Below, in pieces: positions 1 to 64,000 of a DNA stretch of 64,000 bases. This DNA is from a virus, in the IMG/VR virus record IMGVR_UViG_3300031251_000002, positions 1 to 64,000 of that record. One strand, 5' to 3'. The notes under the pieces are model-generated. The model ran no database searches. It saw nothing but the letters and a program-made list of their open reading frames with translations, and had not been told where the DNA came from. A program made the position numbers and the translations under genes. Numbering within the stretch: the first letter of the stretch is position 1; the number at the start of each line of letters is the position of its first letter.

Positions 1-1
1 T

Positions 2-157
2 GTCTTCTCTCCGTGGTCAGCGTGTGATCGAGTAGCATTGAAAGACGGCAAGGTATTTTTCGTGGAATTCAAAAAGCCACAACAGGAGCTAAGCCCAATT
101 CAACAACGTGTTCATGATGCGCTCCCGGATAATTATCTAGTTCTGTATTCTGGATAG
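2..157 (+). CDS. VRR-NUC-type nuclease, C-terminal fragment
   Basis: The window opens inside this gene; only the last 51 codons are present. The fragment has D-R, G-K-V-F-F-V-E-F-K and L-S-P-I-Q followed by a short hydrophobic end. This is the pattern of the VRR-NUC (PD-D/ExK) nuclease core, in which the E-x-K of VEFK and the downstream Q contribute to the metal site. In phages such proteins act as Holliday-junction resolvase-like nucleases. The stop codon TAG at 155-157 lies inside the acceptor stem of the tRNA that begins at 152, so gene and tRNA overlap by 6 bases. The N-terminus cannot be assessed. Confidence 0.7.
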   Translation, partial: VFSPWSACDRVALKDGKVFFVEFKKPQQELSPIQQRVHDALPDNYLVLYSG

Positions 158-241
158 TTGGCCGAGTCTGGTTTATGGCACTTGTCCCGAAAACAAGCGT
201 GGGTAACACCACCGGGGGTTCAAATCCCTCACTATCCGCCA
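152..241 (+). tRNA. tRNA-Ser(CGA)
   Basis: Class II tRNA with CCA encoded. The acceptor GGATAGT/ACTATCC pairs perfectly, discriminator is G, and there is a long variable arm as expected for serine. Anticodon stem CTTGT/ACAAG encloses loop CCCGAAA, giving anticodon CGA at 188-190. Position 33, almost always U, is C here. The first six bases also encode the end of the upstream nuclease gene. Confidence 0.88.
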
Positions 242-243
242 AC

Positions 244-319
244 GCCTCTATAGCACAAATGGCGGTGCAGCGCCCCCGTAAGGCGAAGGCTGTCAGTTCA
301 AATCTGACTGGAGGCTCCA
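244..319 (+). tRNA. tRNA-Thr(CGT)
   Basis: Acceptor GCCTCTA/TGGAGGC, T-arm GTCAG/CTGAC with loop TTCAAAT, discriminator T and encoded CCA. The anticodon loop is CCCGTAA, giving CGT, with the G-A mismatch at 27-43 also seen in E. coli tRNA-Thr(CGT). Residue 33 is C instead of U, as in the preceding tRNA-Ser. Confidence 0.85.
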
Positions 320-320
320 T

Positions 321-393
321 GCCGGTGACCTTTAGGAAAGGGCAGATGATTGGTATTCATCTGGAGTGATTTCGAGTATCACCATCGGCTCCA
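321..393 (+). tRNA. tRNA-Thr(GGT), degenerate D-arm
   Basis: Acceptor GCCGGTG/CATCGGC (one G-T pair), T-arm GTGAT/ATCAC with loop TTCGAGT, discriminator T, encoded CCA. The anticodon helix is extended to 7 bp (343-349 with 357-363) around loop TTGGTAT, anticodon GGT. Only 15 bases separate the acceptor from this helix, so a normal D-arm cannot form. It may be functional but atypical, or decaying. Confidence 0.68.
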
Positions 394-395
394 TT

Positions 396-570
396 GAAAT
401 TTTTTAGCCGGAAAGACTCCCGTTAAACTCGGGTGGCCCTCAGACTTTCATTAGGGAGGGGTATAGCTCAACGGTACTACAGACTTTAATTAGGGTAGTA
501 GAGCATCCGCCAATTTGGAATAGGCAGACCGGACGGCCTTAATAAAGGACTAAATCCCCATCCGGAACCA
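396..570 (+). other. tRNA-like debris with two matching hairpins
   Basis: This gap holds fragments that look like tRNA parts but do not assemble into one clean tRNA: a D-arm-like AGCTC...GAGC at 464-504, an anticodon-arm-like hairpin at 510-526 that would read TGG (Pro) with an A-A mismatch, and a CCA at 568-570 without an identifiable 5' acceptor strand. Two hairpins share the core CAGACTTT(C/A)ATTAGGG at 441-456 and 480-495, with different but self-complementary flanks. The second sits where a D-loop would be. I could not assign an amino acid with confidence. Confidence 0.45.
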
Positions 571-573
571 AGT

Positions 574-648
574 GGGCTTGTCGTTCAATTAGGAGGATTC
601 CGCACTTGCAATGCGGGGACGACGGGGCAGAGCCGTCCGGGTCCACCA
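574..648 (+). tRNA. tRNA-Ala(TGC), unusual T-loop
   Basis: Acceptor GGGCTTG/CGGGTCC (with G-T pairs), discriminator A, encoded CCA. Anticodon stem CCGCA/TGCGG, loop CTTGCAA, anticodon TGC. T-stem GACGG/CCGTC is intact but its loop is GGCAGAG rather than the near-universal TTCRANN form, so U54, U55 and A58 are absent. The same odd loop type occurs in tRNA-Val at 3012. Confidence 0.78.
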
Positions 649-650
649 AT

Positions 651-724
651 TCCCTCATGGTTCAAAAGTAGAACAGACGCCTGATAAGCGTCAGACTTCC
701 GTGCGATTCGGAATGAGGGAACCA
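651..724 (+). tRNA. tRNA-Ile(GAT)
   Basis: Perfect acceptor TCCCTCA/TGAGGGA, discriminator A, encoded CCA. D-arm GTTC/GAAC, anticodon stem GACGC/GCGTC with loop CTGATAA (anticodon GAT), T-stem TTCCG/CGGAA with loop TGCGATT. U55 is replaced by G in the T-loop. Confidence 0.9.
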
Positions 725-727
725 CTT

Positions 728-736
728 TGTTATATT
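728..736 (+). promoter_or_regulatory. candidate extended -10 promoter
   Basis: TGTTATATT matches an extended -10 element (TGn followed by a TATAAT-like hexamer). It lies just before the structured element at 741 and tRNA-Asp, where a promoter could drive the next part of the tRNA cluster. No good -35 is visible. Confidence 0.4.
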
Positions 737-740
737 TTTC

Positions 741-808
741 GTGTCCTGACGATTGGCCGGAAGGTCGAAACGCGGGGGTGCCTCGAAACCGAGGCCCGCG
801 TAGACACG
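741..808 (+). ncRNA. tRNA-like structured element, two arms
   Basis: GTGTC at 741-745 pairs with GACAC at 804-808 and encloses two hairpins. The first (CGAT...GTCG) resembles a D-arm. The second is a long GC-rich hairpin (CGCGGG...CCCGCG with inner GCCTC/GAGGC). No anticodon arm, T-arm or CCA can be drawn. It is about 68 nt and sits between two good tRNA genes. It could be a reduced tRNA relic or a small structured RNA. Confidence 0.4.
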
Positions 809-811
809 TAC

Positions 812-886
812 GAGACTATGGTCAAGCGGAACTGACGCCTCGCTGTCTACGAGGAAGCCGGGGTTCAACTCCCCGTAGTCTCGCCA
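812..886 (+). tRNA. tRNA-Asp(GTC)
   Basis: Perfect acceptor GAGACTA/TAGTCTC, discriminator G, encoded CCA. Anticodon stem CCTCG/CGAGG, loop CTGTCTA, anticodon GTC. T-arm CGGGG/CCCCG with loop TTCAACT. Position 37 is T instead of a purine, as in tRNA-Glu(CTC) downstream. Confidence 0.92.
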
Positions 887-888
887 AT

Positions 889-966
889 AGGTACGTAGCC
901 CAATTTGGCAGAGGCCACAGGTCGAGGGCCTGTGTAGTGTGGGTTCGATGCCCGCCGTACCTACCA
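889..966 (+). tRNA. tRNA with Leu anticodon GAG, short variable loop
   Basis: Perfect acceptor AGGTACG/CGTACCT, discriminator A, encoded CCA. Anticodon stem ACAGG/CCTGT with loop TCGAGGG, anticodon GAG at 924-926, and C at position 33. T-arm GTGGG/CCCGC with loop TTCGATG. The variable region is only 5 nt (934-938), whereas bacterial leucine tRNAs carry a long variable arm, so charging with leucine is uncertain. Confidence 0.75.
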
Positions 967-977
967 TTTCAAATAAC

Positions 978-1053
978 GCCTAGGTAGGCTAACGGCAAAG
1001 CCGCTAAGCTCAGAACTTAGTGATTGGAAGTTCAAATCTTCTCCTAGGCACCA
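978..1053 (+). tRNA. tRNA with Leu anticodon CAG, short variable loop
   Basis: Perfect acceptor GCCTAGG/CCTAGGC, D-arm GGCT/AGCC, anticodon stem CTAAG/CTTAG with loop CTCAGAA (anticodon CAG), T-arm GGAAG/CTTCT with loop TTCAAAT, discriminator A, encoded CCA. The structure is clean, but the variable loop is 5 nt (TGATT), so this is a class I body carrying a leucine anticodon. Confidence 0.88.
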
Positions 1054-1059
1054 ACTTTT

Positions 1060-1133
1060 GGCCCGTTAGTCTAGTGGCAGAACGCTGGTCTCTCTAACCG
1101 GAAGCGCGAGTCCGATTCTCGCACGGGCTACCA
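1060..1133 (+). tRNA. tRNA-Glu(CTC)
   Basis: Acceptor GGCCCGT/ACGGGCT (first pair G-T), discriminator A, encoded CCA. Anticodon stem CTGGT/ACCGG, loop CTCTCTA, anticodon CTC. T-stem GCGAG/CTCGC with loop TCCGATT, in which U55 is replaced by C. Confidence 0.85.
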
Positions 1134-1142
1134 AGTCTTTAT

Positions 1143-1217
1143 GGGCTGTTCGTCTATCGGGAAGGATAGCGCCCTTTCAAGGCGTTGAGGTGGGTTCAAC
1201 TCCCACACAGCCTACCA
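1143..1217 (+). tRNA. tRNA-Glu(TTC)
   Basis: Acceptor GGGCTGT/ACAGCCT, discriminator A, encoded CCA. Anticodon stem GCGCC/GGCGT with loop CTTTCAA (anticodon TTC). T-loop TTCAACT is canonical. It sits 9 bases after tRNA-Glu(CTC), so the pair covers both glutamate codons. Confidence 0.93.
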
Positions 1218-1228
1218 ATTTTTGCGAT

Positions 1229-1304
1229 GGTGGCTATGGCCGAGCGGCTGAGGCGGCGGACTGTGAATCCGTTTAGACGAGTTCAACTCTCGTTAGTCAC
1301 CCCA
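1229..1304 (+). tRNA. tRNA-His(GTG)
   Basis: Acceptor GTGGCTA/TAGTCAC with an extra 5' G at 1229 facing a discriminator C at 1301, the hallmark G-1:C73 pair of histidine tRNAs. Anticodon stem GCGGA/TCCGT, loop CTGTGAA, anticodon GTG. T-arm ACGAG/CTCGT with loop TTCAACT. CCA encoded. Confidence 0.92.
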
Positions 1305-1325
1305 ACTTTCTAACTGGCCCGGAGT

Positions 1326-1387
1326 AGGGCGTTTCCCATGATGGGAGTCATGGGATAGCTGCTCCCACAGCGATAAGCGCCCTGCCA
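1326..1387 (+). ncRNA. 62-nt tRNA-like element ending in G-CCA
   Basis: AGGGCGT (1326-1332) pairs with GCGCCCT (1377-1383), followed by G and CCA exactly as in a tRNA acceptor. Between them lie a 7-bp hairpin CCCATGA/TCATGGG (1334-1353) and a short GCTG/CAGC hairpin (1359-1371). There is no room for separate D-, anticodon- and T-arms. An alternative internal pairing TGGGAG/CTCCCA competes. It may be a processed tRNA-like RNA or a decayed tRNA. Confidence 0.45.
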
Positions 1388-1398
1388 CCGGCATTCGG

Positions 1399-1407
1399 TG
1401 TTATAGT
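1399..1407 (+). promoter_or_regulatory. extended -10 promoter
   Basis: TGTTATAGT fits TGn plus a -10 hexamer. It lies 23 bases before the start at 1430, at the end of the first tRNA block, and would give a short leader for that gene. Confidence 0.5.
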
Positions 1408-1429
1408 GGTAACCGAAGGACATTTACCT

Positions 1430-1618
1430 ATGGAGATCAAGGTCGAACAGGGCATCATCGGGGTTGTGAAGACTGAGGCAGAGAATGCAGCGACTGAGGC
1501 GGCGTGGCGGGAATGGTATCGAGCCAACTGCCGCGACTGCGGTAGTTCGGTAGGTTTGGTTCAATACGATACGTCATACGCTCTCTGTGACCGCTGTCGA
1601 GCGAAGGCAAAGAGATAG
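1430..1618 (+). CDS. small zinc-ribbon protein
   Basis: 62 aa. Two Cys pairs (N-C-R-D-C and L-C-D-R-C) form a simple zinc ribbon in the C-terminal half, after a charged N-terminus. ATG at 1430 is preferred because of the GAAGGA ten bases upstream and the extended -10 element before it; an in-frame GTG lies at 1406. A terminator follows at once, so it appears to be transcribed alone. Function unknown. Confidence 0.7.
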   Translation: MEIKVEQGIIGVVKTEAENAATEAAWREWYRANCRDCGSSVGLVQYDTSYALCDRCRAKAKR

Positions 1619-1631
1619 GATCAAAAAAATA

Positions 1632-1657
1632 GGGGGGCTGTGAAAGCCCCCCGTTTT
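1632..1657. terminator. bidirectional intrinsic terminator
   Basis: GGGGGGCT/AGCCCCCC stem (1632-1639 with 1645-1652), followed by GTTTT on the + strand and preceded by a run of seven A at 1623-1629. On the opposite strand the hairpin would be followed by a T run. It separates the converging genes at 1430 (+) and 1660 (-). Confidence 0.85.
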
Positions 1658-1659
1658 CC

Positions 1660-1857
1660 TCAAGCGCGGATACCGCGCTCTCTTCCCAACCCGTTGCCCC
1701 GCGAGCGATGCAGCTTTACGACCCGACCTGCCGGATGATAGCGAAGGCTGTTCAACTCATGCCGCGTCTCATCGAGACGGTTGATGAGGGCGGCGATACG
1801 CCGCGCATCCTTCAGATCCATCGCCGAGTCTGCTCCGTCCACCTTGACGTTACCCAT
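1660..1857 (-). CDS. small protein on the opposite strand
   Basis: 65 aa, and the only convincing minus-strand gene in the window. The ATG at 1857 is preceded on its own strand by AAAGGAGG with 8 bases of spacing, among the best ribosome-binding sites here. The stop directly abuts the bidirectional terminator. The sequence is charged and helical (D-L-K-D-A-R-R-I-A-A-L-I-N-R-L-D-E) with an Arg-rich tail. No family recognised. A role opposite in timing to the + strand genes is possible. Confidence 0.65.
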   Translation of the reverse strand: MGNVKVDGADSAMDLKDARRIAALINRLDETRHELNSLRYHPAGRVVKLHRSRGNGLGRERGIRA

Positions 1858-1950
1858 TGGTATGGGCCTCCTTTAAGCCCATGTGCATTATCAAAAATGG
1901 AAGCGTCAATTTCTAATCGTTTGTTTGTCTGGAACTGAGAGGTTAAAACG

Positions 1951-2114
1951 ATGAAAGGCCATGCACGGATCCCCTCCCGAAGAAGACGGAGAAGGCGGTT
2001 CCGCACAAGAAGAAGGCGAAGCGGCAGAAGGCTGAGGAGCGAGATGTGGCTTTGGAACACGGTCGGTACGATGACTACCTGATCGACATGGATTCAGAGA
2101 ACAGGAACTTTTGA
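1951..2114 (+). pseudogene. frame-disrupted Lys-rich small gene
   Basis: A ribosome-binding site and ATG (1951) start a frame that soon becomes an unnatural Arg run. From about 1975 a different frame reads like real protein: a Lys-rich stretch, then A-E-E-R-D-V-A-L-E-H-G-R-Y-D-D-Y-L-I-D-M-D, with stop at 2112-2114. That frame has no start codon after its upstream stop. A one-base indel near 1970 would join start and body. Either the gene is broken or the assembly has an error. Confidence 0.4.
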
Positions 2115-2124
2115 GGAGGCTGTA

Positions 2125-2508
2125 ATGGGTGTGGAGTTCAACGGGAAGTATTGCTACGGGTCGGACAAGACGTATCTCGGGTTGGAGCTTTTGGACGAAC
2201 TGGAGTTCTCGGATCGGTCGTACTGCTTCGATACTCTCGTCGTCTGGCGCGATACCGAGGGCCGGGTTTTCGCAGCGCGGGATTCAGGTTGCTCCTGCCC
2301 GTCGCCGTTTGAGAACTACAACGACCTGTCCTCCTTCACCCGGATCTTCTCGGTAGCCGACTTGGAGGAGTTCTTCCATACCTATGACGGGAACAACTAT
2401 CCGACCGTGGAAGACAAGGCAGCGTTCAAGGCAACGGTTCAGTCCGCGCTGGACGCCCTGAAGGGGCCGGATTCGTTCAAGCCTGTGCCGATGGGTTGTC
2501 GGCAATGA
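2125..2508 (+). CDS. DUF7574-like phage protein
   Basis: 127 aa. The motif D-S-G-C-S-C-P-S-P-F-E follows a V-V-W-R-D...G-R-V-F-A-A strand pair, which I recognise from conserved actinophage and other phage hypothetical proteins (DUF7574 type). The paired cysteines suggest a metal or disulphide site. The downstream gene starts inside its stop (ATGA). No function is established for the family. Confidence 0.75.
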   Translation: MGVEFNGKYCYGSDKTYLGLELLDELEFSDRSYCFDTLVVWRDTEGRVFAARDSGCSCPSPFENYNDLSSFTRIFSVADLEEFFHTYDGNNYPTVEDKAAFKATVQSALDALKGPDSFKPVPMGCRQ

Positions 2509-2831
2509 AGTGCAAGAATTGCAACGACGAAGGCTCTCTCCATATACCGCTTGCGTTCCGCGAAATGGATGCCCCTAACAGGGGCAACTGTCCGGTCTGT
2601 TGTCGTCGCTTTCGATTACATCGCCAACCGGTGTCGTCCAGTCCTGATGGCGTCTGGCAGGTATGCTACTGGCTTGGTATCTACCAGAATCGTGCGTGTG
2701 AGTTTGGAGAACACATGGAGGTCATCTCAACCGAGATCCACGATCCGCTGGTTGATCAGATGAAGAAGGTTAAAGCAGCCGTCGCGGGACTTCACTATGG
2801 AGACCTGAGGCGGATTTTCGAGATCCCGTAA
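2505..2831 (+). CDS. zinc-ribbon protein
   Basis: 108 aa. N-terminal C-K-N-C-N and a later C-P-V-C-C form a zinc ribbon; the rest is mixed alpha/beta with a Lys-rich C-terminal helix. Start ATG overlaps the previous stop by four bases, implying coupled translation. It ends 24 bases before the second tRNA group. No family recognised. Confidence 0.75.
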   Translation: MKCKNCNDEGSLHIPLAFREMDAPNRGNCPVCCRRFRLHRQPVSSSPDGVWQVCYWLGIYQNRACEFGEHMEVISTEIHDPLVDQMKKVKAAVAGLHYGDLRRIFEIP

Positions 2832-2854
2832 ATTCCAGTGAAGTATCCGTTTTT

Positions 2855-2932
2855 TGGCAGGAAGTTGGCGGGGTGCCGACGCCTGACTGTTAATCAGGAT
2901 AAAGGCAGGTTCGACTCCTGCCCTGCCAGCCA
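2855..2932 (+). tRNA. tRNA-Asn(GTT), copy 1
   Basis: Perfect acceptor TGGCAGG/CCTGCCA, discriminator G, encoded CCA. Anticodon stem CCTGA/TCAGG, loop CTGTTAA, T-arm GCAGG/CCTGC with loop TTCGACT. The D-loop is G-rich. A second, quite different tRNA-Asn follows directly. Confidence 0.92.
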
Positions 2933-2934
2933 AT

Positions 2935-3010
2935 TCCAGTCAAGCTGAAGTGGGACAGCATCCGCCTGTTAAGCGGAGGGGTGTGGGTTCGATGCCCACG
3001 ACTGGAGCCA
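2935..3010 (+). tRNA. tRNA-Asn(GTT), copy 2
   Basis: Perfect acceptor TCCAGTC/GACTGGA, discriminator G, encoded CCA. D-arm GCTG/CAGC, anticodon stem TCCGC/GCGGA with loop CTGTTAA, T-arm GTGGG/CCCAC. Same anticodon as the neighbour but a different body, so it is unlikely to be a recent tandem duplicate. Confidence 0.92.
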
Positions 3011-3011
3011 G

Positions 3012-3085
3012 AGCCCGCGAGTAGGAAAGTAGCACTCCGTTCTTACAAATCGGAAAACACGGGGCAGTACCGTGGCGGGCTACCA
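3012..3085 (+). tRNA. tRNA-Val(TAC), degenerate
   Basis: Perfect acceptor AGCCCGC/GCGGGCT, discriminator A, encoded CCA. Anticodon loop CTTACAA (TAC) on stem CCGTT/ATCGG with a T-T mismatch at the fourth pair. T-stem CACGG/CCGTG carries the non-canonical loop GGCAGTA, and the D-arm is poor. It may be functional in a modified form or decaying. Confidence 0.7.
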
Positions 3086-3094
3086 CTTAAATCC

Positions 3095-3128
3095 GAGGCG
3101 ATTGCCTCTTTTCCGTGGCGATTGCCAC
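3095..3128 (+). repeat. twin GGCGATTGCC hairpins
   Basis: GAGGC-GATT-GCCTC (3095-3108, followed by TTTT) and GTGGC-GATT-GCCAC (3115-3128) share the palindrome GGCGATTGCC with compensating changes in the outer pairs. They lie between tRNA-Val and tRNA-Ile, and the first could act as a weak terminator or processing signal. Confidence 0.55.
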
Positions 3129-3140
3129 AGATCGGTCGCT

Positions 3141-3215
3141 TGTCCCGTAGCTCAACGGCCAGAGCGGTCTCCTTATAAGAGACGGACGAAGGTTCAACTC
3201 CTTCCGGGACAACCA
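3141..3215 (+). tRNA. tRNA-Ile(TAT)
   Basis: Perfect acceptor TGTCCCG/CGGGACA, discriminator A, encoded CCA. D-arm GCTC/GAGC, anticodon stem GTCTC/GAGAC with loop CTTATAA (anticodon TAT), T-arm GAAGG/CCTTC with loop TTCAACT. It reads the rare ATA codon directly. Confidence 0.93.
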
Positions 3216-3227
3216 GTAAGGGTAGGT

Positions 3228-3800
3228 ATGAAGAAGATTCCGAGTCTGTTTGAAAGAGACTGGAACGGCGACCGTTCCCGAGTTCTCAACAAGGTAACTC
3301 CCGGCTGCGAGTGGGTCATGGAGGGCCACGGCGTCCCGACCCGGAAGTGGGATGGCACCTGCTGCAAGGTCGAGGCTGGCCTCCTGCACAAGCGCTACGA
3401 CGCCAAGCAGGGCAAGACGCCCCCGGAGGGCTTCGTACCGGCACAGGAGCCTGATCCGATTACTGGCCACTGGCCGGGTTGGCTTCCGGTCCGGGATGTT
3501 CCAGAAGATCGCTGGTTCCGCGAGGCGTGGAACAGCCTCAAATCTGGAACACTCAAGGACGGCACCTACGAACTTGTCGGACCGAAGATCAACGGCAACC
3601 CAGAGGGCTACGACCAGCACACGCTGATCCTGCACGGCTGGCAACCGTTCTACCGGTTCCCGACCCCGCCGACCTTTGAGACGGTACGAGACTTCCTAGA
3701 GGCGAATGTAATCGAGGGCATCGTTTGGCACAATCTCGATGGTAGAATGGCCAAGGCCAAGAGGATTGACTTCGGTTTTCCGTGGGGGAGCAGGAAGTGA
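3228..3800 (+). CDS. DUF5565-type RNA ligase
   Basis: 190 aa. T-P-G-C-E-W-V-M-E-G-H-G-V-P-T-R-K-W-D-G carries the nucleotidyltransferase motif K-W-D-G, with K40 the expected AMP-accepting lysine, and E-L-V-G-P-K-I-N-G-N-P-E-G-Y later. This matches the small RNA-ligase-like DUF5565 family found in phages and bacteria. It would seal broken RNA ends through a lysine-AMP intermediate. The ATG at 3228 follows tRNA-Ile by 12 bases, so the gene sits inside the tRNA array, which suits a tRNA-repair role like that of T4 Rnl1. Substrate specificity is inferred only. Confidence 0.82.
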   Translation: MKKIPSLFERDWNGDRSRVLNKVTPGCEWVMEGHGVPTRKWDGTCCKVEAGLLHKRYDAKQGKTPPEGFVPAQEPDPITGHWPGWLPVRDVPEDRWFREAWNSLKSGTLKDGTYELVGPKINGNPEGYDQHTLILHGWQPFYRFPTPPTFETVRDFLEANVIEGIVWHNLDGRMAKAKRIDFGFPWGSRK

Positions 3801-4027
3801 AGAAGATCATCCATGTTAATCAAGCTGTGATCGTACGGAATCGCCGCCACTGCACGAACGATCCGCCGCTGATCGTGCGAACTTACAAGGGTTCGACACC
3901 GGCCCAGCAGGTTGACATCAACGGGCCGTCACGGCTGATTAACAGCCCGCACAAGCCGCTTAGCTGCGGAGCGCGGGTCTGGATAGAGACGACTGCGGAA
4001 GTAGTCGCGGACGGAAAAGTAATATGA
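3797..4027 (+). CDS. small basic beta-rich protein
   Basis: 76 aa from a GTG start that overlaps the ligase stop (GTGA), with GGGGAG six bases upstream. Predicted beta-rich, with R-N-R-R-H-C near the start and a C-terminal W-I-E-T-T-A-E-V-V-A-D-G-K. No family recognised. It is translationally coupled to the RNA ligase and to the next gene. Confidence 0.7.
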   Translation: MKKIIHVNQAVIVRNRRHCTNDPPLIVRTYKGSTPAQQVDINGPSRLINSPHKPLSCGARVWIETTAEVVADGKVI

Positions 4028-4269
4028 CCAAAGAAGAGTTGATCAAGCTGGAAGCCGTACTCGTCGCATGCGAGTTCGCGCAGGATCGTCAGGACGGGTG
4101 TCCAACTTGTGGTTACGATACGACGGAGATTTGCCCGCTTTGCTCTGCCGAAAAGGCCAGCGGAAAGAAGGGCAACCGCCATAATGACTGTGCGCTTTGG
4201 GAGAGCTTGCAAGCAGTTCGCAAGCAGCTTACCGGCGCTCACTGTTCGGAATGCAATTCATTTAGTTAG
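4024..4269 (+). CDS. Cys-rich zinc-finger protein
   Basis: 81 aa. Three Cys pairs (C-P-T-C, C-P-L-C and C-S-E-C) on a helical scaffold suggest zinc fingers. ATG overlaps the previous stop (ATGA). The TAG stop ends at 4269, which is the first base of tRNA-Arg(ACG). Function unknown; it could be an RNA- or DNA-binding partner of the ligase operon. Confidence 0.72.
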   Translation: MTKEELIKLEAVLVACEFAQDRQDGCPTCGYDTTEICPLCSAEKASGKKGNRHNDCALWESLQAVRKQLTGAHCSECNSFS

Positions 4270-4343
4270 ACCCTGTAGTTCAATGGACAGAATAAGAGCC
4301 TACGAAGCTTTTGATGCGTGTTCGACTCACGCCGGGGTCACCA
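4269..4343 (+). tRNA. tRNA-Arg(ACG)
   Basis: Acceptor GACCCTG/CGGGGTC (one T-G pair), discriminator A, encoded CCA. Anticodon stem AGAGC/GCTTT, loop CTACGAA, anticodon ACG, which normally becomes inosine at position 34. T-arm GCGTG/CACGC with loop TTCGACT. The first base is shared with the upstream stop codon. Confidence 0.9.
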
Positions 4344-4349
4344 AATTTT

Positions 4350-4691
4350 ATGGGTAAGAAAGAGGATCAAGCTCGCTGGTATGCGTCTCATCGGGTGGCG
4401 CAGAAGGCGCGTGTTAAGCGCAATCGAACGCTTCGTGAGATGGGGCGGATAAGACGTTTGTCTGACTATCTCATTGAACAAGGATGTAAGGATTGTGGCG
4501 AACGAGATCCGGTTGTTCTGGAGTTTGATCATCTGCGAGATAAGACTGATTCGGTCAGCAAGCTCTTTCAGAGTGGTTGGTCTTGGGAACGCCTCATGAC
4601 TGAAATAGCAAAATGTGAAGTTGTCTGTCGAAACTGCCACACTCGACGGACCGCAAAACGCAACGGGTGGCGAAAAGCAGCGGGTCGGTAA
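4350..4691 (+). CDS. HNH endonuclease 1
   Basis: 113 aa. C-K-D-C-G-E, V-L-E-F-D-H-L and V-C-R-N-C-H give the treble-clef HNH fold with two zinc-binding Cys pairs and the catalytic D-H...H. The N-terminus is Arg/Lys-rich and helical. Such free-standing HNH proteins in phage tRNA clusters are typically homing nucleases. It begins 7 bases after tRNA-Arg(ACG) and its last two codons plus stop (4682-4691) are the 5' acceptor strand of tRNA-Lys. Confidence 0.88.
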   Translation: MGKKEDQARWYASHRVAQKARVKRNRTLREMGRIRRLSDYLIEQGCKDCGERDPVVLEFDHLRDKTDSVSKLFQSGWSWERLMTEIAKCEVVCRNCHTRRTAKRNGWRKAAGR

Positions 4692-4758
4692 CTCAAGTGG
4701 AACAGAGTCCTCCCTCTTAAGGAGCGAGATGGCGGTTCAAATCCGCCCCGGCCCACCA
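4682..4758 (+). tRNA. tRNA-Lys(CTT)
   Basis: Acceptor GGGTCGG/CCGGCCC (one T-G pair), discriminator A, encoded CCA. D-arm ACTC/GAGT, anticodon stem CCTCC/GGAGC (outer C-C mismatch) with loop CTCTTAA (anticodon CTT), T-arm GGCGG/CCGCC with loop TTCAAAT. Its first ten bases are also the end of HNH gene 1. Confidence 0.88.
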
Positions 4759-4763
4759 TGATC

Positions 4764-4850
4764 TTGTGCGGTAATAGACAACCTACCTTCCTCCTAAGAA
4801 GGGAATCCGAGTGCAACTCTATTCGGGTTCAAATCCCGATGGACTCACCA
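4764..4850 (+). tRNA. tRNA-Arg(CCT)-like, chimeric or decayed
   Basis: A D-arm (TTGT/ACAA), a perfect anticodon arm CCTTC/GAAGG with loop CTCCTAA (CCT), a normal T-arm TCGGG/CCCGA with TTCAAAT, and TGGACTC-A-CCA are all present. A second T-arm-like loop TGCAACT (4811-4817) is squeezed into the variable region, and no 5' acceptor strand pairing with TGGACTC can be found. The intact tRNA-Arg(CCT) at 5230 also has loop TGCAACT, so this looks like a recombinant. Confidence 0.5.
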
Positions 4851-4859
4851 TGATATAAT
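4851..4859 (+). promoter_or_regulatory. extended -10 promoter before HNH gene 2
   Basis: TGATATAAT is a consensus -10 hexamer with the TGn extension, directly after a tRNA CCA and 6 bases before the ATG of HNH gene 2. Transcription would start at or inside the start codon region, so it may serve a leaderless message or the downstream tRNAs. Confidence 0.45.
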
Positions 4860-4865
4860 CGTTCG

Positions 4866-5267
4866 ATGCCCTACTTAGACCCGAAACGTCAAAGCCAACA
4901 CCAGTACGCTCGCATGAAAAAGCGACGAGACGAGTGGTTTGACAAGAACGGTCCCTGTGTTCGATGCAAGAGTTGGAAACAGCTTGAGCTTGACCACCGC
5001 GACCCGACGACCAAGGTTTCTCATGCCATCTGGTCATGGTCTGACGCCCGTAGAGCAGTTGAACTAGCAAAGTGCCAAGCTCTTTGTCATCCCTGCCATC
5101 TAACGAAGAGCATTGAAGAGTTCAAGGCCGCTAGACCGCGAAAGCACGGAGCCGCATCTTATAATAAAGGATGCCGTTGCGCGAGTTGTCGAGCCGCTAA
5201 AAATGCACAGAAAAAGAGATGGCGAGAACGACTCCATGGCCTAACAGACAAGGCAGCACTCTCCTAA
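4866..5267 (+). CDS. HNH endonuclease 2
   Basis: 133 aa. C-V-R-C...L-E-L-D-H-R-D...L-C-H-P-C-H is the HNH core, with conserved P-T-T-K-V-S-H and W-S-W segments shared with HNH gene 3. A second Cys cluster, C-R-C-A-S-C-R-A-A, follows. The last 12 codons and the stop (5230-5267) are encoded by the 5' half of tRNA-Arg(CCT); the TAA stop lies in its anticodon loop. Likely a homing-type nuclease. Confidence 0.88.
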   Translation: MPYLDPKRQSQHQYARMKKRRDEWFDKNGPCVRCKSWKQLELDHRDPTTKVSHAIWSWSDARRAVELAKCQALCHPCHLTKSIEEFKAARPRKHGAASYNKGCRCASCRAAKNAQKKRWRERLHGLTDKAALS

Positions 5268-5304
5268 AGTGTTCATGCGTGTGCAACTCACGCTGGAGTC
5301 ACCA
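5230..5304 (+). tRNA. tRNA-Arg(CCT)
   Basis: Perfect acceptor GACTCCA/TGGAGTC, discriminator A, encoded CCA. D-arm GCC/GGC, anticodon stem GCACT/AGTGT with loop CTCCTAA (CCT), T-stem GCGTG/CACGC with loop TGCAACT (U55 replaced by G). Bases 5230-5267 double as the 3' end of HNH gene 2. Confidence 0.88.
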
Positions 5305-5316
5305 TATTTAATCAAT

Positions 5317-5391
5317 GCGACTGTAGTTCAGGAGTAGAATGTCTCGTTGCCAACGAGAAGGTCGAGGGTGCGAAGCCCTCCAGTCGCTCCA
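5317..5391 (+). tRNA. tRNA-Gly(GCC)
   Basis: Perfect acceptor GCGACTG/CAGTCGC, discriminator T, encoded CCA. Anticodon stem TCTCG/CGAGA with loop TTGCCAA (GCC). T-stem GAGGG/CCCTC with loop TGCGAAG, again lacking U55. Confidence 0.92.
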
Positions 5392-5397
5392 AGTTTC

Positions 5398-5473
5398 GCG
5401 GGTGTAGTGTTCAATGGCAGCACGGGACGCTTCCAACGTTCAAGTCGGGGTTCAAATCCCCTCACCCGCTCCA
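5398..5473 (+). tRNA. tRNA-Gly(TCC)
   Basis: Perfect acceptor GCGGGTG/CACCCGC, discriminator T, encoded CCA. Anticodon stem GGACG/CGTTC, loop CTTCCAA, T-loop TTCAAAT. Six bases after tRNA-Gly(GCC). The next 58 bases (5474-5531) hold nothing I recognise. Confidence 0.92.
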
Positions 5474-5531
5474 CTTTTTCTGGTAAACTAGTGTGATCCC
5501 GTCTGCGCGAACTGTCATCGTGAACGTACAT

Positions 5532-5607
5532 TCAGGAGTGGTGTAAATGGCAACATCTCTGGCTCTGAACCAGAAGACTCTACGTTCGACCCGTAGCTCC
5601 TGAACCA
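5532..5607 (+). tRNA. tRNA-Gln(CTG)
   Basis: Perfect acceptor TCAGGAG/CTCCTGA, discriminator A, encoded CCA. Anticodon stem TCTGG/CCAGA with loop CTCTGAA (CTG), T-arm CTACG/CGTAG with loop TTCGACC. Confidence 0.92.
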
Positions 5608-5625
5608 ATTTTTTCTTGAGGGTCT

Positions 5626-5778
5626 ATGGCCAACTACAAGAAGCGTAAAGCCAAGCAGAGTTCCCGCCGATGCGGGATGTGCAAGTCCTACAAGAAGGAC
5701 GGCAACAAGGCCGAATCCAAGGCCGAGAAGCTGAACCGGAAGATTGTCAAAGCACTCAGGGAGTACCTGAAGCCGTAA
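5626..5778 (+). CDS. basic 50-aa zinc-knuckle protein
   Basis: 50 aa, Lys/Arg-rich, with a single C-G-M-C pair near residue 16 and a helical basic tail. The TTGAGGG upstream is a fair ribosome-binding site. It sits between tRNA-Gln and HNH gene 3 and ends 2 bases before it. It may be an RNA-binding accessory protein; no family recognised. Confidence 0.65.
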   Translation: MANYKKRKAKQSSRRCGMCKSYKKDGNKAESKAEKLNRKIVKALREYLKP

Positions 5779-5780
5779 CC

Positions 5781-6170
5781 ATGCATACTCCTGAAACGCG
5801 CAAACGGGCATACGCAAAAGTTCGTCAACGTCGTGAGGACTGGCTTGAAAAGAACGGGCCATGCAAGAAGTGCGGCAGCATGATCCGTCTTGAGGTCGAT
5901 CATATCAACCCAACCACAAAAGTTTCGCATACGGTTTGGTCTTGGCGAGAGCCACGGCGCTTAGCTGAGCTAAAGAAATGTCAAGTTCTCTGCCACGACT
6001 GCCATCTTGAAAAAACTCGCTTGTCGCTTGTCAAACCTTTGGTTCATGGCACTCTAACTGGTTACAAGACATGTCGCTGTTCGCTCTGCTTGGCCGCAAA
6101 CAGGGCCTATAAGCTAATCTACAATCGTACCTATCGTTCAATGAAAAGGACATGCCCCTCCGAAGGGTAA
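5781..6170 (+). CDS. HNH endonuclease 3
   Basis: 129 aa, a close paralogue of HNH gene 2: C-K-K-C...L-E-V-D-H-I-N-P-T-T-K-V-S-H, W-S-W and V-L-C-H-D-C-H, then C-R-C-S-L-C. The first residues (T-P-E-T-R-K-R-A-Y) differ. Its final 13 codons plus stop (6127-6170) are the 5' half of tRNA-Arg(CCG); the TAA falls in the 3' side of the anticodon stem. Probably a mobile homing nuclease. Confidence 0.88.
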   Translation: MHTPETRKRAYAKVRQRREDWLEKNGPCKKCGSMIRLEVDHINPTTKVSHTVWSWREPRRLAELKKCQVLCHDCHLEKTRLSLVKPLVHGTLTGYKTCRCSLCLAANRAYKLIYNRTYRSMKRTCPSEG

Positions 6171-6201
6171 AATCTCGGTTTGACTCCGAGTAGGTACACC
6201 A
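6127..6201 (+). tRNA. tRNA-Arg(CCG)
   Basis: Perfect acceptor GTACCTA/TAGGTAC, discriminator A, encoded CCA. D-arm GTTC/GGAC, anticodon stem TGCCC/GGGTA with loop CTCCGAA (CCG), T-arm CTCGG/CCGAG with loop TTTGACT. Overlaps HNH gene 3 by 44 bases. Confidence 0.9.
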
Positions 6202-6210
6202 AGCAACATT

Positions 6211-6233
6211 GCCCGCCGAAAGGCGGGCTTTTT
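6211..6233 (+). terminator. intrinsic terminator closing the tRNA region
   Basis: Perfect 7-bp stem GCCCGCC/GGCGGGC around a GAAA tetraloop, followed by TTTTT. It lies 9 bases after the CCA of the last tRNA. Confidence 0.95.
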
Positions 6234-6250
6234 CATGTTAGGATTACCTG

Positions 6251-6532
6251 ATGAACGAATTGACTGAACTGGCGAAGATGGGCGCGGTCAAGGAGAAGTC
6301 TCAAGCAATCGGTGAGTTCATCGAGTGGTTACGGGACACAAAGAGCGTCGTCTTTGCCGAGTGGGTAGATGAAATCTGCGAGTCGAACTGTCGTCACAAG
6401 CATGAGGCGCGGCTGGTGTCAGCGTACGTCGATATCGAAAGCTGGCTGGCTCAATTTTTTGACATTGATCTGGATAAGGTCGAGAAAGAAAAGCGAGCGA
6501 TCCTGAAGGCCCTGCGGGAGAAGACAAAATGA
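6251..6532 (+). CDS. conserved small helical phage protein
   Basis: 93 aa. Begins M-N-E-L-T-E-L-A-K-M-G-A-V-K-E-K-S-Q-A-I-G-E-F-I-E-W-L, a pattern I have seen in small conserved phage proteins of unknown function. All-helical, acidic in the middle, Lys-rich at the end. First gene after the tRNA terminator. The next gene starts in its stop codon (ATGA), making an operon with the alarmone hydrolase. Confidence 0.75.
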   Translation: MNELTELAKMGAVKEKSQAIGEFIEWLRDTKSVVFAEWVDEICESNCRHKHEARLVSAYVDIESWLAQFFDIDLDKVEKEKRAILKALREKTK

Positions 6533-7074
6533 ACGGCATTGAACTGGATCCCCGCTACATCCGAGCGTATCGCTTCGCTCTGAAGGCTCACGAAGGACAG
6601 GTACGCAAGTACACGACAGACCAGCCGATTCCGTACGTGACCCACCCCGTCGCGGTAGCCCGGATGGTTGATCGGGTTCCGGGCCGCTCGGACGCCATGG
6701 TTCAGGCGGCGCTCCTCCACGATGTTGTCGAGGACACGCCGGTGACCTTGCAGACCATCCATGACGAGTTCGGGCATGACGTAGGGGACTTGGTTCACTG
6801 GCTGACCAACCCGCCGAAGGTCAAGGGCGAGAACCGGGTAGCGAAGAAGGCCAGCGATGTCCTGCGCTTGTCCAAGGCTCCATGGTCGGTCCAGACCATC
6901 AAGCTCGCGGACCGGTTGCACAACCTGCCATCGACCATCGAGTTCGATCCACCGTTCGCTGCGGTCTATGTCGGAGAGACGAAACTGTTACTCACGGCTC
7001 TGTCGGAGGGTGATCCTACCCTCTGGCATCAACTCCACGAAGTAGTTCAACGGTACAGGGAGGCCAAGAGATGA
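6529..7074 (+). CDS. MESH1/SpoT-like (p)ppGpp hydrolase
   Basis: 181 aa. HD-domain motifs in order: Y-V-T-H-P-V-A-V-A (H39), A-L-L-H-D-V-V-E-D-T (H64, D65, E68, D69) and T-I-K-L-A-D-R-L-H-N-L (D128). These match the hydrolase domain of SpoT and stand-alone MESH1 enzymes, which remove the 3' diphosphate of (p)ppGpp in a Mn-dependent reaction. There is no synthetase or regulatory domain. In a phage it could damp the stringent response or reverse alarmone-type toxins. Alternative nucleotide substrates cannot be excluded. Confidence 0.85.
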   Translation: MNGIELDPRYIRAYRFALKAHEGQVRKYTTDQPIPYVTHPVAVARMVDRVPGRSDAMVQAALLHDVVEDTPVTLQTIHDEFGHDVGDLVHWLTNPPKVKGENRVAKKASDVLRLSKAPWSVQTIKLADRLHNLPSTIEFDPPFAAVYVGETKLLLTALSEGDPTLWHQLHEVVQRYREAKR

Positions 7075-7370
7075 TGCCTGAAGACCACTGGCACTCTGCT
7101 AACTGCCCGCGCTGCGATCTGGACTTTGCGTGTGTCGTGGAATGCACCCCGGATACGCTTGCTTGCGGGCGTTGTGGCAGAGGGCGGCAAGGGGTTTGTG
7201 ACTGTACGGAATACTGGCTCGATGAGAATGCGCCTTTTCCTGCACGTTGGTTAGTCAATCACCGATGTTCGGATGGCAAGGTCAGACGCCACCGTGAACT
7301 TGGTAAATGCCAGCCCGGTGCCGTCGATCCGTTCGACTACACCCTTTCCTTCAAGGATGACAGAGAATGA
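7071..7370 (+). CDS. Cys-rich double zinc-ribbon protein
   Basis: 99 aa. C-P-R-C near the start, C-G-R-C-G-R-G and a C-D-C follow, then later single cysteines, suggesting two zinc ribbons. ATG overlaps the stop of the alarmone hydrolase gene by four bases. Function unknown. Confidence 0.75.
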   Translation: MMPEDHWHSANCPRCDLDFACVVECTPDTLACGRCGRGRQGVCDCTEYWLDENAPFPARWLVNHRCSDGKVRRHRELGKCQPGAVDPFDYTLSFKDDRE

Positions 7371-7606
7371 ACCGTAGAGGCTTTCTGGGACTTCTCCCCG
7401 CAATTCCCGCCGCAATGGCTCTCAAGCCCGCAGAACGCAAAATTTGCCCTATCTGCGAGGGCCGGGGCTGGTCTCCCGGACCGGACAACCGTCCTTCCTC
7501 GCCATCTGGCCTTGATGTCTACCTCCCGACTATCTACATCCGGACGGATCTCTTCGCCATGACCTGTCTCCCCTGCAAGGGAACAGGCTTGACTCAAGAA
7601 TCCTGA
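7367..7606 (+). CDS. Tat-like leader plus CxxCxGxG protein
   Basis: 79 aa. The N-terminus N-R-R-G-F-L-G-L-L followed by a short Ala/Pro/Leu stretch has the layout of a twin-arginine (Tat) signal. The body carries C-P-I-C-E-G-R-G and C-L-P-C-K-G-T-G, DnaJ-type zinc motifs. If exported, it would be a small folded zinc protein in the periplasm. The hydrophobic part is short, so export is not certain. ATG overlaps the previous stop. Confidence 0.7.
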   Translation: MNRRGFLGLLPAIPAAMALKPAERKICPICEGRGWSPGPDNRPSSPSGLDVYLPTIYIRTDLFAMTCLPCKGTGLTQES

Positions 7607-7793
7607 CCCCTTACCTTCCTGATACCGCTAGGGGATAGTTCCATGGGGCGGTCAAGCTGGGGTAACCTGAGCAAAGTGAAAGGTAACCATGGAGACTCGT
7701 CAGACTGAGATGATGAGCTATCTAACCTTCACAGAAATGTGGGGTAGGGGTAGCTCATCTCCTGAGATAAGAATCCGTGGGGAAAAGCAAAGT

Positions 7794-7804
7794 TGTGGTA
7801 ACAT
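7794..7804 (+). promoter_or_regulatory. TGTGGTAACAT extended -10 promoter, copy 1
   Basis: This 11-mer recurs at 11664, 34204 and 43457, each time just before a gene, and reads as TGTG-N-TAACAT (extended -10). Here it is 23 bases before the ATG at 7827. The gap 7607-7826 otherwise holds only a weak CCCCT/AGGGG hairpin and an in-frame upstream extension (ATG 7689) that I consider leader. Confidence 0.6.
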
Positions 7805-7826
7805 GCTCGGATCGAAAGGAAAAACC

Positions 7827-8036
7827 ATGAAGAACGGAACAGCATTCACAAAACCCGGTGAGGGAGTAACATTGGCCGCTCTGGCTGATGAACTGGAAGC
7901 AAACGGCATCCCTGACCCGTGGGGGCTTCCTGATGATGGACGGGCAAGCAAGGTTGGTGCTGAGCGTACGGCTCTGATCCTCTTGGGATCTCCACTGACC
8001 GAAGAGGACATTCGGCGCATCATGGAGTACGCATGA
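7827..8036 (+). CDS. small acidic helical protein
   Basis: 69 aa. Contains G-V-T-L-A-A-L-A-D-E-L-E-A-N-G-I-P-D-P-W-G and a C-terminal L-T-E-E-D-I-R-R-I-M-E-Y, all helical. ATG 7827 is chosen because it lies after the promoter-like element and has AAAGGAAA upstream; the frame is open back to 7689. No family recognised. Confidence 0.68.
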   Translation: MKNGTAFTKPGEGVTLAALADELEANGIPDPWGLPDDGRASKVGAERTALILLGSPLTEEDIRRIMEYA

Positions 8037-8248
8037 AGATGGAAGTTCCGACAATCCACCAGAACGACATGTACTACTGCGCTGGATGTGGTGTCCAAGT
8101 CGGGGATTCCTCATGGGACTTGGACCGCCACGATATCCTGACTTGCATCCGTAACATCCGAGAGGAGCTTGAGACGGCGGGTGGCTCAGGAGTGGTGCGG
8201 TTGACCGGCTACCCCTACCGCCTTCCAATTTCCAAGGAGGAAAAATGA
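8033..8248 (+). CDS. C2H2-like zinc protein
   Basis: 71 aa. Y-Y-C-A-G-C-G-V...D-R-H-D-I-L-T-C suggests one zinc site (CxxC...HxxxxC). ATG overlaps the previous stop (ATGA). The strong Shine-Dalgarno AAGGAGG near its end serves the next gene. Confidence 0.7.
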   Translation: MKMEVPTIHQNDMYYCAGCGVQVGDSSWDLDRHDILTCIRNIREELETAGGSGVVRLTGYPYRLPISKEEK

Positions 8249-8406
8249 AGCTGATGGAGAGCATTCAGCTTCAGTTCCTGCTCAGCATCGCGTTCCATGG
8301 CTGGGAACCGCGTTACAATGCAATCGCGGCCCTGATTCTGGGAGCGCTGGTCAGCTTGGTACTAGCGGTCTACGAAGCGCATTGGGAGAAAAGGAAAGGG
8401 AAGTAA
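8245..8406 (+). CDS. single-span membrane microprotein
   Basis: 53 aa with one clear hydrophobic segment (A-I-A-A-L-I-L-G-A-L-V-S-L-V-L-A-V) and a basic C-terminus. Excellent ribosome-binding site AAGGAGG at 8234-8240. ATG overlaps the previous stop by four bases. Probably an inner-membrane protein. Confidence 0.72.
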   Translation: MKLMESIQLQFLLSIAFHGWEPRYNAIAALILGALVSLVLAVYEAHWEKRKGK

Positions 8407-8407
8407 C

Positions 8408-8674
8408 ATGGCACCTGACATTCAGCTTGGGGACGTTGCTGAGGATATGATCACAGGATTCCGTGGGGTTGTTACCTCACGTACAGAGTGGCTCAATGGC
8501 TGCTGGCGTCTTGGCCTCCAGCCCCAGAAGTTGACCAAGGACGGTGGGTTGCAGGAGGCTCAGGTCTTCGACTCCGAGCAGTTGAAGCTCATCACCGCGA
8601 AGAAGCACAAGGCGAAGAAGGAAACCGGAGGTCCGCGTCCCACGATCTCGGCACAGCCCGCGATCAGGAGGTAA
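8408..8674 (+). CDS. SH3-like small phage protein
   Basis: 88 aa. Q-L-G-D-V-A-E-D-M-I-T-G-F-R-G-V-V-T-S-R-T-E-W-L-N-G-C-W-R-L-G-L resembles the small beta-barrel (KOW/SH3-like) phage proteins that start L-G-D...V-T-G-F-x-G-V-V and are of unknown function. The C-terminus is Lys-rich and disordered. It starts one base after the previous stop. Confidence 0.75.
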   Translation: MAPDIQLGDVAEDMITGFRGVVTSRTEWLNGCWRLGLQPQKLTKDGGLQEAQVFDSEQLKLITAKKHKAKKETGGPRPTISAQPAIRR

Positions 8675-8679
8675 CTCCC

Positions 8680-9129
8680 ATGTCGCGCTGTCGCTACTGC
8701 GATGAATCCATCTTTTGGGCTACTACGAGCCACGGCAAGAAAATGCCGGTGGATGTGATGCCGAGCGACGACGGAACGTTTCTTGTCTACGAGGGTGAGG
8801 AGGAAGCGAGTCTTCCCGAAGCCGTGTACATTCACGCTGAAAGCCGTTACCGCCACACTGGTCTACTGTACGAAAGCCACATCGCAACCTGCGTGAATCG
8901 GCAGAATCGACAGCAGCCTCCCGCCACCCCGTCCACTCGGCTTGATCCGTACCAGACTCTTGGTGTTTCTCGGGGGGCAAAAAAAGAAGAGATTCGCTCT
9001 GCTTACCTTCAGATGATGTCGCTCTACCACCCGGACAAGGTGGCGCATCTGGCTCCTGAGTATCAGGAGATTGCCAAATACAAGAGCCAGCAGATCAACG
9101 AGTCTTACCAGCAGTTGTTGAAGCGCTAA
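8680..9129 (+). CDS. zinc ribbon plus DnaJ-domain protein
   Basis: 149 aa. The N-terminus S-R-C-R-Y-C-D-E-S-I-F-W-A-T-T is a zinc-binding module. The C-terminal third is a J-domain: D-P-Y-Q-T-L-G-V...E-I-R-S-A-Y-L-Q-M-M-S-L-Y-H-P-D-K-V with the H-P-D motif intact. A J-domain would stimulate host DnaK ATPase and direct it to a client, as in phage assembly or replication-complex remodelling. ATG follows CAGGAGG by 8 bases. Confidence 0.85.
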   Translation: MSRCRYCDESIFWATTSHGKKMPVDVMPSDDGTFLVYEGEEEASLPEAVYIHAESRYRHTGLLYESHIATCVNRQNRQQPPATPSTRLDPYQTLGVSRGAKKEEIRSAYLQMMSLYHPDKVAHLAPEYQEIAKYKSQQINESYQQLLKR

Positions 9130-9143
9130 AGGAAAGGGAAGTC

Positions 9144-9587
9144 ATGAAGAAGTGGAAGCCTGTCACGGAAACCCCGGCAGAGCGTGTCGCCAAGGGCGCT
9201 GCGTGGCTCGATAAGAACCAGCCGGATTGGGTCGTCGCCCTCATCTACAACGGCAAGCGGAACGGATTCGATCTGGGTGACCCCAACATCTGCATCCTTG
9301 GTAACGTCTTCGCGGACATGGTTGAGTATGACAGTTGGATGGACGGGTACGATTACGGTGCCGTCAAGCGGTTGAAGAACAAGAACGTTGACGAGTTCGG
9401 GTTCAACATCTCCTGCCCGAACAACTACGACGATGCCGGGGAGGAGTGCGAGAATTCTCACAAGGCTGAGTGGCAGGGGTTGGCTGAGGCTTGGCAGAAC
9501 GAAGTCCTCAAGCGGACTACCTGCTTGCCCGCCTTGGAGACGACCGTGGTCAAGATTTTCAAGCCCAAGCCCAAGAGGAAACGGTGA
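9144..9587 (+). CDS. conserved phage protein of unknown function
   Basis: 147 aa. A-E-R-V-A-K-G-A-A-W-L-D-K-N-Q-P-D-W followed by L-G-D-P-N-I-C-I-L-G-N-V-F is a pattern I recall from actinophage and other phage hypothetical proteins. W-rich and acidic in the middle, Lys-rich at the end. AAAGGGAAG lies before the ATG. It overlaps the next start (TGATG). Confidence 0.75.
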   Translation: MKKWKPVTETPAERVAKGAAWLDKNQPDWVVALIYNGKRNGFDLGDPNICILGNVFADMVEYDSWMDGYDYGAVKRLKNKNVDEFGFNISCPNNYDDAGEECENSHKAEWQGLAEAWQNEVLKRTTCLPALETTVVKIFKPKPKRKR

Positions 9588-9883
9588 TGTTCTGGAAAAA
9601 GAAGCTGGACCCGGATCCACAGCCGCAGAAGAAGGTTGGCTTACTGATTCCTCAGGTCGGCATGACCCCGCAGGAAGTAATCAAGATGTGGGGCAAGCCT
9701 ACGAGCGGGGTCACCGAGACGAAGCAGACCGGAAAAGGCTACATCGAAGACATGATGTGGTTTTACTTTGAACCCGGCGACAAGTCTGTTATGCGTGGGT
9801 CGGTTGCCTTTACTGATAATGTCGTGAGTTGGGTCAGCAAGAAGCACGATTTGAAGGACGAAGACTTCGACCGGTGGGTGTGA
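9587..9883 (+). CDS. SmpA/BamE-like fold protein
   Basis: 98 aa. G-M-T-P-Q-E-V-I-K-M-W-G-K-P...W-F-Y-F...V-A-F-T-D-N-V-V-S-W has the order of the small SmpA/OmlA (BamE) alpha-beta fold: a helix beginning G-M-T followed by G-K-P and beta strands. No signal peptide, so a cytoplasmic or virion role is more likely than an outer-membrane one. Fold assignment is by eye. Confidence 0.68.
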   Translation: MFWKKKLDPDPQPQKKVGLLIPQVGMTPQEVIKMWGKPTSGVTETKQTGKGYIEDMMWFYFEPGDKSVMRGSVAFTDNVVSWVSKKHDLKDEDFDRWV

Positions 9884-9885
9884 AA

Positions 9886-10221
9886 ATGACTAAAAATGAT
9901 TTTGAGGCTGGCGAGATTGTCGAAATGACAGAGGGCTGTTACTCCGATTTCGGGCGCATCGGATTCGTCAAGGTGCTGCATCCGTTCAAGGTCATGGATG
10001 TTCTTCCCGCGTTCCTGAAGACGGATCCGCATTCGTCCCTTGAGAACAGCTTCGACCAGTCCCGGTTCTTGGACTACCCTGACGTTTACGACTGTCACCG
10101 ACGAGACGAGCGCGGGCGATTCGTTGACGACCCGTTGCGCTTCTATCGGCACCCCGACATGAAGCTAATCGAGTCGTATATGCGCGCCCCTGCGCCGACG
10201 CGAAGCGAGGAGAGAAAGTGA
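9886..10221 (+). CDS. hypothetical protein
   Basis: 111 aa. F-E-A-G-E-I-V-E-M-T-E-G-C-Y-S-D-F-G-R-I-G-F-V-K-V-L at the start looks like a small beta-barrel (SH3-like); the rest is polar and aromatic. ATG lies two bases after the previous stop. No family recognised. Confidence 0.7.
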   Translation: MTKNDFEAGEIVEMTEGCYSDFGRIGFVKVLHPFKVMDVLPAFLKTDPHSSLENSFDQSRFLDYPDVYDCHRRDERGRFVDDPLRFYRHPDMKLIESYMRAPAPTRSEERK

Positions 10222-10433
10222 AGTGCCTTCGTTGTGGCGCTGGAGCCGAGTGGATCGACGACACGCGAGACAAGACGCCTCCGGCGAAGCTGATCGCCAA
10301 GCTGGCCGCGACTCTGGCTATGGAGCGGATGGACAACCACAAGCACAAGCGATTCGTGAAGGGCTGCGGGCCGTGCTTCTTCCTGCGCGAGTCGAAACGG
10401 ATTACGAAGGACGCCTTCAAGGAGAAGCCATGA
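10218..10433 (+). CDS. small zinc protein
   Basis: 71 aa from a GTG overlapping the previous stop (GTGA). C-L-R-C-G-A-G-A-E-W and a later G-C-G-P-C could chelate zinc; the centre is a basic helix. Unknown function. Confidence 0.68.
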   Translation: MKCLRCGAGAEWIDDTRDKTPPAKLIAKLAATLAMERMDNHKHKRFVKGCGPCFFLRESKRITKDAFKEKP

Positions 10434-11119
10434 CTGACGCCGCCGCCGAGCGCGAGAGGAAGATCGAGAAGGCGAGACGGATGTTGCAACGGCTCTACGA
10501 TTCCGCCAGCGATCCAACTGACTACTGGCCTGACGAAATCCGAAAGGTGCTGTCCGCTTTCCCTGCCCAGCGCGTCGAGGGGGAGAAGGTGCTGGCGAAG
10601 TGCGTCTGCGGGCATGACCGAAACTACCACGCCGACCTTCATTGCATGGGGGCCATCACCCACCAGTTCGGTCAAACGTCCTGCGTCTGTCAGGTGTTCA
10701 GGCTTGCCCCCGCCCCTCCTCCTGCGTCGGGGACGGAGAAGTCGTGGCGCTGCGCCTACGTCTACGACTACGGAGAGGGGAACAGATCGCCGTGCCCCTA
10801 CGCTAAGTCTCAGCACAATACGGACGGCATTCACGAGTTCTTTCCGTTCCCTCCCTCGCCGCAGCCTGCGTCGGGGACGGAGAAGTGCGAAGGATGGCCG
10901 GGATGCAAGTACGGTCCCGATTCTGTCGTTCACGAGGCCCCGTTAGACCCAAAGCAGGAACCGGCTGCGGAGTGCCACCCCTTCACCCCTCCCTCGCGGG
11001 AGAAGCGGTGTTTCGTTTGTCTTCAAGAGATCACGGGCGCTTGGGACTCCTACGAAGGCGACGGCTTCGGACGGCTGCTTCACGTTGTCTGTCGAAAGAT
11101 GATCGAGAGGATAAAGTAA
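10430..11119 (+). CDS. modular CxCxH zinc-motif protein
   Basis: 229 aa. A helical N-terminus is followed by C-V-C-G-H...H...C-M-G...C-V-C-Q-V-F, the same CxCxH...C.C..F module seen in the giant proteins at 55245 and 59804. Two further Cys-rich segments follow, and the junctions repeat P-A-S-G-T-E-K, encoded by an identical 21-bp DNA repeat near 10721 and 10864. It looks assembled from zinc modules joined by Pro-rich linkers. The C-terminus has another C-F-V-C pair. Function unknown. Confidence 0.75.
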   Translation: MTDAAAERERKIEKARRMLQRLYDSASDPTDYWPDEIRKVLSAFPAQRVEGEKVLAKCVCGHDRNYHADLHCMGAITHQFGQTSCVCQVFRLAPAPPPASGTEKSWRCAYVYDYGEGNRSPCPYAKSQHNTDGIHEFFPFPPSPQPASGTEKCEGWPGCKYGPDSVVHEAPLDPKQEPAAECHPFTPPSREKRCFVCLQEITGAWDSYEGDGFGRLLHVVCRKMIERIK

Positions 11120-11649
11120 TGGCCTCTAGTTCAATGCCTACGCGGATTCCAATCCAGAAGCGGCGTCGAAAGCCAACCATAAAGAAGGCGCTCTATCGAA
11201 CGCCGACTAACTTCCGTCGTCAGGGGCCTGATGGCCCAGCACAAGGCCATCAGGTGGTCAACATGAACGACATGGTTCTGCTGGCGAGCGAGGCGGCTGC
11301 GGAATCCCGTCAATGCTATATCCGGGCACATGGCCAACGTGGCATGCCGTTTGATCTCATCGAGTGCCCGTGTTGCATCAAGACGGTTCGTCGTTTCAAG
11401 TACAGCCGCAACCGGAAGGGCGCAGTCGAGTTTCATTACGCGCCCTGCGGCTTGCCCTGCGCTTACGGGCCGTTCATCTACGATGCGTTTATCCTCGCCA
11501 AGCGTCGGGCGCACACCACGAAAGGCAAGCACGGTGTCTGCGAGATTTGTGGGCCGATGACTCCTGCGCTGGCCAATGCCTTTCGTCAGATGTGGAAGCG
11601 CAAAGAGATCGCTGAAAAGCTGCACGATAAGGAAATCTGGGAGGATTGA
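11119..11649 (+). CDS. basic Cys-rich protein
   Basis: 176 aa. Lys/Arg-rich N-terminus (K-R-R-R-K-P-T-I-K-K), then C-P-C-C, P-C-G-L-P-C and C-E-I-C-G clusters. ATG overlaps the previous stop by one base. Could be a nucleic-acid-binding protein; no family recognised. Confidence 0.7.
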   Translation: MASSSMPTRIPIQKRRRKPTIKKALYRTPTNFRRQGPDGPAQGHQVVNMNDMVLLASEAAAESRQCYIRAHGQRGMPFDLIECPCCIKTVRRFKYSRNRKGAVEFHYAPCGLPCAYGPFIYDAFILAKRRAHTTKGKHGVCEICGPMTPALANAFRQMWKRKEIAEKLHDKEIWED

Positions 11650-11663
11650 ATAATCAAGGTAGC

Positions 11664-11674
11664 TGTGGTAACAT
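11664..11674 (+). promoter_or_regulatory. TGTGGTAACAT extended -10 promoter, copy 2
   Basis: Identical to the elements at 7794, 34204 and 43457. It lies in the 49-base gap before the gene at 11699, giving a leader of about 18 bases. Confidence 0.6.
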
Positions 11675-11698
11675 AGCTGCCCTTTTGGATATTGAGCT

Positions 11699-12289
11699 AT
11701 GACTTTTGAAGAAGCAATCGAGCGAGCGGTAACCGAGTGGAGCATCTCTCGGGCGTACCAGCAGTTCTTGGACGGCAAGACTAAGAGCTTCGCCATCATT
11801 ACGTCTTGGCGGGCCACGGTTGACGGAAAGCCGGTTCCGGCATCGGTCAACAACGCTAACTGGTCTTCCTTCAAGAGTTCGGCGGGTAGCGCGGGTCATG
11901 GCTACATCGAGTTGCGTGGGGTAGGTCAGGAGAACGATGCGACGGGGAAGGTGGTTCAGGTTTCTGAACCCTCTCTGTGGATCAACGGTATCTCTCTGTC
12001 CAATGCCCAGTCCTTGGCTGATCGCTATGGTCAGTACGCTTTCGTGTACTCCGGACCGGAAACTAGCGGTGTGGTAACGCTATTTGCTGCTGGTTCTCGG
12101 ACGACTCTGGGCAACTTCTCTCCGACCAAGCCGTTGTCAGCCGATGACATCAACAAGTATTGGTCGGATTGGCGTGGTCGCTCGTTCCGATTCATCGAGA
12201 TGGTTCACCCGGTTCAGAACAACGTTGAGGGGTTGGGGTACGGGGCGATGATCCGTGAACGTGCCCGTAAGATTCTTCTGGGGTCATAA
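11699..12289 (+). CDS. DUF3293-like phage protein
   Basis: 196 aa. F-A-I-I-T-S-W-R-A near residue 30, E-P-S-L-W-I-N-G-I-S, L-A-D-R-Y-G-Q-Y-A-F-V-Y-S-G-P-E-T and a final R-A-R-K match my memory of a conserved phage/bacterial family (DUF3293-type) that begins with an A-I-I-T-x-W-R strand. It has its own promoter. No biochemical role is known to me. Confidence 0.65.
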   Translation: MTFEEAIERAVTEWSISRAYQQFLDGKTKSFAIITSWRATVDGKPVPASVNNANWSSFKSSAGSAGHGYIELRGVGQENDATGKVVQVSEPSLWINGISLSNAQSLADRYGQYAFVYSGPETSGVVTLFAAGSRTTLGNFSPTKPLSADDINKYWSDWRGRSFRFIEMVHPVQNNVEGLGYGAMIRERARKILLGS

Positions 12290-12361
12290 ACTTAGCTCAT
12301 CTTTCAACGGTTTTGGCTCTCCGCCGCCCTCTGGATTTGATTCTTATCCGAGGAGGCAACT

Positions 12362-12499
12362 ATGCCAAAGCGTCCCCGCACAACTCAGGTTCGTAAGCGC
12401 CGCCAGATCGGCACGACCGCAGCACCCAAAGCTCCGAAGAAAGTTACTGGAGGCCGCGTTCGTTCTGCCACCTCCAGCACCAAGGTTCACACTCCGTAA
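12362..12499 (+). CDS. basic 45-aa protein with T-Q-V-R motif
   Basis: 45 aa, Lys/Arg/Thr-rich. Begins M-P-K-R-P-R-T-T-Q-V-R-K-R-R, related to the N-termini of proteins at 26343, 30457 and 37727. GAGGAGG-like site upstream (CGAGGAGGCAACT). Its TAA overlaps the ATG of the next gene. Perhaps a nucleic-acid-binding peptide. Confidence 0.7.
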   Translation: MPKRPRTTQVRKRRQIGTTAAPKAPKKVTGGRVRSATSSTKVHTP

Positions 12500-13338
12500 T
12501 GGAACGGACGCTTGAGACCCATGGGAAACTGGCGGCTGTCAAGCAACTGGCGAAGGTTACAGACCACGTAGTTGTTTCTTTCAGCGGCGGTAAGGACAGC
12601 CTCGCCGTTCTTGCCCTCTGCAAGCGCTTCATCCCACAGGTCTCAGCCGTCTTCTTCTACAAGTTCCCCAACCTGACGTTTGAGCAGGACTACCTAGCTC
12701 GCGTCGGTCGAATGCTCAAGGTAACGATTGAGCAGTATCCGGCTCCTAGCCTCATCGCGCTGCTTCAGAGCGGCACGTATGGCTCTGACCGGATTCGGGG
12801 CACTGGAGCCATCGTAGAGCCACCGTGGTGGCGTTCTAAGGCCCGCGAGAGCAAGATGCTCAACGCCTTCCTGCTCCGCTCCACCGGAGCTTCGTATGCC
12901 GCCGTGGGCATCAAGAAGTACGACACCCTCGTTCGCTACCACACCATCTACAAGCAGTTCGGCTTCATGAACACCCGTGATCACATCGCCTATCCGGTAA
13001 TCGACTGGAAGGATTCGGAGGTGTGGTCCTACATCCGCCTTAACCGCTTGCCCGTGAACCCGATCTATGCCCGCACTGGGCGGTCCTTCGGAACCCTCAC
13101 CCCGGCAAGTCTCAAGGCGGTTCGTGATTTGTTTCCCAAAGACTTCAAGAAGATTGAGGCCCTGTACCCGGACATCTGGGCATCAGTAGTAAGAGGAGAA
13201 GAAATTGAAAGAGTCAAAGCCAACCGCCGTGCCTTCGTTACCGAACGAAGAAAAGCTGCCAACGCTGCTGAAGCATCAGGCGTTCACGATAGAGCGTCTG
13301 GATCGTCGGAAGATCAAGAAAGCGCCGTACAACCCTAG
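12499..13338 (+). CDS. IbrA-like PAPS-reductase-fold protein
   Basis: 279 aa. V-V-V-S-F-S-G-G-K-D-S-L-A (residues 24-36) is the PP-loop of the PAPS reductase / ATP pyrophosphatase superfamily. V-G-I-K-K-Y-D and a W-I/V-Y-I-R-L-N-R-L-P-V-N-P-I-Y segment resemble the C-terminal part of these enzymes. In phages and prophages this type pairs with a ParB-like protein (IbrA/IbrB), as here. True sulfate reduction is unlikely; nucleotide or DNA chemistry or regulation has been suggested for relatives. The C-terminus overlaps the next gene by 134 bases. Confidence 0.8.
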   Translation: MERTLETHGKLAAVKQLAKVTDHVVVSFSGGKDSLAVLALCKRFIPQVSAVFFYKFPNLTFEQDYLARVGRMLKVTIEQYPAPSLIALLQSGTYGSDRIRGTGAIVEPPWWRSKARESKMLNAFLLRSTGASYAAVGIKKYDTLVRYHTIYKQFGFMNTRDHIAYPVIDWKDSEVWSYIRLNRLPVNPIYARTGRSFGTLTPASLKAVRDLFPKDFKKIEALYPDIWASVVRGEEIERVKANRRAFVTERRKAANAAEASGVHDRASGSSEDQESAVQP

Positions 13339-14020
13339 GGCGATCTCTCCTGCTGCTCACAAGGAGCTTCTGGCGGGCATCAAGCGCTCTGGCCTCGTCA
13401 TGCCGCTTGTTGTTAACCGCACGACCGGTAATCTCGTTGCTGGCCATCAGCGGATAGACGACCTCGACCAGCTTGCAGGCTCAGATCGGTATTTGATGGA
13501 CTGTGCTGTGATCGAGGTCTCCGAGAAAGAAGAGATCGCATTGAACATTTTCCTGAACAACGAGAAGGCACAAGGCTACTTCGATGAGGAGATGCTGGCC
13601 AAAGCCCTCAAAGAAGTTGATTACAACCCTGCCACCGGCTTCGACTCGGCTGACATCGAGATCATGTTTGGCGTTCAGGACAGTGCGGAAGCGACCACTG
13701 CTCTCGATATGGTGGCCAAGGACATCGAGAAGATGGGCCAGTTCGCTCCCCCAGAGAAGGCCAAGCCAGAGGGCAAGACCGGGCAGGACACGCGCTTCAA
13801 CCCCTATACGGACAAGGAAGAGGGCGTGTCTGACGCTAACCACAACATCACGGCTAGCGCGACTGACAGCGAGCATTACCTGTACCTTGTCTTCAGGACC
13901 GGCGATGAGCGTGAGCGCTATCTGCGCTTGATGGGCGAACCCGAGGATCAGAAGTACGTCAATGGGACACGCCTTCTGAAGACGTTGGAGGATGAGGAGG
14001 CGAAGCGTGGCAAGGCGTAA
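13205..14020 (+). CDS. IbrB-like ParB-domain protein
   Basis: 271 aa. I-K-K-A-P-Y-N-P-R...L-L-A-G-I-K-R-S-G-L-V-M-P-L-V-V-N-R-T-T-G-N-L-V-A-G-H-Q-R is the ParB/Srx N-terminal fold with its G-H-Q-R nucleotide-binding motif. A long acidic C-terminal region follows. The start is a TTG at 13205 with AGAGGAG six to seven bases upstream; no later start keeps the domain intact. That gives an unusually long overlap with the IbrA-like gene. It may bind or cleave nucleotides or DNA near the packaging genes. Confidence 0.8.
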   Translation: MKESKPTAVPSLPNEEKLPTLLKHQAFTIERLDRRKIKKAPYNPRAISPAAHKELLAGIKRSGLVMPLVVNRTTGNLVAGHQRIDDLDQLAGSDRYLMDCAVIEVSEKEEIALNIFLNNEKAQGYFDEEMLAKALKEVDYNPATGFDSADIEIMFGVQDSAEATTALDMVAKDIEKMGQFAPPEKAKPEGKTGQDTRFNPYTDKEEGVSDANHNITASATDSEHYLYLVFRTGDERERYLRLMGEPEDQKYVNGTRLLKTLEDEEAKRGKA

Positions 14021-14672
14021 GCGTCCCACTCCCGAACCGGTTGATGCCCGAATGGAGGCGCTTCTTGACCTCAACCTGAGTGAAGAAGAGGCTCATCTGT
14101 ACCGCTCTCAGCTAGGCCAAGACATCCCCATCACCGCACTGCGCGAAGATCCAGACAAGCAGACTGTATGGCGCGTTCTGGAGTGGCTGTTCACCGAGGC
14201 TGGCTCCGGAACCATGGAACCAGACTTGGCTGCGATGTTTGATCGCATGCTGTCTGATTACAAGACCAAGCATCGCATCATGGCGTACGCCATCGGACGC
14301 GAGCGCCTCCAGCGCATCGTAGAACAGGTTGACCTAGAGCGCGAGATATCCGATGATCTGAAAAACGCTCTGCCCTACATGTCCAACGAGAACAAGGTTA
14401 AGGCGCTGATGGCGCTTTCAAACTCCATCTCCGCCGGTCTGGAGAACTTGGACAAGCTGGCTGGTGTGGCAGACGTATCAGAGGATGTCATGGCGGCTTT
14501 GCAGGGGCATATGAAGGACTCCGCTGTTAACAAACCGTTGAAGGAAGCGACTGGCGAGGAGCGCGAGGCAATCCGTAAGTTTGTCGAGTCGATTCGGGAC
14601 ATGGCGAAGAACGATCAATTCAGCACACTCGCTTCGGAGGAACCAGATGGAGACGCCCCTAAAGTCGAATAA
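14007..14672 (+). CDS. candidate small terminase subunit
   Basis: 221 aa, GTG start with GAGGAGG seven bases upstream. Basic N-terminus (A-R-R-K-R-P-T-P), then all-helical with L-S-E-E-E-A-H-L-Y-R and a region of short helices. Position before TerL, size and helical content fit a small terminase, but I see no diagnostic motif. It could instead be another packaging or scaffolding protein. Confidence 0.55.
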   Translation: MARRKRPTPEPVDARMEALLDLNLSEEEAHLYRSQLGQDIPITALREDPDKQTVWRVLEWLFTEAGSGTMEPDLAAMFDRMLSDYKTKHRIMAYAIGRERLQRIVEQVDLEREISDDLKNALPYMSNENKVKALMALSNSISAGLENLDKLAGVADVSEDVMAALQGHMKDSAVNKPLKEATGEEREAIRKFVESIRDMAKNDQFSTLASEEPDGDAPKVE

Positions 14673-14943
14673 GGGTTCATTCACCTGTAACATATGCAAG
14701 ATTCTGGTCAAGCAAAGTGGCTTTGTACTGGGTGTCAAGGAAGCCTTTACGATAGCTCAGGCGGTCATGATCCGGATGTGCGAGCGCTGTTACCAGCAGA
14801 TAACCAATCACATGATTTACCTAGCCAAGACACTCCCCGAGACGGACAATAGTGTTTTGGAGTGGACCAATGCGGACGACACGGCTTTGTTGAAGAGCTT
14901 TGGAATATCCAATGACATCGGATCTCCTACAACTAAAGAGTAA
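14647..14943 (+). CDS. zinc-ribbon protein between terminase genes
   Basis: 98 aa. F-T-C-N-I-C-K and M-C-E-R-C-Y-Q-Q form a classical CxxC...CxxC ribbon around a helix. GGAGGA lies 6 bases before the ATG. It overlaps both neighbours slightly. Such a protein could recognise DNA during packaging; this is inference. Confidence 0.7.
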   Translation: METPLKSNKGSFTCNICKILVKQSGFVLGVKEAFTIAQAVMIRMCERCYQQITNHMIYLAKTLPETDNSVLEWTNADDTALLKSFGISNDIGSPTTKE

Positions 14944-17038
14944 GGTCTCGACGGAGGCCCTGTACGGCGTCCGTCAGCTATACGACAGCCTGACTCCTCA
15001 TGAGAAGGAGCTTGCGATCAAGATCCTTGAGGATATGGATCGCAACAAGAACCCCCAGCTATACAAGACCCTCTGGGAGCTTGACTATGTGCGCCGTCCC
15101 GTCTCAGCCGAGGAGTTCATCAACAGCGAATACTATCTCGGTAAGATATGCCGGAACATCTATCCCCCATGGCGGCGGGATCTGGCCTACGTTCTCGATC
15201 CAAAGAACGAAATCTTTGAGTGGATCTGCACTGGCTCGATTGGTTCAGGGAAAACGAATTCATCCCTGATTGCACAGATGTACAAGCTGTACTTTCTGTC
15301 CTGTATCCGCAAGCCAGCCGAGTTCTTTGGGTTGATGGAGACCACACTGCTGGTGTTCATGTTCTTCTCGCTGACAGCCGAGAAGGCTGAGATGGCAGTC
15401 TCTGGCACGTTCAAGACGATGCTGGAGAAGTCCCCGTACTTCATTGACACCTTTCCCACCCGCAAGTCCAGCCGTCGAATGAAGATCGCTGGGGATAAGA
15501 CCTCCTCAGACCGTGAGTTGCTGTTCCCAAAGGGCATCGCGGTAATCACTGGTTCGCGTATGTCACACGCGCTGTCGTTCTCGGTCTTCTCAGCGGTACT
15601 CGATGAGGTGAACTTCCGCAGCAAGAAGACGATCACCGAAGATCAGGACATGGACAGCGCGGTTCAGGTCTACGAAGAAACCGCTTCGCGTATTCAGTCG
15701 CGTTTCATGGCCAAGGGTGTCATCCCCGGCATTCTCTGTACCGTGTCATCGAAGAAGTCCACGACAGACTTCATTGACCGCCACATCGAGAAGGTGCGCC
15801 ACAGCCCGAACGTCTACATCAGCGACTACAAAATCTGGGACGTTAAGCCAGACCGCATCTACTCCGGTAAGCGCTTCTTCATCAAGCTTGGTGGCAGTCC
15901 AAGCACCTCGTATGTGGTTGATAGCACCTCTGACGAGGATGCGTACTACCGTAAGTATTACGAGGAAGGCTCAGCCGTAGAGGGCAAGCCCAGTGACACG
16001 CTTCTGCCCAAGAGCGTCATGTCCGTGCCAGTGGAATACTACGATCAGTTCATCCGTGACTTCACAAAGAACCTACAGAACCTAGCGGGTGTAGCGACCG
16101 AGCCATTCGGCATGCTGTTCGACAATCCGATGATCCTCAAGAGCAGCTTTGAGACAGGCCGTGCTTCGCCATTCAATACCGATGTGCTGGAAGCTGGCGT
16201 CAAGGGCGGTCAGAAGATCAAGGACTCGTACAACTATCAGGCTGTGACAGTCTGGGATGGCCGGAACCGGATGCCTAAGTTCTATCCCCGTGCCATACGC
16301 TTCGCTCATATCGACTTAGCTAAAGGTGTACGCGACTCGGTTGGTATCTCGGTCGGCTGCATCTCCAAGCTGGTCTGGGTCGAGGTGGTCGATGTGGACG
16401 GATCGGTGGTTCGGGTGCCACGACCTGAGATATTCGTGGACTTCGTGATCAAGATTCGCGCTCCGCGTGGGGACGAGGTGTACTTCGACGAGATCCGTAA
16501 CTTCCTAGGCTGGCTACGTGACTCACTGAACTACAAGCTGGAACTGATCAGCTATGACCAATACAACAGCATTGACTCCCTCCAGCTACTCCAGAAGCAG
16601 AACTTTCAGACGCGCTACCTGTCCGTAGACCGGAATACCCGAGCGTACATGCTGCTCAAGGAGACGATTGTCGAGGATCGCTTGAAGTGCTACGACTACG
16701 CGCCTGTGTACGAGGAGCTACGTAATCTCATCTACGATCAGGTGAAGGACAAGGTTGACCATCCCCAGTTCACCAACCTTGGCTATCGCGGCTCCAAGGA
16801 CGTAGCGGACGCGCTGGCTGGGATGGTTAAGAACTGCCACGACGCACTGACGGACGCGAAGCTGCCCGGTACACGGACCCAGTTTGAGAAGCCGCTGGCA
16901 CCCACCTCGACATATCCGGGATCAACCGGCATTCAGCCGAAGGATGACTTCGCCGTGAACCGCCCAATCATCCGCCGCCCGTTTGAGCCTGAGATTACGC
17001 AGGTTTTTCCGACCACCCCATTCAAGGCCAAGATGTAA
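14912..17038 (+). CDS. terL: terminase large subunit
   Basis: 708 aa. Walker A T-G-S-I-G-S-G-K-T (107-115), Walker B F-S-A-V-L-D-E-V-N-F (D231, E232), and a nuclease domain beginning F-A-H-I-D-L-A-K-G (D468) with later D-Q-Y-N-S-I-D-S and K-D-V-A-D-A-L-A-G-M. This is the two-domain packaging motor: an N-terminal ATPase that drives DNA into the capsid and a C-terminal RNase H-like nuclease that cuts concatemers. ATG 14912 is chosen; an in-frame TTG lies at 14900. Followed by the portal gene, the standard order. Confidence 0.93.
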   Translation: MTSDLLQLKSKVSTEALYGVRQLYDSLTPHEKELAIKILEDMDRNKNPQLYKTLWELDYVRRPVSAEEFINSEYYLGKICRNIYPPWRRDLAYVLDPKNEIFEWICTGSIGSGKTNSSLIAQMYKLYFLSCIRKPAEFFGLMETTLLVFMFFSLTAEKAEMAVSGTFKTMLEKSPYFIDTFPTRKSSRRMKIAGDKTSSDRELLFPKGIAVITGSRMSHALSFSVFSAVLDEVNFRSKKTITEDQDMDSAVQVYEETASRIQSRFMAKGVIPGILCTVSSKKSTTDFIDRHIEKVRHSPNVYISDYKIWDVKPDRIYSGKRFFIKLGGSPSTSYVVDSTSDEDAYYRKYYEEGSAVEGKPSDTLLPKSVMSVPVEYYDQFIRDFTKNLQNLAGVATEPFGMLFDNPMILKSSFETGRASPFNTDVLEAGVKGGQKIKDSYNYQAVTVWDGRNRMPKFYPRAIRFAHIDLAKGVRDSVGISVGCISKLVWVEVVDVDGSVVRVPRPEIFVDFVIKIRAPRGDEVYFDEIRNFLGWLRDSLNYKLELISYDQYNSIDSLQLLQKQNFQTRYLSVDRNTRAYMLLKETIVEDRLKCYDYAPVYEELRNLIYDQVKDKVDHPQFTNLGYRGSKDVADALAGMVKNCHDALTDAKLPGTRTQFEKPLAPTSTYPGSTGIQPKDDFAVNRPIIRRPFEPEITQVFPTTPFKAKM

Positions 17039-17063
17039 AACTCCCTGATTGTGTAGGGAGTTT
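17038..17063 (+). terminator. hairpin after terL
   Basis: AAACTCCCT/AGGGAGTTT perfect 9-bp stem with an 8-base loop starting at the last base of the terL stop. Only three U follow, so it is a weak or processing-type terminator, equally good in both directions. Confidence 0.55.
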
Positions 17064-17098
17064 GGTGATTACTTTGACGCTTTAGGGATTTTGAATAC

Positions 17099-19036
17099 AT
17101 GGCAGAAGATATCAAACTGAATATATTTCAGAAGGGTCTCCTAAAGCTCTTCAAGATGCGTCCGGAGGATCTCCCCGGTCATCGTGAAGGCGAGATGGAG
17201 ATGTCGTGGATTGAGTTCCTACGCTCAGGACTCGATCCATTTACCGGGTACGCGCAGATCAGTCAGGATCGAATCGTTCGCTACAACGATTACGATTTGA
17301 TGGACCAGTACAGCGATATTGCAACCGCGCTGGACATCTACGCTGAGGAGGCTTCACAGCCGGATCCCCGCAAGAAGCGGGTAGTCTGGGTGGACACTGA
17401 GAAGGCTGAGATCAAGGAAGAGGGCCGCAAGTGGCTGGCGATGATCAGCGCCGAGGACCGGGCATTCGCACTGGCGCGTAACGTGGCCAAGTACGGCGAT
17501 ACCTTTGAGTACAACCTGATGAACCAGAACGGTATCTACAACCTTCAGTTCATCCATCCGAGCCGCGTGAACCGTATCGAGTCAGACAAGCTGCTTGGTT
17601 ACCAGTGTGACGAGTTAGCGCGTCTCATGATGCGGACAGGCACACAGCAAGCCCCTGAGGGCCGCTTCTTCACGCCATGGGACTTCCTGCACTTCCGCAT
17701 CGAGGCATATGACCGAGAGACCATCTATGGTCGTAGCCTGATTGAGAACGTTCGCAAGACATGGAAAGAGCTTCAGATCCTTGAGACCATGATCGCTGTC
17801 TTCCGTGTTACCAAGAGCGTTCAGCGTAACGTCTTCATCGTAGACGTTTCCCAGTCCTCGCCACAGGAAGCACAGGGCATCCTTGAGAAGTGGCGGCAGC
17901 ACCTGCGTAAGCAGCAGTTCATTGATCCGGTGACTGGGGATTTCCGTGTTGATGCTCAGGCCATTACCCCGATGGAGGATCTCATCCTCCCCGTTCGTGG
18001 CGAAAACAACAAGACGCGAGTCGAGAAGCTCCAAGCGGATCCGGATATCGGCGCTATCGAGGATCTGCACTACTTCCGCGTCAAGCTCCGCACAGCGCTG
18101 GGTATCCCACAGAGCTACTTTGAACAGTCCTTGGAGAACACGGGCTGGAACAACAAGGAAGCGTTGGTCATGCAGGACCAGCGGTTCAGCCGCAAGATCA
18201 CGCGCATCCAGCGCTCCGTGAAGAGTGGGATGACCCGAGGGTTTGCTATCCACCTGACGCTCAAGGGAATCAAGTGGGAGCCGGGTGACTTCAAGATCGA
18301 GATGGCCCCGGTTAACCAGATCACCGAGCGCCTGAAGGAAGAGTGGTGGCTGCGTCGTGGTGAGCTATTGAATGCGCTGCTTCCAGTAGCCACGGTGGCC
18401 AATTTCGACCAGCAGGAGTGGAATGACCTGATCTGCAAGGAACTGCTCCCCCTTAGCCCGTCTGACCGGAAGAAGCTCCTGACCCCTCCACCCGAGCAGA
18501 TGGCCCAGCAAGCGGCTCTGGCGGGCGCAGGAGCGGCAAAGCCGGGTCAACCCGGAGCCAAGGGCGGTCAGTCTGGTGCGAAGGCTCCTAAGCCCGGTGC
18601 TGGGGGCAAGGTGGGTAAATTCTCAACCTTTGCCGAGCCGGATAAGGCCGAGGACACCATTTCGATGCTTTCGGACTTCTTCGCAGGACGCCCGGATATC
18701 CAGACTAGCGTTCGGTCCATCGTGGAAGGCATGGAGGAGCATCAGCTTTACGAGGTGACCAGCAAGGTCAAGGAGTTGACTGAGATCCGTGAGCTTATGG
18801 CCGAGGAGAAGCAGGTGCTTGAGTCCGATCTGGCTGACCTCAAGGGTGGTCTCAAAGAATCCGACATCAAGGCCATGAAGTCCTTCGCCGCTCCGGAGTT
18901 CAACAAGTTCCCGGTCTCCGTCTTCATGGGCGATAAGCAGATGAGCATCAACGAGAAGGTTGCCAAGCTGGAGAAGCGTGGGACCAACGAAGCGGTAATC
19001 AAGATGGACTATAAGCGGATTGACAGAAAGAGGTAA
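17099..19036 (+). CDS. portal protein (T4 gp20 type)
   Basis: 645 aa. D-L-M-D-Q-Y-S-D-I-A-T-A-L-D-I-Y-A-E-E-A-S near residue 67, then A-R-N-V-A-K-Y-G-D-T-F-E-Y and a P-W-D-F-L-H-F-R segment, match T4-like portals, which form the dodecameric ring for DNA entry and tail attachment. The last 200 residues include a Gly/Ala/Pro-rich linker and helices. Near the end, R-G-T-N-E-A resembles the repeated N-E-A motif of the 55245 protein, so 20 or fewer C-terminal residues might be removed by a prohead protease. Confidence 0.88.
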   Translation: MAEDIKLNIFQKGLLKLFKMRPEDLPGHREGEMEMSWIEFLRSGLDPFTGYAQISQDRIVRYNDYDLMDQYSDIATALDIYAEEASQPDPRKKRVVWVDTEKAEIKEEGRKWLAMISAEDRAFALARNVAKYGDTFEYNLMNQNGIYNLQFIHPSRVNRIESDKLLGYQCDELARLMMRTGTQQAPEGRFFTPWDFLHFRIEAYDRETIYGRSLIENVRKTWKELQILETMIAVFRVTKSVQRNVFIVDVSQSSPQEAQGILEKWRQHLRKQQFIDPVTGDFRVDAQAITPMEDLILPVRGENNKTRVEKLQADPDIGAIEDLHYFRVKLRTALGIPQSYFEQSLENTGWNNKEALVMQDQRFSRKITRIQRSVKSGMTRGFAIHLTLKGIKWEPGDFKIEMAPVNQITERLKEEWWLRRGELLNALLPVATVANFDQQEWNDLICKELLPLSPSDRKKLLTPPPEQMAQQAALAGAGAAKPGQPGAKGGQSGAKAPKPGAGGKVGKFSTFAEPDKAEDTISMLSDFFAGRPDIQTSVRSIVEGMEEHQLYEVTSKVKELTEIRELMAEEKQVLESDLADLKGGLKESDIKAMKSFAAPEFNKFPVSVFMGDKQMSINEKVAKLEKRGTNEAVIKMDYKRIDRKR

Positions 19037-19039
19037 CAG

Positions 19040-19399
19040 GTGCTGCGTCCAGACCTAGTAAACAGAGTAACTGAAATCGTTTGTAAGGATCGTATCCCAA
19101 CGCCAGAAGAGAAGGCGTTGGTTAGGTCCGTAACGTATGCTGTATTCGATGAAATCGTAAATGCCTGTATGCATGGCGATCAGGTCTCCATCTCCGGGTT
19201 CGGCAAGTTCTACCCCAAGATGTCGAAGGCCAAAATCATCAACAACGGAATGCAGAACAATACCAAGTACAAGGTTCCTTCACGGCTCAAGATGAAGTTC
19301 AAGTCCAGTGAGACAGCCGACAGGATCCTAAACGATGGTCTGCAAGGGTACATGCGAGCAGCCGCAAGGCAAGTTGTTGAAGAGGAGGTCGCCAAGTGA
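19040..19399 (+). CDS. HU/IHF-family DNA-binding protein 1
   Basis: 119 aa. A helical N-terminus is followed by V-S-I-S-G-F-G-K-F-Y-P-K and P-S-R-L-K-M-K-F-K-S-S, the beta-arm and body of the HU/IHF fold. These bend DNA as dimers. GTG start 3 bases after the portal stop, with AAAGAGG upstream. Could help compact or terminally process DNA near packaging. A second HU-like gene lies at 45750. Confidence 0.8.
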   Translation: MLRPDLVNRVTEIVCKDRIPTPEEKALVRSVTYAVFDEIVNACMHGDQVSISGFGKFYPKMSKAKIINNGMQNNTKYKVPSRLKMKFKSSETADRILNDGLQGYMRAAARQVVEEEVAK

Positions 19400-19626
19400 G
19401 TGAGAAGAAGAACGACGCCCTGAATCGGTATACGTTTCTCAAGCCAGAGACTGAGAAGGACGAGCTAACGCCGCTGGCAAAGGCCAAGTCTTTCCTACAG
19501 ATGCTGTGGGAAGGGATCATTCCTCGCGCTGAGTTAACACCCCAGCAGGTGAGAACGAAGACAAAGAACCGCAAGAAGCGGAAGGTTGTCAAAGCCTCAC
19601 GGAAGCGCAATCGTCGGGTGAAATGA
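19396..19626 (+). CDS. small basic protein
   Basis: 76 aa from GTG overlapping the HU-like gene stop (GTGA). The acidic/helical first half is followed by a very basic tail (K-N-R-K-K-R-K-V-V-K-A-S-R-K-R-N-R-R). Probably nucleic-acid binding, acting with the HU-like protein. No family recognised. Confidence 0.7.
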   Translation: MSEKKNDALNRYTFLKPETEKDELTPLAKAKSFLQMLWEGIIPRAELTPQQVRTKTKNRKKRKVVKASRKRNRRVK

Positions 19627-19826
19627 TGGCGCAGATTGACATTGAGCTTCTGGCGCGGAGAATGGAGAAGGTAATCGTTCAGGCGCTAGATGAGAAGGAC
19701 ATGGCTGCTCGTAAGCGTGGAGTAATCGGTGGGGACAAGTCTCCTCTTGCGATTGAGTTTCGTGGTTGCCTGTCCGCAATGAAGCAATGGGCACAGCAGC
19801 GCAGAGAGTTGGTTCGACAGGGATGA
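19623..19826 (+). CDS. small helical protein
   Basis: 67 aa, two helices rich in charged residues (L-L-A-R-R-M-E-K-V-I-V-Q-A-L-D-E-K). ATG overlaps the previous stop; a second ATG follows directly. Unknown. Confidence 0.68.
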   Translation: MMAQIDIELLARRMEKVIVQALDEKDMAARKRGVIGGDKSPLAIEFRGCLSAMKQWAQQRRELVRQG

Positions 19827-20104
19827 GCTATAACCCGTTGCAGGTATCCAATTACTTCGACATGCGAGTACGGGATTGGTATCCTGTTCCAGAGTCAATC
19901 ACGCTCCAGCTATACGACCACAACTATGGGATCCCGGATGCAGAACCAGAGTGGCACGTATCCTTCCATGTCGAGCATGAGCATCCGTGGGAGGCTCCAT
20001 GGGGCCGACTCGATGGCCCAGACTTCTCGCGGATGCTCTTCAAGATCGCTACAGAACTAGAAGCCAAGTTTGGTGTTAAGTTTCCAAGAAAGAAGGCAGA
20101 ATGA
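19823..20104 (+). CDS. hypothetical protein, His/Trp-rich
   Basis: 93 aa. W-Y-P-V-P-E-S-I-T-L-Q-L-Y-D and W-H-V-S-F-H-V-E-H-E-H-P-W-E suggest a small beta sheet with clustered histidines that could bind metal. The ATG overlaps the previous stop. No family recognised. Confidence 0.7.
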   Translation: MSYNPLQVSNYFDMRVRDWYPVPESITLQLYDHNYGIPDAEPEWHVSFHVEHEHPWEAPWGRLDGPDFSRMLFKIATELEAKFGVKFPRKKAE

Positions 20105-20436
20105 GTAAGGTAAGTATCACTCCTGTTGGTGGACCTGAGGCGACGTTGGAGACCAGCGAGCCAGATGAGATCGTGGAAGGCGTCAAGGAGTGGGAGGATT
20201 CAATCAAGACAGTTCAGCGCGATGCTGATGTTGCTCTGCTTCAGAAGCTCCTAGTCGAGCGTCAAACCGCTTTGGATGCTACTGGCCCCCGCGTTACCCC
20301 GGATCGCAACCCTCTCGGTGCTATGACTCAAAAGGGCTTTGAAGGAGCTATTCAGGCGATCAAGAGCGCTATCGCCGTTCTGACCAACGCACCCTTGGCT
20401 GAGATCAAGTACGAGGGCGATGTCGAGCCAACATGA
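20101..20436 (+). CDS. small acidic protein
   Basis: 111 aa, acidic N-terminus then two helices (V-A-L-L-Q-K-L-L-V-E-R-Q-T-A-L-D and F-E-G-A-I-Q-A-I-K-S-A-I). ATGA overlap with the preceding gene. Unknown function. Confidence 0.7.
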   Translation: MSKVSITPVGGPEATLETSEPDEIVEGVKEWEDSIKTVQRDADVALLQKLLVERQTALDATGPRVTPDRNPLGAMTQKGFEGAIQAIKSAIAVLTNAPLAEIKYEGDVEPT

Positions 20437-20780
20437 GAAGCTCTAAGGAGTCCATCCTCGGTTGGTTTTTGATGGGCGTTGCCATTGTAGTGGTGGTAGT
20501 GGGCATAAAGGCTTTCCTTGCTCCGATTCCATCGCCACACTTCAAGCTCGCTCCCAGTGTTCGGGTCATCCAGACTCTGAAGGCGGATGACTTTACGTTG
20601 ACGATCATTCAGGACGACAAGACGGCGCGGCAGTGGATCGTGCTGACCAATGAACACAACATCCTGCTGATGGAGCGTAAGTGGGATCTGGAAACTATTC
20701 TGCCCCTGCTGCCAAAAGAGAAAGATCATGACAACGAGGTTCCGTTCGATGACCCGGCTAAGCGAGGGAAGTCCTTCTGA
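20433..20780 (+). CDS. membrane-anchored small protein
   Basis: 115 aa. One N-terminal hydrophobic span (I-L-G-W-F-L-M-G-V-A-I-V-V-V-V-V-G-I) followed by a soluble beta-rich domain and an acidic tail. Probably a signal anchor with the domain outside the cytoplasm. ATG overlaps the previous stop. Confidence 0.72.
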   Translation: MRSSKESILGWFLMGVAIVVVVVGIKAFLAPIPSPHFKLAPSVRVIQTLKADDFTLTIIQDDKTARQWIVLTNEHNILLMERKWDLETILPLLPKEKDHDNEVPFDDPAKRGKSF

Positions 20781-20781
20781 G

Positions 20782-20883
20782 ATGAGATTTAGCTGGCGTC
20801 TCGCCCTGTTCTGGGGCGTCTACCTGCTGGTTGTCTGCTACTGGTACGTTAAGCTTGTAACCTTTCTTTGGAGCTTCCTATGA
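20782..20883 (+). CDS. 33-aa membrane microprotein
   Basis: Nearly the whole protein is one hydrophobic, aromatic helix with R at both sides of the start (M-R-F-S-W-R-L-A-L-F-W-G-V-Y-L-L-V-V). It starts one base after the previous stop and its own stop overlaps the next ATG (ATGA), so the reading frame is locked into the operon. Confidence 0.62.
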   Translation: MRFSWRLALFWGVYLLVVCYWYVKLVTFLWSFL

Positions 20884-21152
20884 TTGGTGATTATCCGTCG
20901 AACATGTGGGGTTTCTATCCGCCCTTGTACCCCATGTATCCGTGGTGGACATGGCCATCTTGTGAGACTGGCTGGGTCTGCCCAATCTGTCGCCGCGTCT
21001 ACGCGCCCAGCATGATGATGTGTTCGTATTGCCCGCCTAACACCACGACCGCGACCGGCACCAACGTGACGATTACATGGAATCCAGACAATTTGTCTCC
21101 GTCCACGACTGGCTCTTCCCCGCCCATCAACGGAAATACCGAAACTCGGTGA
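20880..21152 (+). CDS. Tyr/Pro-rich protein with zinc ribbon
   Basis: 90 aa. The N-terminus is very rich in P, Y and W (F-Y-P-P-L-Y-P-M-Y-P-W-W), followed by V-C-P-I-C-R-R and C-S-Y-C, then a Thr/Asn-rich tail. Unusual composition suggests a surface or virion protein. Unknown. Confidence 0.68.
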   Translation: MIGDYPSNMWGFYPPLYPMYPWWTWPSCETGWVCPICRRVYAPSMMMCSYCPPNTTTATGTNVTITWNPDNLSPSTTGSSPPINGNTETR

Positions 21153-21196
21153 CTTTGTAAAAATCCCGGAGTACGATTCTCTTCAGGAGGGTCGCT

Positions 21197-21712
21197 ATGG
21201 TTGAGTCGGAGTCTCTAGTTGTTGGAACTGTAACACCTGCTGGGAGTGGTTTTCAAAATACCACCGTAAAGGTGTGCATCGAGCATAAGCTTCCTGTCTG
21301 CCACGCCTGTGGCTTCAATGTCATCAAAGTAACAGTGGTTCCTAGCCCGCCTACGTCGGTAACGGTTCCTATGCCCGTAGTCCGTGAGTTTGAGACTGGC
21401 GCGACACGGGATGTTGAAACCGGTAAGTATGACTATGAAGGGTTTCTCTCTCCTCTCGCCATCGAGGCGTTCGGTGCGTACATGCACAAGAATCGCCACC
21501 TCCGCGATGGCTCCCTCCGGGATTCCGACAACTGGCAGAAGGGCATTCCCATCCCTGTGTACATGAAGTCCCTGTGGCGGCACGTACAGACGCTCTGGAA
21601 GGCTCATCGTGGCTGGGGCGGTACAGACGAGGACAGGATCGAAGCCCTCTGCGCGGTTATCTTCAACGCTCAGGGCTACCTGCATGAGCTATTGAAGGCG
21701 AAGCTCAAGTGA
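21197..21712 (+). CDS. DUF5664-type dATP/dGTP diphosphohydrolase-like
   Basis: 171 aa. After a zinc-like C-I-E-H...C-H-A-C N-terminus, the segment F-E-T-G-A-T-R-D...G-K-Y-D-Y-E-G-F-L-S-P-L-A-I-E-A-F-G-A-Y-M, D-N-W-Q-K-G-I-P and M-K-S-L-W-R-H-V matches the DUF5664 / dATP-dGTP diphosphohydrolase family, which includes enzymes acting in modified-base (Z-genome) nucleotide pools. Activity here is inferred. GGAGG precedes the ATG. Confidence 0.75.
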   Translation: MVESESLVVGTVTPAGSGFQNTTVKVCIEHKLPVCHACGFNVIKVTVVPSPPTSVTVPMPVVREFETGATRDVETGKYDYEGFLSPLAIEAFGAYMHKNRHLRDGSLRDSDNWQKGIPIPVYMKSLWRHVQTLWKAHRGWGGTDEDRIEALCAVIFNAQGYLHELLKAKLK

Positions 21713-21903
21713 TTACGGTCGCCTTCTGTCCGAACTGCAAAGTCTCCTTCAAGGATAAGCTTCAGATGGAGACGGATGACACGGTGTATTGCAAGGTTTG
21801 CGATAGCCGGTTCTATGCGTTTGGTAACATGCTGTGGAATCTGACGTTGATCAGTGCGGCTGTCCATCGGTGGGCTGAGACGGTAATGGGTAAGGTGCGC
21901 TGA
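21709..21903 (+). CDS. zinc-ribbon protein
   Basis: 64 aa, GTG overlapping the previous stop. A-F-C-P-N-C-K and Y-C-K-V-C-D-S-R form a ribbon, followed by a moderately hydrophobic helix. Unknown function. Confidence 0.68.
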   Translation: MITVAFCPNCKVSFKDKLQMETDDTVYCKVCDSRFYAFGNMLWNLTLISAAVHRWAETVMGKVR

Positions 21904-22211
21904 TGCAGTGTCCAGAGCCTGACTGCGGCAAAGAGGTTCGTCTGCTGGAGACGTTCTCGACTCTTGTTGGCTATCATTCACCTGAAGGCCATAATCATGA
22001 TGGCAACTGTGCGCGAGAATACTGGGCTTGCGAGGACAAGCATCGGTATGTTGCTCATCCCCGCCGTAGCTGTGAAAAGTGCGACTGGCAGGGTGTCAAA
22101 AAGTGCTGGTGCCATTTTGGTGAAAAGTATGAGGGAACCCCTGTCCTGCTTAACCTTAACGACACCAAGTACAAACACGATGCGTGGTTGTTTGAGCGTC
22201 TAGGTTACTAG
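21903..22211 (+). CDS. Cys/His-rich protein
   Basis: 102 aa with C-P-E-P-D-C, H-N-H-D-G-N-C, C-E-K-C and C-W-C, enough ligands for two zinc ions. ATG overlaps the previous stop by one base. No family recognised. Confidence 0.7.
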   Translation: MQCPEPDCGKEVRLLETFSTLVGYHSPEGHNHDGNCAREYWACEDKHRYVAHPRRSCEKCDWQGVKKCWCHFGEKYEGTPVLLNLNDTKYKHDAWLFERLGY

Positions 22212-22226
22212 ATTAACAAGGTAAGT

Positions 22227-22367
22227 ATGCTTTGTCCTGATTGTTCAAGTCCTAATCTTAATCGTATGCTGTACGACAAAGACATGATTGAATGCCTTGA
22301 CTGCCATGAGGTCTTCCATGAGGCTGAGTTGTTAACAGATCCAGAGGAGATTGACGATGAAGAGTAA
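22227..22367 (+). CDS. 46-aa zinc-ribbon protein
   Basis: A minimal ribbon: M-L-C-P-D-C...E-C-L-D-C-H-E-V-F-H, with an acidic tail. The start has AAGGTAAGT upstream. Typical of tiny phage zinc ribbons of unknown role. Confidence 0.7.
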   Translation: MLCPDCSSPNLNRMLYDKDMIECLDCHEVFHEAELLTDPEEIDDEE

Positions 22368-22372
22368 CATTG

Positions 22373-22753
22373 ATGATTCTCTGTAAGAACGAGTGGTATT
22401 GGCATGAGTGTGGGGCATATAGCGCTCCGTGTGATGGCAGCAGTGTTCCGTCAAGAACCCCGTCTGTAGCCCCCGAGTGTCCATGTCTTCAGCATGCGGA
22501 ATGGATGTTCCATAGCTGGATGCAGCCGCAAGTTGAAGCCAAGAAGAAGGCTGTTGAAGCGCTTGCCAAGATCCTGCATGAGACGGGCCGCGCTGCGGTG
22601 GAGGCGAACAAGGTCTATCGCAACGATCTCCCGGTAAAGCCATTCTGTGAGTGGGACAACCTGTCTGAAGAGGCCAAGGAAGGCCGTCGCATGATGGCCG
22701 AGGCGTTGGCTCATCACGGGTATGAAGTAGTTCGACTGTTCGATTCAATTTAG
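22373..22753 (+). CDS. hypothetical protein with Cys-rich head and helical tail
   Basis: 126 aa. The first 45 residues hold a W-H-E-C...C-P-C-L-Q-H cluster; the rest is helical and charged (V-E-A-K-K-K-A-V-E-A-L-A-K-I-L-H-E). ATG 22373 lies in TTGATG just after the previous stop. Unknown. Confidence 0.68.
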   Translation: MILCKNEWYWHECGAYSAPCDGSSVPSRTPSVAPECPCLQHAEWMFHSWMQPQVEAKKKAVEALAKILHETGRAAVEANKVYRNDLPVKPFCEWDNLSEEAKEGRRMMAEALAHHGYEVVRLFDSI

Positions 22754-22761
22754 GAGGTTCT

Positions 22762-22908
22762 ATGAGTCTATCCATGATCATTTTTCTCGTTTGTGTCCTT
22801 GTGGTTCTGTTTGTTCCATTCCCGCATCTAGGAACGCTGGTTGCTATTGGTGGGCTGTATTGTTTCGTGTCTTTCATCGTTGGCCTCTTCCCGGCGCGCA
22901 AGCAGTAA
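22762..22908 (+). CDS. 48-aa membrane microprotein
   Basis: Two short hydrophobic helices (I-I-F-L-V-C-V-L-V-V-L-F-V and L-V-A-I-G-G-L-Y-C-F-V-S-F-I-V-G-L) joined by P-F-P-H, with a basic C-terminus. Good ribosome-binding site TAGGAGG. Holin-like size, but no further evidence. Confidence 0.68.
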   Translation: MSLSMIIFLVCVLVVLFVPFPHLGTLVAIGGLYCFVSFIVGLFPARKQ

Positions 22909-22944
22909 CCAACAAAACGCGGAGGTAACCTGAGATGACACACA

Positions 22945-23190
22945 ATGAAGAACGACCAGATTACTCAGGATCAAGTCCTACAGATGGAGTTAGCTTGTGA
23001 GATGCTGGTAGAGCGGGCGGTCTTCGCTCCCTCTACGATGGCACTCGTACTAAAGTCCTATTGGCGAGCAATGGAAGCTTTACAGCAGCTAGCGTACGCA
23101 AAACCGTTTGAGCCGGATGCCCGGAGGGAAGCTGAGGCTGTCCTACATGATGCAGAGTGGCGGATCCCGCTGTCCGAGGAGATGAATTGA
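22945..23190 (+). CDS. small helical protein
   Basis: 81 aa, all-helical, moderately acidic (Q-M-E-L-A-C-E-M-L-V-E-R-A-V). ATG at 22945; upstream GGAGG is 19 bases away, so translation may be weak. Unknown. Confidence 0.65.
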   Translation: MKNDQITQDQVLQMELACEMLVERAVFAPSTMALVLKSYWRAMEALQQLAYAKPFEPDARREAEAVLHDAEWRIPLSEEMN

Positions 23191-23387
23191 ACGACCCTGT
23201 TGACCCTAGTGGTTGTTACTTCTGTCTCAACAAGGCCAGCGTAACGGAGACATTGACCAAGGGCTTTGGTGATTGCCTAGATGGTACAATCGAGGAGTAC
23301 GAAATCCCCGTAGGCTGTCGGTGGCATGAAGGCCAAGTCGAGCGATTCTTGAAAGACTCAGGACTCGCAGGAGAAGACGATGATTAA
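23187..23387 (+). CDS. small Cys protein
   Basis: 66 aa from a TTG overlapping the previous stop (TTGA), with GAGGAG at good spacing. G-C-Y-F-C-L-N and later C and H-E could bind a metal. Acidic C-terminus. Confidence 0.65.
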   Translation: MNDPVDPSGCYFCLNKASVTETLTKGFGDCLDGTIEEYEIPVGCRWHEGQVERFLKDSGLAGEDDD

Positions 23388-23676
23388 GATTCCGAACGAC
23401 AAGATGCCCGCGCTGAGTGCGGCCCCGTGGGCTGACGCTGATGGCAAGCCCGGTAAAGCCCGAGGGCTGGTCATCCCCGTTGAGTGTAGCTGCGGGGCGA
23501 CGGATGAGATCACCCTGCATATGTACGAGTACGACGATCAGTCTGAGTTCTACGATACGGCTGCACCTCCCGAGGGCTTCGATGGGGTTGACGCCTACGT
23601 GGAAGAGGTGGACCCTAACTATGACGTAGACGCCCGCACTGACGACGCCGATGTGGATCCGGATGTGGACTTCTGA
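23380..23676 (+). CDS. acidic protein
   Basis: 98 aa. V-E-C-S-C-G-A-T-D-E-I-T is the only metal-like motif; the C-terminus is a long Asp-rich run (Y-D-V-D-A-R-T-D-D-A-D-V-D-P-D-V-D). It could be a DNA mimic or calcium binder; no family recognised. Confidence 0.7.
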   Translation: MIKIPNDKMPALSAAPWADADGKPGKARGLVIPVECSCGATDEITLHMYEYDDQSEFYDTAAPPEGFDGVDAYVEEVDPNYDVDARTDDADVDPDVDF

Positions 23677-23861
23677 TGATCAGCATTCAGGGCAAGCCCA
23701 CGATCATCGAGAAGTCCTTCTCCGCTTTCTCTGAGGAGAAGGCTGGGATCACGTTCGTCCAGATCCTGCGTGAGCGTAAGCAGGAAGTAATCACTGTCCC
23801 TGTTGTCTGCTCCAAGTGCGGCACTGCTAACAGTATCGAGGTGGAGGGGAAGGTTCGATGA
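23676..23861 (+). CDS. small zinc-pair protein
   Basis: 61 aa with a single V-C-S-K-C-G pair at the C-terminal third and a basic/helical centre. ATG overlaps the previous stop by one base. Unknown. Confidence 0.65.
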   Translation: MISIQGKPTIIEKSFSAFSEEKAGITFVQILRERKQEVITVPVVCSKCGTANSIEVEGKVR

Positions 23862-24166
23862 CTAGCGATGAAGCTCTGGCTGAGGCAAGAGAAGTCGTAT
23901 CGGACTTCCACGCGGATCCAAGGTATGGATCTGTAACGATTTCAGGTATGGGTCTGACATCCGATGAGTTTGTAGCAAGGCACCATGACTTTCAAATCAA
24001 GAGGTCCGAGGTTCTGGCCGAGCATATTGCTGCGGCTCTCATGCGGGCTACGGGCGACCGCGACTGCCTTGCTTGCCTTGGCCTTGGGTGCGCTGACGGC
24101 ACCGGCTGTGCTGTTGGCGAGGATGATTGCGAAACCTGTCGCGGAACTGGGAAGGTGGCTCGATGA
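23858..24166 (+). CDS. protein with CxxCxGxG-type zinc motifs
   Basis: 102 aa. Helical N-terminus, then D-C-L-A-C-L-G-L-G-C-A-D-G-T-G-C and D-C-E-T-C-R-G-T-G, DnaJ-like zinc-finger half-sites. ATG overlaps the previous stop. Unknown client or role. Confidence 0.7.
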   Translation: MTSDEALAEAREVVSDFHADPRYGSVTISGMGLTSDEFVARHHDFQIKRSEVLAEHIAAALMRATGDRDCLACLGLGCADGTGCAVGEDDCETCRGTGKVAR

Positions 24167-24366
24167 GCGTCGAGACTGATCTTCGTGATGTGGTAACGGA
24201 TACACTGCGGGATGAGTTCGCTGGACAGGCGATGTGTAGCTCGTTTGGCTTGCTGCTCAATGATCCCGTTATGAGCGATCCGGTTAAAGGGTCAGAGATG
24301 CTTGATGGGTTGGCTGTCTGTGCTTATCGAATGGCTGACGCCATGTTGAGAGCGAGACTGAAATGA
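24163..24366 (+). CDS. small helical protein
   Basis: 67 aa, helical with conserved-looking C-S-S-F-G-L-L-L-N-D-P-V-M-S-D-P-V. ATGA overlap with the previous gene. Unknown. Confidence 0.65.
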   Translation: MSVETDLRDVVTDTLRDEFAGQAMCSSFGLLLNDPVMSDPVKGSEMLDGLAVCAYRMADAMLRARLK

Positions 24367-24382
24367 CACAGGAGCGATTCGT

Positions 24383-24751
24383 ATGAAGGACCACAAGCCC
24401 GGTTGCGCGTCACGGTTGAGTTGCACGATGATGCACAGCGATGGGGAATGTCCCGGTTACCCCTGTAATTGTGGCTTCTCTGCCCCGCCCGCTGTTCCTT
24501 CAATTGAGGACTTCAAGCAGAAGAAGGCACAGGAATCCCACTACCGAGGCGATGCCTTCCGGTTCGTGGAGTCCGTGTTCGATGGAGACTCGGTTGGCTT
24601 CACGGAAGAGGATGGCCGGGTTGTCATCGTGGCTAACTGGGAGGATCTTGAAGGTGTCTCGTATACGGTAGCTGATGCTAGACGCTTAGCGTACGCGCTG
24701 CTGCTAGCCGCCGTTGAAGCCGAGGAGTTCTCGCAGGTGGCGCAGAAATGA
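24383..24751 (+). CDS. zinc-headed hypothetical protein
   Basis: 122 aa. Starts H-K-P-G-C...C-T-M-M-H-S-D-G-E-C-P-G-Y-P-C-N-C-G-F, a variant of the recurring C...H...C..C.C..F zinc module; the rest is alpha/beta and acidic. Unknown. Confidence 0.7.
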   Translation: MKDHKPGCASRLSCTMMHSDGECPGYPCNCGFSAPPAVPSIEDFKQKKAQESHYRGDAFRFVESVFDGDSVGFTEEDGRVVIVANWEDLEGVSYTVADARRLAYALLLAAVEAEEFSQVAQK

Positions 24752-25083
24752 CCCAGAAGGGCGATATCGTCCTGCGGTTTGGTGGCCATGAGTGGCGATA
24801 CTTCGGTGACGCAACCAACCATCCAAGCTCGATTGTTAACTGCGAGAAGTGTAAACGAATTCAGGTTTGGGATACGTTGGTGTTGATGACTCAGATTGCC
24901 TCCTGCGGCGAACCAGACATCAAGCCGCCTCGCGGTTTTTTCAACAAGTGGGGCGTTCTGATTCGATACGGCGAGTCCTACTGTGGTCAGTGCTTGAGTG
25001 AGTATCACAACTACAGCAAGAACTGTTCTGACATCGGCTACCCGGCTGAGTACAAGGCTTATTTGAAGGCGGGAAACCTATGA
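24748..25083 (+). CDS. Cys/Tyr-rich hypothetical protein
   Basis: 111 aa. N-C-E-K-C-K-R and later Y-C-G-Q-C-L-S form a wide zinc ribbon. The ATG overlaps the preceding stop. Unknown function. Confidence 0.7.
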   Translation: MTQKGDIVLRFGGHEWRYFGDATNHPSSIVNCEKCKRIQVWDTLVLMTQIASCGEPDIKPPRGFFNKWGVLIRYGESYCGQCLSEYHNYSKNCSDIGYPAEYKAYLKAGNL

Positions 25084-25439
25084 ACCCCTCGTTGCGGCTG
25101 CGGGTGGATCGGCTCGCACGGATGTCGGCTGAGGCCGGGTGGGATCATCTGCGGTCGAGAGCGATTACTGGGACAACATGGAAGCGAGTCATTGACTTGC
25201 TGGAGCTGACCGGTAGCCCTGAGCCGTTCGTATCCCCGTGTAGTGATGGCTCAGTTCACCTGAACTGGACGAACAATAACGATTCGTTTCTGGTCGAGGT
25301 CTCTGACGGCAAGGTGGATTGGACTATCGTAGAAGGTCGAAGCGTAGTTAGTAACATGACCACAGGCGAATGGCCCGATGACGAAGAGCTTGAGATGAAG
25401 GTCTTGGAAGGTGTAGCAAAATTGTATGAACGGCATTGA
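25080..25439 (+). CDS. hypothetical protein
   Basis: 119 aa. A basic N-terminal helix, then a beta-rich region with H-L-N-W-T-N-N-N-D-S-F-L-V-E-V-S-D-G-K-V-D-W, and an acidic helical end. ATG overlaps the previous stop. No family recognised. Confidence 0.7.
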   Translation: MNPSLRLRVDRLARMSAEAGWDHLRSRAITGTTWKRVIDLLELTGSPEPFVSPCSDGSVHLNWTNNNDSFLVEVSDGKVDWTIVEGRSVVSNMTTGEWPDDEELEMKVLEGVAKLYERH

Positions 25440-26052
25440 AGACTTCTTCCCCATCCTGTACCACGTACTCCTCCTGCTTGTGCCCATGGCACCAGCTTAC
25501 CTGTTCTTCAAGATCCTGCCATCGAGTGCGGCTGCGGAAGGCCCGTTCAAAGGCTTGCAGATAAAGCTGGGTGGAGCGTTTGCTGGCTACTTCGTACTCG
25601 TCCTGCTGAGCCTGTTCGTCAGCGATCCCATCATCAAGGCTAGAGAAGCAGCATGGACTCGGTACGTAGCGGACCTTGAGAAGAACATCTACCAGAGTTG
25701 GCGGGTAACCGGCCATCTGGCAGTCAAGCCCGCTGACCCGAGGTTCGATCCGCAAAGTGTAGTGGTATTCGTACGCCCCCCGGATCTCCACATCCAGCCT
25801 GACGCCCAGCTTCGCTTCGATATACCCATTCTTTTGAAGCCGGATGGCTCCAGCGACCCTCCGATGCTCATCTTTGATGCTCCGGGCTACCAGCCCTCGA
25901 CCGTGACTCTCCTAGAGCCTCCCTCTGGGGCCGGGGGTGGATCCTCCCCGGTACGCCAGCACTTCGATCCAGACAGGCACACGATTGTTCTTGACGACCC
26001 GATTACTTTGACTTCCAAAGCGAATGAACCGGCGTATAATCCCAAGCCATGA
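25426..26052 (+). CDS. membrane protein with extracytoplasmic domain
   Basis: 208 aa. Two hydrophobic spans (residues about 10-30 and 47-66), a short charged loop, then a soluble region with beta strands and Pro/Gly-rich turns resembling an Ig-like or carboxypeptidase-regulatory domain (V-T-G-H-L-A-V-K-P...V-V-V-F-V-R-P). It could sit in the host envelope. Unknown. Confidence 0.7.
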   Translation: MNGIEDFFPILYHVLLLLVPMAPAYLFFKILPSSAAAEGPFKGLQIKLGGAFAGYFVLVLLSLFVSDPIIKAREAAWTRYVADLEKNIYQSWRVTGHLAVKPADPRFDPQSVVVFVRPPDLHIQPDAQLRFDIPILLKPDGSSDPPMLIFDAPGYQPSTVTLLEPPSGAGGGSSPVRQHFDPDRHTIVLDDPITLTSKANEPAYNPKP

Positions 26053-26246
26053 CTTTCATTGACGTAACCCTTGAGCAAGTCAAACTCTCCCCGAAGGCTC
26101 GCAAGCTTAAGGGCAAGTGGCGCGTTGAGCCGGAACACTTCATGGTGCATGTTAACGGATTGACAGATCCGTACACGATTGAAGTGATCAACCTCAGGAC
26201 CGGCAAGACTCGTCCGTTCAAGCGTGGTCTTTTGGGAGCGCGATGA
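26049..26246 (+). CDS. small basic beta-rich protein
   Basis: 65 aa. I-D-V-T-L-E-Q-V-K-L-S-P-K-A-R and Y-T-I-E-V-I-N-L-R-T-G-K-T-R-P are likely strands. A TATAAT hexamer lies 14 bases before the ATG, but without a well-spaced -35. Unknown. Confidence 0.68.
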   Translation: MTFIDVTLEQVKLSPKARKLKGKWRVEPEHFMVHVNGLTDPYTIEVINLRTGKTRPFKRGLLGAR

Positions 26247-26374
26247 GTGGGTGGCAGGGATGCCGAGGATGTCGGTACATCTGGCTCATGGGGCCGTTTC
26301 ATCGGCACCTGTGGTGGCGCTTGCATCAGATTGTGGTGACCGGTGATTACCCCAAGACCAACACAAGTTCGTAG
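26243..26374 (+). CDS. 43-aa Trp/His-rich microprotein
   Basis: M-S-G-W-Q-G-C-R-G-C-R-Y-I-W at the start gives one Cys pair, followed by an aromatic/His-rich helix. ATG overlaps the previous stop (ATGA) and its end overlaps the next gene by 32 bases. Unknown. Confidence 0.55.
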   Translation: MSGWQGCRGCRYIWLMGPFHRHLWWRLHQIVVTGDYPKTNTSS

Positions 26375-26756
26375 GCAGCGTCTCCCGCATAAAGCGGTTG
26401 GCTTTGCTGAAGCCTTACGGGAGGCTACACTCCGGGCGTCAACAACCGAGGATCCGAGAGGAGAAGCTGGCTGCTTGGGAGGAGAAGGAGAAGTTGAGAT
26501 GATTGACGACAAGGAATTCAATTTGGTTAGCCAGTCGGCTCACGCATTCAGCGGAGCCTTCATCGGGTTACTTGGGATGGTGCTGCATCAGTGGTGGATC
26601 CCCGCTGGCTTCGTGGTCTACAGCGCCGTCAAAGAGTTCTGGTACGACGCCAAGTATGAGACGCCCGAGGTTCGTGGTAGCAGCCTTGAGGACTTTCTGG
26701 TGTCTACTGGCGGGGCGGGCATTGGCGTGATTGTGGGGGTGTTACTATGTCGGTAG
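26343..26756 (+). CDS. two-span membrane protein with T-P-R-P-T-Q-V-R-R head
   Basis: 137 aa from a GTG. The head I-T-P-R-P-T-Q-V-R-R matches the heads of the proteins at 30457 and 37727, supporting this start although no clear Shine-Dalgarno is present. An internal ATG at 26499 with AAGGAG would give an 85-aa form. Two hydrophobic spans (G-A-F-I-G-L-L-G-M-V and A-G-I-G-V-I-V-G-V-L-L) follow. Confidence 0.65.
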   Translation: MITPRPTQVRRQRLPHKAVGFAEALREATLRASTTEDPRGEAGCLGGEGEVEMIDDKEFNLVSQSAHAFSGAFIGLLGMVLHQWWIPAGFVVYSAVKEFWYDAKYETPEVRGSSLEDFLVSTGGAGIGVIVGVLLCR

Positions 26757-27001
26757 ATCCGAATGATGTGGCCTTTGAGATTGCACGGAAGTGGGCTGGT
26801 CGCATCCACGACGAACACGATAAGGGCGCGGAGCATTACTTCGCGCTGCGAGACATTCTCTGGGCAGCGATTGCGACGTATGGCATGGATAGGTACACGG
26901 CTGGCCGAGAGTCCCGTGAGCTTGAGTTTCAGCAGATGAAGATCAAGGCATTTACTGAAGGTATTAGAACAGCCAATTCACTCATTCCGGAGGTGGGATG
27001 A
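26747..27001 (+). CDS. small helical protein
   Basis: 84 aa, helical with charged residues and H-D-E-H-D-K-G-A-E-H-Y-F, which could bind a metal. Overlaps the previous gene by 10 bases. Unknown. Confidence 0.68.
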   Translation: MSVDPNDVAFEIARKWAGRIHDEHDKGAEHYFALRDILWAAIATYGMDRYTAGRESRELEFQQMKIKAFTEGIRTANSLIPEVG

Positions 27002-27195
27002 AACTGATTACACTGCAAATTGATCCAGACGAGTTTCAGGCCATCTGTGACGGCATTGCTGCGATGTCCAAGAAGCGGCAGGAAGGCACGATTACTACGA
27101 TGGCCTTCTGTAACGGGTGTGGCTGCTCGTCTGGTGGGCCGTATTGCACCTCCCTCTGTCAGAAGCTGGCGGAAGCAAAAGAGGCAGCGAAATGA
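26998..27195 (+). CDS. small Cys-rich protein
   Basis: 65 aa. C-N-G-C-G-C-S-S-G-G-P-Y-C-T-S-L-C is a compact cysteine cluster after a helical start (L-T-L-Q-I-D-P-D-E-F-Q-A-I). ATGA overlap with the previous stop. Unknown. Confidence 0.7.
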   Translation: MKLITLQIDPDEFQAICDGIAAMSKKRQEGTITTMAFCNGCGCSSGGPYCTSLCQKLAEAKEAAK

Positions 27196-27398
27196 GAGAG
27201 TACGCGGATGCGTGGGCCGAGTGCAGTGCCAACGACCTATGCACTTCCCTCCATCCGCGTCAGAAGAACGGTAGTTACTTTTGTAACAGGCGTGGGCAAC
27301 GCTGGGTGTTGCTGTCTGAAGCGGAGTACCAAGCAGAGATCAAGGAATCAAGAGAATGGCAGGACGGCGATACGTGGAGGCAAGATGCCGCTAGATAA
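27192..27398 (+). CDS. small hypothetical protein
   Basis: 68 aa. Three cysteines and G-S-Y-F-C-N-R-R-G-Q-R-W-V-L-L-S-E-A-E-Y suggest a small zinc-supported hairpin. ATG overlaps the previous stop; GGAGG near its end serves the phosphatase gene. Confidence 0.68.
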   Translation: MREYADAWAECSANDLCTSLHPRQKNGSYFCNRRGQRWVLLSEAEYQAEIKESREWQDGDTWRQDAAR

Positions 27399-27858
27399 TT
27401 TTGGAATGGTTACCCCGAAGCTGTTTCGTTGTGCCCAGCCCGACCCGGCTGGCATCGCTACATTGAAGGCACTGGGCGTGACGATGATCTACAAGCTCAA
27501 CAGCGATTGGTCCGCTAAGGGCGAGGCTGAGGTGTTAGGTGGCGAGGTTCAGTACGATAGTTCTATCTCGCCGTTCAAGCCCAAGAAGCAAGCGCTCCTG
27601 AACGCGGCTGACCAGCTTCACACGTTTGCCTTGGCCCAGAAGACGGTGGCGTTGCACTGTCTGCACGGGCGAGATCGGACTGGGGCGGTTGCTGCGACAT
27701 TCCGGATCAAGTACGAGTCCAAGCCGTGGCACGAAATCTACGATGACTTCATGACGTACGACACGTTGTTACTCAAGGAAGCCCTGCCCATCGTTGACAT
27801 GGGGATCATCGAAGTCCTCAAGGAAATCTACTTCGACGTTCTCGGGGTGAAGGTGTGA
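27385..27858 (+). CDS. dual-specificity/tyrosine phosphatase
   Basis: 157 aa. The signature V-A-L-H-C-L-H-G-R-D-R-T-G (C92, R98) is the HCx5R phosphate-binding loop of cysteine-based phosphatases, with L-F-R-C-A-Q-P and G-V-T-M-I-Y-K-L-N upstream as in small DSP-like enzymes. It would hydrolyse phospho-Tyr/Ser or other phosphate esters. GGAGG lies before the ATG. A second, unrelated phosphatase-type gene is at 53126. Confidence 0.85.
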   Translation: MPLDNFGMVTPKLFRCAQPDPAGIATLKALGVTMIYKLNSDWSAKGEAEVLGGEVQYDSSISPFKPKKQALLNAADQLHTFALAQKTVALHCLHGRDRTGAVAATFRIKYESKPWHEIYDDFMTYDTLLLKEALPIVDMGIIEVLKEIYFDVLGVKV

Positions 27859-27959
27859 GGCAGTACCTGTTCTTCATGTCAGCGGCAGTCGCTGGGTACT
27901 ACTTTCCGGACCTATGCTTTTGGGTATGGTGTAAGGTAACAGGAAGGGTGAGAGTATGA
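27855..27959 (+). CDS. 34-aa membrane microprotein
   Basis: GTG overlapping the phosphatase stop. Hydrophobic aromatic core (L-F-F-M-S-A-A-V-A-G-Y-Y-F) with a basic tail. Its TGA overlaps the next ATG, keeping it in the coupled operon. Confidence 0.55.
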   Translation: MRQYLFFMSAAVAGYYFPDLCFWVWCKVTGRVRV

Positions 27960-28138
27960 AGCTGCCTCTTTGGTTTTGGGTCTTCACGCTTCTGCTGGAT
28001 GTGGCCTGTGTGGTGCTGGTGTACGAGGCTCTTGTTCACGCTGCTGAGATGACAATGGTTTCATGGGCCTGTGTGGCCTTTGCGGTCTTTGTCTGTGCCC
28101 GTTCGACTACAAAGGCGGTCTTCGATGATGGAGATTGA
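27956..28138 (+). CDS. two-span membrane protein
   Basis: 60 aa with two hydrophobic segments (L-W-F-W-V-F-T-L-L-L-D-V-A-C-V-V-L-V and W-A-C-V-A-F-A-V-F-V-C-A). ATG overlaps the previous stop. Unknown. Confidence 0.68.
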   Translation: MKLPLWFWVFTLLLDVACVVLVYEALVHAAEMTMVSWACVAFAVFVCARSTTKAVFDDGD

Positions 28139-28316
28139 CTGGAACAAGGCGACCGTCGAGATGCTTCAGGCCGAGTACACCAAGGTAACCAAGCAGCTAG
28201 CTGAAACGCCCGATGAGGTGCTGAGGCTGAAGCAGCAGTGGCTGTTCAATCGCATCTGTTCGCTTACCTCAGCCCGCATGGATCGAGCGTTTGAGCAGTC
28301 GAGGGGTGAGGTATGA
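28125..28316 (+). CDS. small coiled-coil-like protein
   Basis: 63 aa, helical throughout (V-E-M-L-Q-A-E-Y-T-K-V-T-K-Q-L-A-E-T). Two adjacent ATGs (28125, 28128). Unknown. Confidence 0.66.
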   Translation: MMEIDWNKATVEMLQAEYTKVTKQLAETPDEVLRLKQQWLFNRICSLTSARMDRAFEQSRGEV

Positions 28317-28624
28317 AAAAGATCCTGTTAATCACGCTGTTGTTTCTGATGGCGTTGTCCGCGACAGCCGGTACGGTACGCGGCCTCCTGACGCGGGGTA
28401 ACTACCCAGCCGCTGCCATAGCGGTTACAATCTCCAGTCCCAACACCGGGCGCTCGTCCCCGAGCGTTACCGGCCATGACGGAATGTACTACCTGTTTAA
28501 CGTGCCTCCGGGTTACTATACGCTGGAAGTTTGGGCGTACGGGGTTAACCAACCACCGATGACATTCAACATCACGGTCTACAACCAGCCGTATACGGAC
28601 ATTCCACCAGTGAGGGTTCCGTGA
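28313..28624 (+). CDS. secreted carboxypeptidase-regulatory-like domain protein
   Basis: 103 aa. N-terminal signal peptide (K-K-I-L-L-I-T-L-L-F-L-M-A-L-S-A-T-A-G), then G-T-V-R-G-L...V-T-I-S-S-P-N-T-G...G-M-Y-Y-L-F-N-V-P-P-G-Y-Y-T-L-E-V, the seven-strand CarboxypepD_reg fold common in host surface proteins. ATG overlaps the previous stop. Probably exported to the host envelope. Confidence 0.78.
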   Translation: MKKILLITLLFLMALSATAGTVRGLLTRGNYPAAAIAVTISSPNTGRSSPSVTGHDGMYYLFNVPPGYYTLEVWAYGVNQPPMTFNITVYNQPYTDIPPVRVP

Positions 28625-28830
28625 GAAATTTTCGCATCGCGCTTTTCTGGCTCTACATCACTCTGGTGCTTTCCTCGGTCATCTACGTCGAAGCCCGGTG
28701 GGGCAGTACGAAGATGGGCATGGTCTACTGGCACATCAACGAGACTGGCAAGCGCGTCCTGACGGACGAGAACTATGTGCCGTGGACGATCCGCATGGCA
28801 CAGGGCGAGAAGGGACCGTTCTTGGAATGA
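28621..28830 (+). CDS. membrane-anchored small protein
   Basis: 69 aa from GTG (GTGA overlap). One N-terminal hydrophobic span (I-A-L-F-W-L-Y-I-T-L-V-L-S-S-V-I-Y) then a polar region. Similar layout to the microprotein at 20782. Unknown. Confidence 0.68.
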   Translation: MRNFRIALFWLYITLVLSSVIYVEARWGSTKMGMVYWHINETGKRVLTDENYVPWTIRMAQGEKGPFLE

Positions 28831-29072
28831 GCGAAGAATTCCACGGCTGCGACGACCCTCGCACTACACCGGTCAACGTCGGAGACAAGGTATGGGTGCT
28901 GTTCGGAAAAGTCAGCACTCCCGCCGTCGTCACAGGCGTAGAGGGGATTGTCCATAAGCACTACCGGGTTTCTTCGTTCTCGACCCTTCACTGTCATCGC
29001 GGGGATCTCATGCTGCGCTCTGACGGTGAGGAGCCTCCAAATATTGAAACGCGCTGCGGGGGACACGGATGA
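28827..29072 (+). CDS. small beta-barrel-like protein
   Basis: 81 aa. V-N-V-G-D-K-V-W-V-L-F...A-V-V-T-G-V-E-G-I-V suggests an SH3-like barrel; H-C-H and C-G-G-H near the end could bind zinc. ATG overlaps the previous stop. Confidence 0.7.
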   Translation: MSEEFHGCDDPRTTPVNVGDKVWVLFGKVSTPAVVTGVEGIVHKHYRVSSFSTLHCHRGDLMLRSDGEEPPNIETRCGGHG

Positions 29073-29479
29073 CCAGCACCATCGAGCGGATGATCGACGC
29101 CGCCGTCAAGTGCGTGAAGTGCGGCAAGGGTAAGACCGAGTGCGATTGTTGGGTGAAATGCCCGTGTGTCGGATGCCGGATGGCTTCAGCCGCGACCTGC
29201 ACAACGCGCTCTTGGGACAGCGTGTGCTCACGCCATCCGAGAAGGCGTACAAGATCGTCAGCGATGCGTGGAAAGCACTGTGGTAGCCACGAAATCGAAC
29301 GTCTCCAACTGGAAGTCGTCCTGCACGACCGGAGCCACAATAAAGGCTCATCGCGCGGGGCGTGGGCGGATGCGGAAGCTAAGAACAAGTGGCTGGAGCA
29401 TTGTCTGGTGGAGAAGCGTGAAGAGTTGACCCAGCGGTTGGGGATAAAGGAAGTGCCTGATGCCAAAAGAGAGTTCTAA
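29069..29479 (+). CDS. zinc-headed protein, frame possibly disturbed
   Basis: 136 aa. The head C-V-K-C-G-K-G-K-T-E-C-D-C is a zinc module and the tail is a natural-looking helix, but residues about 38-72 are an unlikely Arg/Ser/Cys-rich stretch. In the next frame the same DNA reads as plausible protein (29158-29286). Either two compensating frame changes or a nested gene is present. Confidence 0.5.
   Translation: MTSTIERMIDAAVKCVKCGKGKTECDCWVKCPCVGCRMASAATCTTRSWDSVCSRHPRRRTRSSAMRGKHCGSHEIERLQLEVVLHDRSHNKGSSRGAWADAEAKNKWLEHCLVEKREELTQRLGIKEVPDAKREF
29158..29286 (+). CDS. alternative-frame ORF inside 29069-29479
   Basis: 42 codons. R-D-L-H-N-A-L-L-G-Q-R-V-L-T-P-S-E-K-A-Y-K-I-V-S-D-A-W-K looks like a genuine amphipathic helical protein, better than the overlapping frame. 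No Shine-Dalgarno is obvious before ATG 29158. It may be the true continuation of the 29069 gene after a frame change. Confidence 0.35.
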   Translation: MPVCRMPDGFSRDLHNALLGQRVLTPSEKAYKIVSDAWKALW

Positions 29480-29858
29480 GACTAAGAAGGCGAAGGAGCC
29501 GACACGCTTCAACGACATGGCGGTTCATTACTCCTACGTCACCGGATCGAAGTGCTTCTGTGGCGAGGAAGTAACCGGCACGGATCCACTGCCCGCGCAC
29601 AACTGCATCCAGACGCTCGATGAGCGGGTCGCCAAGCTTGAGGCTTTCGCCAAGGGCGCTTGTCAGTGTGGTTCCGGGTTGCCTTGTGACTTGCATAAGG
29701 TGTGGGCACCGAAGGACGCGCCAGTGAACACGAAGGCCGCACCAGATGATAGGCGCTGCTGGTGCCAGCACTTTGAGAGCAACCACATCAAGTCCGGTGC
29801 GGGAACTAACCTGTGTCGGTATTGCGATTGTCAAGGTTTCAGCGTAGTAGCGAAGTAG
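29460..29858 (+). CDS. zinc-module protein (CxCxH family)
   Basis: 132 aa. Three cysteine clusters: K-C-F-C-G-E-E, C-Q-C-G-S-G-L-P-C-D-L-H, and a final R-C-W-C-Q-H-F-E-S-N-H...C-R-Y-C-D-C-Q-G-F, which is the full CxCxH...H...C..C.C..F module also present at 10430, 55245 and 59804. A helical linker joins them. Role unknown. Confidence 0.75.
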   Translation: MPKESSKTKKAKEPTRFNDMAVHYSYVTGSKCFCGEEVTGTDPLPAHNCIQTLDERVAKLEAFAKGACQCGSGLPCDLHKVWAPKDAPVNTKAAPDDRRCWCQHFESNHIKSGAGTNLCRYCDCQGFSVVAK

Positions 29859-29866
29859 GAGGTAAC

Positions 29867-30115
29867 ATGCCTTGGACGGATCAGGCCACGGATCTGCACA
29901 TCAAGATCGAGAAGATCCACAAGCGGAGTACGACGATTTGCGCGTGTATGGCCACGGTCTCGCTGGTAGCGGCGTTCTGGGCAGGGAAGAAGGATCCGTA
30001 CTTGGCAGTATTCCTTGCCTTCATGGCAGGTGTACTCTACGATATCTGGAGCCACAACAAATTCATTTGCAAAAATTCCCATCTGCCGACCAAGGAGGAT
30101 CTCTATGGCGCGTAA
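29867..30115 (+). CDS. two-span membrane protein
   Basis: 82 aa. Hydrophobic spans T-I-C-A-C-M-A-T-V-S-L-V-A-A-F-W-A and Y-L-A-V-F-L-A-F-M-A-G-V-L-Y follow a charged helix. AGGAGG lies 7 bases before the ATG. Holin-like topology but no proof. Confidence 0.7.
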   Translation: MPWTDQATDLHIKIEKIHKRSTTICACMATVSLVAAFWAGKKDPYLAVFLAFMAGVLYDIWSHNKFICKNSHLPTKEDLYGA

Positions 30116-30263
30116 GGCTGAGCAGGAATCCAAGAAGGCAACGATAATGGTGCTGATCTGCTCTGATTGGGATTCTGATGCGCGTCCGATTATCCTCACT
30201 CCTGAGGATGTGTCGTTTGAGGTTTGCGAGAACTGTCGCATCGTGGAGATGGTTGAGAAGTGA
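30105..30263 (+). CDS. small protein with Cys pair
   Basis: 52 aa. Basic start, then V-L-I-C-S-D-W-D-S-D and V-C-E-N-C-R. AAGGAGG precedes the ATG. Overlaps the previous gene by 11 bases. Unknown. Confidence 0.68.
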   Translation: MARKAEQESKKATIMVLICSDWDSDARPIILTPEDVSFEVCENCRIVEMVEK

Positions 30264-30469
30264 CGCCACGGGTTACAAAGCGGCGACGGCAACGGACCGT
30301 GACTGGCCTTGTGAATGGGCTTGTTCCGGATTACACGCCGTGGCTGGCGTTGACGGCAGATACAGCAACTTGGGAAGCGCCTATTATGCGCCCACAGGAG
30401 GGGCTTTCGGGGTTTAGCTCTCTGCGGGACATGCTGACGCGAAAGCTGGGACGGAAATGGAAACGCTGA
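30260..30469 (+). CDS. small protein with basic T-P-R head
   Basis: 69 aa from GTG (GTGA overlap). Head M-T-P-R-V-T-K-R-R-R-Q-R is a divergent version of the T-P-R-x-T-Q-V-R-R motif. The body is Thr/Pro-containing and the tail basic. Unknown. Confidence 0.66.
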   Translation: MTPRVTKRRRQRTVTGLVNGLVPDYTPWLALTADTATWEAPIMRPQEGLSGFSSLRDMLTRKLGRKWKR

Positions 30470-30696
30470 CTCCGCGAGCAACACAGGTACGCAGATCATT
30501 GCGCTCGATTGTTATACTACTGATGGCGATCTTCAGCGTATGCGTAATCTTCAGTTTGAGAATGTGTGTGACGAACTGTCGCGGATTGTTCCAATGGTCT
30601 TTGGTGATGCGGAAAAGAGAGAAGGTTCAAGTGGCGCTGGAGATGTTGAAGGCGACGGACAAGATGATGGCTCTTATGGGTATATACGGCAAATGA
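30457..30696 (+). CDS. membrane protein with T-P-R-A-T-Q-V-R-R head
   Basis: 79 aa. Head E-T-L-T-P-R-A-T-Q-V-R-R, then a hydrophobic span (S-I-V-I-L-L-M-A-I-F-S-V-C-V-I-F) and a basic helical tail. The arrangement (basic motif, then membrane span) parallels the protein at 26343. Confidence 0.68.
   Translation: METLTPRATQVRRSLRSIVILLMAIFSVCVIFSLRMCVTNCRGLFQWSLVMRKREKVQVALEMLKATDKMMALMGIYGK
30510..30518 (+). promoter_or_regulatory. internal extended -10 element
   Basis: TGTTATACT inside the gene at 30457, identical to the element at 34786. It could drive the downstream membrane-protein genes; no -35 is evident. Confidence 0.35.
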
Positions 30697-31088
30697 TTAA
30701 CCAGATTTGCACTCTCGTCGTGTTCTCAGCCTATGCGGCTATCAGTGCCATCCTCATGGTCTATGTCCGCATTCGCACCGGGACATCGAAGCTGGCGTCT
30801 ACGGCTCTGGCTACGTTGATCTTCGTTTCAGGCGCTGCACATTTGATTGAGGCGTTGACCTCCCTTCACTGGCTGTATGTTCTCTGCGAGGTGTTGGAAG
30901 CTGTGCTGGCGGTTGTTGTCTCCATCATCCTGTTCATTCTCCTGCCGAGAATGCTTCGTACAGATACCAGCGCGGGCCGGGTTTCTATGCACGATAGGAT
31001 CTTAGAGCTTCAGGGCGAACTGGCACATCTCAAGGACACGAAGGTTGAACTGGAAAAGCTGATTGGACAGGAGCCGAAGAATGGCTAA
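30693..31088 (+). CDS. multi-span membrane protein with coiled-coil tail
   Basis: 131 aa. Three to four hydrophobic spans (L-V-V-F-S-A-Y-A-A-I-S-A-I-L-M; A-L-A-T-L-I-F-V-S-G-A-A-H; V-L-C-E-V-L-E-A-V-L-A-V-V-V-S-I-I-L-F) then a helical tail (D-R-I-L-E-L-Q-G-E-L-A-H-L-K-D-T-K-V-E-L-E-K), like histidine-kinase input modules without the kinase. ATG overlaps the previous stop; the frame is open upstream to 30540. Confidence 0.68.
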   Translation: MINQICTLVVFSAYAAISAILMVYVRIRTGTSKLASTALATLIFVSGAAHLIEALTSLHWLYVLCEVLEAVLAVVVSIILFILLPRMLRTDTSAGRVSMHDRILELQGELAHLKDTKVELEKLIGQEPKNG

Positions 31089-31452
31089 GAAGCCGGTCGA
31101 GAAGAAGCCAGTGGATCCACTCAAGTACGTAACCAAGGCGCAGATGGCTGAGGACTACGACCACCTCACATCGGTTTACCATGTCCTTTCGGAGTCCCAC
31201 AACAATCTCAAGACCCTGTACAATGGCCAGCAGTTGCGTCTAGCGGAAGAGCGGGACGCACATGTGAAAGAGGTTGACGAGTTGATCGAGAGTCGCGCTA
31301 AGGCTGTTCTACGTGTTAACCAGTACAGGATCATGCTGGACCTGTACGGTCAGCACCTGTCTGGGTGTAAGTTCTTGGCAAGCTGGTTTCGTCAGCAGGG
31401 TGATTTTCCATGTGACTGTGGTTTACATCAGGCGCGGGGGACTGGAAAGTAA
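31081..31452 (+). CDS. helical protein with Cys/His end
   Basis: 123 aa. Lys-rich head, a long helical centre with coiled-coil character, and a final C-K-F-L-A-S-W-F...F-P-C-D-C-G-L-H-Q-A-R-G. Overlaps the previous gene by 8 bases. Unknown. Confidence 0.7.
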   Translation: MAKKPVEKKPVDPLKYVTKAQMAEDYDHLTSVYHVLSESHNNLKTLYNGQQLRLAEERDAHVKEVDELIESRAKAVLRVNQYRIMLDLYGQHLSGCKFLASWFRQQGDFPCDCGLHQARGTGK

Positions 31453-31502
31453 TGAAAGAGGACTGGTATGAATTTCCTGCCATTCCTGAAACGAAAAAGT
31501 AG
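31452..31502 (+). CDS. possible 16-aa leader peptide
   Basis: ATG overlaps the previous stop and the frame ends TAG just before AGGAGG. Too short to trust, but it could couple translation to the GTG at 31513. Confidence 0.3.
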   Translation: MKEDWYEFPAIPETKK

Positions 31503-31512
31503 GAGGGGGATC

Positions 31513-31725
31513 GTGAAACTCGGTGAACGTGTTCTAGTTAATCTTGGGGCATTTACTCTAACGGAAGCTGTCGTGACGCGCATCGGTGATACTGGTGTGG
31601 CAGTCGAGGTCGAAGTGGCCGTGGCGGCTGGGCTGACTGGTAACAAGACGAGCAAGTATTGGCTCACGCCGGATAAGGTAGTTGACACTCTGGCTAGCCA
31701 GACGCAGCCTGTTCCGGTTTCCTAG
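31513..31725 (+). CDS. small SH3-like protein, paralogue of 37437
   Basis: 70 aa from a GTG with AGGAGGGGG upstream. V-K-L-G-E-R-V-L-V...T-E-A-V-V-T-R-I-G-D-T-G-V-A-V-E-V-E-V...Y-W-L-T-P-D-K-V-V-D-T-L aligns over its length with the protein at 37437, including the W-(L/V)-T and D-T-L end. That alignment supports this start over an in-frame ATG at 31468. Probably a beta-barrel; function unknown. Confidence 0.7.
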   Translation: MKLGERVLVNLGAFTLTEAVVTRIGDTGVAVEVEVAVAAGLTGNKTSKYWLTPDKVVDTLASQTQPVPVS

Positions 31726-31727
31726 CT

Positions 31728-31838
31728 ATGCTCGCTGACGTTGTGCCTATGCTCTTGATGGGCGCGTTCTGCTTCGCGCTAGGAGTCAAAGCTGGTATGT
31801 GGTTAGAGAGGAGCGGTGATGAAGCGTCTAACACTTAG
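31728..31838 (+). CDS. 36-aa membrane microprotein
   Basis: One hydrophobic helix (V-P-M-L-L-M-G-A-F-C-F-A-L-G-V) and an acidic tail. It overlaps the start of the secreted protein gene by 20 bases. Unknown. Confidence 0.55.
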   Translation: MLADVVPMLLMGAFCFALGVKAGMWLERSGDEASNT

Positions 31839-33165
31839 TCTTTGTTTGTTAGGACTCTTAACGTCAGTCTTAGGGGGGACGACTCTTCAGACGATTCCCT
31901 TTAGTACCTCTCCCTATAACCCCAACATGCAGCAGTCCTCTGATGCCGCGTATTCAGGCCGTTGGGTTATTCGGGGGCAGCAGTATGGCGTCTATGCCTT
32001 GAACGCCGACAACGGTACTTACAAGATGATTACCGGTGTTGGCAAGAATGATGGGGTAGCACCAGCAGCAAACATTTTCATTACTGGGGATTGTTGGCAG
32101 AGCTTTACCAGTTTGGCAGCGACTCCCGGTGTAGCGAAGTGGGTTGTCTGGATTGGGACTCCGGAGATGTGCGCTCCGTCCGGTGTGCCGGTCCCCGCTG
32201 AGTACATTCAAGTGGCGCGACTTGACGGTGGACAGGGGCTTCGTTGGGTCGGTCAGATCCACGCGCCTCTTGTTAATCGGCTCGCACATTTCATCTACAC
32301 GGCTGGCGACACAGTATGGGCACCGGAAGGGTTATACCCTCCGACGACATGGACGAAGTGTGATCTCAACGTTCTTGGTAGCTGCGTTTCGGGTCAGCCG
32401 AGTCCTGCCGCCCAAGCTCCGCCCCAGCCGAACATTGATGGGTACACGTATTCGCTTGTAGGCGGCGGGCCGCAGTTCCATTGGACGATGGTGCGAAGTG
32501 ATGTTCAGTTGCCAACCGCAACGCCTAACCTGACGCCGATTATCTCTGTTACCCCTTCTCGTACACCGACCAAGACGAAGACTGGGACGCCGGGGCCGTG
32601 TGCGCCTCCTGCTCCGTGTCCAGCGACTCAGACGCCTATCGGGACTAGGACTGCGACTCCGGTTCCCTCGCCTACGCCAGCAGCTTCTGGATGTGGCGGC
32701 GTGGACAAGTACACGCTCTGTCTTGGCGAGCGCTTCAAGGTCACGGCCCAGTGGGTCTCGACTTCGGGATCGGGCGCGGGGACGGCTGTTACCCTGACCG
32801 ACGACACTGGAACCTTCTGGTTCTTCAGCGCTGGGAACTACGAGTTGATGGTCAAGGTGCTGGCTGGCTGCTCGACCAACTCCCACTACTGGGTCTTTGC
32901 GGCGGGCCTGACGAACGTCAATGTCACCCTGACCGTGACGGATACTCAGACCGGGGCCATTAAAACGTACGTTAATCCGCAGGGGACGGCCTACCAGCCC
33001 ATTCAGGACACGACGGCATTCCAGTGCCCTGCCGCCCCCGCTCGGGCTTTAAAAGCCAGCGTAGAGAAGAAACCGTTGTCAAAAATCGGGAAGGGCGTTA
33101 CCATCACGCTCATGCTTCTGGCAGCGGCGGCTATCGGGATGATGACGAGAGAGTTTCGTGGCTGA
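31819..33165 (+). CDS. large secreted protein with Thr-Pro linker
   Basis: 448 aa. A signal peptide is followed by a globular domain, a Thr-Pro-rich linker (residues about 235-290) and a C-terminal domain: G-G-V-D-K-Y-T-L-C-L-G-E-R-F-K-V-T-A-Q-W, D-D-T-G-T-F-W-F-F, E-L-M-V-K-V-L-A-G-C, H-Y-W-V-F-A-A-G-L-T-N-V. I associate this domain with secreted proteins of Acidobacteriota and similar soil bacteria. A C-terminal hydrophobic span with R-E-F-R-G could be a membrane anchor. Probably captured from a host surface protein. Confidence 0.78.
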   Translation: MKRLTLSLCLLGLLTSVLGGTTLQTIPFSTSPYNPNMQQSSDAAYSGRWVIRGQQYGVYALNADNGTYKMITGVGKNDGVAPAANIFITGDCWQSFTSLAATPGVAKWVVWIGTPEMCAPSGVPVPAEYIQVARLDGGQGLRWVGQIHAPLVNRLAHFIYTAGDTVWAPEGLYPPTTWTKCDLNVLGSCVSGQPSPAAQAPPQPNIDGYTYSLVGGGPQFHWTMVRSDVQLPTATPNLTPIISVTPSRTPTKTKTGTPGPCAPPAPCPATQTPIGTRTATPVPSPTPAASGCGGVDKYTLCLGERFKVTAQWVSTSGSGAGTAVTLTDDTGTFWFFSAGNYELMVKVLAGCSTNSHYWVFAAGLTNVNVTLTVTDTQTGAIKTYVNPQGTAYQPIQDTTAFQCPAAPARALKASVEKKPLSKIGKGVTITLMLLAAAAIGMMTREFRG

Positions 33166-33571
33166 CATGGCTAAGTTGGCAATCGAGGAACGTGTTACCC
33201 GAATCGAAGAGGCGCTGAGAGCGTTGGAGTTGGAAACGAAGCCCCACTGGCCGGGGTGTGGCTGCTCCCTCCGCGCTTTCGCGGGTAAGCCGCCAGAGCC
33301 TCCCCTCCCGCCCCTCTGCCCTGCGTGTGGACGTTGGACTTGGCGGGTAGGTGGTTACTGCACCCGTCATTGTGAGAGCAAAGGTCCAGCGAAGACTTGC
33401 TCGCATGGCATATACGAGTGGGCTTGCACTCAGTCGCATCAGCCTCCGTACGCCGAATGCACCACCTGTAAGTCAGTAACCTGCTCCGGAAGTGGTTGCT
33501 GGCATGGCTTGTCTACGCACCTTCCCGGTGAAGGTTGCACGGTGAAGGGCTGTGGTTGTGAGCGCCCATGA
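33158..33571 (+). CDS. Cys/His-rich multi-zinc protein
   Basis: 137 aa, GTG start with GAGAGAG upstream. At least 15 cysteines: G-C-G-C-S, C-P-A-C-G-R-W, C-T-R-H-C, C-S-H-G-I-Y-E-W-A-C, C-T-T-C-K and a final C-W-H-G-L...C-T-V-K-G-C-G-C-E. Repeating zinc knuckles related to the window-wide zinc module. Role unknown. Confidence 0.72.
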   Translation: MADMAKLAIEERVTRIEEALRALELETKPHWPGCGCSLRAFAGKPPEPPLPPLCPACGRWTWRVGGYCTRHCESKGPAKTCSHGIYEWACTQSHQPPYAECTTCKSVTCSGSGCWHGLSTHLPGEGCTVKGCGCERP

Positions 33572-34014
33572 TTACTCATCTCGATTCCACCTGTCCGCAT
33601 CTGGTTGAGCTTAATCGGCTGAAGGCTGAGTCTGATGAAGTGCTGGAAGACTTTTACAATGAGGTCGAGAGCGCGTTGAAGTGCCAGCCCAAACCGAATG
33701 GCGAGTACGCGCATCTCGTTTACTGCAACGGCGACCCGCGAAAGCCGCCCGGAACCCCCGGTGTTTCTTGCTCCTGTCCTGTAGGCCGCGTTTGGCGTGA
33801 AGCTGCGGCCAAGATCGTTGAAGCCGCCCCCCGGTGTCGCATGTATGTCTGTGGGAGGAACGAAATTGCCGAAGCAGTTAGGCAGGGGAAGTGGACAGAC
33901 GAGACTCGCTGGACCGAAGAGGCCCCCGAAAAAGAGCCTCCCCGCACCGAAGCCCTCAAAGAACACTACGGCGAAGAGTGCGCGTACACCTGCCCCAAGC
34001 ACTCCTACCGATAA
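33568..34014 (+). CDS. Cys-containing hypothetical protein
   Basis: 148 aa. A helical centre, S-C-S-C-P-V-G-R-V-W and R-C-R-M-Y-V-C-G-R-N, then a charged C-terminus. ATG overlaps the previous stop. No family recognised. Confidence 0.68.
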   Translation: MITHLDSTCPHLVELNRLKAESDEVLEDFYNEVESALKCQPKPNGEYAHLVYCNGDPRKPPGTPGVSCSCPVGRVWREAAAKIVEAAPRCRMYVCGRNEIAEAVRQGKWTDETRWTEEAPEKEPPRTEALKEHYGEECAYTCPKHSYR

Positions 34015-34048
34015 GGGTCCATGCACTGACGTTCTAAGGGCCGAAGCC

Positions 34049-34216
34049 ATGAAGCTTCGGGACATGGGGCGTGTCAACGTCACCATCTGCTGGAACTGCA
34101 AGCCCGTCAACGCTTCCCTGAAGGAAGCCACGTTCGTCTGCATCTACTGCTGGCAATGCAAGCACTGGTACTTCAAGGGGCGGGATCTCACGGCACCCAA
34201 AGCTGTGGTAACATAG
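34049..34216 (+). CDS. 55-aa zinc-ribbon protein
   Basis: I-C-W-N-C-K-P and V-C-I-Y-C-W-Q-C-K form a ribbon. ATG 34049 is the first in-frame start that does not overlap the previous gene; the frame is open upstream to 33797. The downstream promoter lies inside its last codons. Confidence 0.58.
   Translation: MKLRDMGRVNVTICWNCKPVNASLKEATFVCIYCWQCKHWYFKGRDLTAPKAVVT
34204..34214 (+). promoter_or_regulatory. TGTGGTAACAT extended -10 promoter, copy 3
   Basis: Same 11-mer as at 7794, 11664 and 43457, ending 9 bases before the ATG at 34223. Transcription would begin at or near the start codon. Confidence 0.58.
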
Positions 34217-34222
34217 GCGATT

Positions 34223-34645
34223 ATGTTTGAGACACTGAAGAGTCGCGCCTTCTGGAATGGCTGGTGGACGGGAACCTTCTGGGGTCTGCTGGTCGGCAAT
34301 CTTGGTTTCACGATCTGGTATGCCTTCCACTGGCGCTGGATTGGGCTGGTCAACATCGTAGCTTTGGTGCTTTTGGTAACGGTCTGTCGAGACCGGTTCA
34401 AGCACAAGGACTGTGGTTGCTGGTTCGGTCAGTGCCACAACTGCCATCGCTTCTTCTGCGTCTCCCATAAGATCCTGAGTCCAGTTAACTGGCTGCTCTC
34501 GCTTCCGTGGGAGTACGCTTCTGTACGCGGCCATGTTCGGATGGAACGGGTCACATGGCGAATTCTCGAAAAGTGGATGGCGGTCGAGGGCTGGTACTTG
34601 ACGAAGTTCGATCAGGTCGTTGATGACACTGGTAAGCGTGGCTGA
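34223..34645 (+). CDS. membrane protein with Cys/His cluster
   Basis: 140 aa. Two hydrophobic spans (W-G-L-L-V-G-N-L-G-F-T-I-W-Y and I-V-A-L-V-L-L-V-T-V) then D-C-G-C-W-F-G-Q-C-H-N-C-H-R-F-F-C-V-S-H, a dense potential zinc site, and a helical end. Own promoter. Unknown. Confidence 0.72.
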   Translation: MFETLKSRAFWNGWWTGTFWGLLVGNLGFTIWYAFHWRWIGLVNIVALVLLVTVCRDRFKHKDCGCWFGQCHNCHRFFCVSHKILSPVNWLLSLPWEYASVRGHVRMERVTWRILEKWMAVEGWYLTKFDQVVDDTGKRG

Positions 34646-34724
34646 GAATCTAGCGGTCGTGGTGTTCTTGGTGTTCTTCGTCGCCATTACGCGATGGACG
34701 TTCAAGGAGCGAGACGAGGTATGA
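34638..34724 (+). CDS. 28-aa membrane microprotein
   Basis: GTG start inside the end of the previous gene; one hydrophobic helix (L-A-V-V-V-F-L-V-F-F-V-A-I) with a charged tail. Its TGA overlaps the next ATG. Confidence 0.5.
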   Translation: MAENLAVVVFLVFFVAITRWTFKERDEV

Positions 34725-34837
34725 CGAGACAGGAGTTGAAGGAGTGCTTGCTGAGTGGCAGTCCCATTCCAGCATGGGGTGTGATTGTTATACTGATCGA
34801 GTGCGTTGCTCTGTTTGCATGGACGTATAGGTGGTGA
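34721..34837 (+). CDS. 38-aa membrane microprotein
   Basis: Polar head then one hydrophobic helix (G-V-I-V-I-L-I-E-C-V-A-L-F-A-W). ATG overlaps the previous stop. Unknown. Confidence 0.55.
   Translation: MTRQELKECLLSGSPIPAWGVIVILIECVALFAWTYRW
34786..34794 (+). promoter_or_regulatory. internal extended -10 element
   Basis: TGTTATACT, identical to the element at 30510 and again inside a membrane microprotein gene, about 45 bases before the gene at 34840. Confidence 0.35.
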
Positions 34838-34839
34838 TT

Positions 34840-35013
34840 ATGAAACCCGATGAGCCGAAGGACGAGAAGCGCTGCGAGACCTGTGCGCGGATGGCTGAAG
34901 CGTTTACGTACCTTCTCCGTGATGTGGTCTATCGTGCCCCCGAGGAGTTGACGGCGGAATACTACGTACGGCAGCTTGCCTTTCTGCGCGAAAAGTTCGT
35001 TGGTCGCGCATGA
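34840..35013 (+). CDS. small helical protein
   Basis: 57 aa, C-E-T-C near the start then a long helix (M-A-E-A-F-T-Y-L-L-R-D-V-V). Unknown. Confidence 0.66.
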   Translation: MKPDEPKDEKRCETCARMAEAFTYLLRDVVYRAPEELTAEYYVRQLAFLREKFVGRA

Positions 35014-35195
35014 AGAACTGGCTTTGTCGGCTGGTAGGCCATGCGATGTGCATGAATCAGGGCCACTTCAACCCCCACAACGGCTGGCTTGATTCGCTCC
35101 ACTGCTTGCGTGGCTGTGGGAATTGGGATGCTGAAGACCCGGCTGCTCCTCGTCGCTGGCACAAGTGGATTGGTCGGTGTCGGATAGGCGAATGA
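35010..35195 (+). CDS. Cys/His/Trp-rich small protein
   Basis: 61 aa. M-K-N-W-L-C-R-L-V-G-H-A-M-C...L-H-C-L-R-G-C-G-N-W suggests one zinc site; this layout (C-x-x-x-G-H-x-x) is common in phage mini zinc proteins. ATGA overlap. Confidence 0.7.
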   Translation: MKNWLCRLVGHAMCMNQGHFNPHNGWLDSLHCLRGCGNWDAEDPAAPRRWHKWIGRCRIGE

Positions 35196-35350
35196 ACTGG
35201 CAGACCAAGCTGATTGCTTTAGTCATTGTCGGGGTCATCCTCTATGTGATAGAGTGGTGGGTAATCATTAGGGCACTGAAACGCGACGAAAGGGAGGCAC
35301 ATGAAGAACAGCGAGCGGGCCGAGAAGATCCTTTCGCGCCTCGTTGGTGA
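35192..35350 (+). CDS. 52-aa membrane microprotein
   Basis: One span (L-I-A-L-V-I-V-G-V-I-L-Y-V-I-E-W-W-V) followed by a highly charged tail. Overlaps the next gene by 50 bases. Unknown. Confidence 0.62.
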   Translation: MNWQTKLIALVIVGVILYVIEWWVIIRALKRDEREAHEEQRAGREDPFAPRW

Positions 35351-35603
35351 GGCGGGCGAGCTTGTTCAGGATCGAGATGGCTGTGACTACGCCTTCGATG
35401 AAGAGTCACGGTATCGAGAAGATTACTACGTGGCGCTTCACATCATCGAGGACGCGCTGGAAGAGGCCCTTGAGGATCCGGACAGCGAATTCCAGACGCT
35501 GAAGGCTGAGAACGATATGCTCCGCGAGGAGTTGGACGATCAGGATGTGTATTGCCAGACCTTCCACGTTAGGTCTGGTGAGGGCGAGGACGCGGTAACC
35601 TAG
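35301..35603 (+). CDS. acidic helical protein
   Basis: 100 aa, strongly acidic, helical with a coiled-coil stretch (A-L-E-E-A-L-E-D-P-D-S-E-F-Q-T-L-K-A-E-N-D). GGGAGG upstream of ATG 35301. It ends 7 bases before rtcB. Confidence 0.7.
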   Translation: MKNSERAEKILSRLVGEAGELVQDRDGCDYAFDEESRYREDYYVALHIIEDALEEALEDPDSEFQTLKAENDMLREELDDQDVYCQTFHVRSGEGEDAVT

Positions 35604-35610
35604 GAGTAAC

Positions 35611-36795
35611 ATGCCGATTAAGCGTACGCTACAGTCGCGGGTGCCAGTCAAGATTTGGACTGAGGATGTGGCAAGCAACGCCATGGATCAGTTGAAGAAC
35701 ACGGCATCTCTGCCCTTCGTCTACCACCACGTAGCGGCCATGCCGGATGTCCACCTTGGCATTGGTGCTACGGTTGGCAGCGTCGTGGCTACGGTGGGTG
35801 CGGTAATGCCCGCCAGCGTTGGTGTGGATATCGGCTGCGGCATGATGTGGATCGAGACCGGATTGGACATCGGTGTTCTCGACGGCAAGCTGCCTGAGCT
35901 TCGCCACAGCATCGAGCGCGGCGTCCCGGTGGGCTTCAACTCCCACAAGGAGCCGAAGATCGCTGCCCAGATTTTCGGGAAGAATTTTGGTCGTCCGATT
36001 GAGGGGGCTGACGACGATGAGCTTATGGGAAAGAGCCTTTGTCAACTGGGTAGCTTGGGCGGCGGGAATCACTTCATCGAGGTGTGCGTCAATCTCGACA
36101 CGAACAAACTCTCAGTCATGCTCCACAGCGGATCACGCAATGTGGGAAAGACTGTGGCCGAACGGTACATCAACAAGGCCAAGCTCCACCACCTCATTAA
36201 ACTGCCCGACCCTGAACTGGCGTACTTTGCCGCCGGGACTGACGAGTTTGCTAACTATGTGAATGACGTTCAGTGGTGTCAGATGTACGCCATGCTGAAC
36301 CGGCAGATCATGATGGACGAGGTGCTGAAGGATCTCGCCCACTTGCTGGGGGTGGATCGGTACAACGCCCACGCGAGTCTGGGTGTTACTCAGAGCGTCA
36401 ACTGCCACCACAACTACATCGCTGAAGAGATTCATTTTGGACAGAAGGTTTTCGTAACTCGTAAGGGAGCGATCAATGCCGAGAAGGGAACGTGGGGAAT
36501 CATTCCGGGAAGTATGGGCACCGGTAGCTTCATCGTTAAGGGCCTTGGGAATCCGGAAAGCTTTAACTCTGCTCCCCACGGTGCTGGTCGTCGTATGTCT
36601 CGCGGTGAGGCAAAGCGGACGTTCACCGTCGCAGACCTTGAAGCTCAGACGAGTGGCGTAGAGTGTCGTAAGGATGCTGATGTTCTCGATGAGGCCCCGG
36701 CAGCATACAAGGATATCGGTGAGGTAATCACTAACTCGTCTGACTTGGTGACCGTCGAGGCACGGATCAAGCAGGTTCTTTGCGTCAAGGGGTAG
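35611..36795 (+). CDS. rtcB: RtcB RNA ligase
   Basis: 394 aa. V-G-V-D-I-G-C-G-M-M (metal-binding Cys), L-G-S-L-G-G-G-N-H-F-I-E-V, M-L-H-S-G-S-R-N-V-G, N-C-H-H-N-Y, and S-A-P-H-G-A-G-R-R-M-S-R carrying the histidine that becomes guanylylated. RtcB joins 2',3'-cyclic phosphate ends to 5'-OH ends with GTP and Mn, sealing the breaks left by anticodon nucleases and tRNA-cleaving toxins. Length is typical of phage RtcB. With the ligase at 3228 and the cREC protein at 43477 it implies an RNA-repair strategy. Confidence 0.93.
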   Translation: MPIKRTLQSRVPVKIWTEDVASNAMDQLKNTASLPFVYHHVAAMPDVHLGIGATVGSVVATVGAVMPASVGVDIGCGMMWIETGLDIGVLDGKLPELRHSIERGVPVGFNSHKEPKIAAQIFGKNFGRPIEGADDDELMGKSLCQLGSLGGGNHFIEVCVNLDTNKLSVMLHSGSRNVGKTVAERYINKAKLHHLIKLPDPELAYFAAGTDEFANYVNDVQWCQMYAMLNRQIMMDEVLKDLAHLLGVDRYNAHASLGVTQSVNCHHNYIAEEIHFGQKVFVTRKGAINAEKGTWGIIPGSMGTGSFIVKGLGNPESFNSAPHGAGRRMSRGEAKRTFTVADLEAQTSGVECRKDADVLDEAPAAYKDIGEVITNSSDLVTVEARIKQVLCVKG

Positions 36796-36796
36796 T

Positions 36797-36964
36797 ATGC
36801 TTCTTGACTTCATTTTCACTTGGTTGTTTAAGTCGCTGGCCTTGCTGTTCGTCTTTGGGGGCTTTGTTGGGATCCTGTATTTGATTGTTTTCGTGAACCC
36901 GTGGTGGGCGCTCTTGCTTGCTCCGTGGCTCGGATTAATCTTAGCCCTTCAGGAAGAGTCATGA
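36797..36964 (+). CDS. two-span membrane protein
   Basis: 55 aa, almost entirely hydrophobic (L-A-L-L-F-V-F-G-G-F-V-G-I-L-Y-L-I and W-A-L-L-L-A-P-W-L-G-L-I-L-A). It starts one base after rtcB stops and ends overlapping the next ATG. Unknown. Confidence 0.66.
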   Translation: MLLDFIFTWLFKSLALLFVFGGFVGILYLIVFVNPWWALLLAPWLGLILALQEES

Positions 36965-37314
36965 CTGACCCCAACTTCACGGTGCGTGAAGGCGACCCCG
37001 AGCATGTGGCCTTTCATCGCCTCTACGATGCGCGTGGTAACACCGCTGAGTTGAGAGAAGCCCATCCTGAATACTGCTCGCAGTGCTTGTACTCGGCTGC
37101 GGCAGAGTGGTTCTATCTGGGCTGGCACTCGAAAGAGAAGTTCAAGTGTGGTGGCTGCGGACATGCTGCCTCTGCGGGCAAATACTGCTCGCTCCGCCCT
37201 GAGCCGGATGAGAGGGAAGAGCAGCGCTTGCGCGAATACGCTAAGGCTGATCTTTGTCCTCATGGCTACAAGCGCTGCTGTGGAAATAAAGCCGCTGACG
37301 AACTGCACCCCTAG
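36961..37314 (+). CDS. Cys/His-rich hypothetical protein
   Basis: 117 aa. C-S-Q-C-L, K-C-G-G-C-G-H-A...C and L-C-P-H-G-Y-K-R-C-C are likely zinc ligands; the charged middle is helical. ATG overlaps the previous stop. Unknown. Confidence 0.7.
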   Translation: MTDPNFTVREGDPEHVAFHRLYDARGNTAELREAHPEYCSQCLYSAAAEWFYLGWHSKEKFKCGGCGHAASAGKYCSLRPEPDEREEQRLREYAKADLCPHGYKRCCGNKAADELHP

Positions 37315-37510
37315 CCTTCTGAAGAAGTGGAATTCCATTCTGAAGAAGCACGGGCTGCGTGTTATCCAGCCCGGTGATAACACTCGACAATTGAATGCGT
37401 CGAAGCGTAGACTTCTGGAAAGCAAGAGGAGGAAGCGTGAAAGTCGGCTCAGTAGTTCTGTTCAAGACAGAGGGCAGTCCAACGGAAGCACGGATCAGGA
37501 GAGTATCTGA
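37262..37510 (+). CDS. basic small protein
   Basis: 82 aa. S-L-L-K-K-W-N-S-I-L-K-K-H-G-L-R-V-I-Q-P is a plausible helix-turn unit, and K-R-R-L-L-E-S-K-R-R-K-R-E a basic helix. The start is uncertain (ATG 37262 overlaps the previous gene by 53 bases; GTG 37280 is possible). The last third overlaps the next gene and looks less natural. Confidence 0.5.
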   Translation: MATSAAVEIKPLTNCTPSLLKKWNSILKKHGLRVIQPGDNTRQLNASKRRLLESKRRKRESRLSSSVQDRGQSNGSTDQESI

Positions 37511-37727
37511 TAACGGCGCTGTGGTTGAAATCGAGTATCCACCCAATGGTTCTACGCTAAGTGTAAAGTGGGTGACGGCTGCTAGCATTCTGGATACGCT
37601 TGGCGAGAAGCCTGATGTGGTTCCTGAGGCCGCACCTGCTCCAGCACCCCCGCCTATCAATCCGCTTCCGGAAGGCATTGACACCTCGCGGTTCGATACT
37701 GCGTCCGGGCTGCATCAGAATCGTTGA
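37437..37727 (+). CDS. SH3-like protein, paralogue of 31513
   Basis: 96 aa, GTG start with AGGAGG upstream. V-K-V-G-S-V-V-L-F...T-E-A-R-I-R-R-V-S-D-N-G-A-V-V-E-I-E-Y...K-W-V-T-A-A-S-I-L-D-T-L aligns with the protein at 31513. A Pro/Ala-rich extension is added at the C-terminus. Function unknown. Confidence 0.75.
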   Translation: MKVGSVVLFKTEGSPTEARIRRVSDNGAVVEIEYPPNGSTLSVKWVTAASILDTLGEKPDVVPEAAPAPAPPPINPLPEGIDTSRFDTASGLHQNR

Positions 37728-38062
37728 TGACGCCCCGGCGTACCCAGCTTCGCCGTCGTAGGCGGCTGTTCAACGATTTTGAGATTACCGACCGGCTCGG
37801 TAATCCGGTAGACACGCAATACCACTTCAACACTTCACCCTATCCGGGACATTTGGAACTGATCTCCGAACATCGGTACGAGACGTTTGAGATGATCTTT
37901 ACGGTTGTAGCGAAAGACGGCGATACGGATGCACAGGAAGTCCGGATACCGACCCGTGACGGTAGGCAGTTCCTTGCGGTCGGCATCCCAGTTCCGGCGT
38001 TGCGTGAAGGCCAGTTTTACCAGTTCCGGCTCAGTCTTGAAGCCTACATGAGTTTGAGGTAA
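37727..38062 (+). CDS. protein with T-P-R-R-T-Q-L-R-R head
   Basis: 111 aa. Head M-T-P-R-R-T-Q-L-R-R-R-R-R then a beta-rich body (Y-P-G-H-L-E-L-I-S-E-H, F-E-M-I-F-T-V-V-A-K-D-G). Shares the head motif with 26343, 30457 and, loosely, 12362 and 30260, while the bodies differ. Unknown. Confidence 0.72.
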   Translation: MTPRRTQLRRRRRLFNDFEITDRLGNPVDTQYHFNTSPYPGHLELISEHRYETFEMIFTVVAKDGDTDAQEVRIPTRDGRQFLAVGIPVPALREGQFYQFRLSLEAYMSLR

Positions 38063-38064
38063 TC

Positions 38065-38316
38065 ATGCCTTACATCACTCCGTTTGAGCGAGAGAAGTTC
38101 GACAGCCACTTGTGTGACTTTCCTTTCATCGCCTCGCCCGGTCAGTTGAATTATGTAATCAGCCGCTTGATGCTGGAGTACGTAAAGAACATGGGTGAAT
38201 CGTACGCGACCTACAACGCCTTGATTGGGGTTTGTGAGGCGGCGAAGCTGGAGCTTTACAGGAAGCTCGTTGCGCCGTACGAGGACGAGAAAGAGAAGAA
38301 GAATGGAAAGCTCTAA
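38065..38316 (+). CDS. DUF6899-like conserved phage protein
   Basis: 83 aa. M-P-Y-I-T-P-F-E-R...G-Q-L-N-Y-V-I-S-R-L-M...Y-A-T-Y-N-A-L-I-G-V-C-E-A-A-K-L-E-L-Y-R-K-L-V-A-P-Y-E-D-E-K closely follows a widespread small phage family (DUF6899 type). Function unknown. Confidence 0.82.
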   Translation: MPYITPFEREKFDSHLCDFPFIASPGQLNYVISRLMLEYVKNMGESYATYNALIGVCEAAKLELYRKLVAPYEDEKEKKNGKL

Positions 38317-38518
38317 GCTGGAGGAGCGCTTCGTCTACGCGCAGGTGCAGGTGGACATCGCCACCGCTGTGCTGGCCGAGATTTCACAGCCCGTCCCGGC
38401 TGAAGACACGATTCCCTATCTGGATCGTTACTGGGCCGATATGGCGATTGGCTATCGGACCCTCGCGCATGAAGCCTTGATGAAACTGAAAAGTCTCGCT
38501 GAAAAAGTAAGCGAGTAA
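38303..38518 (+). CDS. small helical protein
   Basis: 71 aa, helical with A-Q-V-Q-V-D-I-A-T-A-V-L-A-E-I. Overlaps the previous gene by 14 bases. The 78-base gap that follows has no clear terminator. Confidence 0.68.
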   Translation: MESSKLEERFVYAQVQVDIATAVLAEISQPVPAEDTIPYLDRYWADMAIGYRTLAHEALMKLKSLAEKVSE

Positions 38519-38596
38519 CCTCCCAAACCCGGTCTCTGGAAGATTCTTCAATAGTCCGTCTTTGATGTAAGGGCGGAAGCTTGCTCAGGAGTGCCA

Positions 38597-41500
38597 ATGA
38601 AAAAGCTGCTCGGATTGATCGTGCTGGTTGCGACTATGGGGATAGCGTGTTCGGCTCGCCCTCAGCCCCAGCAAGCGAGCGATAAGCTGCCGCCCCTCCC
38701 CAAGCCACCCATCGCGCTGCCGGTTGGCGACGAGGCGGTTGTTACGCCTCCTGTCATTGCCGCAGCGACCGAAGCCCTTGAGACTCTTCCGCGCACAACT
38801 CCCCTTCCTATTTCTGGGCGCTCCTTTGCCAAGTTCTCGACTGCCTCTGCTCCGATTGGCAATACCTACCTCGCGGCTGTGAACGGATCGGGCAACCTTT
38901 GTACGATTGATGCCCCGTGTAGTCGAGCCTACGTTTTTGGTAGTGGTACTCAGATTCACGGGGATGACGTTGTGTATTTCCGTGGTGGTATCTACACCGG
39001 TCTCAACGTCCAACTGACCGCCTCGGGCACCCTTGGCCATCCAATCATCTTTCGTAACTATCAGGATGGCACCTATTTGGGTGAACGAGTAATCTTCCGT
39101 GGTGGTGCTGCCGTTCAGAACGATGTCATCCTCAACAACACTGGTAGCTACAACTGGGTCTGGGGGATTGAGTTCGACCAGTTGCCGACCAACACCGTTC
39201 CTGCTGGCTCAGGAGAAACGAAGTCAGGTCGCGTGTCTTGGTATCAGGGATCGTGGCCTAGCGATATTGCGCTTTCGGATGCAATCAACTCCCTGCCACA
39301 AAGCGGTGCGTACGCTGCCCGCGATGGCCAGAAGTACATCAACATCTACTGCCACGACGTTCGTCAGTGCATCTCTAGCTGGGTAGAGACGACGAATCAG
39401 GAAATCTCAGGCATGCTGGCGATCAATGTCGGCTGGGACGAAGAGCCGGATCCTCTGTGCGGAACTGGCGGCGTCCACCCGGCATGCTTCACGCCCGCTC
39501 GCGGACATGGCTTTCCGGAGTACGTTCAGAACCAGAAGAACTACAGCGGTAATCCGCCCGGAAGCGTGTCGCCCGCTACGCCTTCTACGAAGTACACGCT
39601 GGGCAGTATCGGCCTTGGCGGCTTCACGGGCTGCTTCAAGCTCTATGGCTCAGGCGATCAGAACGAAGAGCAGAACTGGGTCGCTCGACAGAACACGACG
39701 GCTGACTGTGGAGCGCTGTCCACCTATGGCTTGCAGGATAACCTGCTGTTCGGAGGTGGTGGGGCCAATGACACCTACACCGTTGATCAGAACTACGAGT
39801 ACAACTGCTGTACCTTCAATGCTGGTCCGGGTGGTGCATGGGGACCGAACGACAACGGCATCGGTACTTGCACCAATGTCAACATCACTAACAACTTCGT
39901 AGGTTCGCCCTCGACATTTGGTAGTATTGGTGGAACGTCCTGCCACACCCCGACTACGCTGACAGGTAACTCGTTCATGGGTAACACGGTCAACCTGAAC
40001 CGTTCCCTGTACCCGTCCAATACCTACTACTCCTCGACTCCCGCTCAGCAGTTTGTCTTTGTCCGTGCGGATCCGTATGAACCGGGTCGCTGCACGATCA
40101 CAGTCTTCAACTACACGCTGGCTTCGACCGCGCCTGTCGATCTCTCGCAGTGCGGAATGGGCGATGGAACTTCTTGGCAGATTCGTGATGCCTACCGCTT
40201 CCATGGCGATGACAACAACGACACTGGTAACGTTGTCTATGCGGCAGGGACGTACTCGGCAGCGTCTCCAATCCTGAACCTGTCCATGGCAACGGGCACC
40301 CCGGTTGCTCCTGCGAACTGGTCCACGAAACCGGCTGCTGAGACATGGCATGCGCTGACGACTCGCGGCCCGCGCTTTGGTGTCTTCATCCTGCTGCCCT
40401 CGCCTGTGCTTGGCAATAGCTGGTACGCAGCCCCTGCCAACGGTGGCGCTTGCAGCACGATGAACGGCTCTACGTCCGGTACGGGATTGATCAACTGCCC
40501 GTGGGAGCTTCAGACGGCTCTCAACCAGACCTCGATCCATCCGGGCGATACGCTTTGGCTGCGCGGTGGAACCTATTCAGGGACGTATGTCAGCAACCTG
40601 TTGGGCAATACGAGTCAGCCGATTATGGTCAAGCAGTACCCCGGTGAGACGGTGAAGCTCGACGGCGGCACTACGTATGATTTCGGTCTCAACATCTGTG
40701 GTGGCTACACTTGGTTCTGGGATTTTGAAGTCTTCTCGTCATCGACGGATCGGACTTCGGACAACGAGGGTCCGTGGCCGACTGGCCTGAACCGTAGCAA
40801 TGGCGTGACTGGCTCTTGCCCGCCGAATGACTCTCAGAGTGGCGCTATCAAGGGCATCAAGCTCATTCACATGAAGATCCATGACATGGCTGGTGGAGCA
40901 AGCCCGTTCTCTCTGTTCAGCGATTTTGAGATGTACGGGACGACGATTTACAACACCGGATGGGCTTCACCGACAAACATCGGTCACGCGCATAACGTTT
41001 ACATGCAGAATGTCTTTGGTTACAAGCTGATTCAGGACAACCTGTTCTTCGGCGGGTACGCGGAAGACATGCAGCTTTACGGAACTGGTGCGGCATCGCT
41101 CAATGGCGTAACGATTGACGCGAACATCTATGCGGACTCCAGCACCTACGTTGTTAATCAGGGGCGCGAGTTGACGGTTGGTGGAACGTCCGACCTGAAT
41201 AACCTGACGGTTTCCAACAACCTGTTCTACCGTGGACCGAACGGAGACGCGGGTACGTCAGACTGGTACATGGGCTACAACTCGGCATGTCCCGGCGCTT
41301 CTATCACTGGCAACTTCGTTGGAACGGTTACGCTGTGGGGCAGCAACTGCACTGCACCGGCTACCGTTTCTGGTAACACGTTCATGGGTACTTTCAGCGG
41401 CCACTCGCAGTGGGCTGGCAATACCTTCTTGAACAACGTCTACCCGACGAGCGGCTTCAACATCTTCCCGAAGCCATCGAAGTACGAGGCGAACCGTGGG

Positions 41501-42712
41501 TGGATGGTTGTCTACAACTGGGCGAACGCCTCATCGGTCAACCTTGACCTGTCTCCGATTCTCGCACCGGGTACACCGTACACGGTCAAGAACGCGCTTA
41601 ACCCGCCTCAGGCTCCGATTGCGACAGGCACATACACTGGCGGCACGGTTAACATCTTGACTGGACCGTTCCCGATTGCTCCTGCGATTGGTGGTATCCC
41701 GGTTGCTCCGGGAGCGCCGTTCTCGCTTGGCCCGACGTTCAACGTCTTTGAGATCATCCCGACTGGGGGAAGCAGCGGAACGCCGACCCCGACACCGACT
41801 TCAGCCTTTACTCCAACTCCGACGAGGACGCCGACCCCGGTTCCTCCAACGAATACGCCGTCTCCGACTCCAACGCCCACGGCTACTCGTACACCGACCG
41901 CGACTCCGACAAAGGTTCCTACAGCAACCCCGACACCGGGCGGGCCGTGGCACACGTTCCTGAATTCGCCTGTAGTGTCTGCGCCGATGAACATCTCTGG
42001 CGGCTTCGTGAACGCGCCTACGGCTGAGACGGGTACGGCGGTCTATACGTTCACTACGCCGTACACTTCCACGGTCACCTTCTGGGTCTATGCAAATGAT
42101 GCGCTTGACACCGCAGACAGCTTCTACGCCAAGGTGGACTCTGGTTCTGAGGACATCTGGGATGTGGCTGGTAACGGGCCTTGGGGCAACTTCTTCCGCT
42201 GGGATCAGTCCAACGGACGCAACGGCACTGGCGTTGCTTTGACGCTCAACCCGCGTACGTGGGTAATCTCTGGGGCTGGAACGCACACGCTGATTCTCCG
42301 TGCCCGTGAAGCGGGAACGCAGATCAGTGTCGGCATCTATGTCTCGGCTGACCCGTCCTTCTCGCCGCTTACTCCGACTGCGACACCGACGTTCACTCCG
42401 TCGAACACGCCGACCAAGACGGCCACGCCGACCGCTACTCCGACGAAGACTCCAACTCCGACGAGTACGCCTACCAACACGCCGACTCGGACTAACACCC
42501 CGACGAATACACCGACTCGGACCTACACGCCGACTAACACCCCGACGTTTACTCCGTCGAACACTCCGACTGCGACGAATACCTTTACTCCGTCGAACAC
42601 GCCTACGAACACGCCTACGCCTACTCGTACGGCTACGCCGGGGTCTGTCTGTGTAACCATGACGTTCACTAACACCCCGACGTTTACTCCGACCCCGACA
42701 CCGACTCCATGA
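38597..42712 (+). CDS. giant secreted lipoprotein, beta-helix with Thr-Pro linkers
   Basis: 1371 aa. A lipoprotein-type signal (T-M-G-I-A-C, Cys18) opens the protein. Two right-handed parallel beta-helix modules follow (about 75-490 and 590-1020), both starting with a cue like C-(T/S)...G-D-(D/T)-(V/L)-(V/W)...R-G-G-(I/T)-Y and rich in G-N and N-N turns. After a Thr-Pro linker comes a C-terminal beta-sandwich (W-H-T-F...T-V-T-F-W-V-Y-A-N-D-A), then a second long Thr-Pro tail. It could be a glycan-binding or depolymerising surface protein. The signal and lipobox are odd for a tail fibre and suggest export to the host surface. Confidence 0.8.
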   Translation: MKKLLGLIVLVATMGIACSARPQPQQASDKLPPLPKPPIALPVGDEAVVTPPVIAAATEALETLPRTTPLPISGRSFAKFSTASAPIGNTYLAAVNGSGNLCTIDAPCSRAYVFGSGTQIHGDDVVYFRGGIYTGLNVQLTASGTLGHPIIFRNYQDGTYLGERVIFRGGAAVQNDVILNNTGSYNWVWGIEFDQLPTNTVPAGSGETKSGRVSWYQGSWPSDIALSDAINSLPQSGAYAARDGQKYINIYCHDVRQCISSWVETTNQEISGMLAINVGWDEEPDPLCGTGGVHPACFTPARGHGFPEYVQNQKNYSGNPPGSVSPATPSTKYTLGSIGLGGFTGCFKLYGSGDQNEEQNWVARQNTTADCGALSTYGLQDNLLFGGGGANDTYTVDQNYEYNCCTFNAGPGGAWGPNDNGIGTCTNVNITNNFVGSPSTFGSIGGTSCHTPTTLTGNSFMGNTVNLNRSLYPSNTYYSSTPAQQFVFVRADPYEPGRCTITVFNYTLASTAPVDLSQCGMGDGTSWQIRDAYRFHGDDNNDTGNVVYAAGTYSAASPILNLSMATGTPVAPANWSTKPAAETWHALTTRGPRFGVFILLPSPVLGNSWYAAPANGGACSTMNGSTSGTGLINCPWELQTALNQTSIHPGDTLWLRGGTYSGTYVSNLLGNTSQPIMVKQYPGETVKLDGGTTYDFGLNICGGYTWFWDFEVFSSSTDRTSDNEGPWPTGLNRSNGVTGSCPPNDSQSGAIKGIKLIHMKIHDMAGGASPFSLFSDFEMYGTTIYNTGWASPTNIGHAHNVYMQNVFGYKLIQDNLFFGGYAEDMQLYGTGAASLNGVTIDANIYADSSTYVVNQGRELTVGGTSDLNNLTVSNNLFYRGPNGDAGTSDWYMGYNSACPGASITGNFVGTVTLWGSNCTAPATVSGNTFMGTFSGHSQWAGNTFLNNVYPTSGFNIFPKPSKYEANRGWMVVYNWANASSVNLDLSPILAPGTPYTVKNALNPPQAPIATGTYTGGTVNILTGPFPIAPAIGGIPVAPGAPFSLGPTFNVFEIIPTGGSSGTPTPTPTSAFTPTPTRTPTPVPPTNTPSPTPTPTATRTPTATPTKVPTATPTPGGPWHTFLNSPVVSAPMNISGGFVNAPTAETGTAVYTFTTPYTSTVTFWVYANDALDTADSFYAKVDSGSEDIWDVAGNGPWGNFFRWDQSNGRNGTGVALTLNPRTWVISGAGTHTLILRAREAGTQISVGIYVSADPSFSPLTPTATPTFTPSNTPTKTATPTATPTKTPTPTSTPTNTPTRTNTPTNTPTRTYTPTNTPTFTPSNTPTATNTFTPSNTPTNTPTPTRTATPGSVCVTMTFTNTPTFTPTPTPTP

Positions 42713-43452
42713 AGTTGAAGGGCTTAGGGTGGCTCCTGTGCGCGGCTCTTGCCGTGACAGGGCCGCTCTTTGCCCAGACTCCGACACCCACCAATCCGCC
42801 ACCTACGGTCTGCTGGACTTGGACGCCTACCCCGACCAATACCCCGACCCCAACGGCAACCCCGACTAGGACTCCGACACCGACTCCCACGCCGCTTACC
42901 GGCCCGGAAACGGGCTTTGACATGGGGAACGTGGGGGTTGGCGGCTTTGACTCCTTCAACGGCCATGTCTGGTCCGTTTCAGGCGGTGGGGCGGATATTG
43001 GGGGAACAGCCGATGCGGGACGTATCCTGCCCATCACCATCGCCTCACAGGGGTACGTAATTGCTCACATTGCCTCTCAGACGCCATTTGAGGCCGGGGC
43101 CAAGGCTGGAATCATGGTTCGTGACTCCTTGGATCCTAGCGCCCCCAGCGTCTTTATCGGCTACAGCATCGGGACTGGGATCATCAGCATTCACCGGACG
43201 ACTCAAGGCGGTCCAACCACGACTGACTACAGCGCTTCTGGACCGACGACAACATGGCTGCTCATCTCCCGAGCGGGGACGCGCTTCCAGACTTGGAGAT
43301 CGGCTGATCGGCAGTCGTGGGTTCTGGTCAGCACGGTAACCATCAGCATGTCCAACTCGGCTCAGGCGGGGGTCATCGTTTCCTCGCATGATCTCGCCCA
43401 GCTTTCCACCGTCATCTTCGATACCTTCAAGGTAGTTTCTACCATCCCCTAA
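42709..43452 (+). CDS. secreted lectin-like protein with Thr-Pro linker
   Basis: 247 aa. Signal peptide ending L-F-A-Q, a Thr-Pro linker (residues 24-64), then D-I-G-G-T-A-D-A-G...A-K-A-G-I-M-V-R-D-S-L...W-L-L-I-S-R-A-G, as in DUF1349/concanavalin-type domains of bacterial surface enzymes. ATG overlaps the stop of the giant lipoprotein, so the two are co-expressed. Likely carbohydrate binding. Confidence 0.78.
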   Translation: MKLKGLGWLLCAALAVTGPLFAQTPTPTNPPPTVCWTWTPTPTNTPTPTATPTRTPTPTPTPLTGPETGFDMGNVGVGGFDSFNGHVWSVSGGGADIGGTADAGRILPITIASQGYVIAHIASQTPFEAGAKAGIMVRDSLDPSAPSVFIGYSIGTGIISIHRTTQGGPTTTDYSASGPTTTWLLISRAGTRFQTWRSADRQSWVLVSTVTISMSNSAQAGVIVSSHDLAQLSTVIFDTFKVVSTIP

Positions 43453-43456
43453 AATT

Positions 43457-43467
43457 TGTGGTAACAT
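43457..43467 (+). promoter_or_regulatory. TGTGGTAACAT extended -10 promoter, copy 4
   Basis: Same 11-mer as at 7794, 11664 and 34204, in the 24-base gap before the cREC gene at 43477. Confidence 0.6.
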
Positions 43468-43476
43468 CGTTCCGCT

Positions 43477-43761
43477 ATGAAAATATGGCTGGATGATCTG
43501 CGACCGGCCCCCAAGGGGTGGCTGTGGTGCAAGTCCGTTACCGAGGCACAGATTGCTCTGCGTAGCGGGGCAGTCGAGAACTTGTCTCTGGATCACGACT
43601 TGGGTAACCAAGACGATGGGGACGGGATCAAGCTCGTTCTCTGGCTCTGCGAGGCGGAGAAGTTCTGGCCTCGTTCCCGCCCGACCGTTCACAGCCGCAA
43701 TCCCGTAGGCCGCGAGAACATGCTTGCTTTGATCCAGAGGTACGGGCCGTATGAAGAGTAA
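43477..43761 (+). CDS. cyclic-phosphate-processing receiver (cREC) domain protein
   Basis: 94 aa. M-K-I-W-L-D-D-L-R-P-A-P-K-G-W...V-E-N-L-S-L-D-H-D-L-G-N...G-D-G-I-K-L-V-L-W-L follows the cREC (receiver-like) family, a stand-alone domain predicted from genome context to process cyclic phosphates in RNA-repair systems. The acidic D-D pair and the D-H-D loop match its proposed active site. Own promoter. This links to RtcB and the ligase at 3228; activity is not demonstrated for this protein. Confidence 0.82.
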   Translation: MKIWLDDLRPAPKGWLWCKSVTEAQIALRSGAVENLSLDHDLGNQDDGDGIKLVLWLCEAEKFWPRSRPTVHSRNPVGRENMLALIQRYGPYEE

Positions 43762-43927
43762 GAGGGTGTCCCCTAAGCCGAGGGAGTGGTGGGCGTACGA
43801 CAGCGGGCTTACGGATTCGGGACAAGTCTTGATGGGGTTCGCTATCCGAAACAGTCCGTGGAACGGAGATGTGCCGCGCATCCGCGTCCGCGAAGTCCTC
43901 CCCCGGAAGAAGGGGAAAAAGAAGTGA
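43751..43927 (+). CDS. small basic protein
   Basis: 58 aa. E-W-W-A-Y-D-S-G-L-T-D-S-G-Q-V-L-M-G-F-A-I-R-N-S-P-W forms a likely beta hairpin; both ends are basic. Overlaps its neighbours by 11 and 1 bases. Unknown. Confidence 0.6.
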   Translation: MKSKRVSPKPREWWAYDSGLTDSGQVLMGFAIRNSPWNGDVPRIRVREVLPRKKGKKK

Positions 43928-44133
43928 TGTTCTGGAAGAGCAAGAAATCACCCCTACGGCTATACCCGTTCATCAAGGACCACCTCTGTCCTAAGTGCAA
44001 TCGGAACCTCCTAACGGGTGGGATTCATCGAACGTTCGATGATCAGGAATACCTGTGGCGTCTATGTTACGGGTGTGATGCGCGGATCTCTACAGAGGTC
44101 TGTCGTCCCGTACCGGAGGTTAAAGATGCGTAA
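43927..44133 (+). CDS. zinc-ribbon protein
   Basis: 68 aa. L-C-P-K-C-N-R-N-L and L-C-Y-G-C-D-A-R form a classic ribbon. ATG overlaps the previous TGA. Unknown. Confidence 0.7.
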   Translation: MFWKSKKSPLRLYPFIKDHLCPKCNRNLLTGGIHRTFDDQEYLWRLCYGCDARISTEVCRPVPEVKDA

Positions 44134-44434
44134 GCTGTCCGAGGTGGAGCGCAGGATCCTTCGCCGGATGCGGGCGCACCTGAAGAGTCTGGAGCGCTTT
44201 CCCCGCGATGGTGATTGGCAGAAGGGCTGGCGTACTGGGTTTACGGCAGCTATGAGTATGGTCGAGTTCGGAACTGCTGGGGCAACGGTTGTAGAAAGGA
44301 GAAAGTCCGTCGCTAAAGGACGAAGGATTTTCAAGCAGGTAATGCGGAGCATCATGAAAAGGGAAAAGGAAAAGGCTGAAAAGGAACGTAACGAAAGGCG
44401 TAACGATGTACAAGAGCAGGGAGCTTCAACGTAG
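44126..44434 (+). CDS. basic helical protein
   Basis: 102 aa, Arg/Lys-rich and helical, ending in a long charged stretch (M-K-R-E-K-E-K-A-E-K-E-R-N-E-R). Overlaps the HicA-like gene by 29 bases. Perhaps RNA-binding. Confidence 0.68.
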   Translation: MRKLSEVERRILRRMRAHLKSLERFPRDGDWQKGWRTGFTAAMSMVEFGTAGATVVERRKSVAKGRRIFKQVMRSIMKREKEKAEKERNERRNDVQEQGAST

Positions 44435-44606
44435 GCTAACAATGGCCGGATTCACTCTCGATCCCCGGTCGAAGCACATAAAGGTGTTTCAGGGTAATCT
44501 GTTGGTAACGATTCTCACCAAGAATGACTCGCCGGATCCCCACGCGGTCAAGAATACGATCTCATTGATACGCCGGAAGACCGGCATTGACATCAGGAAG
44601 TTTTGA
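44406..44606 (+). CDS. HicA-like protein
   Basis: 66 aa. S-R-E-L-Q-R-R-L-T-M-A-G-F...S-K-H-I-K-V-F-Q-G-N-L-L-V-T-I-L has the double-stranded-RNA-binding-like HicA/YcfA layout, with the expected His (S-K-H). HicA proteins are mRNA interferase toxins; no HicB antitoxin is adjacent, so it may instead be an orphan regulator. Confidence 0.6.
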   Translation: MYKSRELQRRLTMAGFTLDPRSKHIKVFQGNLLVTILTKNDSPDPHAVKNTISLIRRKTGIDIRKF

Positions 44607-45319
44607 TGGACACGGTGCGAGACAAGGATCTCAACGAAGAGGTCACGTTGGAGGATTGGTTTGCCGCCCAGCCAGCCAAGCAGCGGTGGCGGTGGGATCT
44701 GACGACTCCGTACGCGGCCTCGATGGAAGCGTGGGACGCGATCAAGGACTGGCAGAAAAAGCAATATCCGATTCGCCATTTTTTTCAGTCCAAGGCTCGT
44801 ATTTTCTTTTTCAGAAAATATCGGCAGTGGATCAAAGATCCGTGGTACTACTTCACCTGCATGGTCTGGAAGCGCTACAACCGCATTCACGTTAAATCTC
44901 TCCCGCCAACTTGGGTAGATCCATGCACCCTCCTTCCTCATGCAGTCTTCACCATTCTCGCTGATCACATCGAGCAGGGCGAAGGTGGACGCGAGAAGTT
45001 CGCCGCGTACACGAAGGATGTTGAGAAGTGGCTGGAGACTGCCAGCGCTAACCCCCAGTTCCCCGGTGAGGTTGCTTCATTGACCAAGCAGCTTTACGCC
45101 ATGACGACTCAGCTTGAGGTCTACGATTACTGGCAGGACCGGAAGCGCTACTTTGAAGCGGAAGATTACAACACGATCAAGGGCAAGGCTGACTTTGCCA
45201 CAAAGGGGGAGTACGACAAATACTTGCGCTGGTACTGGAAGGAAGAGAAGCGGCTTAACAAGCTTGAGGAAGACATGCTGATTAAGCTGATCAAGGTAAG
45301 ACGAAGCCTATGGACTTAG
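44606..45319 (+). CDS. conserved phage protein, Trp/Tyr-rich
   Basis: 237 aa. D-P-W-Y-Y-F-T-C-M-V-W-K-R-Y-N-R-I-H-V-K-S-L-P-P-T-W-V-D recalls a conserved phage family with W-Y-W-F...R-V-W-x-R-Y and a downstream H-A-x-F helix. Soluble, helical, charged. No function is known to me. Confidence 0.75.
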   Translation: MDTVRDKDLNEEVTLEDWFAAQPAKQRWRWDLTTPYAASMEAWDAIKDWQKKQYPIRHFFQSKARIFFFRKYRQWIKDPWYYFTCMVWKRYNRIHVKSLPPTWVDPCTLLPHAVFTILADHIEQGEGGREKFAAYTKDVEKWLETASANPQFPGEVASLTKQLYAMTTQLEVYDYWQDRKRYFEAEDYNTIKGKADFATKGEYDKYLRWYWKEEKRLNKLEEDMLIKLIKVRRSLWT

Positions 45320-45326
45320 GGGGGCT

Positions 45327-45560
45327 ATGTTCACGATTCGCTTTTACACCAAGGACGGCAAGGCCGTTTACATGCAGTGTGATTCATCTGGTTTTGTTGA
45401 GACCCTCCAAGGAGAACCCGCCTTCACAGTTTGCGTTGAGATTACCGGAGGTGAATTCCTCCGTTTGAATCGTTTCAAGAAGAAGCCTCCCATTACCGGT
45501 CGGAGAGGCGTCATGGGGCGACGGACAAAGGCAAAGGCTACCGGCCAGATTGGATGCTGA
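45327..45560 (+). CDS. small beta-rich protein
   Basis: 77 aa. F-T-I-R-F-Y-T-K-D-G-K-A-V-Y-M-Q-C and a basic C-terminus (G-R-R-T-K-A-K-A-T). Start after GGGGGGC. Unknown. Confidence 0.68.
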   Translation: MFTIRFYTKDGKAVYMQCDSSGFVETLQGEPAFTVCVEITGGEFLRLNRFKKKPPITGRRGVMGRRTKAKATGQIGC

Positions 45561-45561
45561 T

Positions 45562-45753
45562 ATGAGTGAGATTGTTACTTGCCCCCAGTGTGGCAAGGAG
45601 TGGGAAAAGAAGTTCGGCCAGTCAAGCTACTACGATGATCGCATGACCAAGAGCTATTGCGCCGAGTGCCGCGAGGAGTACAACGCTGAATGCGAGCGTC
45701 TGGCTGAGGAGCGCGAGGTCGAGCGCGAGCAGTGGCGCAGGGAGAGGGAATGA
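45562..45753 (+). CDS. zinc-ribbon protein with charged helix
   Basis: 63 aa. T-C-P-Q-C-G-K-E-W and Y-C-A-E-C-R-E then a Glu/Arg-rich helix. It overlaps the start of the HU-like gene by four bases. Unknown. Confidence 0.7.
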   Translation: MSEIVTCPQCGKEWEKKFGQSSYYDDRMTKSYCAECREEYNAECERLAEEREVEREQWRRERE

Positions 45754-46043
45754 AGCCTGTTGCCAAGATGACGCTGCCTGAACTGGCTGAGATCATTGCA
45801 AAGAAGCACAGACTGTCTGATGGTGAGGCAAAGGCTATTCTCCAATCTACGTTTGGTGTGATAGTCAGAAACGTGAAACGTGGCCGAAGGGTTCAAGTCC
45901 CGAAGGTTGGGTTGTTTTACCTGCACCATCATCGTCGTTCTGTAAGAACTGGTAACCTGCCGGGACACGCTGGGAAGTCGTTTGTGGTTCCGGGACACCC
46001 GCACATCAAGTTCCGTATGAGTGACTGGCTGAGGGGGAAGTGA
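45750..46043 (+). CDS. HU/IHF-family DNA-binding protein 2
   Basis: 97 aa. L-A-E-I-I-A-K-K-H-R-L-S-D-G-E-A, V-K-R-G-R-R-V-Q-V-P-K-V-G-L-F-Y and P-H-I-K-F-R-M-S match HU/IHF with its beta-arm replaced by a His-rich segment. Paralogous in fold to 19040 but divergent. It would bend or bridge DNA. Confidence 0.78.
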   Translation: MKPVAKMTLPELAEIIAKKHRLSDGEAKAILQSTFGVIVRNVKRGRRVQVPKVGLFYLHHHRRSVRTGNLPGHAGKSFVVPGHPHIKFRMSDWLRGK

Positions 46044-46246
46044 TGTTCGGCTATCAGGGCATCCTTCACGAACCCGTTACTACCAAGCATTGCGCCACCT
46101 GCAATGGGCCATTGATCCAGAAGTGGATCTTCACCGAGACCGGGAATTCGTTCAGGTCGAGCAGCGTCTACCAGCACAAGTTGAGAGACTGCGTGATAGA
46201 GCTTGCTGAGCAGGTGGCGAAGCTGGAAGCGAAAGGGAAGAAGTGA
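46043..46246 (+). CDS. small Cys protein
   Basis: 67 aa. H-C-A-T-C-N-G-P-L-I and a later C with a helical end. Start ATG within GTGATG. Unknown. Confidence 0.65.
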   Translation: MFGYQGILHEPVTTKHCATCNGPLIQKWIFTETGNSFRSSSVYQHKLRDCVIELAEQVAKLEAKGKK

Positions 46247-46515
46247 TGGATATCGAAGGCGGGATTCTTTTGTTCATCGCTGTCATCATCGCCCTCATTG
46301 TCTGGCGCATTGTGGTTATGGTCCGCAAGACGGGGCGGATGGAAGCTGCGTGTCCCTTCCAGCCGGGAACGACGGTGCGTCACAAGTCTGGTGGCTTCAG
46401 CCCGAACATGACGGTGTATCTTCTTCAGGGTTCCTTGGTATGGTGTCGCTGGTATGCTGATGGATTCTCTGCGAATCACTTCTATGCGGAGGAGTTGAAG
46501 AAGGTTGATGATTGA
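46246..46515 (+). CDS. membrane protein with YodC-like domain
   Basis: 89 aa. One span (I-L-L-F-I-A-V-I-I-A-L-I-V-W), then F-Q-P-G-T-T-V-R-H-K-S-G-G-F-S-P-N-M-T-V...V-W-C-R-W-Y, the DUF2158/YodC small beta domain. The anchor plus beta domain is unusual for the family. The next promoter starts near its stop. Confidence 0.72.
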   Translation: MDIEGGILLFIAVIIALIVWRIVVMVRKTGRMEAACPFQPGTTVRHKSGGFSPNMTVYLLQGSLVWCRWYADGFSANHFYAEELKKVDD

Positions 46516-46540
46516 CGTAACATGTTACTTGTGCTATACT
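46512..46540 (+). promoter_or_regulatory. sigma70-type promoter with operator palindrome
   Basis: TTGACG (46512-46517), 17-base spacer, TATACT (46535-46540), with TGC before the -10. The spacer contains GTAACATGTTAC (46517-46528), a perfect 12-bp palindrome, well placed for repressor binding. It drives the gene at 46557. Confidence 0.8.
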
Positions 46541-46556
46541 TCGTACTGGAGGTGAC

Positions 46557-46742
46557 ATGAAGTCACGCATTGAGACAAGGCTCCGGTATCAGAAGTGGCC
46601 TCTCGTAGTCGAGATCAGCGAAGGAGGAGTCCGGGTGCTTCAGAAGGGTCGGAAGAATCAGAACCACCCGGAGCAGTTCATGTCATGGGACATGATCGCC
46701 AAGCGCGTCTTCCCCGGCGCGGTGGAGGGCCGGGATGCCTAA
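46557..46742 (+). CDS. small basic protein
   Basis: 61 aa. Beta-rich with V-V-E-I-S-E-G-G-V-R-V-L and a W-D-M-I-A-K-R-V-F end. TGGAGGTGAC is its ribosome-binding site. First gene after the best promoter in the window; it might be an early regulator. No family recognised. Confidence 0.7.
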   Translation: MKSRIETRLRYQKWPLVVEISEGGVRVLQKGRKNQNHPEQFMSWDMIAKRVFPGAVEGRDA

Positions 46743-46956
46743 GAGAAAGAAGCCTCTGACGGAGGCCCAGATCATCGCGGCTCTCAAGGCCCGCGAGCAG
46801 GACTGGGAGCAAGAGGCGGTGATCGAAGCGGCGATGAAGAGCATTGGATTGACGATGGTGGACGACGAGGACGCTGATCTGATTCGGAGGATTGCCCGTC
46901 CCGGCCTCGATGGTTTCATGGCATTGGTAACCTTAGCAAAACCGCCGGAAAAGTAG
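46735..46956 (+). CDS. small helical protein
   Basis: 73 aa. L-T-E-A-Q-I-I-A-A-L-K-A-R-E-Q-D-W-E-Q-E-A-V-I-E-A-A-M resembles a HTH-like or coiled helix pair. Overlaps the previous gene by 8 bases. Unknown. Confidence 0.68.
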   Translation: MPKRKKPLTEAQIIAALKAREQDWEQEAVIEAAMKSIGLTMVDDEDADLIRRIARPGLDGFMALVTLAKPPEK

Positions 46957-46965
46957 GAGATTTCA

Positions 46966-47217
46966 ATGCCCAACCAGTCCGTGCTGGATTCTTTCTGTGA
47001 GGAGCTTGAGTCCCTTATTGACGAGCATAGGGTTGGTGAGGCGTTACCGGTTCCAGCTACAAAGACTCGCTTCCACACCGAGTGGGTCAAGTGCGCTGGT
47101 TGTACCAAGACCTATACCTTGATGTTGAACGTCGAAGACGCCGACTTCGTACCCGAGGGCGGTGGGGCAATCGTTTTGTTGTGCGTACATTGCAGGGATG
47201 GATATGGCCGGGGCTAA
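46966..47217 (+). CDS. zinc-ribbon protein
   Basis: 83 aa. K-C-A-G-C-T-K and L-C-V-H-C-R-D around beta strands, after an acidic helix. AGGAGA upstream. Unknown. Confidence 0.7.
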   Translation: MPNQSVLDSFCEELESLIDEHRVGEALPVPATKTRFHTEWVKCAGCTKTYTLMLNVEDADFVPEGGGAIVLLCVHCRDGYGRG

Positions 47218-47485
47218 AAAAGAACTGCGGGTAATCTTCCAGTACCTGAAAGAAGATGGCATGGCGGAAGCTGTGGGCGATCTTGTTAGCCTTGTCCGGA
47301 CACAGGGGCTGGAGTCCTTTGACATCGTAGAGATCAGCGTGGATCGTCTCAATTCGTTTTCCGTTCCGGATTCCAACGTGGCGTTTGAGAAGCTGTTCGC
47401 TGGCGCGACCAACGAGTGCTTCGGTTGCCACCGGGAGATCGGGCGGTCGCATGCCGACGGGTGTCCGGTGGTGGGGAAGAGTTGA
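47198..47485 (+). CDS. small protein with Cys/His end
   Basis: 95 aa. Helical, ending C-F-G-C-H-R-E-I-G-R-S-H-A-D-G-C. ATG at 47198 or 47204. Its stop overlaps the TTG of the metallopeptidase-like gene. Unknown. Confidence 0.66.
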   Translation: MDMAGAKKELRVIFQYLKEDGMAEAVGDLVSLVRTQGLESFDIVEISVDRLNSFSVPDSNVAFEKLFAGATNECFGCHREIGRSHADGCPVVGKS

Positions 47486-47919
47486 AGTTCCTGACCAAGT
47501 TCTTCTACGGCAGTCTGGACGGCCTACACCATAGCCGCTGTGATCAGTGTAACGAGAAGGGCGGCTTGTGGCGTGGGCGCGTTGGCGCTCCTGAGCTACG
47601 TGGCAAGCGCTTCCATGACTGGCGTCCTGAGCAAGAGCATGCCTGTACGTGGGACGGCGAAGACCCCAAGGATCCTGTCGAGCATGTCGTTGTCATTCAC
47701 CCAGAGCTACTCCGTCACAAGACTCTCATGGCAGATTGCGTCATCCACGAATGGTTCCATGTGATCGACCATACCGAGCGCTGCCGGGACACGCCGGGGT
47801 GGTATCTGCCCCATTCGGTAATCACCCGGCTAGCCACGGCCTTCGCCAAGTTCCTAGCTGAAAACAACCTAGAGATAGTCCAACACAAGATCGTGAAAGC
47901 GGAGCCAGAAGATGTGTAG
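47482..47919 (+). CDS. zincin-like metallopeptidase fold
   Basis: 145 aa from TTG. D-C-V-I-H-E-W-F-H-V-I-D-H (H89, E90, H93, H97) is an HExxH active-site helix, preceded by a Cys pair (C-D-Q-C) near the start. Such small zincins (SprT/WLM-like or ImmA-like) cleave proteins, sometimes host repressors. Substrate unknown; the start and exact family are uncertain. Confidence 0.72.
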   Translation: MKFLTKFFYGSLDGLHHSRCDQCNEKGGLWRGRVGAPELRGKRFHDWRPEQEHACTWDGEDPKDPVEHVVVIHPELLRHKTLMADCVIHEWFHVIDHTERCRDTPGWYLPHSVITRLATAFAKFLAENNLEIVQHKIVKAEPEDV

Positions 47920-48244
47920 CCAGTTTTGGACTATCGAGTTCACCGTACCCTGCCCGGTCTGTCACCAGACGCAGATTTTCCAAGCCCAGACTCATGCCTT
48001 CGGGGAGATTGGAAGCTGTACCAACTACTACAAGACGGGCGATCTCGTAGAAGAGCTTGTGGGTAACCCAGAAGACGTTTTGCAGATAGACGACTTTGTG
48101 GTAACCTGCAAGGCTTGCAACACATGGTTGATGGCCGGTGCCGTCTTTGAGAACGGTCGGTTCATGGGGATCTACGAGTTCGGGATAGACAAGGGGATTG
48201 GTGATGCCGACAAGTGGGATGAGGGTTCTGACGATGGGGAGTGA
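47912..48244 (+). CDS. Cys-containing hypothetical protein
   Basis: 110 aa. P-C-P-V-C-H-Q-T and T-C-K-A-C-N-T-W form a ribbon; the acidic C-terminus is G/D-rich. Overlaps the previous gene by 8 bases. Unknown. Confidence 0.7.
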   Translation: MCSQFWTIEFTVPCPVCHQTQIFQAQTHAFGEIGSCTNYYKTGDLVEELVGNPEDVLQIDDFVVTCKACNTWLMAGAVFENGRFMGIYEFGIDKGIGDADKWDEGSDDGE

Positions 48245-48425
48245 GTTCACCCCGCCGGGATACGTGCGGAAGCTGTTCTGCCTCCCTTGCGCGGCTGGTG
48301 AGCATGATCTGAAGTACCACGGTGAGCTTGGTTGCTTGCGGGTAACCGATGCGATTCCGATGGACTGGCCCTGCAAGTGCGAGGAACGAAACTACGCCCG
48401 CAAGACGCAGAGGAGGATCATATGA
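48234..48425 (+). CDS. zinc-module small protein
   Basis: 63 aa. F-C-L-P-C-A-A-G-E-H-D-L-K-Y-H-G-E-L-G-C...W-P-C-K-C-E-E-R is a variant of the CxxC...H...H...C...CxC module found across the window. Basic C-terminus. Unknown. Confidence 0.68.
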   Translation: MGSEFTPPGYVRKLFCLPCAAGEHDLKYHGELGCLRVTDAIPMDWPCKCEERNYARKTQRRII

Positions 48426-48769
48426 ACGAGGATCTCCCGCCCCCGGAAGGACGCGACGAATCTGATATCGAGTTCAGCGAAGGCGATATCATTGATGCGT
48501 ACGAAGCCTCCGCGCTGAAGGCCGTCCAGAAGGCAGCGTTCCTTCTTGGCCTCCTGCGGCGTATCTCTACGATCCTTGAGCCGACTGCCCAGTTGGCCAT
48601 GAACGCGGCTGCTCACGCTCCCGGCTGCTTGGCTGTTCCGGAGGATGGCGATGTGGTCGCTCCTGACAAGTGCATCTGCACCCTGCGCCCCATCCTTCAG
48701 GCATACCGTGAGTCTACTCAAGTCAGTCAGAGTCCCACAGCGACGAACGTTTTGATGTCAGAAGAGTGA
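48422..48769 (+). CDS. acidic helical protein with C-terminal Cys
   Basis: 115 aa. Acidic head, helical A-L-K-A-V-Q-K-A-A-F-L-L-G-L-L-R-R, then A-P-G-C-L-A...K-C-I-C-T-L. ATG overlaps the previous stop. Unknown. Confidence 0.68.
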   Translation: MNEDLPPPEGRDESDIEFSEGDIIDAYEASALKAVQKAAFLLGLLRRISTILEPTAQLAMNAAAHAPGCLAVPEDGDVVAPDKCICTLRPILQAYRESTQVSQSPTATNVLMSEE

Positions 48770-48951
48770 AGACTTTTCTCAAGGTCTGGCTGGGCGTCAT
48801 CGGGATCTGCTTGATTTTCCTTGGTGGCCTTGCCCTGCTGAACGTGATCTTCATCTTCTTTCATCGTTGGGGCGAGAAAGGCGATACGGTCTTCCTCTTC
48901 CTATGCGGGACGGCCTTTGTCGCATGGGTGGTTAGTTCGTTTATTGATTGA
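48766..48951 (+). CDS. two-span membrane protein
   Basis: 61 aa from GTG. Hydrophobic segments V-W-L-G-V-I-G-I-C-L-I-F-L-G-G-L-A-L-L and V-F-L-F-L-C-G-T-A-F-V-A-W-V-V. The 73-base gap after it has four GTAAC copies in 24 bases (48988-49011). Confidence 0.65.
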   Translation: MKTFLKVWLGVIGICLIFLGGLALLNVIFIFFHRWGEKGDTVFLFLCGTAFVAWVVSSFID

Positions 48952-48997
48952 GAGGGGGCGATAAGTCGAACAGAAATGTGGAGCGGTGTAACAGTAA

Positions 48998-50215
<1,218 letters not shown>

Positions 50216-50260
50216 GCGTAAACTCGCGTTGCTTTTCCCGTAAGTGGGTCGAATTTTTTA

Positions 50261-50297
50261 GGGGTGGCCTACCTCCGTGGGTCACCCCACTTTTTTT
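50261..50297 (+). terminator. intrinsic terminator after collagen-like gene
   Basis: Stem GGGGTG/CACCCC extended inward by three more pairs, followed by AC and seven T. A second T-run precedes it (50253-50259). Confidence 0.88.
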
Positions 50298-50308
50298 GGG
50301 GTGCGTTA

Positions 50309-50560
50309 ATGAAAGTCATTGATGTCAACGGCTGCGATTGCGTCGAGCATCTCCGGATGCGGGCTATCGAGACTCAGGGCATTCTGATTGGGATGCACTA
50401 CGCGCTGAGCCTGACGAAAGACGAGTCCCGGTATGCGTATCTGAATGATGATGTCATTAACGAGATCCGCGCTTCACTGGAGACGGAGCATTCCGAGCCG
50501 CCTGTCCGTCTGAAACTTGTTGACTCCCCCGAGGCTCAGAAGGACAATAAACTCAAATGA
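50309..50560 (+). CDS. small helical protein
   Basis: 83 aa. N-G-C-D-C-V-E-H-L at the start and a helical body. First gene after the terminator, so a promoter should lie near 50230-50300; I see no convincing one. Unknown. Confidence 0.68.
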   Translation: MKVIDVNGCDCVEHLRMRAIETQGILIGMHYALSLTKDESRYAYLNDDVINEIRASLETEHSEPPVRLKLVDSPEAQKDNKLK

Positions 50561-51000
50561 ATCGCCCTCGCGTTTATCTCGCAGGACCGATAGACGGCTA
50601 TGCGTTGACTGAGGTTTCGGCGTGGCGGGATTATGCCCGCCATCAGTTCGATCAGGCTGAGATCGACGCTTACTCGCCGGTTCGCTTTGAGGATCCCAAG
50701 ACGACGCCCGCCTTTGTGGTCAAGGCATTCACCGCACCGGCTGGAATCGTGGCCAAGGATCGGCATTACCTCTCGACCTGCGATCTCGTCCTGATGAATC
50801 TCAAGGGTGCGAAACATGTTAGCAAAGGCAGCATGATTGAGGTAGGATGGGCCGATGCGTGGCGTAAGCCCCTTGTGACCGTGATAGACGAGGGCAACGT
50901 CCACCTACCCAATCCGATGTTGGAGAAGATGATCGAGGAGTTCCGGGTCAGCGATCTGGACGAGGGCATCGAGATTGCGATCAGGCTACTCCTGCCGTGA
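50557..51000 (+). CDS. nucleoside 2-deoxyribosyltransferase-like protein
   Basis: 147 aa. R-V-Y-L-A-G-P-I-D-G near the start, D-R-H-Y-L-S-T-C-D-L-V-L-M-N-L and G-S-M-I-E-V-G-W-A-D-A follow the nucleoside deoxyribosyltransferase / DUF1937-type Rossmann-like family, with the S-x-G-S-x-x-E-x-G active-site region. Members exchange or cleave the N-glycosidic bond of nucleotides; phages use them in nucleotide pools or counter-defence. ATGA overlap. Confidence 0.8.
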   Translation: MNRPRVYLAGPIDGYALTEVSAWRDYARHQFDQAEIDAYSPVRFEDPKTTPAFVVKAFTAPAGIVAKDRHYLSTCDLVLMNLKGAKHVSKGSMIEVGWADAWRKPLVTVIDEGNVHLPNPMLEKMIEEFRVSDLDEGIEIAIRLLLP

Positions 51001-51236
51001 AGATGCGACAGGTTGACGGTTACAACACCAGCACTCGTTTTTGCCTCTGCGGAGATTCCTTTACGTGGGAAGGTCCGAGTTCTGAGTTGACGACATGGAT
51101 GGCCGTCCATGAGTCTCACGCAACCCCGGCTTTAGTCTGCCCAGCGTGTGGCGCGGCCTTGGACATCCGGTCTTGCAAAAAGGTTTGCACTAACCGGCCA
51201 AGTTGTGGATACTTTGAAAGCTGCAATGAATTCTGA
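50997..51236 (+). CDS. Cys-rich double-ribbon protein
   Basis: 79 aa from GTG. F-C-L-C-G-D-S, V-C-P-A-C-G-A and later K-V-C...C-G-Y. Several phage proteins of this type occur beside nucleotide-metabolism genes. Unknown. Confidence 0.7.
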   Translation: MKMRQVDGYNTSTRFCLCGDSFTWEGPSSELTTWMAVHESHATPALVCPACGAALDIRSCKKVCTNRPSCGYFESCNEF

Positions 51237-51244
51237 GGTAACCA

Positions 51245-51622
51245 ATGTCTTTTGACCCGCACACCAAGGTAATCGTGTCCGTTCAAGATGTCTTTGGACA
51301 GGCGTCCTGTGAAGACCATCCGATTAACTGTGTAACCGAAGCTGAGGTTGCGAACGCTGAAACCCTGTTCTCTGCTTTCCGGTGCCTCTGCACTGGATGG
51401 GGTCAGAACTGCGAGAGTTGGTGTGATACCGAGTCCTTCGCTGTCGCCAAGCTTCAGGATGGCCGCTTCTTGGTAGTCTGGGAAAACGCCGACTCTAGCG
51501 GCCATGGTTGCCAGTGTGATGGTGGGGCTGGCGTTTACTCGACGCTGAAGGATGCCGTCAGGCTTGGACTGGGCACGGATCAGCGCAAGCTTTTCGAGGA
51601 GCAGTCGTGCCTAGGATCGTAG
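51245..51622 (+). CDS. conserved Cys-rich phage protein
   Basis: 125 aa. F-R-C-L-C-T-G-W-G-Q-N-C-E-S-W-C-D and W-E-N-A-D-S-S-G-H-G-C-Q-C-D are a pattern I recall from conserved phage hypothetical proteins. AGGTAACC upstream. Function unknown. Confidence 0.75.
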   Translation: MSFDPHTKVIVSVQDVFGQASCEDHPINCVTEAEVANAETLFSAFRCLCTGWGQNCESWCDTESFAVAKLQDGRFLVVWENADSSGHGCQCDGGAGVYSTLKDAVRLGLGTDQRKLFEEQSCLGS

Positions 51623-52245
51623 CGATCAGCGATACGCACTGCCAGATGGGGAAGGTGAAACTCCCCGATGGGGACATCCTCATCCACGCGGGCGATCTGA
51701 CGAACCGTGGTTCAATTCGTGAGACTTCGATGGAGATGACGATCCTGAATCAGCTTGCGGACCGGTTCAAGCATGTCATCTACGTAGCAGGTAACCACGA
51801 CTGGCTTCCGTACATGGATCGTAACGTGGCTAGCTCCCTACTTGGTCGAGTCCAGTACCTTGAGGATTCGATGATCGAAGTCGAGGGGTTGAGGATCTAC
51901 GGTTCGCCTTGGACGCCGCTGTTCATGGACTGGGCCTTCATGCTGCCCCGGCAGGGAGAGGCGATCCGCGCCAAGTGGGACAAGATTCCTGATGGTGTAG
52001 ACGTTTTGGTAACACATGGGCCAGCGTACGGGATCCTTGATCAGAACCCGCAGGGGTTTGCGGTTGGCTGCGAGCAGTTGACCTCGGCTCTTTCAGTCAT
52101 GGCAGTTCCGCCCAAGCATCACATCTTTGGCCACATTCACGATTCGTATGGGACGCACGTAGGCGAGAAGACGAAGAGTTACAATGTCGCGGTTTGCAAC
52201 GAGCGATACCAGCCGTTGAACAAGCCGACTGTCATCGAGGTATAG
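51607..52245 (+). CDS. calcineurin-like metallophosphoesterase
   Basis: 212 aa from GTG with GAGGAG upstream. I-S-D-T-H, H-A-G-D-L-T, V-A-G-N-H-D, L-V-T-H-G-P and G-H-I-H give the complete set of metallophosphoesterase motifs with all metal ligands. It would hydrolyse phosphate mono- or diesters, possibly nucleotide signals. It sits immediately upstream of the Acb2-like gene, which fits a nucleotide-signal theme. Confidence 0.88.
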   Translation: MPRIVAISDTHCQMGKVKLPDGDILIHAGDLTNRGSIRETSMEMTILNQLADRFKHVIYVAGNHDWLPYMDRNVASSLLGRVQYLEDSMIEVEGLRIYGSPWTPLFMDWAFMLPRQGEAIRAKWDKIPDGVDVLVTHGPAYGILDQNPQGFAVGCEQLTSALSVMAVPPKHHIFGHIHDSYGTHVGEKTKSYNVAVCNERYQPLNKPTVIEV

Positions 52246-52500
52246 ATGCTGCCTGTCAACATCAACACTGAAGAAGCTTTCGATACTGTCGAGTTCAACG
52301 AAGAGTCCAAGCGGATATCAGGGAAGATCGTAGATGCAGCCAAATACTTCACGATGATTATCAACTCCAACCTCTACAATTGCGCTGAGAAGACGCTGAC
52401 AATCCGCAAGGTTCAGGAGGCAGTCTTCTGGGCCAATGCAACGATCAAGGCGAATCAGGTAAAGCGGAAAGAGAAGCACGTTCTGGTGGAGGAGAAGTGA
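52246..52500 (+). CDS. Acb2-like cyclic-nucleotide sponge
   Basis: 84 aa. Residues 25-71 (S-G-K-I-V-D-A-A-K-Y-F-T...N-C-A-E-K-T-L-T...V-Q-E-A-V-F-W-A-N-A-T-I-K-A-N) follow the two-helix Acb2 / Tad1-hairpin pattern with E-x-x-x-T/A-L-T...E-A-V-x-W-A-N-A-x-I. Acb2 proteins bind cyclic di- and trinucleotides and block CBASS and related defences. It starts directly after the phosphoesterase stop. Binding residues have not been checked against a structure. Confidence 0.72.
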   Translation: MLPVNINTEEAFDTVEFNEESKRISGKIVDAAKYFTMIINSNLYNCAEKTLTIRKVQEAVFWANATIKANQVKRKEKHVLVEEK

Positions 52501-52733
52501 AGCTGTCAGCCAGCCATAAGAAGGTTCTACACCACTTGGCGCTTCGGTTCCCAGCAACAGTATCCCCGGCTTCGATAGGTGCAGAGGTTAACGGTGAGGG
52601 CGCGAAGTGGGCCGCTCCGATTTGCGCCAAGCTGAACGAGAAGAAACTGATCGACCGTAACGAACTCGGCCACTATAGGATTAACGACGATGGGATCGCA
52701 GCGTTACGGGAGACGATGGGTGATAAGGATTAG
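52497..52733 (+). CDS. winged-helix DNA-binding protein
   Basis: 78 aa from GTG (GTGA overlap). S-H-K-K-V-L-H-H-L-A, P-A-S-I-G-A-E-V and A-A-P-I-C-A-K-L-N-E-K-K-L-I-D-R followed by a short beta wing are the helix-turn-helix layout of MarR/PadR-like regulators. Coupled to the Acb2-like gene. Confidence 0.72.
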   Translation: MKLSASHKKVLHHLALRFPATVSPASIGAEVNGEGAKWAAPICAKLNEKKLIDRNELGHYRINDDGIAALRETMGDKD

Positions 52734-52839
52734 CCTTCTGACTTTGACATTGGCTGGTCTGTGGTTGTTGCAGAGAAGCAATGCACGGTGGGTATCGCGT
52801 GTTACTTCTGACTACGGTCCAGATACATGGGGCGTATGA
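52720..52839 (+). CDS. 39-aa membrane microprotein
   Basis: GTG start overlapping the previous gene by 14 bases. One hydrophobic helix (I-S-L-L-T-L-T-L-A-G-L-W-L-L) then a polar tail. Its stop overlaps the next ATG. Unknown. Confidence 0.5.
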   Translation: MIRISLLTLTLAGLWLLQRSNARWVSRVTSDYGPDTWGV

Positions 52840-53129
52840 AAGGAAGTATGAATACTGAAGAGTTTCTCAAGTTCATCGAGAACAAGCAGCAGACTGAGGA
52901 TTGCATTTACTCCAACTTCGACCATTGCTTTGACTCAACAATGGTGGAGCAGGTGGAGAAAGGCGCATACGCCCAGCATGCGGCGTACAACTTCTGTGGC
53001 TACGTCTGGAAGGACAACGAAGGTTGGCATGAGGCCCAGATGGTGTACGGCAGTGTTGTTCGTATCCTGCATGCCGCGACGGCAGAGGCGGTAATCAAAG
53101 AAGCGAATGAGTGCGGGGGCACGGATTGA
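52836..53129 (+). CDS. hypothetical protein
   Basis: 97 aa (93 aa if the ATG at 52848 is used, which has AAAGGAAG upstream). Helical with I-Y-S-N-F-D-H-C-F-D and aromatic residues. Its stop overlaps the TTG of the phosphatase-like gene. Confidence 0.66.
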   Translation: MKGSMNTEEFLKFIENKQQTEDCIYSNFDHCFDSTMVEQVEKGAYAQHAAYNFCGYVWKDNEGWHEAQMVYGSVVRILHAATAEAVIKEANECGGTD

Positions 53130-53449
53130 AAAAGATTCTGACAGTCTGTGAGGGGGGTAACGTTCGATCCGTTGGCTTGGCGTACGCGCTGAAGTCCAAC
53201 GGTCAGGACGCGGTAGCGGCTAGCTGGCGCTTCAACACCAAAGAGACACTGGCCATGCTGTACCGATGGGCTGACTTCATCGTGGTCATGCAGCCCGAGA
53301 TGATGGAGCATATTCCGAATCGCTATAAGCCCAAGCTCCGCTGCATAGACGTTGGTCCGGATCGCTTCGGGTCTGCCTTCCACCCGGAGTTGCAGGGGAT
53401 CTTTCAGGCGCACATGCTGGACTGGCAAGCCCGAGACTTTGAGCTATGA
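53126..53449 (+). CDS. low-molecular-weight phosphatase-like protein
   Basis: 107 aa from TTG. I-L-T-V-C-E-G-G-N-V-R-S-V-G-L-A-Y-A-L-K has the Cx5R(S) loop (C8, R14) at the N-terminus as in LMW protein tyrosine phosphatases, and W-A-D-F-I-V-V-M and D-V-G-P-D-R-F later. The family's usual C-terminal DPY loop is not clear. It might act on phosphoproteins or cyclic nucleotide intermediates. Confidence 0.74.
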   Translation: MKKILTVCEGGNVRSVGLAYALKSNGQDAVAASWRFNTKETLAMLYRWADFIVVMQPEMMEHIPNRYKPKLRCIDVGPDRFGSAFHPELQGIFQAHMLDWQARDFEL

Positions 53450-53667
53450 CGAAATTTCAGGAAGCTGAGGCTCGCTGGAATCGTGTTACCGAGGAAGCTC
53501 TAGCGAAGCGGAAAGCAATGTTCTTGGCCGGGGTTTCTTTTGAGCTAGTTCAGGCCGAGTGGAAGCGAACCATCCCAGCGGAGTTGGATCTCTGGTTGTC
53601 GGCGTTGGCTGAAGAGAATCCATGGATGGCTCCCGCGCTGACTTGGAGGCCAGATGACCCTGATTGA
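53446..53667 (+). CDS. small helical protein
   Basis: 73 aa, Glu/Trp-rich helix (A-E-A-R-W-N-R-V-T-E-E-A-L). ATGA overlap with the previous gene. Unknown. Confidence 0.66.
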   Translation: MTKFQEAEARWNRVTEEALAKRKAMFLAGVSFELVQAEWKRTIPAELDLWLSALAEENPWMAPALTWRPDDPD

Positions 53668-54484
53668 GATGCTGGAGCATCGGGCTGCAAGCTTCTATCA
53701 GGGCGTCCTAGAGGGCAAGGCTCTGGCCACCCACGCGGCCCCGTCCAATACTGCCCGTCAGGCCCTAGCCCTAAAGGCCCGTAATTTCCTTCGTACGGAC
53801 CCTTATGGGCGCAAGGCCAGCCCGTCCTACCACGCAGACATGGAGGCGCAGTTCAAGGCCCTCCAGACGGCCTTCAGAGCCAAATTACGGGGTCTGTACC
53901 GGAACTGGGAGAAGACTGGGAACATTGACGCCTTCAAAGCCCAGTCCGAGAAGGTTTTCAAGGACCACTACACCAAGGTCTTCCAGCTAGGCATGACCTC
54001 TGGCGACCTGAGCCGTCACACCAATCCCGGTGCCCGCCGAGTCCGAGCGGCGCTGGTGACGCCCGCTGATCGGGCTTGGATCGCCTCCGCCGCCAAGGAG
54101 GAACTCGGCTTCTGGAAGAAGTTCCTGTCGGATCTGCGGTTCGGTCGGGTCGGCGGGGATCCATTCAAGCGGATTGACATGTACGTGAAGTCCGCTGAGG
54201 CTCCGTATCACGCGGGCAAGGTTGTAGCTCTGCCCCACCAGACAGGCATTCGCTGGCGCTACAGCCCAATCGTGGAGAAGCACTGCGCGGGTTGCCTGTA
54301 CTTGGCCAGCCAAGGGCCGTACACGAAAGAGTCCCTTCCCTGCACCCCACGGGACGGGTCAACCCTCTGCCGATTCAACTGCAAATGCGAACTTGATTAC
54401 TTCGACATCACAGCCGAGGAGTATGTTAAGCTCTCCCGAAAGAGTAAGACATGGCTACTGAGCAGAGTCAAAAGTCGCAGGTAA
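53654..54484 (+). CDS. MuF-like head morphogenesis protein
   Basis: 276 aa. Helical N-terminal half, then Y-S-P-I-V-E-K-H-C-A-G-C-L-Y-L-A-S-Q-G-P-Y...L-P-C-T-P-R-D-G-S-T-L-C-R-F-N-C-K-C-E-L, the cysteine-rich C-terminal signature of phage Mu-F / minor head proteins, which bind near the portal. That the portal lies about 35 kb away is unusual. Confidence 0.78.
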   Translation: MTLIEMLEHRAASFYQGVLEGKALATHAAPSNTARQALALKARNFLRTDPYGRKASPSYHADMEAQFKALQTAFRAKLRGLYRNWEKTGNIDAFKAQSEKVFKDHYTKVFQLGMTSGDLSRHTNPGARRVRAALVTPADRAWIASAAKEELGFWKKFLSDLRFGRVGGDPFKRIDMYVKSAEAPYHAGKVVALPHQTGIRWRYSPIVEKHCAGCLYLASQGPYTKESLPCTPRDGSTLCRFNCKCELDYFDITAEEYVKLSRKSKTWLLSRVKSRR

Positions 54485-54864
54485 AGCATTGTAAGAAGCA
54501 CGGTCGCGTCTGGCACTATGCCGTTCGCTACTGGGCACAAGTAATCCGCCACCCCGGCGTGATTAAAAATCCCCTCTCGACCAGCGAGAATCCGATTCTT
54601 CGCCGCCGCAAGGTGCGCTTTGTCTGTAAGGCATGCCAGCGGGTGATGCATGCCCGACGGAAGAGGAAGAAGGCCAAGGCAGATAAGGCTTGGGCGCTTG
54701 CTAACCCGGATAAGGTGAAAGCCGCGCAGAGGAAATACTACCTGCGTAACAAAGAGCGTCGTCATGCAGCTTCGCGTCGTTGGCGGCAGCGTAAGGCAGC
54801 GGCGGATCCGGCGTGGGCAGCAGCTTCACTGGAACGCTTGAAGAGTTGGAAGAAGAAGGCATGA
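54451..54864 (+). CDS. very basic Cys/His protein
   Basis: 137 aa. H-C-K-K-H-G-R-V...C-K-A-C-Q-R-V-M-H and a C-terminal K-A-A-Q-R-K-Y-Y-L-R-N-K-E-R-R-H, Arg/Lys-rich. HNH-like cysteines without the H-N-H core, so probably a nucleic-acid-binding protein. Overlaps the MuF-like gene by 34 bases. Confidence 0.66.
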   Translation: MATEQSQKSQVKHCKKHGRVWHYAVRYWAQVIRHPGVIKNPLSTSENPILRRRKVRFVCKACQRVMHARRKRKKAKADKAWALANPDKVKAAQRKYYLRNKERRHAASRRWRQRKAAADPAWAAASLERLKSWKKKA

Positions 54865-54932
54865 TCTTTTTGGTTTTACTGGCGATCATGGCTGTAGTTC
54901 TCTTCTTTACAGAAGCAGACGATGAACCTTGA
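54861..54932 (+). CDS. 23-aa membrane microprotein
   Basis: I-F-L-V-L-L-A-I-M-A-V-V-L-F-F then an acidic tail; ATG overlaps the previous stop. Very short but in-phase with the operon. Confidence 0.4.
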   Translation: MIFLVLLAIMAVVLFFTEADDEP

Positions 54933-54976
54933 CACAGTAAACACCGGTCTCTAAAATCGCATCAATCTCGGGTACG

Positions 54977-55028
54977 GGGCGGGAAGTGGGGCTTAGTCCT
55001 TTCGACCACTTCCCGCCCTTTTCTTTTT
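54977..55028 (+). terminator. strong intrinsic terminator
   Basis: Perfect 13-bp stem GGGCGGGAAGTGG/CCACTTCCCGCCC with a 16-base loop, followed by TTTTCTTTTT. It closes the accessory region. The surrounding gap (54933-55244) otherwise holds only a possible microprotein. Confidence 0.95.
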
Positions 55029-55095
55029 CTCCTAAAAACATAAGCTGTCGTCTCTGTTAACCCCTTAGAAGTTGATTCTTCTACAGGTGGCGTAA

Positions 55096-55194
55096 CTGTT
55101 CAAAATTGACTGGACGCGCTTAGTAGGCTTGATCGTCACATGGTTCCCCATCTTTCTGGCCATGTGGTATCTCGTTAGTCTCCCACCTGACTGA
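55096..55194 (+). CDS. possible 32-aa membrane microprotein
   Basis: From a CTG with AGGTGG upstream: L-V-G-L-I-V-T-W-F-P-I-F-L-A-M-W-Y-L-V in the middle. Non-standard start and small size make it tentative. Confidence 0.3.
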   Translation: MFKIDWTRLVGLIVTWFPIFLAMWYLVSLPPD

Positions 55195-55244
55195 GAAATC
55201 AACCTATTTGCCGGTTTTCAAGCCTTCGCTGGGATTGTTCAAAC

Positions 55245-58200
55245 ATGAGTAGAGAGAACCTTCGCGGTGTCATCAGCGGTCTGCCGAAGACCCTCATTGA
55301 CACGCCTGTTACCCCAGACGCCCAACCCCTGATGGAAGTCAAACCATCTGACTTCAAGCCTTGCGCTCGCTGCAACGGTACGGGTAAGGTAGACGGCAAG
55401 CAGTGTGTTCTCTGTCAGGCCAAGGGGACGATGCTCCACCGGCCTGTTCCCGAGTCGAAGTCCATTCTCTCTGAGGTCTGTCAGGCATGCGGTGGTCACG
55501 GCGCACAGGGGCTGAAGACCTGTGTAATCTGTCAGGGCGAGCCATTCATGGTTAACTTCACGAACGAAGCTGTGGATCCTCTCTGCTCATGTCGGCATCC
55601 ATTTAGTAAGCATACGAGCCGTCCCGGTGATATCGCTGGTCACGCGGGCGCATGTACTAGCAATCCAACCATCCCACCGAAGCCCGGATTTGGGTGTCGC
55701 TGTCAATACTTTTCCTTGAAGCCGAACGAGCCTGATCCTTGGACTATCGAGAAACAGTTCCATGAAGCAGTTCTTCCTCATAAATATGATGTTAGCTGCC
55801 AGTGCGGTTGGTCGTGTGTTGGAAAGCACAGCGTTCTTAGTGATGCGACCGAGTGTGCCTATCATCATGAGGGATCAGGATCAGGCCACAACTGTGAGAT
55901 TGAAGATAAGGGCACGGGTCTGACCTTCAACTCTATGGGCAGCATCACTGATTACTACGAGTCCGCCGAACCTCCCGATACGCAGCCTGAGTTGACCTGT
56001 AAGAAGTGCGATAAGCGCTTTTCTCCCGATGACGCGGAGTGGAAAGCAGCCCAGCGCGGCGACCCCTTCGTTTGTGCCGAGTGCAAGGCCAAGAAGAAGA
56101 CGAACGAAGCTGTGAATGAGATGGCTGATGCTATCAAGGCCAAGATCAAGGCGCAGCTTCAGGGCAAATACCCTGATGATGTTCTCAAGAAGGCTTTAGC
56201 TAGGACAGAGCGCTGGCAAAAGGCCGCATACGGCAGCAAGGACTGGTCAAGTCATCAGGATGAGTCAGGCTACGACAACCTCGTTGGGACTGTAGAACTG
56301 TACGCTGATGAGATTACCAAAGAGCAGGCTGGCAAGACGGGTCCAACTGCTAACCAGAGCCAGTTTGGTATCTGGTCGCCTAACGTTAGAAACCGCAAGG
56401 GTGAAGCTGAGGGTACGAGCTACAAGGGCTTCTGGCTTGACCAAGACAGTTCAAATCCGCACACAGGCTATCCCGGTGGGATGTGGTACGCGCTGACCAA
56501 GAGTGGCGTACCTGTTACAGACGGTGCTCCGTCCATCGAAGCTCTCAAGAAAGAGATCGACAAGATTGTGGCTCATGGCGCGGATGCGAACCGTTGCCCG
56601 TGTTGCGAGACTGTCGAGAAAGTCCTGTACGGCGTGAAGAACGGCGACGAGGACTGGCAGGAGCAGCTTCTTCTCAGTGGTCCCAACGCGACAGACGCGA
56701 ACATCGAGAAGGTCAAACAGCTAGCGGCCAAGGACGGCTTTGGGAAGTTTCGCGTTGCTTCGATTGACCTGAGCAAGCCGCCCGACTTTACCAAGGCTCT
56801 GCGGAAGAACGAGGCTGATGACCATTGTCGTGTCCGTGGGACCGACGGTGAGACACGGATCTGCGGCGAGAGGAAGCCCTGTCCCCTTCACGACGACGAA
56901 GGCCGGAAGGGCGAAGCCAACTCCTATCGCCACCCCAAGACCGGCCAGTTCGACGCCAAGGAAGGCGACTGCTGGGCGTGTGAGGGATCAGGGACGAAGG
57001 AAGACGGACAGGGCCGCTGCGCGATGTGCGATGGTGGCAAGAAGCTCCCCAACCAAGGTAACAACCTGAAGCGAAACGAGGGGCGGGACTACTCAGCAAA
57101 GGTTACTGGCCCGAGCGCAGTTGCTTTGAAGCGTCTTGCGACAGAAGCCGCGAAGCACCAACTCACATCCGAGCAGCAGGGTGCGGTGAACATGGTTCAG
57201 CGGGATACAGTTTCTATCCTCGCACGGCCCAAGCTCGCTCTAGAGATTAAGATGGTGTTGGATTTCGCTATCCTGCATCAGCCATTGAAGCAGGGCGAAT
57301 CTGACGACCGTTGTGGTTACTGCGGTCACACGCCGGTTGCTCACGATCCGAAGATGAGTCTCGGTTCTGGCCTCTGCACGGGTGGCCTTGGCTGCGACTG
57401 CCGTCAGTTCCAAAAGGGCAGTGCGTGGGTCGAAGCGACCGGTACGGCCATGGTCGCGGGCGCGGAGCCACAGGCTGATGTGGCCTTCAAGGGCGACGAT
57501 CTAAAGGGCGATAGCGATTACGGAGACCGCGACGAGGATTGGTCGATTACCAACACGACCGATCTTCCGCGAAACGAGGGCACAGTGGACGATCTACCAG
57601 TTAACATCAAGCGCATGTGGAAGAACGATGAGTTCCATTGTCCAATCTGTGACCTGAGCATTGGCAAGAACCTGCTGGGTGACATACCTCACGCCCTAGC
57701 GGCTCAGCACCTGTCACAAGCCCACCCCGGCGACAAGGCGTCCATCCTAGCGGGCAACTTTGAGCCAAAGATGGGATCTGCGGCCTCGTACATCAAAATG
57801 GAAGCTGAGGACAAGAAGATCGTTTTCAAGTGTCAGGAGTGCGGCAAGAAGCTCCCCGGTACGGCCCGCAAATGCTCCAAGTGCGGCTCTGAGGACATTG
57901 ATCTAGCTGAAGCCTACATGGACAACACCAAATGCGAGACTTGTGACCACGCCTCACGGTTGCACAACGAAGGCGAAGGCCGCTGCTTTGCCGAAGTGAA
58001 CGATGAGGGCGGTGGGACTGATTGCCGATGCAAGAAGTTCGTTCGCGGTAAGAACGAGGCTGGAGACTACTGCCCGAAGTGCGACCACGCGATGAAGGAT
58101 CATTCGGCCAATGGTTGCGAAGTCTGTGCGGATCACGGGGAGAAGTGCAACGTAGTTGATGAGGCCAACACTTGGTTGATGGCCCGCTCCTCGTCCCAGC

Positions 58201-59807
58201 CGAAGCTGGCCGAGCCGACCTTTACCCACGCGGACGCTATCGAGGCGTGGCAGAACTTCCGCATGCCCGCTGATATTGAGCGCCGCAAGCAGCTACAGAA
58301 GTTCTGGCTCCAGCAGCATCAGGACTTCTCCGTGGGCGGTAGTCAGTTCAACGACCCGGATGCTGAGGCACATCGTTACTACTACAAGCTGTTACTTCAG
58401 ACGTTGGGCGTCAAGGTAGCTGAAGAGGTTACACGTTGGACTGAAACTACGTCCGGCTCGGTGCATAGACCCGGCATTGACACCTATACTGGTTATAGCG
58501 AAATGAACGAAGCCATGCAGTGCTTCTGCGGCCACTCCAAGACGGCGCATGAGGATGGCGTAGGCAAGTGTAGCAGCAGCGGGAACACCTCTGCGGGTGC
58601 GTGTCTCTGCAAGAGCTACAGGAATCGTCCTGTCAAGGAAGCCTTCCCCAACGACGGCCCCGGTGAGGACATGGGCACAGACATGCCTGAGATGGGCGAC
58701 GACGAGTGGACACGCAACGTGATTACTGGCGACGGCACCGGCTCGACAGTCGGCGTCGAGGATAAGAATGAGGCCGAAGAGCTTCGATGGAAGGCTGGAG
58801 ATATCGTGATAATTCGTTCGCATAACAGCGAACCGGGTCACGGTCTTTCCTATTCGGCTGCTGCCATCGTTGCTTTCGAGGATGGCGTTGCTGGCGGATG
58901 GGATGTGTACGATGGAGCGAGCTTGGATGCGCCGACTTTGGAAACGAGCTTCTACGGCTTCAGCGTACTCCGTGTAAGGCGGGGGACGGCGGGGAAGAAT
59001 GAGGCCGAAGAGGTTACTTCTCCTCTCAACACCTATCTCGCTGTTCACAGCAAGAAGGGCAAGATCCAACTCAAGGCTGCGACGACCTATCAAGCTCAGC
59101 AGCTAGCTGCCAAGCAGATGGGTGTCCCTAAGCCGTTTGAGATTTCGATCCACCTGATTGGCAAAGCAGACGGTACACCCGTTCCCGTCCATGTCGAAAG
59201 CACTAATACTACGCCCTATGTTAAGCCGTTACAGGCTTTCTCCTATCGCGTAGGTCAGAAGTACGACTCCGCATACAACTCAAAGCTGGCACAGGCAGTC
59301 GGTCGGATCGTGGTTCCGGCCAGCCATATCTTTGAACCTGATAGCGTGGCGGATGCGAACGACTGCGATCTCTACACGACGATGATCGCCTTGCGGCTGA
59401 AGGAGCTTGGTTACTTACTGCTAAGCCCACAGGACAAGGCGGAGTGGGAGACTCTTTCAACGAAATTCATGCAGGACGTTCAGGCATACGCTGGACACTA
59501 CGATAAGCATGAGTCAATCGCGCCAGACGATGGGACGCGCATCTCGTCTGACTGGGGCGACATCTGGGGCGACCCGACCAAGAGCGGGATTACTCCTCGC
59601 CATGAGACGGCTGAGGCGGTCCTCGCGTCGATCTCCCTGCTCCAGTCTGCTTTTGTAGAGGGTGTTGAGACACTAACCATGTGCCACAACTGCGGTCATG
59701 CGGAGCATTTCCACCTCCTTGGAGCAGCCCTTGGCGCACAAGGGTTTGCTGATAATTCAACAGCTTGTTACGTAGATGGCTGCACTTGCGGGATGTTTAC
59801 AGCATGA
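55245..59807 (+). CDS. giant zinc-module protein with repeated N-E-(A/G) sites
   Basis: 1520 aa. It is built of segments that each carry one or more zinc motifs (CxxCxGxG, CxCxH...H...C.C..F or CxxC ribbons). Nine N-E-(A/G) sites, mostly preceded by K, R or T, end at residues 108, 288, 523, 612, 778, 938, 1089, 1176 and 1253; segments are 77-267 aa. Zinc motifs often start 3-5 residues after a site. T4-type prohead proteases cut after x-x-E before A/G/S, so this could be a polyprotein or multi-domain scaffold processed during head maturation. Otherwise it could be a bead-on-string nucleic-acid-binding protein. No signal peptide. Confidence 0.72.
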   Translation: MSRENLRGVISGLPKTLIDTPVTPDAQPLMEVKPSDFKPCARCNGTGKVDGKQCVLCQAKGTMLHRPVPESKSILSEVCQACGGHGAQGLKTCVICQGEPFMVNFTNEAVDPLCSCRHPFSKHTSRPGDIAGHAGACTSNPTIPPKPGFGCRCQYFSLKPNEPDPWTIEKQFHEAVLPHKYDVSCQCGWSCVGKHSVLSDATECAYHHEGSGSGHNCEIEDKGTGLTFNSMGSITDYYESAEPPDTQPELTCKKCDKRFSPDDAEWKAAQRGDPFVCAECKAKKKTNEAVNEMADAIKAKIKAQLQGKYPDDVLKKALARTERWQKAAYGSKDWSSHQDESGYDNLVGTVELYADEITKEQAGKTGPTANQSQFGIWSPNVRNRKGEAEGTSYKGFWLDQDSSNPHTGYPGGMWYALTKSGVPVTDGAPSIEALKKEIDKIVAHGADANRCPCCETVEKVLYGVKNGDEDWQEQLLLSGPNATDANIEKVKQLAAKDGFGKFRVASIDLSKPPDFTKALRKNEADDHCRVRGTDGETRICGERKPCPLHDDEGRKGEANSYRHPKTGQFDAKEGDCWACEGSGTKEDGQGRCAMCDGGKKLPNQGNNLKRNEGRDYSAKVTGPSAVALKRLATEAAKHQLTSEQQGAVNMVQRDTVSILARPKLALEIKMVLDFAILHQPLKQGESDDRCGYCGHTPVAHDPKMSLGSGLCTGGLGCDCRQFQKGSAWVEATGTAMVAGAEPQADVAFKGDDLKGDSDYGDRDEDWSITNTTDLPRNEGTVDDLPVNIKRMWKNDEFHCPICDLSIGKNLLGDIPHALAAQHLSQAHPGDKASILAGNFEPKMGSAASYIKMEAEDKKIVFKCQECGKKLPGTARKCSKCGSEDIDLAEAYMDNTKCETCDHASRLHNEGEGRCFAEVNDEGGGTDCRCKKFVRGKNEAGDYCPKCDHAMKDHSANGCEVCADHGEKCNVVDEANTWLMARSSSQPKLAEPTFTHADAIEAWQNFRMPADIERRKQLQKFWLQQHQDFSVGGSQFNDPDAEAHRYYYKLLLQTLGVKVAEEVTRWTETTSGSVHRPGIDTYTGYSEMNEAMQCFCGHSKTAHEDGVGKCSSSGNTSAGACLCKSYRNRPVKEAFPNDGPGEDMGTDMPEMGDDEWTRNVITGDGTGSTVGVEDKNEAEELRWKAGDIVIIRSHNSEPGHGLSYSAAAIVAFEDGVAGGWDVYDGASLDAPTLETSFYGFSVLRVRRGTAGKNEAEEVTSPLNTYLAVHSKKGKIQLKAATTYQAQQLAAKQMGVPKPFEISIHLIGKADGTPVPVHVESTNTTPYVKPLQAFSYRVGQKYDSAYNSKLAQAVGRIVVPASHIFEPDSVADANDCDLYTTMIALRLKELGYLLLSPQDKAEWETLSTKFMQDVQAYAGHYDKHESIAPDDGTRISSDWGDIWGDPTKSGITPRHETAEAVLASISLLQSAFVEGVETLTMCHNCGHAEHFHLLGAALGAQGFADNSTACYVDGCTCGMFTA

Positions 59808-61930
59808 AGCTGGTGGAAGCATTTTTCGTAGGGACCAAGCCCGATGGATCCAAGGAAGTTTTCCAAGGCTCCCGGAACCCGACGACAGAAACGCATCCCC
59901 GGTTTAAGTCCATCGCTGGCCCGTTCAGCGAAGAAGAGGCTAAGAAAATGGCTGGCGACGAAAAGAAAGAAGCCCTCAAGCGAGAACTGATGGGAGAGCT
60001 TTCAGATGGTTACGTATCCTGTACCAAGTGTGGTGTGGTTCCCGAGAAAAGCTGTCCGCACAGTGCGCCCTTTAAGAGCGTGACAAAAAAGAACGAGTCC
60101 TCTGGCGTAGTGATCACCGCGCCCGGTGCTGGTGACACTCCTGAGACTCTCCTGAAGGCGATCCCGCGCACGATGGATGCTTCTGCGTTCATCAGCCACA
60201 TCGGTGATCTCGTCGTTGCTGGCAAGGGTGCTGCGCCGACTGACATGAAGTTGACTGGCGAGCCAATTACTCCGAGCGACGTTACCATGATGGCTCAGTG
60301 CAAGATTGGCGAAGCTGAGAATGTCTTTGACAAACATGCACTGAAGATTGCTAAAGACACCCTGAAGATTGCTAAAGACACCCTGAAGATGCATCCAGCG
60401 GTGGTAGGCGTCATGGGCGGCACCACGCACGAAGGTGCCCATCAGACTATCAAGCGCATCACTGGCAAAGACCAGTCCTGCACCCAAGACGGCTGTCCTT
60501 ACAAGCAGACCGGGAAGACCGAATCCCGCGAACTGCGCGAAGGCTCCAGCATCTGCAACTGTGGGGACTCTGAGAACGACCACTACAAGGATCCGCCGTC
60601 TTCTTGCAGCCGCTGTGCTTGCGACTCGTTTGAGTCCAACAGCCTCCCGGATAAGGCGAAGGCTCCTGCTGCAAAGGACAAACCAGTGGACAAGAAGGAA
60701 TCCCTCAAGCGCGAGCTTTTGGGTGAGGATAACTTTGTAACATGCGTTGGGTGCGGCAAAGAAACTCTGTCGCGTGACGCTGCTAATCTTAATGACCGTG
60801 GAAAGTGGGCGAGTCCGCCAGAGGGAAAGCCACATTGCCGGTCTTGCGATATGTATGGGCCACCTGACAATGGTGGTAAGTCGTCTCCCGGTGTCGCTGG
60901 TTATACGAGCCGGGAAGCCGGGTCGGGACCGGCTAAAAAGAATGAGTCGGATGCCTACGACCGCGATTTCACCTGCAAGATGTGCGGTAAGACTGACGAC
61001 GGCCCGGAGTTCGTAGTTGCTGGCAAGCACCCGGTTTGCAAGGCATGCAAAGAGAAGAAGGATCCAGACAAGCCGATTAAGCTGCGCGGGGAATCCACAA
61101 GTAACGATAAAAACTGCCAAGCGTGTGGTGCTTCCGGTGCGTCCCCAAGGGATAGAGGCAACGGTCGAGTTCTCAACCTCTGCTCAACCTGCACTTCTAA
61201 GAAGGCCGAAGGCGCGGTCTTTGCATCCAATGCTAGCCTACATAAGAAGTACCCCGGTCCTGCGGCTGACGCTCAGTCTGACAAAGCTCGAAAGTCCGTA
61301 CCGAACACAGTTTGCAATTTCTGCACTAACCCGGTGACGCCACCGGCAACCGTTTGTGACACTTGCTATGACAAGTTCAACAAGAAGAAGGAATCTAAGG
61401 AGAAACCTATGAAGACCAAGCCAGTTGGCGAGCAGTTTCATGCTCTGGCCAACGCTGCCATCAAGATGATGGTTAGCATTCAGGAGTCCCCGCGAGCGGG
61501 GCGGGTGACCCCGCTACTGGCGCGGTTGGACAAGGTAGCGAACAAGGCAGCGGATGCTGTCGCCGCGAAGATGATGGGGGAGAACCAAGGTTACGAGTTC
61601 CCCGCGCTCTTCAAGGAGTTGAAGGAGATCCACGCCAAGCTCAGGACCGCAATGGGCGAAGGCTGGCACATGTATCCGGCTCTCGGGCTGGGCAATGACT
61701 TCAACATGGGTGGCGATGGTCGCGAGATGTCGCCAGAGCTTTCTGGTGTTGATCCGGTCGAGGGCATGGTTGCTGCGGCAGTCCCGCTCGACGCTGGTGC
61801 CAACAAGATGGAGAACGTTAACAAGTACGTTGACAGTCTCCTGAAGGAAGACGATGACGAGAAGTGCGATACCTGTGGTGGTGTTGACAAGCACGACAGG
61901 AACAAGCACGACGCGGATTTCAAAGGCTAA
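59804..61930 (+). CDS. giant zinc-module protein 2, paralogous to 55245
   Basis: 708 aa. ATG overlaps the stop of the 1520-aa gene. It contains K-N-E-S (ends 98 and 381), K-T-E-S (240), K-K-E-A (56) and K-K-E-S (299), the latter two followed by L-K-R-E-L-(M/L)-G-E, so segments repeat. Zinc motifs (C-T-K-C, C-N-C-G...C-S-R-C-A-C, C-V-G-C-G-K, C-K-M-C, C-Q-A-C, C-N-F-C...C-D-T-C) occur throughout. The last 150 residues are helical and acidic. Likely expressed and processed together with its neighbour. Confidence 0.7.
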   Translation: MKLVEAFFVGTKPDGSKEVFQGSRNPTTETHPRFKSIAGPFSEEEAKKMAGDEKKEALKRELMGELSDGYVSCTKCGVVPEKSCPHSAPFKSVTKKNESSGVVITAPGAGDTPETLLKAIPRTMDASAFISHIGDLVVAGKGAAPTDMKLTGEPITPSDVTMMAQCKIGEAENVFDKHALKIAKDTLKIAKDTLKMHPAVVGVMGGTTHEGAHQTIKRITGKDQSCTQDGCPYKQTGKTESRELREGSSICNCGDSENDHYKDPPSSCSRCACDSFESNSLPDKAKAPAAKDKPVDKKESLKRELLGEDNFVTCVGCGKETLSRDAANLNDRGKWASPPEGKPHCRSCDMYGPPDNGGKSSPGVAGYTSREAGSGPAKKNESDAYDRDFTCKMCGKTDDGPEFVVAGKHPVCKACKEKKDPDKPIKLRGESTSNDKNCQACGASGASPRDRGNGRVLNLCSTCTSKKAEGAVFASNASLHKKYPGPAADAQSDKARKSVPNTVCNFCTNPVTPPATVCDTCYDKFNKKKESKEKPMKTKPVGEQFHALANAAIKMMVSIQESPRAGRVTPLLARLDKVANKAADAVAAKMMGENQGYEFPALFKELKEIHAKLRTAMGEGWHMYPALGLGNDFNMGGDGREMSPELSGVDPVEGMVAAAVPLDAGANKMENVNKYVDSLLKEDDDEKCDTCGGVDKHDRNKHDADFKG
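60341..60390 (+). repeat. 21-bp in-frame tandem repeat
   Basis: CTGAAGATTGCTAAAGACACC twice (60341-60361, 60362-60382) plus an 8-base third start, encoding repeated L-K-I-A-K-D-T. Exact identity implies a recent slippage duplication. Confidence 0.9.
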
Positions 61931-61950
61931 GTTTTACAAGGAGGAGAATC

Positions 61951-62382
61951 ATGATTGCTGTTAGAAAGATGCTCATCGCTACTGCGCTAGCTCTCGCTAG
62001 TGTCGTGGCATGCAAGAAGGCGGCAGCACCAGCCCCGGCTGTTGTTCCCGCCCCGGTCGTATCGGTAGCCCCGAGCGTACCGACTGTCCCGGTCCCACCG
62101 GCTACCCAGCCACCTGTCAAGCAGGTTTGCAAGCCGGGTGAGTCCATCGGTGTCGGCGCGGGCGCGGGCAAGTTCGTGTGCAAGGTTTGCAATTCCGATG
62201 GTACGGCGTGGGGCGCTCCCGGTCCATGCCCGGTAGGCTCACCGGCCCCGGCTCCGAAGCCAACCATCAAGCCTGTCTGCAAAGAAGGCGACAAGACGGG
62301 CGGCGTAGGCGGTCCGAACGGTCAGATCATGTGCAACGTGTGCAAGGGCGGGCAGTGGGTACAGGATCTCGGTTGTAAGTAA
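61951..62382 (+). CDS. lipoprotein with duplicated Cys domain
   Basis: 143 aa. Lipoprotein signal (S-V-V-A-C, Cys21), an Ala/Pro/Val-rich linker, then two similar units V-C-K-(P/E)-G-(E/D)...G...(F/M)-(V/-)-C-(K/N)-V-C (about 72-100 and 110-140). Placed in the periplasm or on the surface. GGAGGAG upstream. It follows the zinc-module genes, so it might be exported during lysis or superinfection control; unknown. Confidence 0.74.
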   Translation: MIAVRKMLIATALALASVVACKKAAAPAPAVVPAPVVSVAPSVPTVPVPPATQPPVKQVCKPGESIGVGAGAGKFVCKVCNSDGTAWGAPGPCPVGSPAPAPKPTIKPVCKEGDKTGGVGGPNGQIMCNVCKGGQWVQDLGCK

Positions 62383-62466
62383 CTCCGTAAGCGTCCCGCC
62401 TGCTGTGGGTAACCTAACTAAGAAAGGGGGACTTGCAGAGACGGTAAAGCAGTTAACGGAGGAAAC

Positions 62467-62664
62467 ATGTTCGACAAGCATCGTAAGCACAAGGACGAGG
62501 ACTGTGAGTGTGAGGCACCCTGCAATGAAGAGATTCTCTCTATTGACCTCTTGTTCGACATCTTGGACACGCTGGTAGAGATTAAGGATTTGTTGAAGGG
62601 GATGCAGCCACCGCCACAGGAAGCAAAACTGGTGATCCCAATTGGGACACCAACAGAACAATAA
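62467..62664 (+). CDS. small acidic protein
   Basis: 65 aa. H-K-D-E-D-C-E-C-E-A-P-C-N-E-E then a helical L-F-D-I-L-D-T-L-V-E-I-K-D-L-L. GGAGG upstream. Unknown. Confidence 0.68.
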   Translation: MFDKHRKHKDEDCECEAPCNEEILSIDLLFDILDTLVEIKDLLKGMQPPPQEAKLVIPIGTPTEQ

Positions 62665-62675
62665 GGAGTTCTACA

Positions 62676-62972
62676 ATGGCAACAGTTCTAACTGACTCAC
62701 AGAAGGTTACGGTCGGCCCGGTTTCGGCAGTTGACGCGAAGGGCAACGCGGCTCCGCTCGGCGGCGCTCTCGTTTTCTCGGCGTCGAATGCCAACGTTAC
62801 CCTAGCCCCGTCTGCCGATGGTCTCTCCTGCGATGTCATCGCGGGTTCGACCCTAGGCGACGTTCAGCTATCGGTTACGGACGGCGTTCTCACCGGCACG
62901 GCGGATTTCACCGTCATCGCTGGTGCTGAGGCGTCCCTGTCCCTCCCGGTCGGCGCTCCGGTAGCCCAGTAA
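62676..62972 (+). CDS. Ig-like decoration protein
   Basis: 98 aa. D-S-Q-K-V-T-V-G-P-V-S-A-V-D-A-K-G-N-A-A-P...V-F-S-A-S-N-A-N-V-T-L-A-P...V-Q-L-S-V-T-D-G-V-L-T-G-T-A-D-F-T-V-I matches the BIG_2/Ig-like folds of phage capsid-decorating proteins. No signal peptide. Followed by a terminator. Confidence 0.75.
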   Translation: MATVLTDSQKVTVGPVSAVDAKGNAAPLGGALVFSASNANVTLAPSADGLSCDVIAGSTLGDVQLSVTDGVLTGTADFTVIAGAEASLSLPVGAPVAQ

Positions 62973-62991
62973 GGTTTCTCAGGTAATCTTT

Positions 62992-63027
62992 GGCCCGCCT
63001 GCTCAATTGGGGCGGGCGGGCCTTTTT
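62992..63027 (+). terminator. intrinsic terminator
   Basis: GGCCCGCC (62992-62999) pairs with GGCGGGCC (63015-63022), followed by TTTTT. It ends the decoration-gene transcript. Confidence 0.92.
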
Positions 63028-63038
63028 ACAGGAACGAA

Positions 63039-63431
63039 ATGGACGCCAAGGCACGAGACAAGGCAGAGAAGCTCATCCGGCTCTCCGCTTCTAATCACCA
63101 GAACGAAGCCGATATGGCTGCGCGCAACGCATGCAAGATCATTCGTGAGAATGGCTTTAGCCTGCATGAGCCAGCCCCGACACGTTCTGCGCCACAGGTC
63201 GTCCGTGAAGTGGTTCGGCAGGTTGTCCGCGTCCCAGACCCCGAGAGCTATGATCGTGGCTATCGAACTGGTTACAGTGAGGGAACGAAGCAGCTTCCCC
63301 CGGTGCCAGAGGTTGATATAGAGAAAGAGCGGGCCGCGTACATGGAGGCCGCACAAGCGGATTCGCGCAAGAAGATGCGCGTTGTCATGGAGCTAATGGC
63401 CCTGTTACGGGAAGAGGACAAGTACACGTAA
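63039..63431 (+). CDS. DUF2786-like protein
   Basis: 130 aa. The N-terminus A-R-D-K-A-E-K-L-I-R-L-S-A-S-N-H-Q-N-E-A-D-M-A-A-R-N-A-C-K-I-I-R-E-N-G matches the DUF2786 helical domain of phage and bacterial proteins; the rest is helical and charged. Unknown. Confidence 0.7.
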   Translation: MDAKARDKAEKLIRLSASNHQNEADMAARNACKIIRENGFSLHEPAPTRSAPQVVREVVRQVVRVPDPESYDRGYRTGYSEGTKQLPPVPEVDIEKERAAYMEAAQADSRKKMRVVMELMALLREEDKYT

Positions 63432-64000
63432 TGGATAGCGCAACACTCTGGTATCTCTATCAGAACTACGGATCGAAGGAAGGCCCTCCGATGAGGGCGA
63501 AGCCTCAGATCAAGCAAGGCGTAGAAGCTGATATGAAGAAGGGCGAGTTCACCATCGAGCGATCTGGTGAGACGCCTGACGGCCAGCAGGTTGTGGTGGC
63601 CACTGTTGACCAGCACGTTGCTTTGATCGTGGACAAAGAGATCAAGGACATGTGGGACATCACCAAGCGCGATGCCGCGCTGGCTGTCTTTGATCGCATG
63701 ATTAAGGTCGGCGCTGAGAAGGTTCGTCCGTACTCGGTAGACGCCAAGCCGGTGGACGAAGCACTCCTTCGGAAAGACGACTTGGAGTTGCTGAAGCACC
63801 TCTGGACGACTGCCAAAGAGAGCAACAACGAGTACGAAAAACACCCGGATATCGAGCATGCGGATAAGGTGATTGTTAACCTGAAGTCCCTAGTAGCCGC
63901 GTGTCAGTCGTACGGTTCGTCAGAGTGGCTGAACGCTGCTCAGACGATCCTCGGTCGTTTGGACAGGCAGACAATGATGGCCGTGGACAACCCCCGTTCG
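63431..64000 (+). CDS. acidic helical protein, 3' end missing
   Basis: The first 190 codons are inside the window without a stop. Charged, mostly helical, with W-Y-L-Y-Q-N-Y-G-S-K-E near the start and T-V-D-Q-H-V-A-L-I-V-D-K-E in the middle. Head or tail assembly genes may follow downstream. Not recognised. Confidence 0.65.
   Translation, partial: MDSATLWYLYQNYGSKEGPPMRAKPQIKQGVEADMKKGEFTIERSGETPDGQQVVVATVDQHVALIVDKEIKDMWDITKRDAALAVFDRMIKVGAEKVRPYSVDAKPVDEALLRKDDLELLKHLWTTAKESNNEYEKHPDIEHADKVIVNLKSLVAACQSYGSSEWLNAAQTILGRLDRQTMMAVDNPRS

Follow-up and report, generated by a model that had tools for sequence, protein, structure and literature searches.

A phage HNH endonuclease gene and the tRNA gene behind it probably form one mobile cassette, in which a free-standing homing nuclease is combined with a substitute tRNA of the same specificity. 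Relatives show where the element has inserted, the halves into which the old tRNA was broken, and a substitute that shares its specificity and diverges from it in sequence. The three HNH genes of the DNA analysed here would have moved in the same way; the mechanism proposed for them rests on other members of the family.

HNH genes ending inside tRNA genes

The window comprises the first 64,000 nucleotides of IMGVR_UViG_3300031251_000002, a virus contig of 166,450 bases in which terminase-like and portal-like genes are present. Three HNH genes of this window each end within the tRNA gene that follows (table 1). Both the overlaps, of 10, 38 and 44 nt, and the use of tRNA bases for the TAA stop codons had been put forward in the original prediction, and both are read directly from the sequence and the ARAGORN calls. 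The stop of HNH1 occupies positions 8–10 of tRNA-Lys(CTT), that of HNH2 positions 36–38 of tRNA-Arg(CCT), in the anticodon loop, and that of HNH3 positions 42–44 of tRNA-Arg(CCG), i.e. the final two bases of the anticodon stem plus the base that follows. All three tRNAs exceed the Rfam cut-off, and their predicted folds show the expected stems.

Table 1. HNH genes and tRNA genes in the overlapping region of the window.
Feature	Position	Strand	Evidence
HNH1 endonuclease gene (phrog_2255-like)	4350..4691	+	ORF; phrog_2255 E 1.2e-23; TAA 4689-4691
tRNA-Lys(CTT)	4682..4758	+	ARAGORN; Rfam 46.3 bits; fold; first 10 nt common with HNH1
Degenerate tRNA, anticodon CCT (candidate broken resident tRNA)	4760..4850	+	Rfam tRNA 27.5 bits (cut-off 29)
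HNH2 endonuclease gene (phrog_4234)	4866..5267	+	phrog_4234 E 2.7e-33, residues 1-123 of 133; TAA 5265-5267
tRNA-Arg(CCT)	5230..5304	+	ARAGORN; Rfam 53.8 bits; fold z -3.08; first 38 nt common with HNH2
HNH3 endonuclease gene (phrog_4234)	5781..6170	+	phrog_4234 E 4.2e-32, residues 7-119 of 129; TAA 6168-6170
tRNA-Arg(CCG)	6127..6201	+	ARAGORN; Rfam 50.5 bits; fold z -2.67; first 44 nt common with HNH3

The three ORFs are free-standing between tRNA genes and do not lie within an intron or intein, no intron family having been detected in positions 1–8000. They match HNH nuclease families in PHROGs; against Pfam alone, the matches are below the Pfam cut-offs. The Pfam and PHROG profile searches gave HNH matches only, with none to GIY-YIG or LAGLIDADG, and phrog_59, the family of T5 hegC and hegD, is not among the matches.

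The degenerate tRNA ahead of HNH2 has the anticodon of the tRNA-Arg(CCT) behind this gene and retains its 3′ end with CCA. It was missed by ARAGORN (fold z −1.15; 5′-half scan, p 0.013). This candidate remnant is better described as a degenerate paralogue than as a clean tRNA half. The scan for upstream tRNA halves revealed no broken tRNA in front of HNH1 or HNH3.

Overlap with tRNA genes among relatives

Relatives were taken from IMG/VR, GTDB genomes and annotated phages, and constitute a pattern-based rather than a random sample (including the best 80 of 173). Exclusion of 25 locus identifiers as copies (copies of the window and repeated contigs) left 128 loci, 127 of them with a stop; L114 and L139, the two loci of one contig, were both removed by the exclusion list. 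A tRNA was considered to be at the HNH stop if it started between −90 and +40 nt of this stop. There are 37 non-redundant loci among the 127 with such a tRNA on the same strand and four with one on the opposite strand, and for 90 of the 127 relatives ARAGORN gives no tRNA at the stop. The association of HNH stops with tRNAs therefore exceeds chance (37 sense versus 4 antisense). The tRNA overlaps the HNH gene in 23 of the 127 loci, in 18 of these by at least 11 nt, and 16 anticodon types are represented. The HNH gene stops at tRNA positions 8–10 in five loci and at positions 13–15 in six.

A strict scanner for full tRNAs was abandoned, as it missed 161 of 631 real tRNAs. Six tRNAs missed by ARAGORN were called manually (L015 Ser, L054 Thr, L059 Met, L067 Glu, L074 Lys and L100 Pro); those of L067 and L100 pass the Rfam cut-off, and the others were called by reading and folding, or for L074 by reading only.

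In annotated records, from which the gaps were transcribed by hand, the next tRNA is overlapped by at least 11 nt in 8 of 11 nuclease genes versus 2 of 23 other genes (Fisher p 3e-4), with one of the two in the latter group carrying a T5orf172 domain. An unannotated HNH gene of phage Myrna ends 39 nt into tRNA-Arg(CCT), in the anticodon loop, nearly as HNH2 does. The T5 genes hegC, hegD and T5.069 (a T5orf172-domain gene) end 14, 23 and 24 nt inside tRNAs, namely tRNA-Ser(GGA) for hegC and tRNA-Gln(CUG) for hegD. The overlaps had been regarded as unusual for free-standing homing nucleases; they are not odd for this nuclease family, in which they are common, and they are present in T5.

Pairs of genomes with and without the element

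Presence and absence of the element at a defined site were seen for family members, in the pair of loci L100 and L192 and in Bixzunavirus; the HNH proteins concerned belong to phrog_4234, like HNH2 and HNH3. The flanks of L100 and L192 agree at 98.8% over 82 nt upstream and at 88% over 307 nt downstream. L192 carries an intact tRNA-Pro(TGG). In L100, the 7-nt anticodon loop of this tRNA, TTTGGGA, is replaced by a cassette of about 500 nt, composed of a divergent second tRNA-Pro(TGG) (Rfam 37.5 bits) and the HNH gene; the old tRNA-Pro survives as two halves. The tRNA precedes the HNH gene here, which means that a cassette does not require the overlap.

In Bixzunavirus IkeLoa, the 5′ half of the resident tRNA-Gly(GCC) is followed by an HNH gene and then by a different tRNA-Gly(GCC), which the HNH ORF enters by 45 nt. 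The same arrangement is found at tRNA-Thr(GGT) in Bixzunavirus YemiJoy, with another HNH gene. Only the 5′ half of the old tRNA is retained at these two mycobacteriophage sites. A third HNH gene is located 5 nt ahead of tRNA-Thr(GGT) in HyRo, and IkeLoa and YemiJoy retain only its last codons. At a query coverage of at least 80%, 20 records contain the HNH + tRNA unit of the Gly site and 170 contain the HNH-less allele, counts that include some GenBank/RefSeq doubles. A substitute for the interrupted gene part is carried at L100/L192 and at the Bixzunavirus Gly and Thr sites, that is, in family members rather than in the window.

Among T5-like phages, 26 records contain hegC: the T5-type tRNA-Ser2 is complete in 24 of them and represented by its first 39 nt in the other two (DaisyDussoix). 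Among the 45 records that match the T5-type tRNA-Ser2, hegC is missing from 19. The tRNA-Ser(GGA) of DaisyDussoix is a hybrid, the first 39 nt being of the hegC type and the remainder identical over 59 nt to that of the hegC-less phage vaffelhjerte. Between T5 and ev219, tRNA-Leu1, Ala and Gln1 differ (64, 62 and 61%), and Ser1, Gly1 and His are 98.7–100% identical. Since the differences extend to the neighbours Leu1, Ala and Gln1, the tract exchanged comprises more than a single tRNA.

Relatives with the tRNA and without the HNH gene, which the original prediction had proposed for comparison, were found for family members (L192 and Bixzunavirus) and for the T5-likes; for the window phage itself, none was found among the viral contigs searched. 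The RNA-ligase-like gene of this phage has 30 homologous loci, 27 of them without any tRNA, and no homologue of the downstream gene at 6529 was confirmed in viral contigs, which is why an HNH-less relative was not obtained.

Same specificity, different sequence

When the anticodon of a broken or degenerate tRNA ahead of an HNH gene is readable, it is identical to that of the intact tRNA behind the gene in seven of eight cases, these upstream tRNAs having been found partly by eye. The seven are Asp(GTC) in L071, Asn(GTT) in L053, Pro(TGG) in L161, Met(CAT) in L133, Glu(TTC) in L067, Ser(GCT) in L015 and Arg(CCT) at HNH2 of the window. In the eighth, L064, there is a Val(TAC) fragment ahead and no tRNA behind. 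The automatic scan for upstream tRNA halves was positive (p<0.05) in 6 of 36 near-tRNA loci versus 8 of 92 others; most loci therefore show no remnant.

The resident and substitute tRNAs are 73.7 per cent (Gly), 61.2 per cent (Thr) and 57.7 per cent (Pro) identical, as compared with 91.8–100 per cent for four further tRNA comparisons made at the two sites in mycobacteriophages. On the HNH tree (L131 relabelled Asp; L179 and HNH1 uncounted), the amino acids of the tRNAs are clustered, with 27 changes versus a shuffled mean of 32.06 and none of 500 shuffles as low; the amino acid still switches often. An altered T loop as self-protection of the substitutes was unsupported (27/34 versus 510/597, p 0.32).

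Proposed mechanism and alternative explanations

According to the cassette model, the nuclease would cut a resident tRNA gene near the anticodon arm, both the cutting and the choice of target being presumed. Repair from a cassette-bearing genome would then copy in the nuclease gene together with its own diverged tRNA. The old tRNA would be left in pieces or lost, and the substitute would keep the function while being, presumably, too different in sequence to be cut, which would confer self-immunity. The overlaps would arise because the cassette nuclease abuts its tRNA without a spacer, so that the frame continues into the tRNA as far as a stop formed by conserved tRNA bases, often U8-A9-R10 or positions 13–15. 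The wider proposition seems to us evenly balanced, namely that HNH genes of the phrog_4234 type with their abutting tRNAs are widespread home-and-rescue mobile elements, which insert into the anticodon arm of tRNA genes and deliver a diverged tRNA of the same specificity; the turnover of phage tRNA arrays would thus be driven by selfish nucleases, which would also select for tRNA genes that resist cutting.

Alternatively, these might be ordinary free-standing HNH genes in the spacers 5′ of tRNAs. A lost stop codon would be repaired at no cost by conserved tRNA bases, the overlap would be neutral, and changes in the tRNAs would reflect general phage recombination independent of the nuclease. 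Such a view accommodates the fact that non-nuclease genes also have 10-nt overlaps at this position (gene 106 of Bricole ends at T8-A9-R10), the many HNH loci without a broken tRNA, and the wide variation of tRNAs in T5-like phages even away from hegC and hegD. We nevertheless consider it unlikely, given that the pairs with and without the element display an insertion that interrupts a tRNA gene, the cassette bringing along a substitute with the same anticodon, that the anticodons match in nearly all of the readable cases listed above and that deep overlap is more frequent in nuclease genes than in others.

The original prediction held that homing carries the 5′ half of the tRNA. If this half alone travelled, the cut would be made at the anticodon, and the 3′ coding end of the nuclease would supply a new 5′ half, to be joined to the resident 3′ half. 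The hybrid tRNA-Ser of DaisyDussoix has this composition, and it upholds the part of the claim according to which tRNA sequence travels. However, the whole substitute tRNA travels in L100/L192 and at the mycobacteriophage Gly and Thr sites, and the 3′ half is also new in IkeLoa, YemiJoy and L100, because pairing with the new 5′ strand of the acceptor stem requires it; transfer of the 5′ half alone is thus quite improbable. An unrecognized intron or integrase-type element in the tRNA genes is hardly to be expected at all. The anticodon loop is a classic site of group I introns in bacterial tRNAs, and the C-terminal segment of some HNH proteins matches a 75-residue PHROG named integrase, but the cassette contains a complete second tRNA, and the L100 cassette fits no integrase-length gene besides the HNH gene. 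No intron family was detected in positions 1–8000 of the window (E up to 5) or in L100, and the group I core was not found.

The reason for the large and diverse tRNA arrays of phages is a long-standing question, and codon usage or the replacement of host-degraded tRNAs are the usual explanations for them. If tRNA genes are broken by nucleases that supply substitutes, some of this tRNA diversity would be the footprint of selfish elements, and the cassette would be a naturally occurring counterpart of engineered cleave-and-rescue gene drives. The tRNA-Gly and tRNA-Thr of Bixzunavirus, the tRNA-Ser of T5 and L100/L192 are sites that make the cassette idea directly testable in laboratory phages.

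Comparison with known systems

The T5 genes hegC (F-TflI) and hegD (F-TflII) resemble HNH1–3 as free-standing HNH genes of a phage tRNA cluster that end inside tRNAs, and their tRNAs differ from those of T5-like phages without hegC and hegD. Unlike HNH1–3, they belong to the phrog_59 subfamily (HNH_3, with NUMOD4 in hegD), and unlike in the cassette, more than a single tRNA is exchanged. SegB of T-even phages is also a homing nuclease encoded in a tRNA cluster, in T4 5 nt 5′ of tRNA-Arg. It cuts inside tRNA genes according to SITE-seq, with the motif RAWTSGAAC (PMC13096335), the reverse complement of which is, by our own reading, close to the tRNA T loop. Cleavage within tRNA genes by a phage homing nuclease therefore has a precedent in SegB. 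It differs from HNH1–3 in being a GIY-YIG nuclease, and what the accessible part of that report describes is tRNA amplification, not a substitute tRNA. In fungal mitochondria, the mORFs of Allomyces atp6 and of Glomus atp6, atp9, cox2 and nad3 are alike in that a nuclease carries a foreign replacement for a portion of the gene into which it has moved, the native portion being left behind; in contrast to the HNH cassette, these are LAGLIDADG or GIY-YIG nucleases in protein genes, and a 3′ exon is carried rather than a whole tRNA (PMC3630166, as far as accessible).

In mycobacterial tRNA arrays, no protein genes are more widespread than HNH genes, which have been proposed to diversify tRNA repertoires (PMC5966550 and PMC6409571, citing Pope et al. 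2014); in the accessible parts of these accounts, no description of an insertion site, a broken tRNA or a substitute tRNA was found. The literature thus already covers the occurrence of HNH genes in the tRNA arrays of phages, the part they may play in tRNA diversity, and mORFs with a replacement gene part. A nuclease combined with a substitute tRNA of the same specificity was not found described in the accessible open-access literature, and Pope et al. 2014 and Brok-Volchanskaya et al. 2008 may say more.

Nature of the tRNA-coded protein tail

The overlaps had also been read as dual coding. The match to phrog_4234 ends at most four residues from the 5′ end of the tRNA in 11 of 15 proteins (HNH2, HNH3, L013, L022, L161, L056, L075, L108, L131, L140 and L149). 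As the conserved protein stops at the tRNA, the tail is mostly tRNA read as protein up to the first in-frame stop; it appears mostly incidental, and deep functional dual coding was rejected on the basis of these 11 cases. Among the exceptions, the conserved part is 23 and 30 residues longer in L107 and L126, respectively, and L063 and L071 have another C-terminal part. The AF2 model of HNH2 has a mean pLDDT of 89, and in the structure model a helix runs into the tail, at lower confidence.

HNH genes and the tRNA genes that adjoin them

The window contains two further genes: an additional tRNA overlooked by ARAGORN and, within the tRNA array, a gene resembling mycobacteriophage proteins that are annotated as RNA ligase.

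Coordinates of additional genes, tRNAs with non-canonical T loops and unusual overlaps
Sequence	Positions	Feature
Window	574-645	additional tRNA (Rfam, 35 bits)
Window	3222-3800	RNA ligase-like gene within the tRNA array
Window	5230-5304	tRNA-Arg(CCT), non-canonical T loop
Window	6127-6201	tRNA-Arg(CCG), non-canonical T loop
Bigswole (L014)	2501-2908	HNH frame/tRNA-Leu(caa), 42 nt overlap
TrudiRoth (L200)	1249-1764	annotated homing endonuclease/tRNA-Ser (codon TCA), 5 nt overlap

Non-canonical T loops (TGCAACT, TTTGACT, GGCGGTA, GGCGGCA and GGCAGTA) are found in several HNH-adjacent tRNAs, namely the two tRNA-Arg of the window and the substitute tRNAs of the proposed mobile cassettes L054, L059 and L100. 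Such loops are not enriched beside HNH genes among the tRNAs called by ARAGORN, a program that misses tRNAs carrying them.

Some overlaps are unusual. At L062 and L122, the HNH frame reads through a whole tRNA gene (tRNA-Gln and tRNA-Met, respectively) before its stop. The tRNA-Leu(caa) of Bigswole lies on the opposite strand to the HNH frame, which differs from the usual arrangement. The overlapping pair of TrudiRoth adjoins a T5-type tRNA-Ser2 that is not accompanied by hegC, a free-standing HNH gene of T5.

The C-terminal HNH segment matches PHROG 24671, a family of 75 residues named integrase, at L100 (E = 3e-8), L126 (2.5e-9) and L161 (5e-4); it is perhaps a shared DNA-binding segment.

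Two HNH-tRNA units, L133 and L071, stand back to back on one contig, and in front of each lies a tRNA, degenerate or broken, with the matching anticodon (Met for L133, followed by Asp for L071). At L099, a tRNA-Cys-like sequence 3' of the HNH stop seems, as read by eye, to carry an internal insertion.
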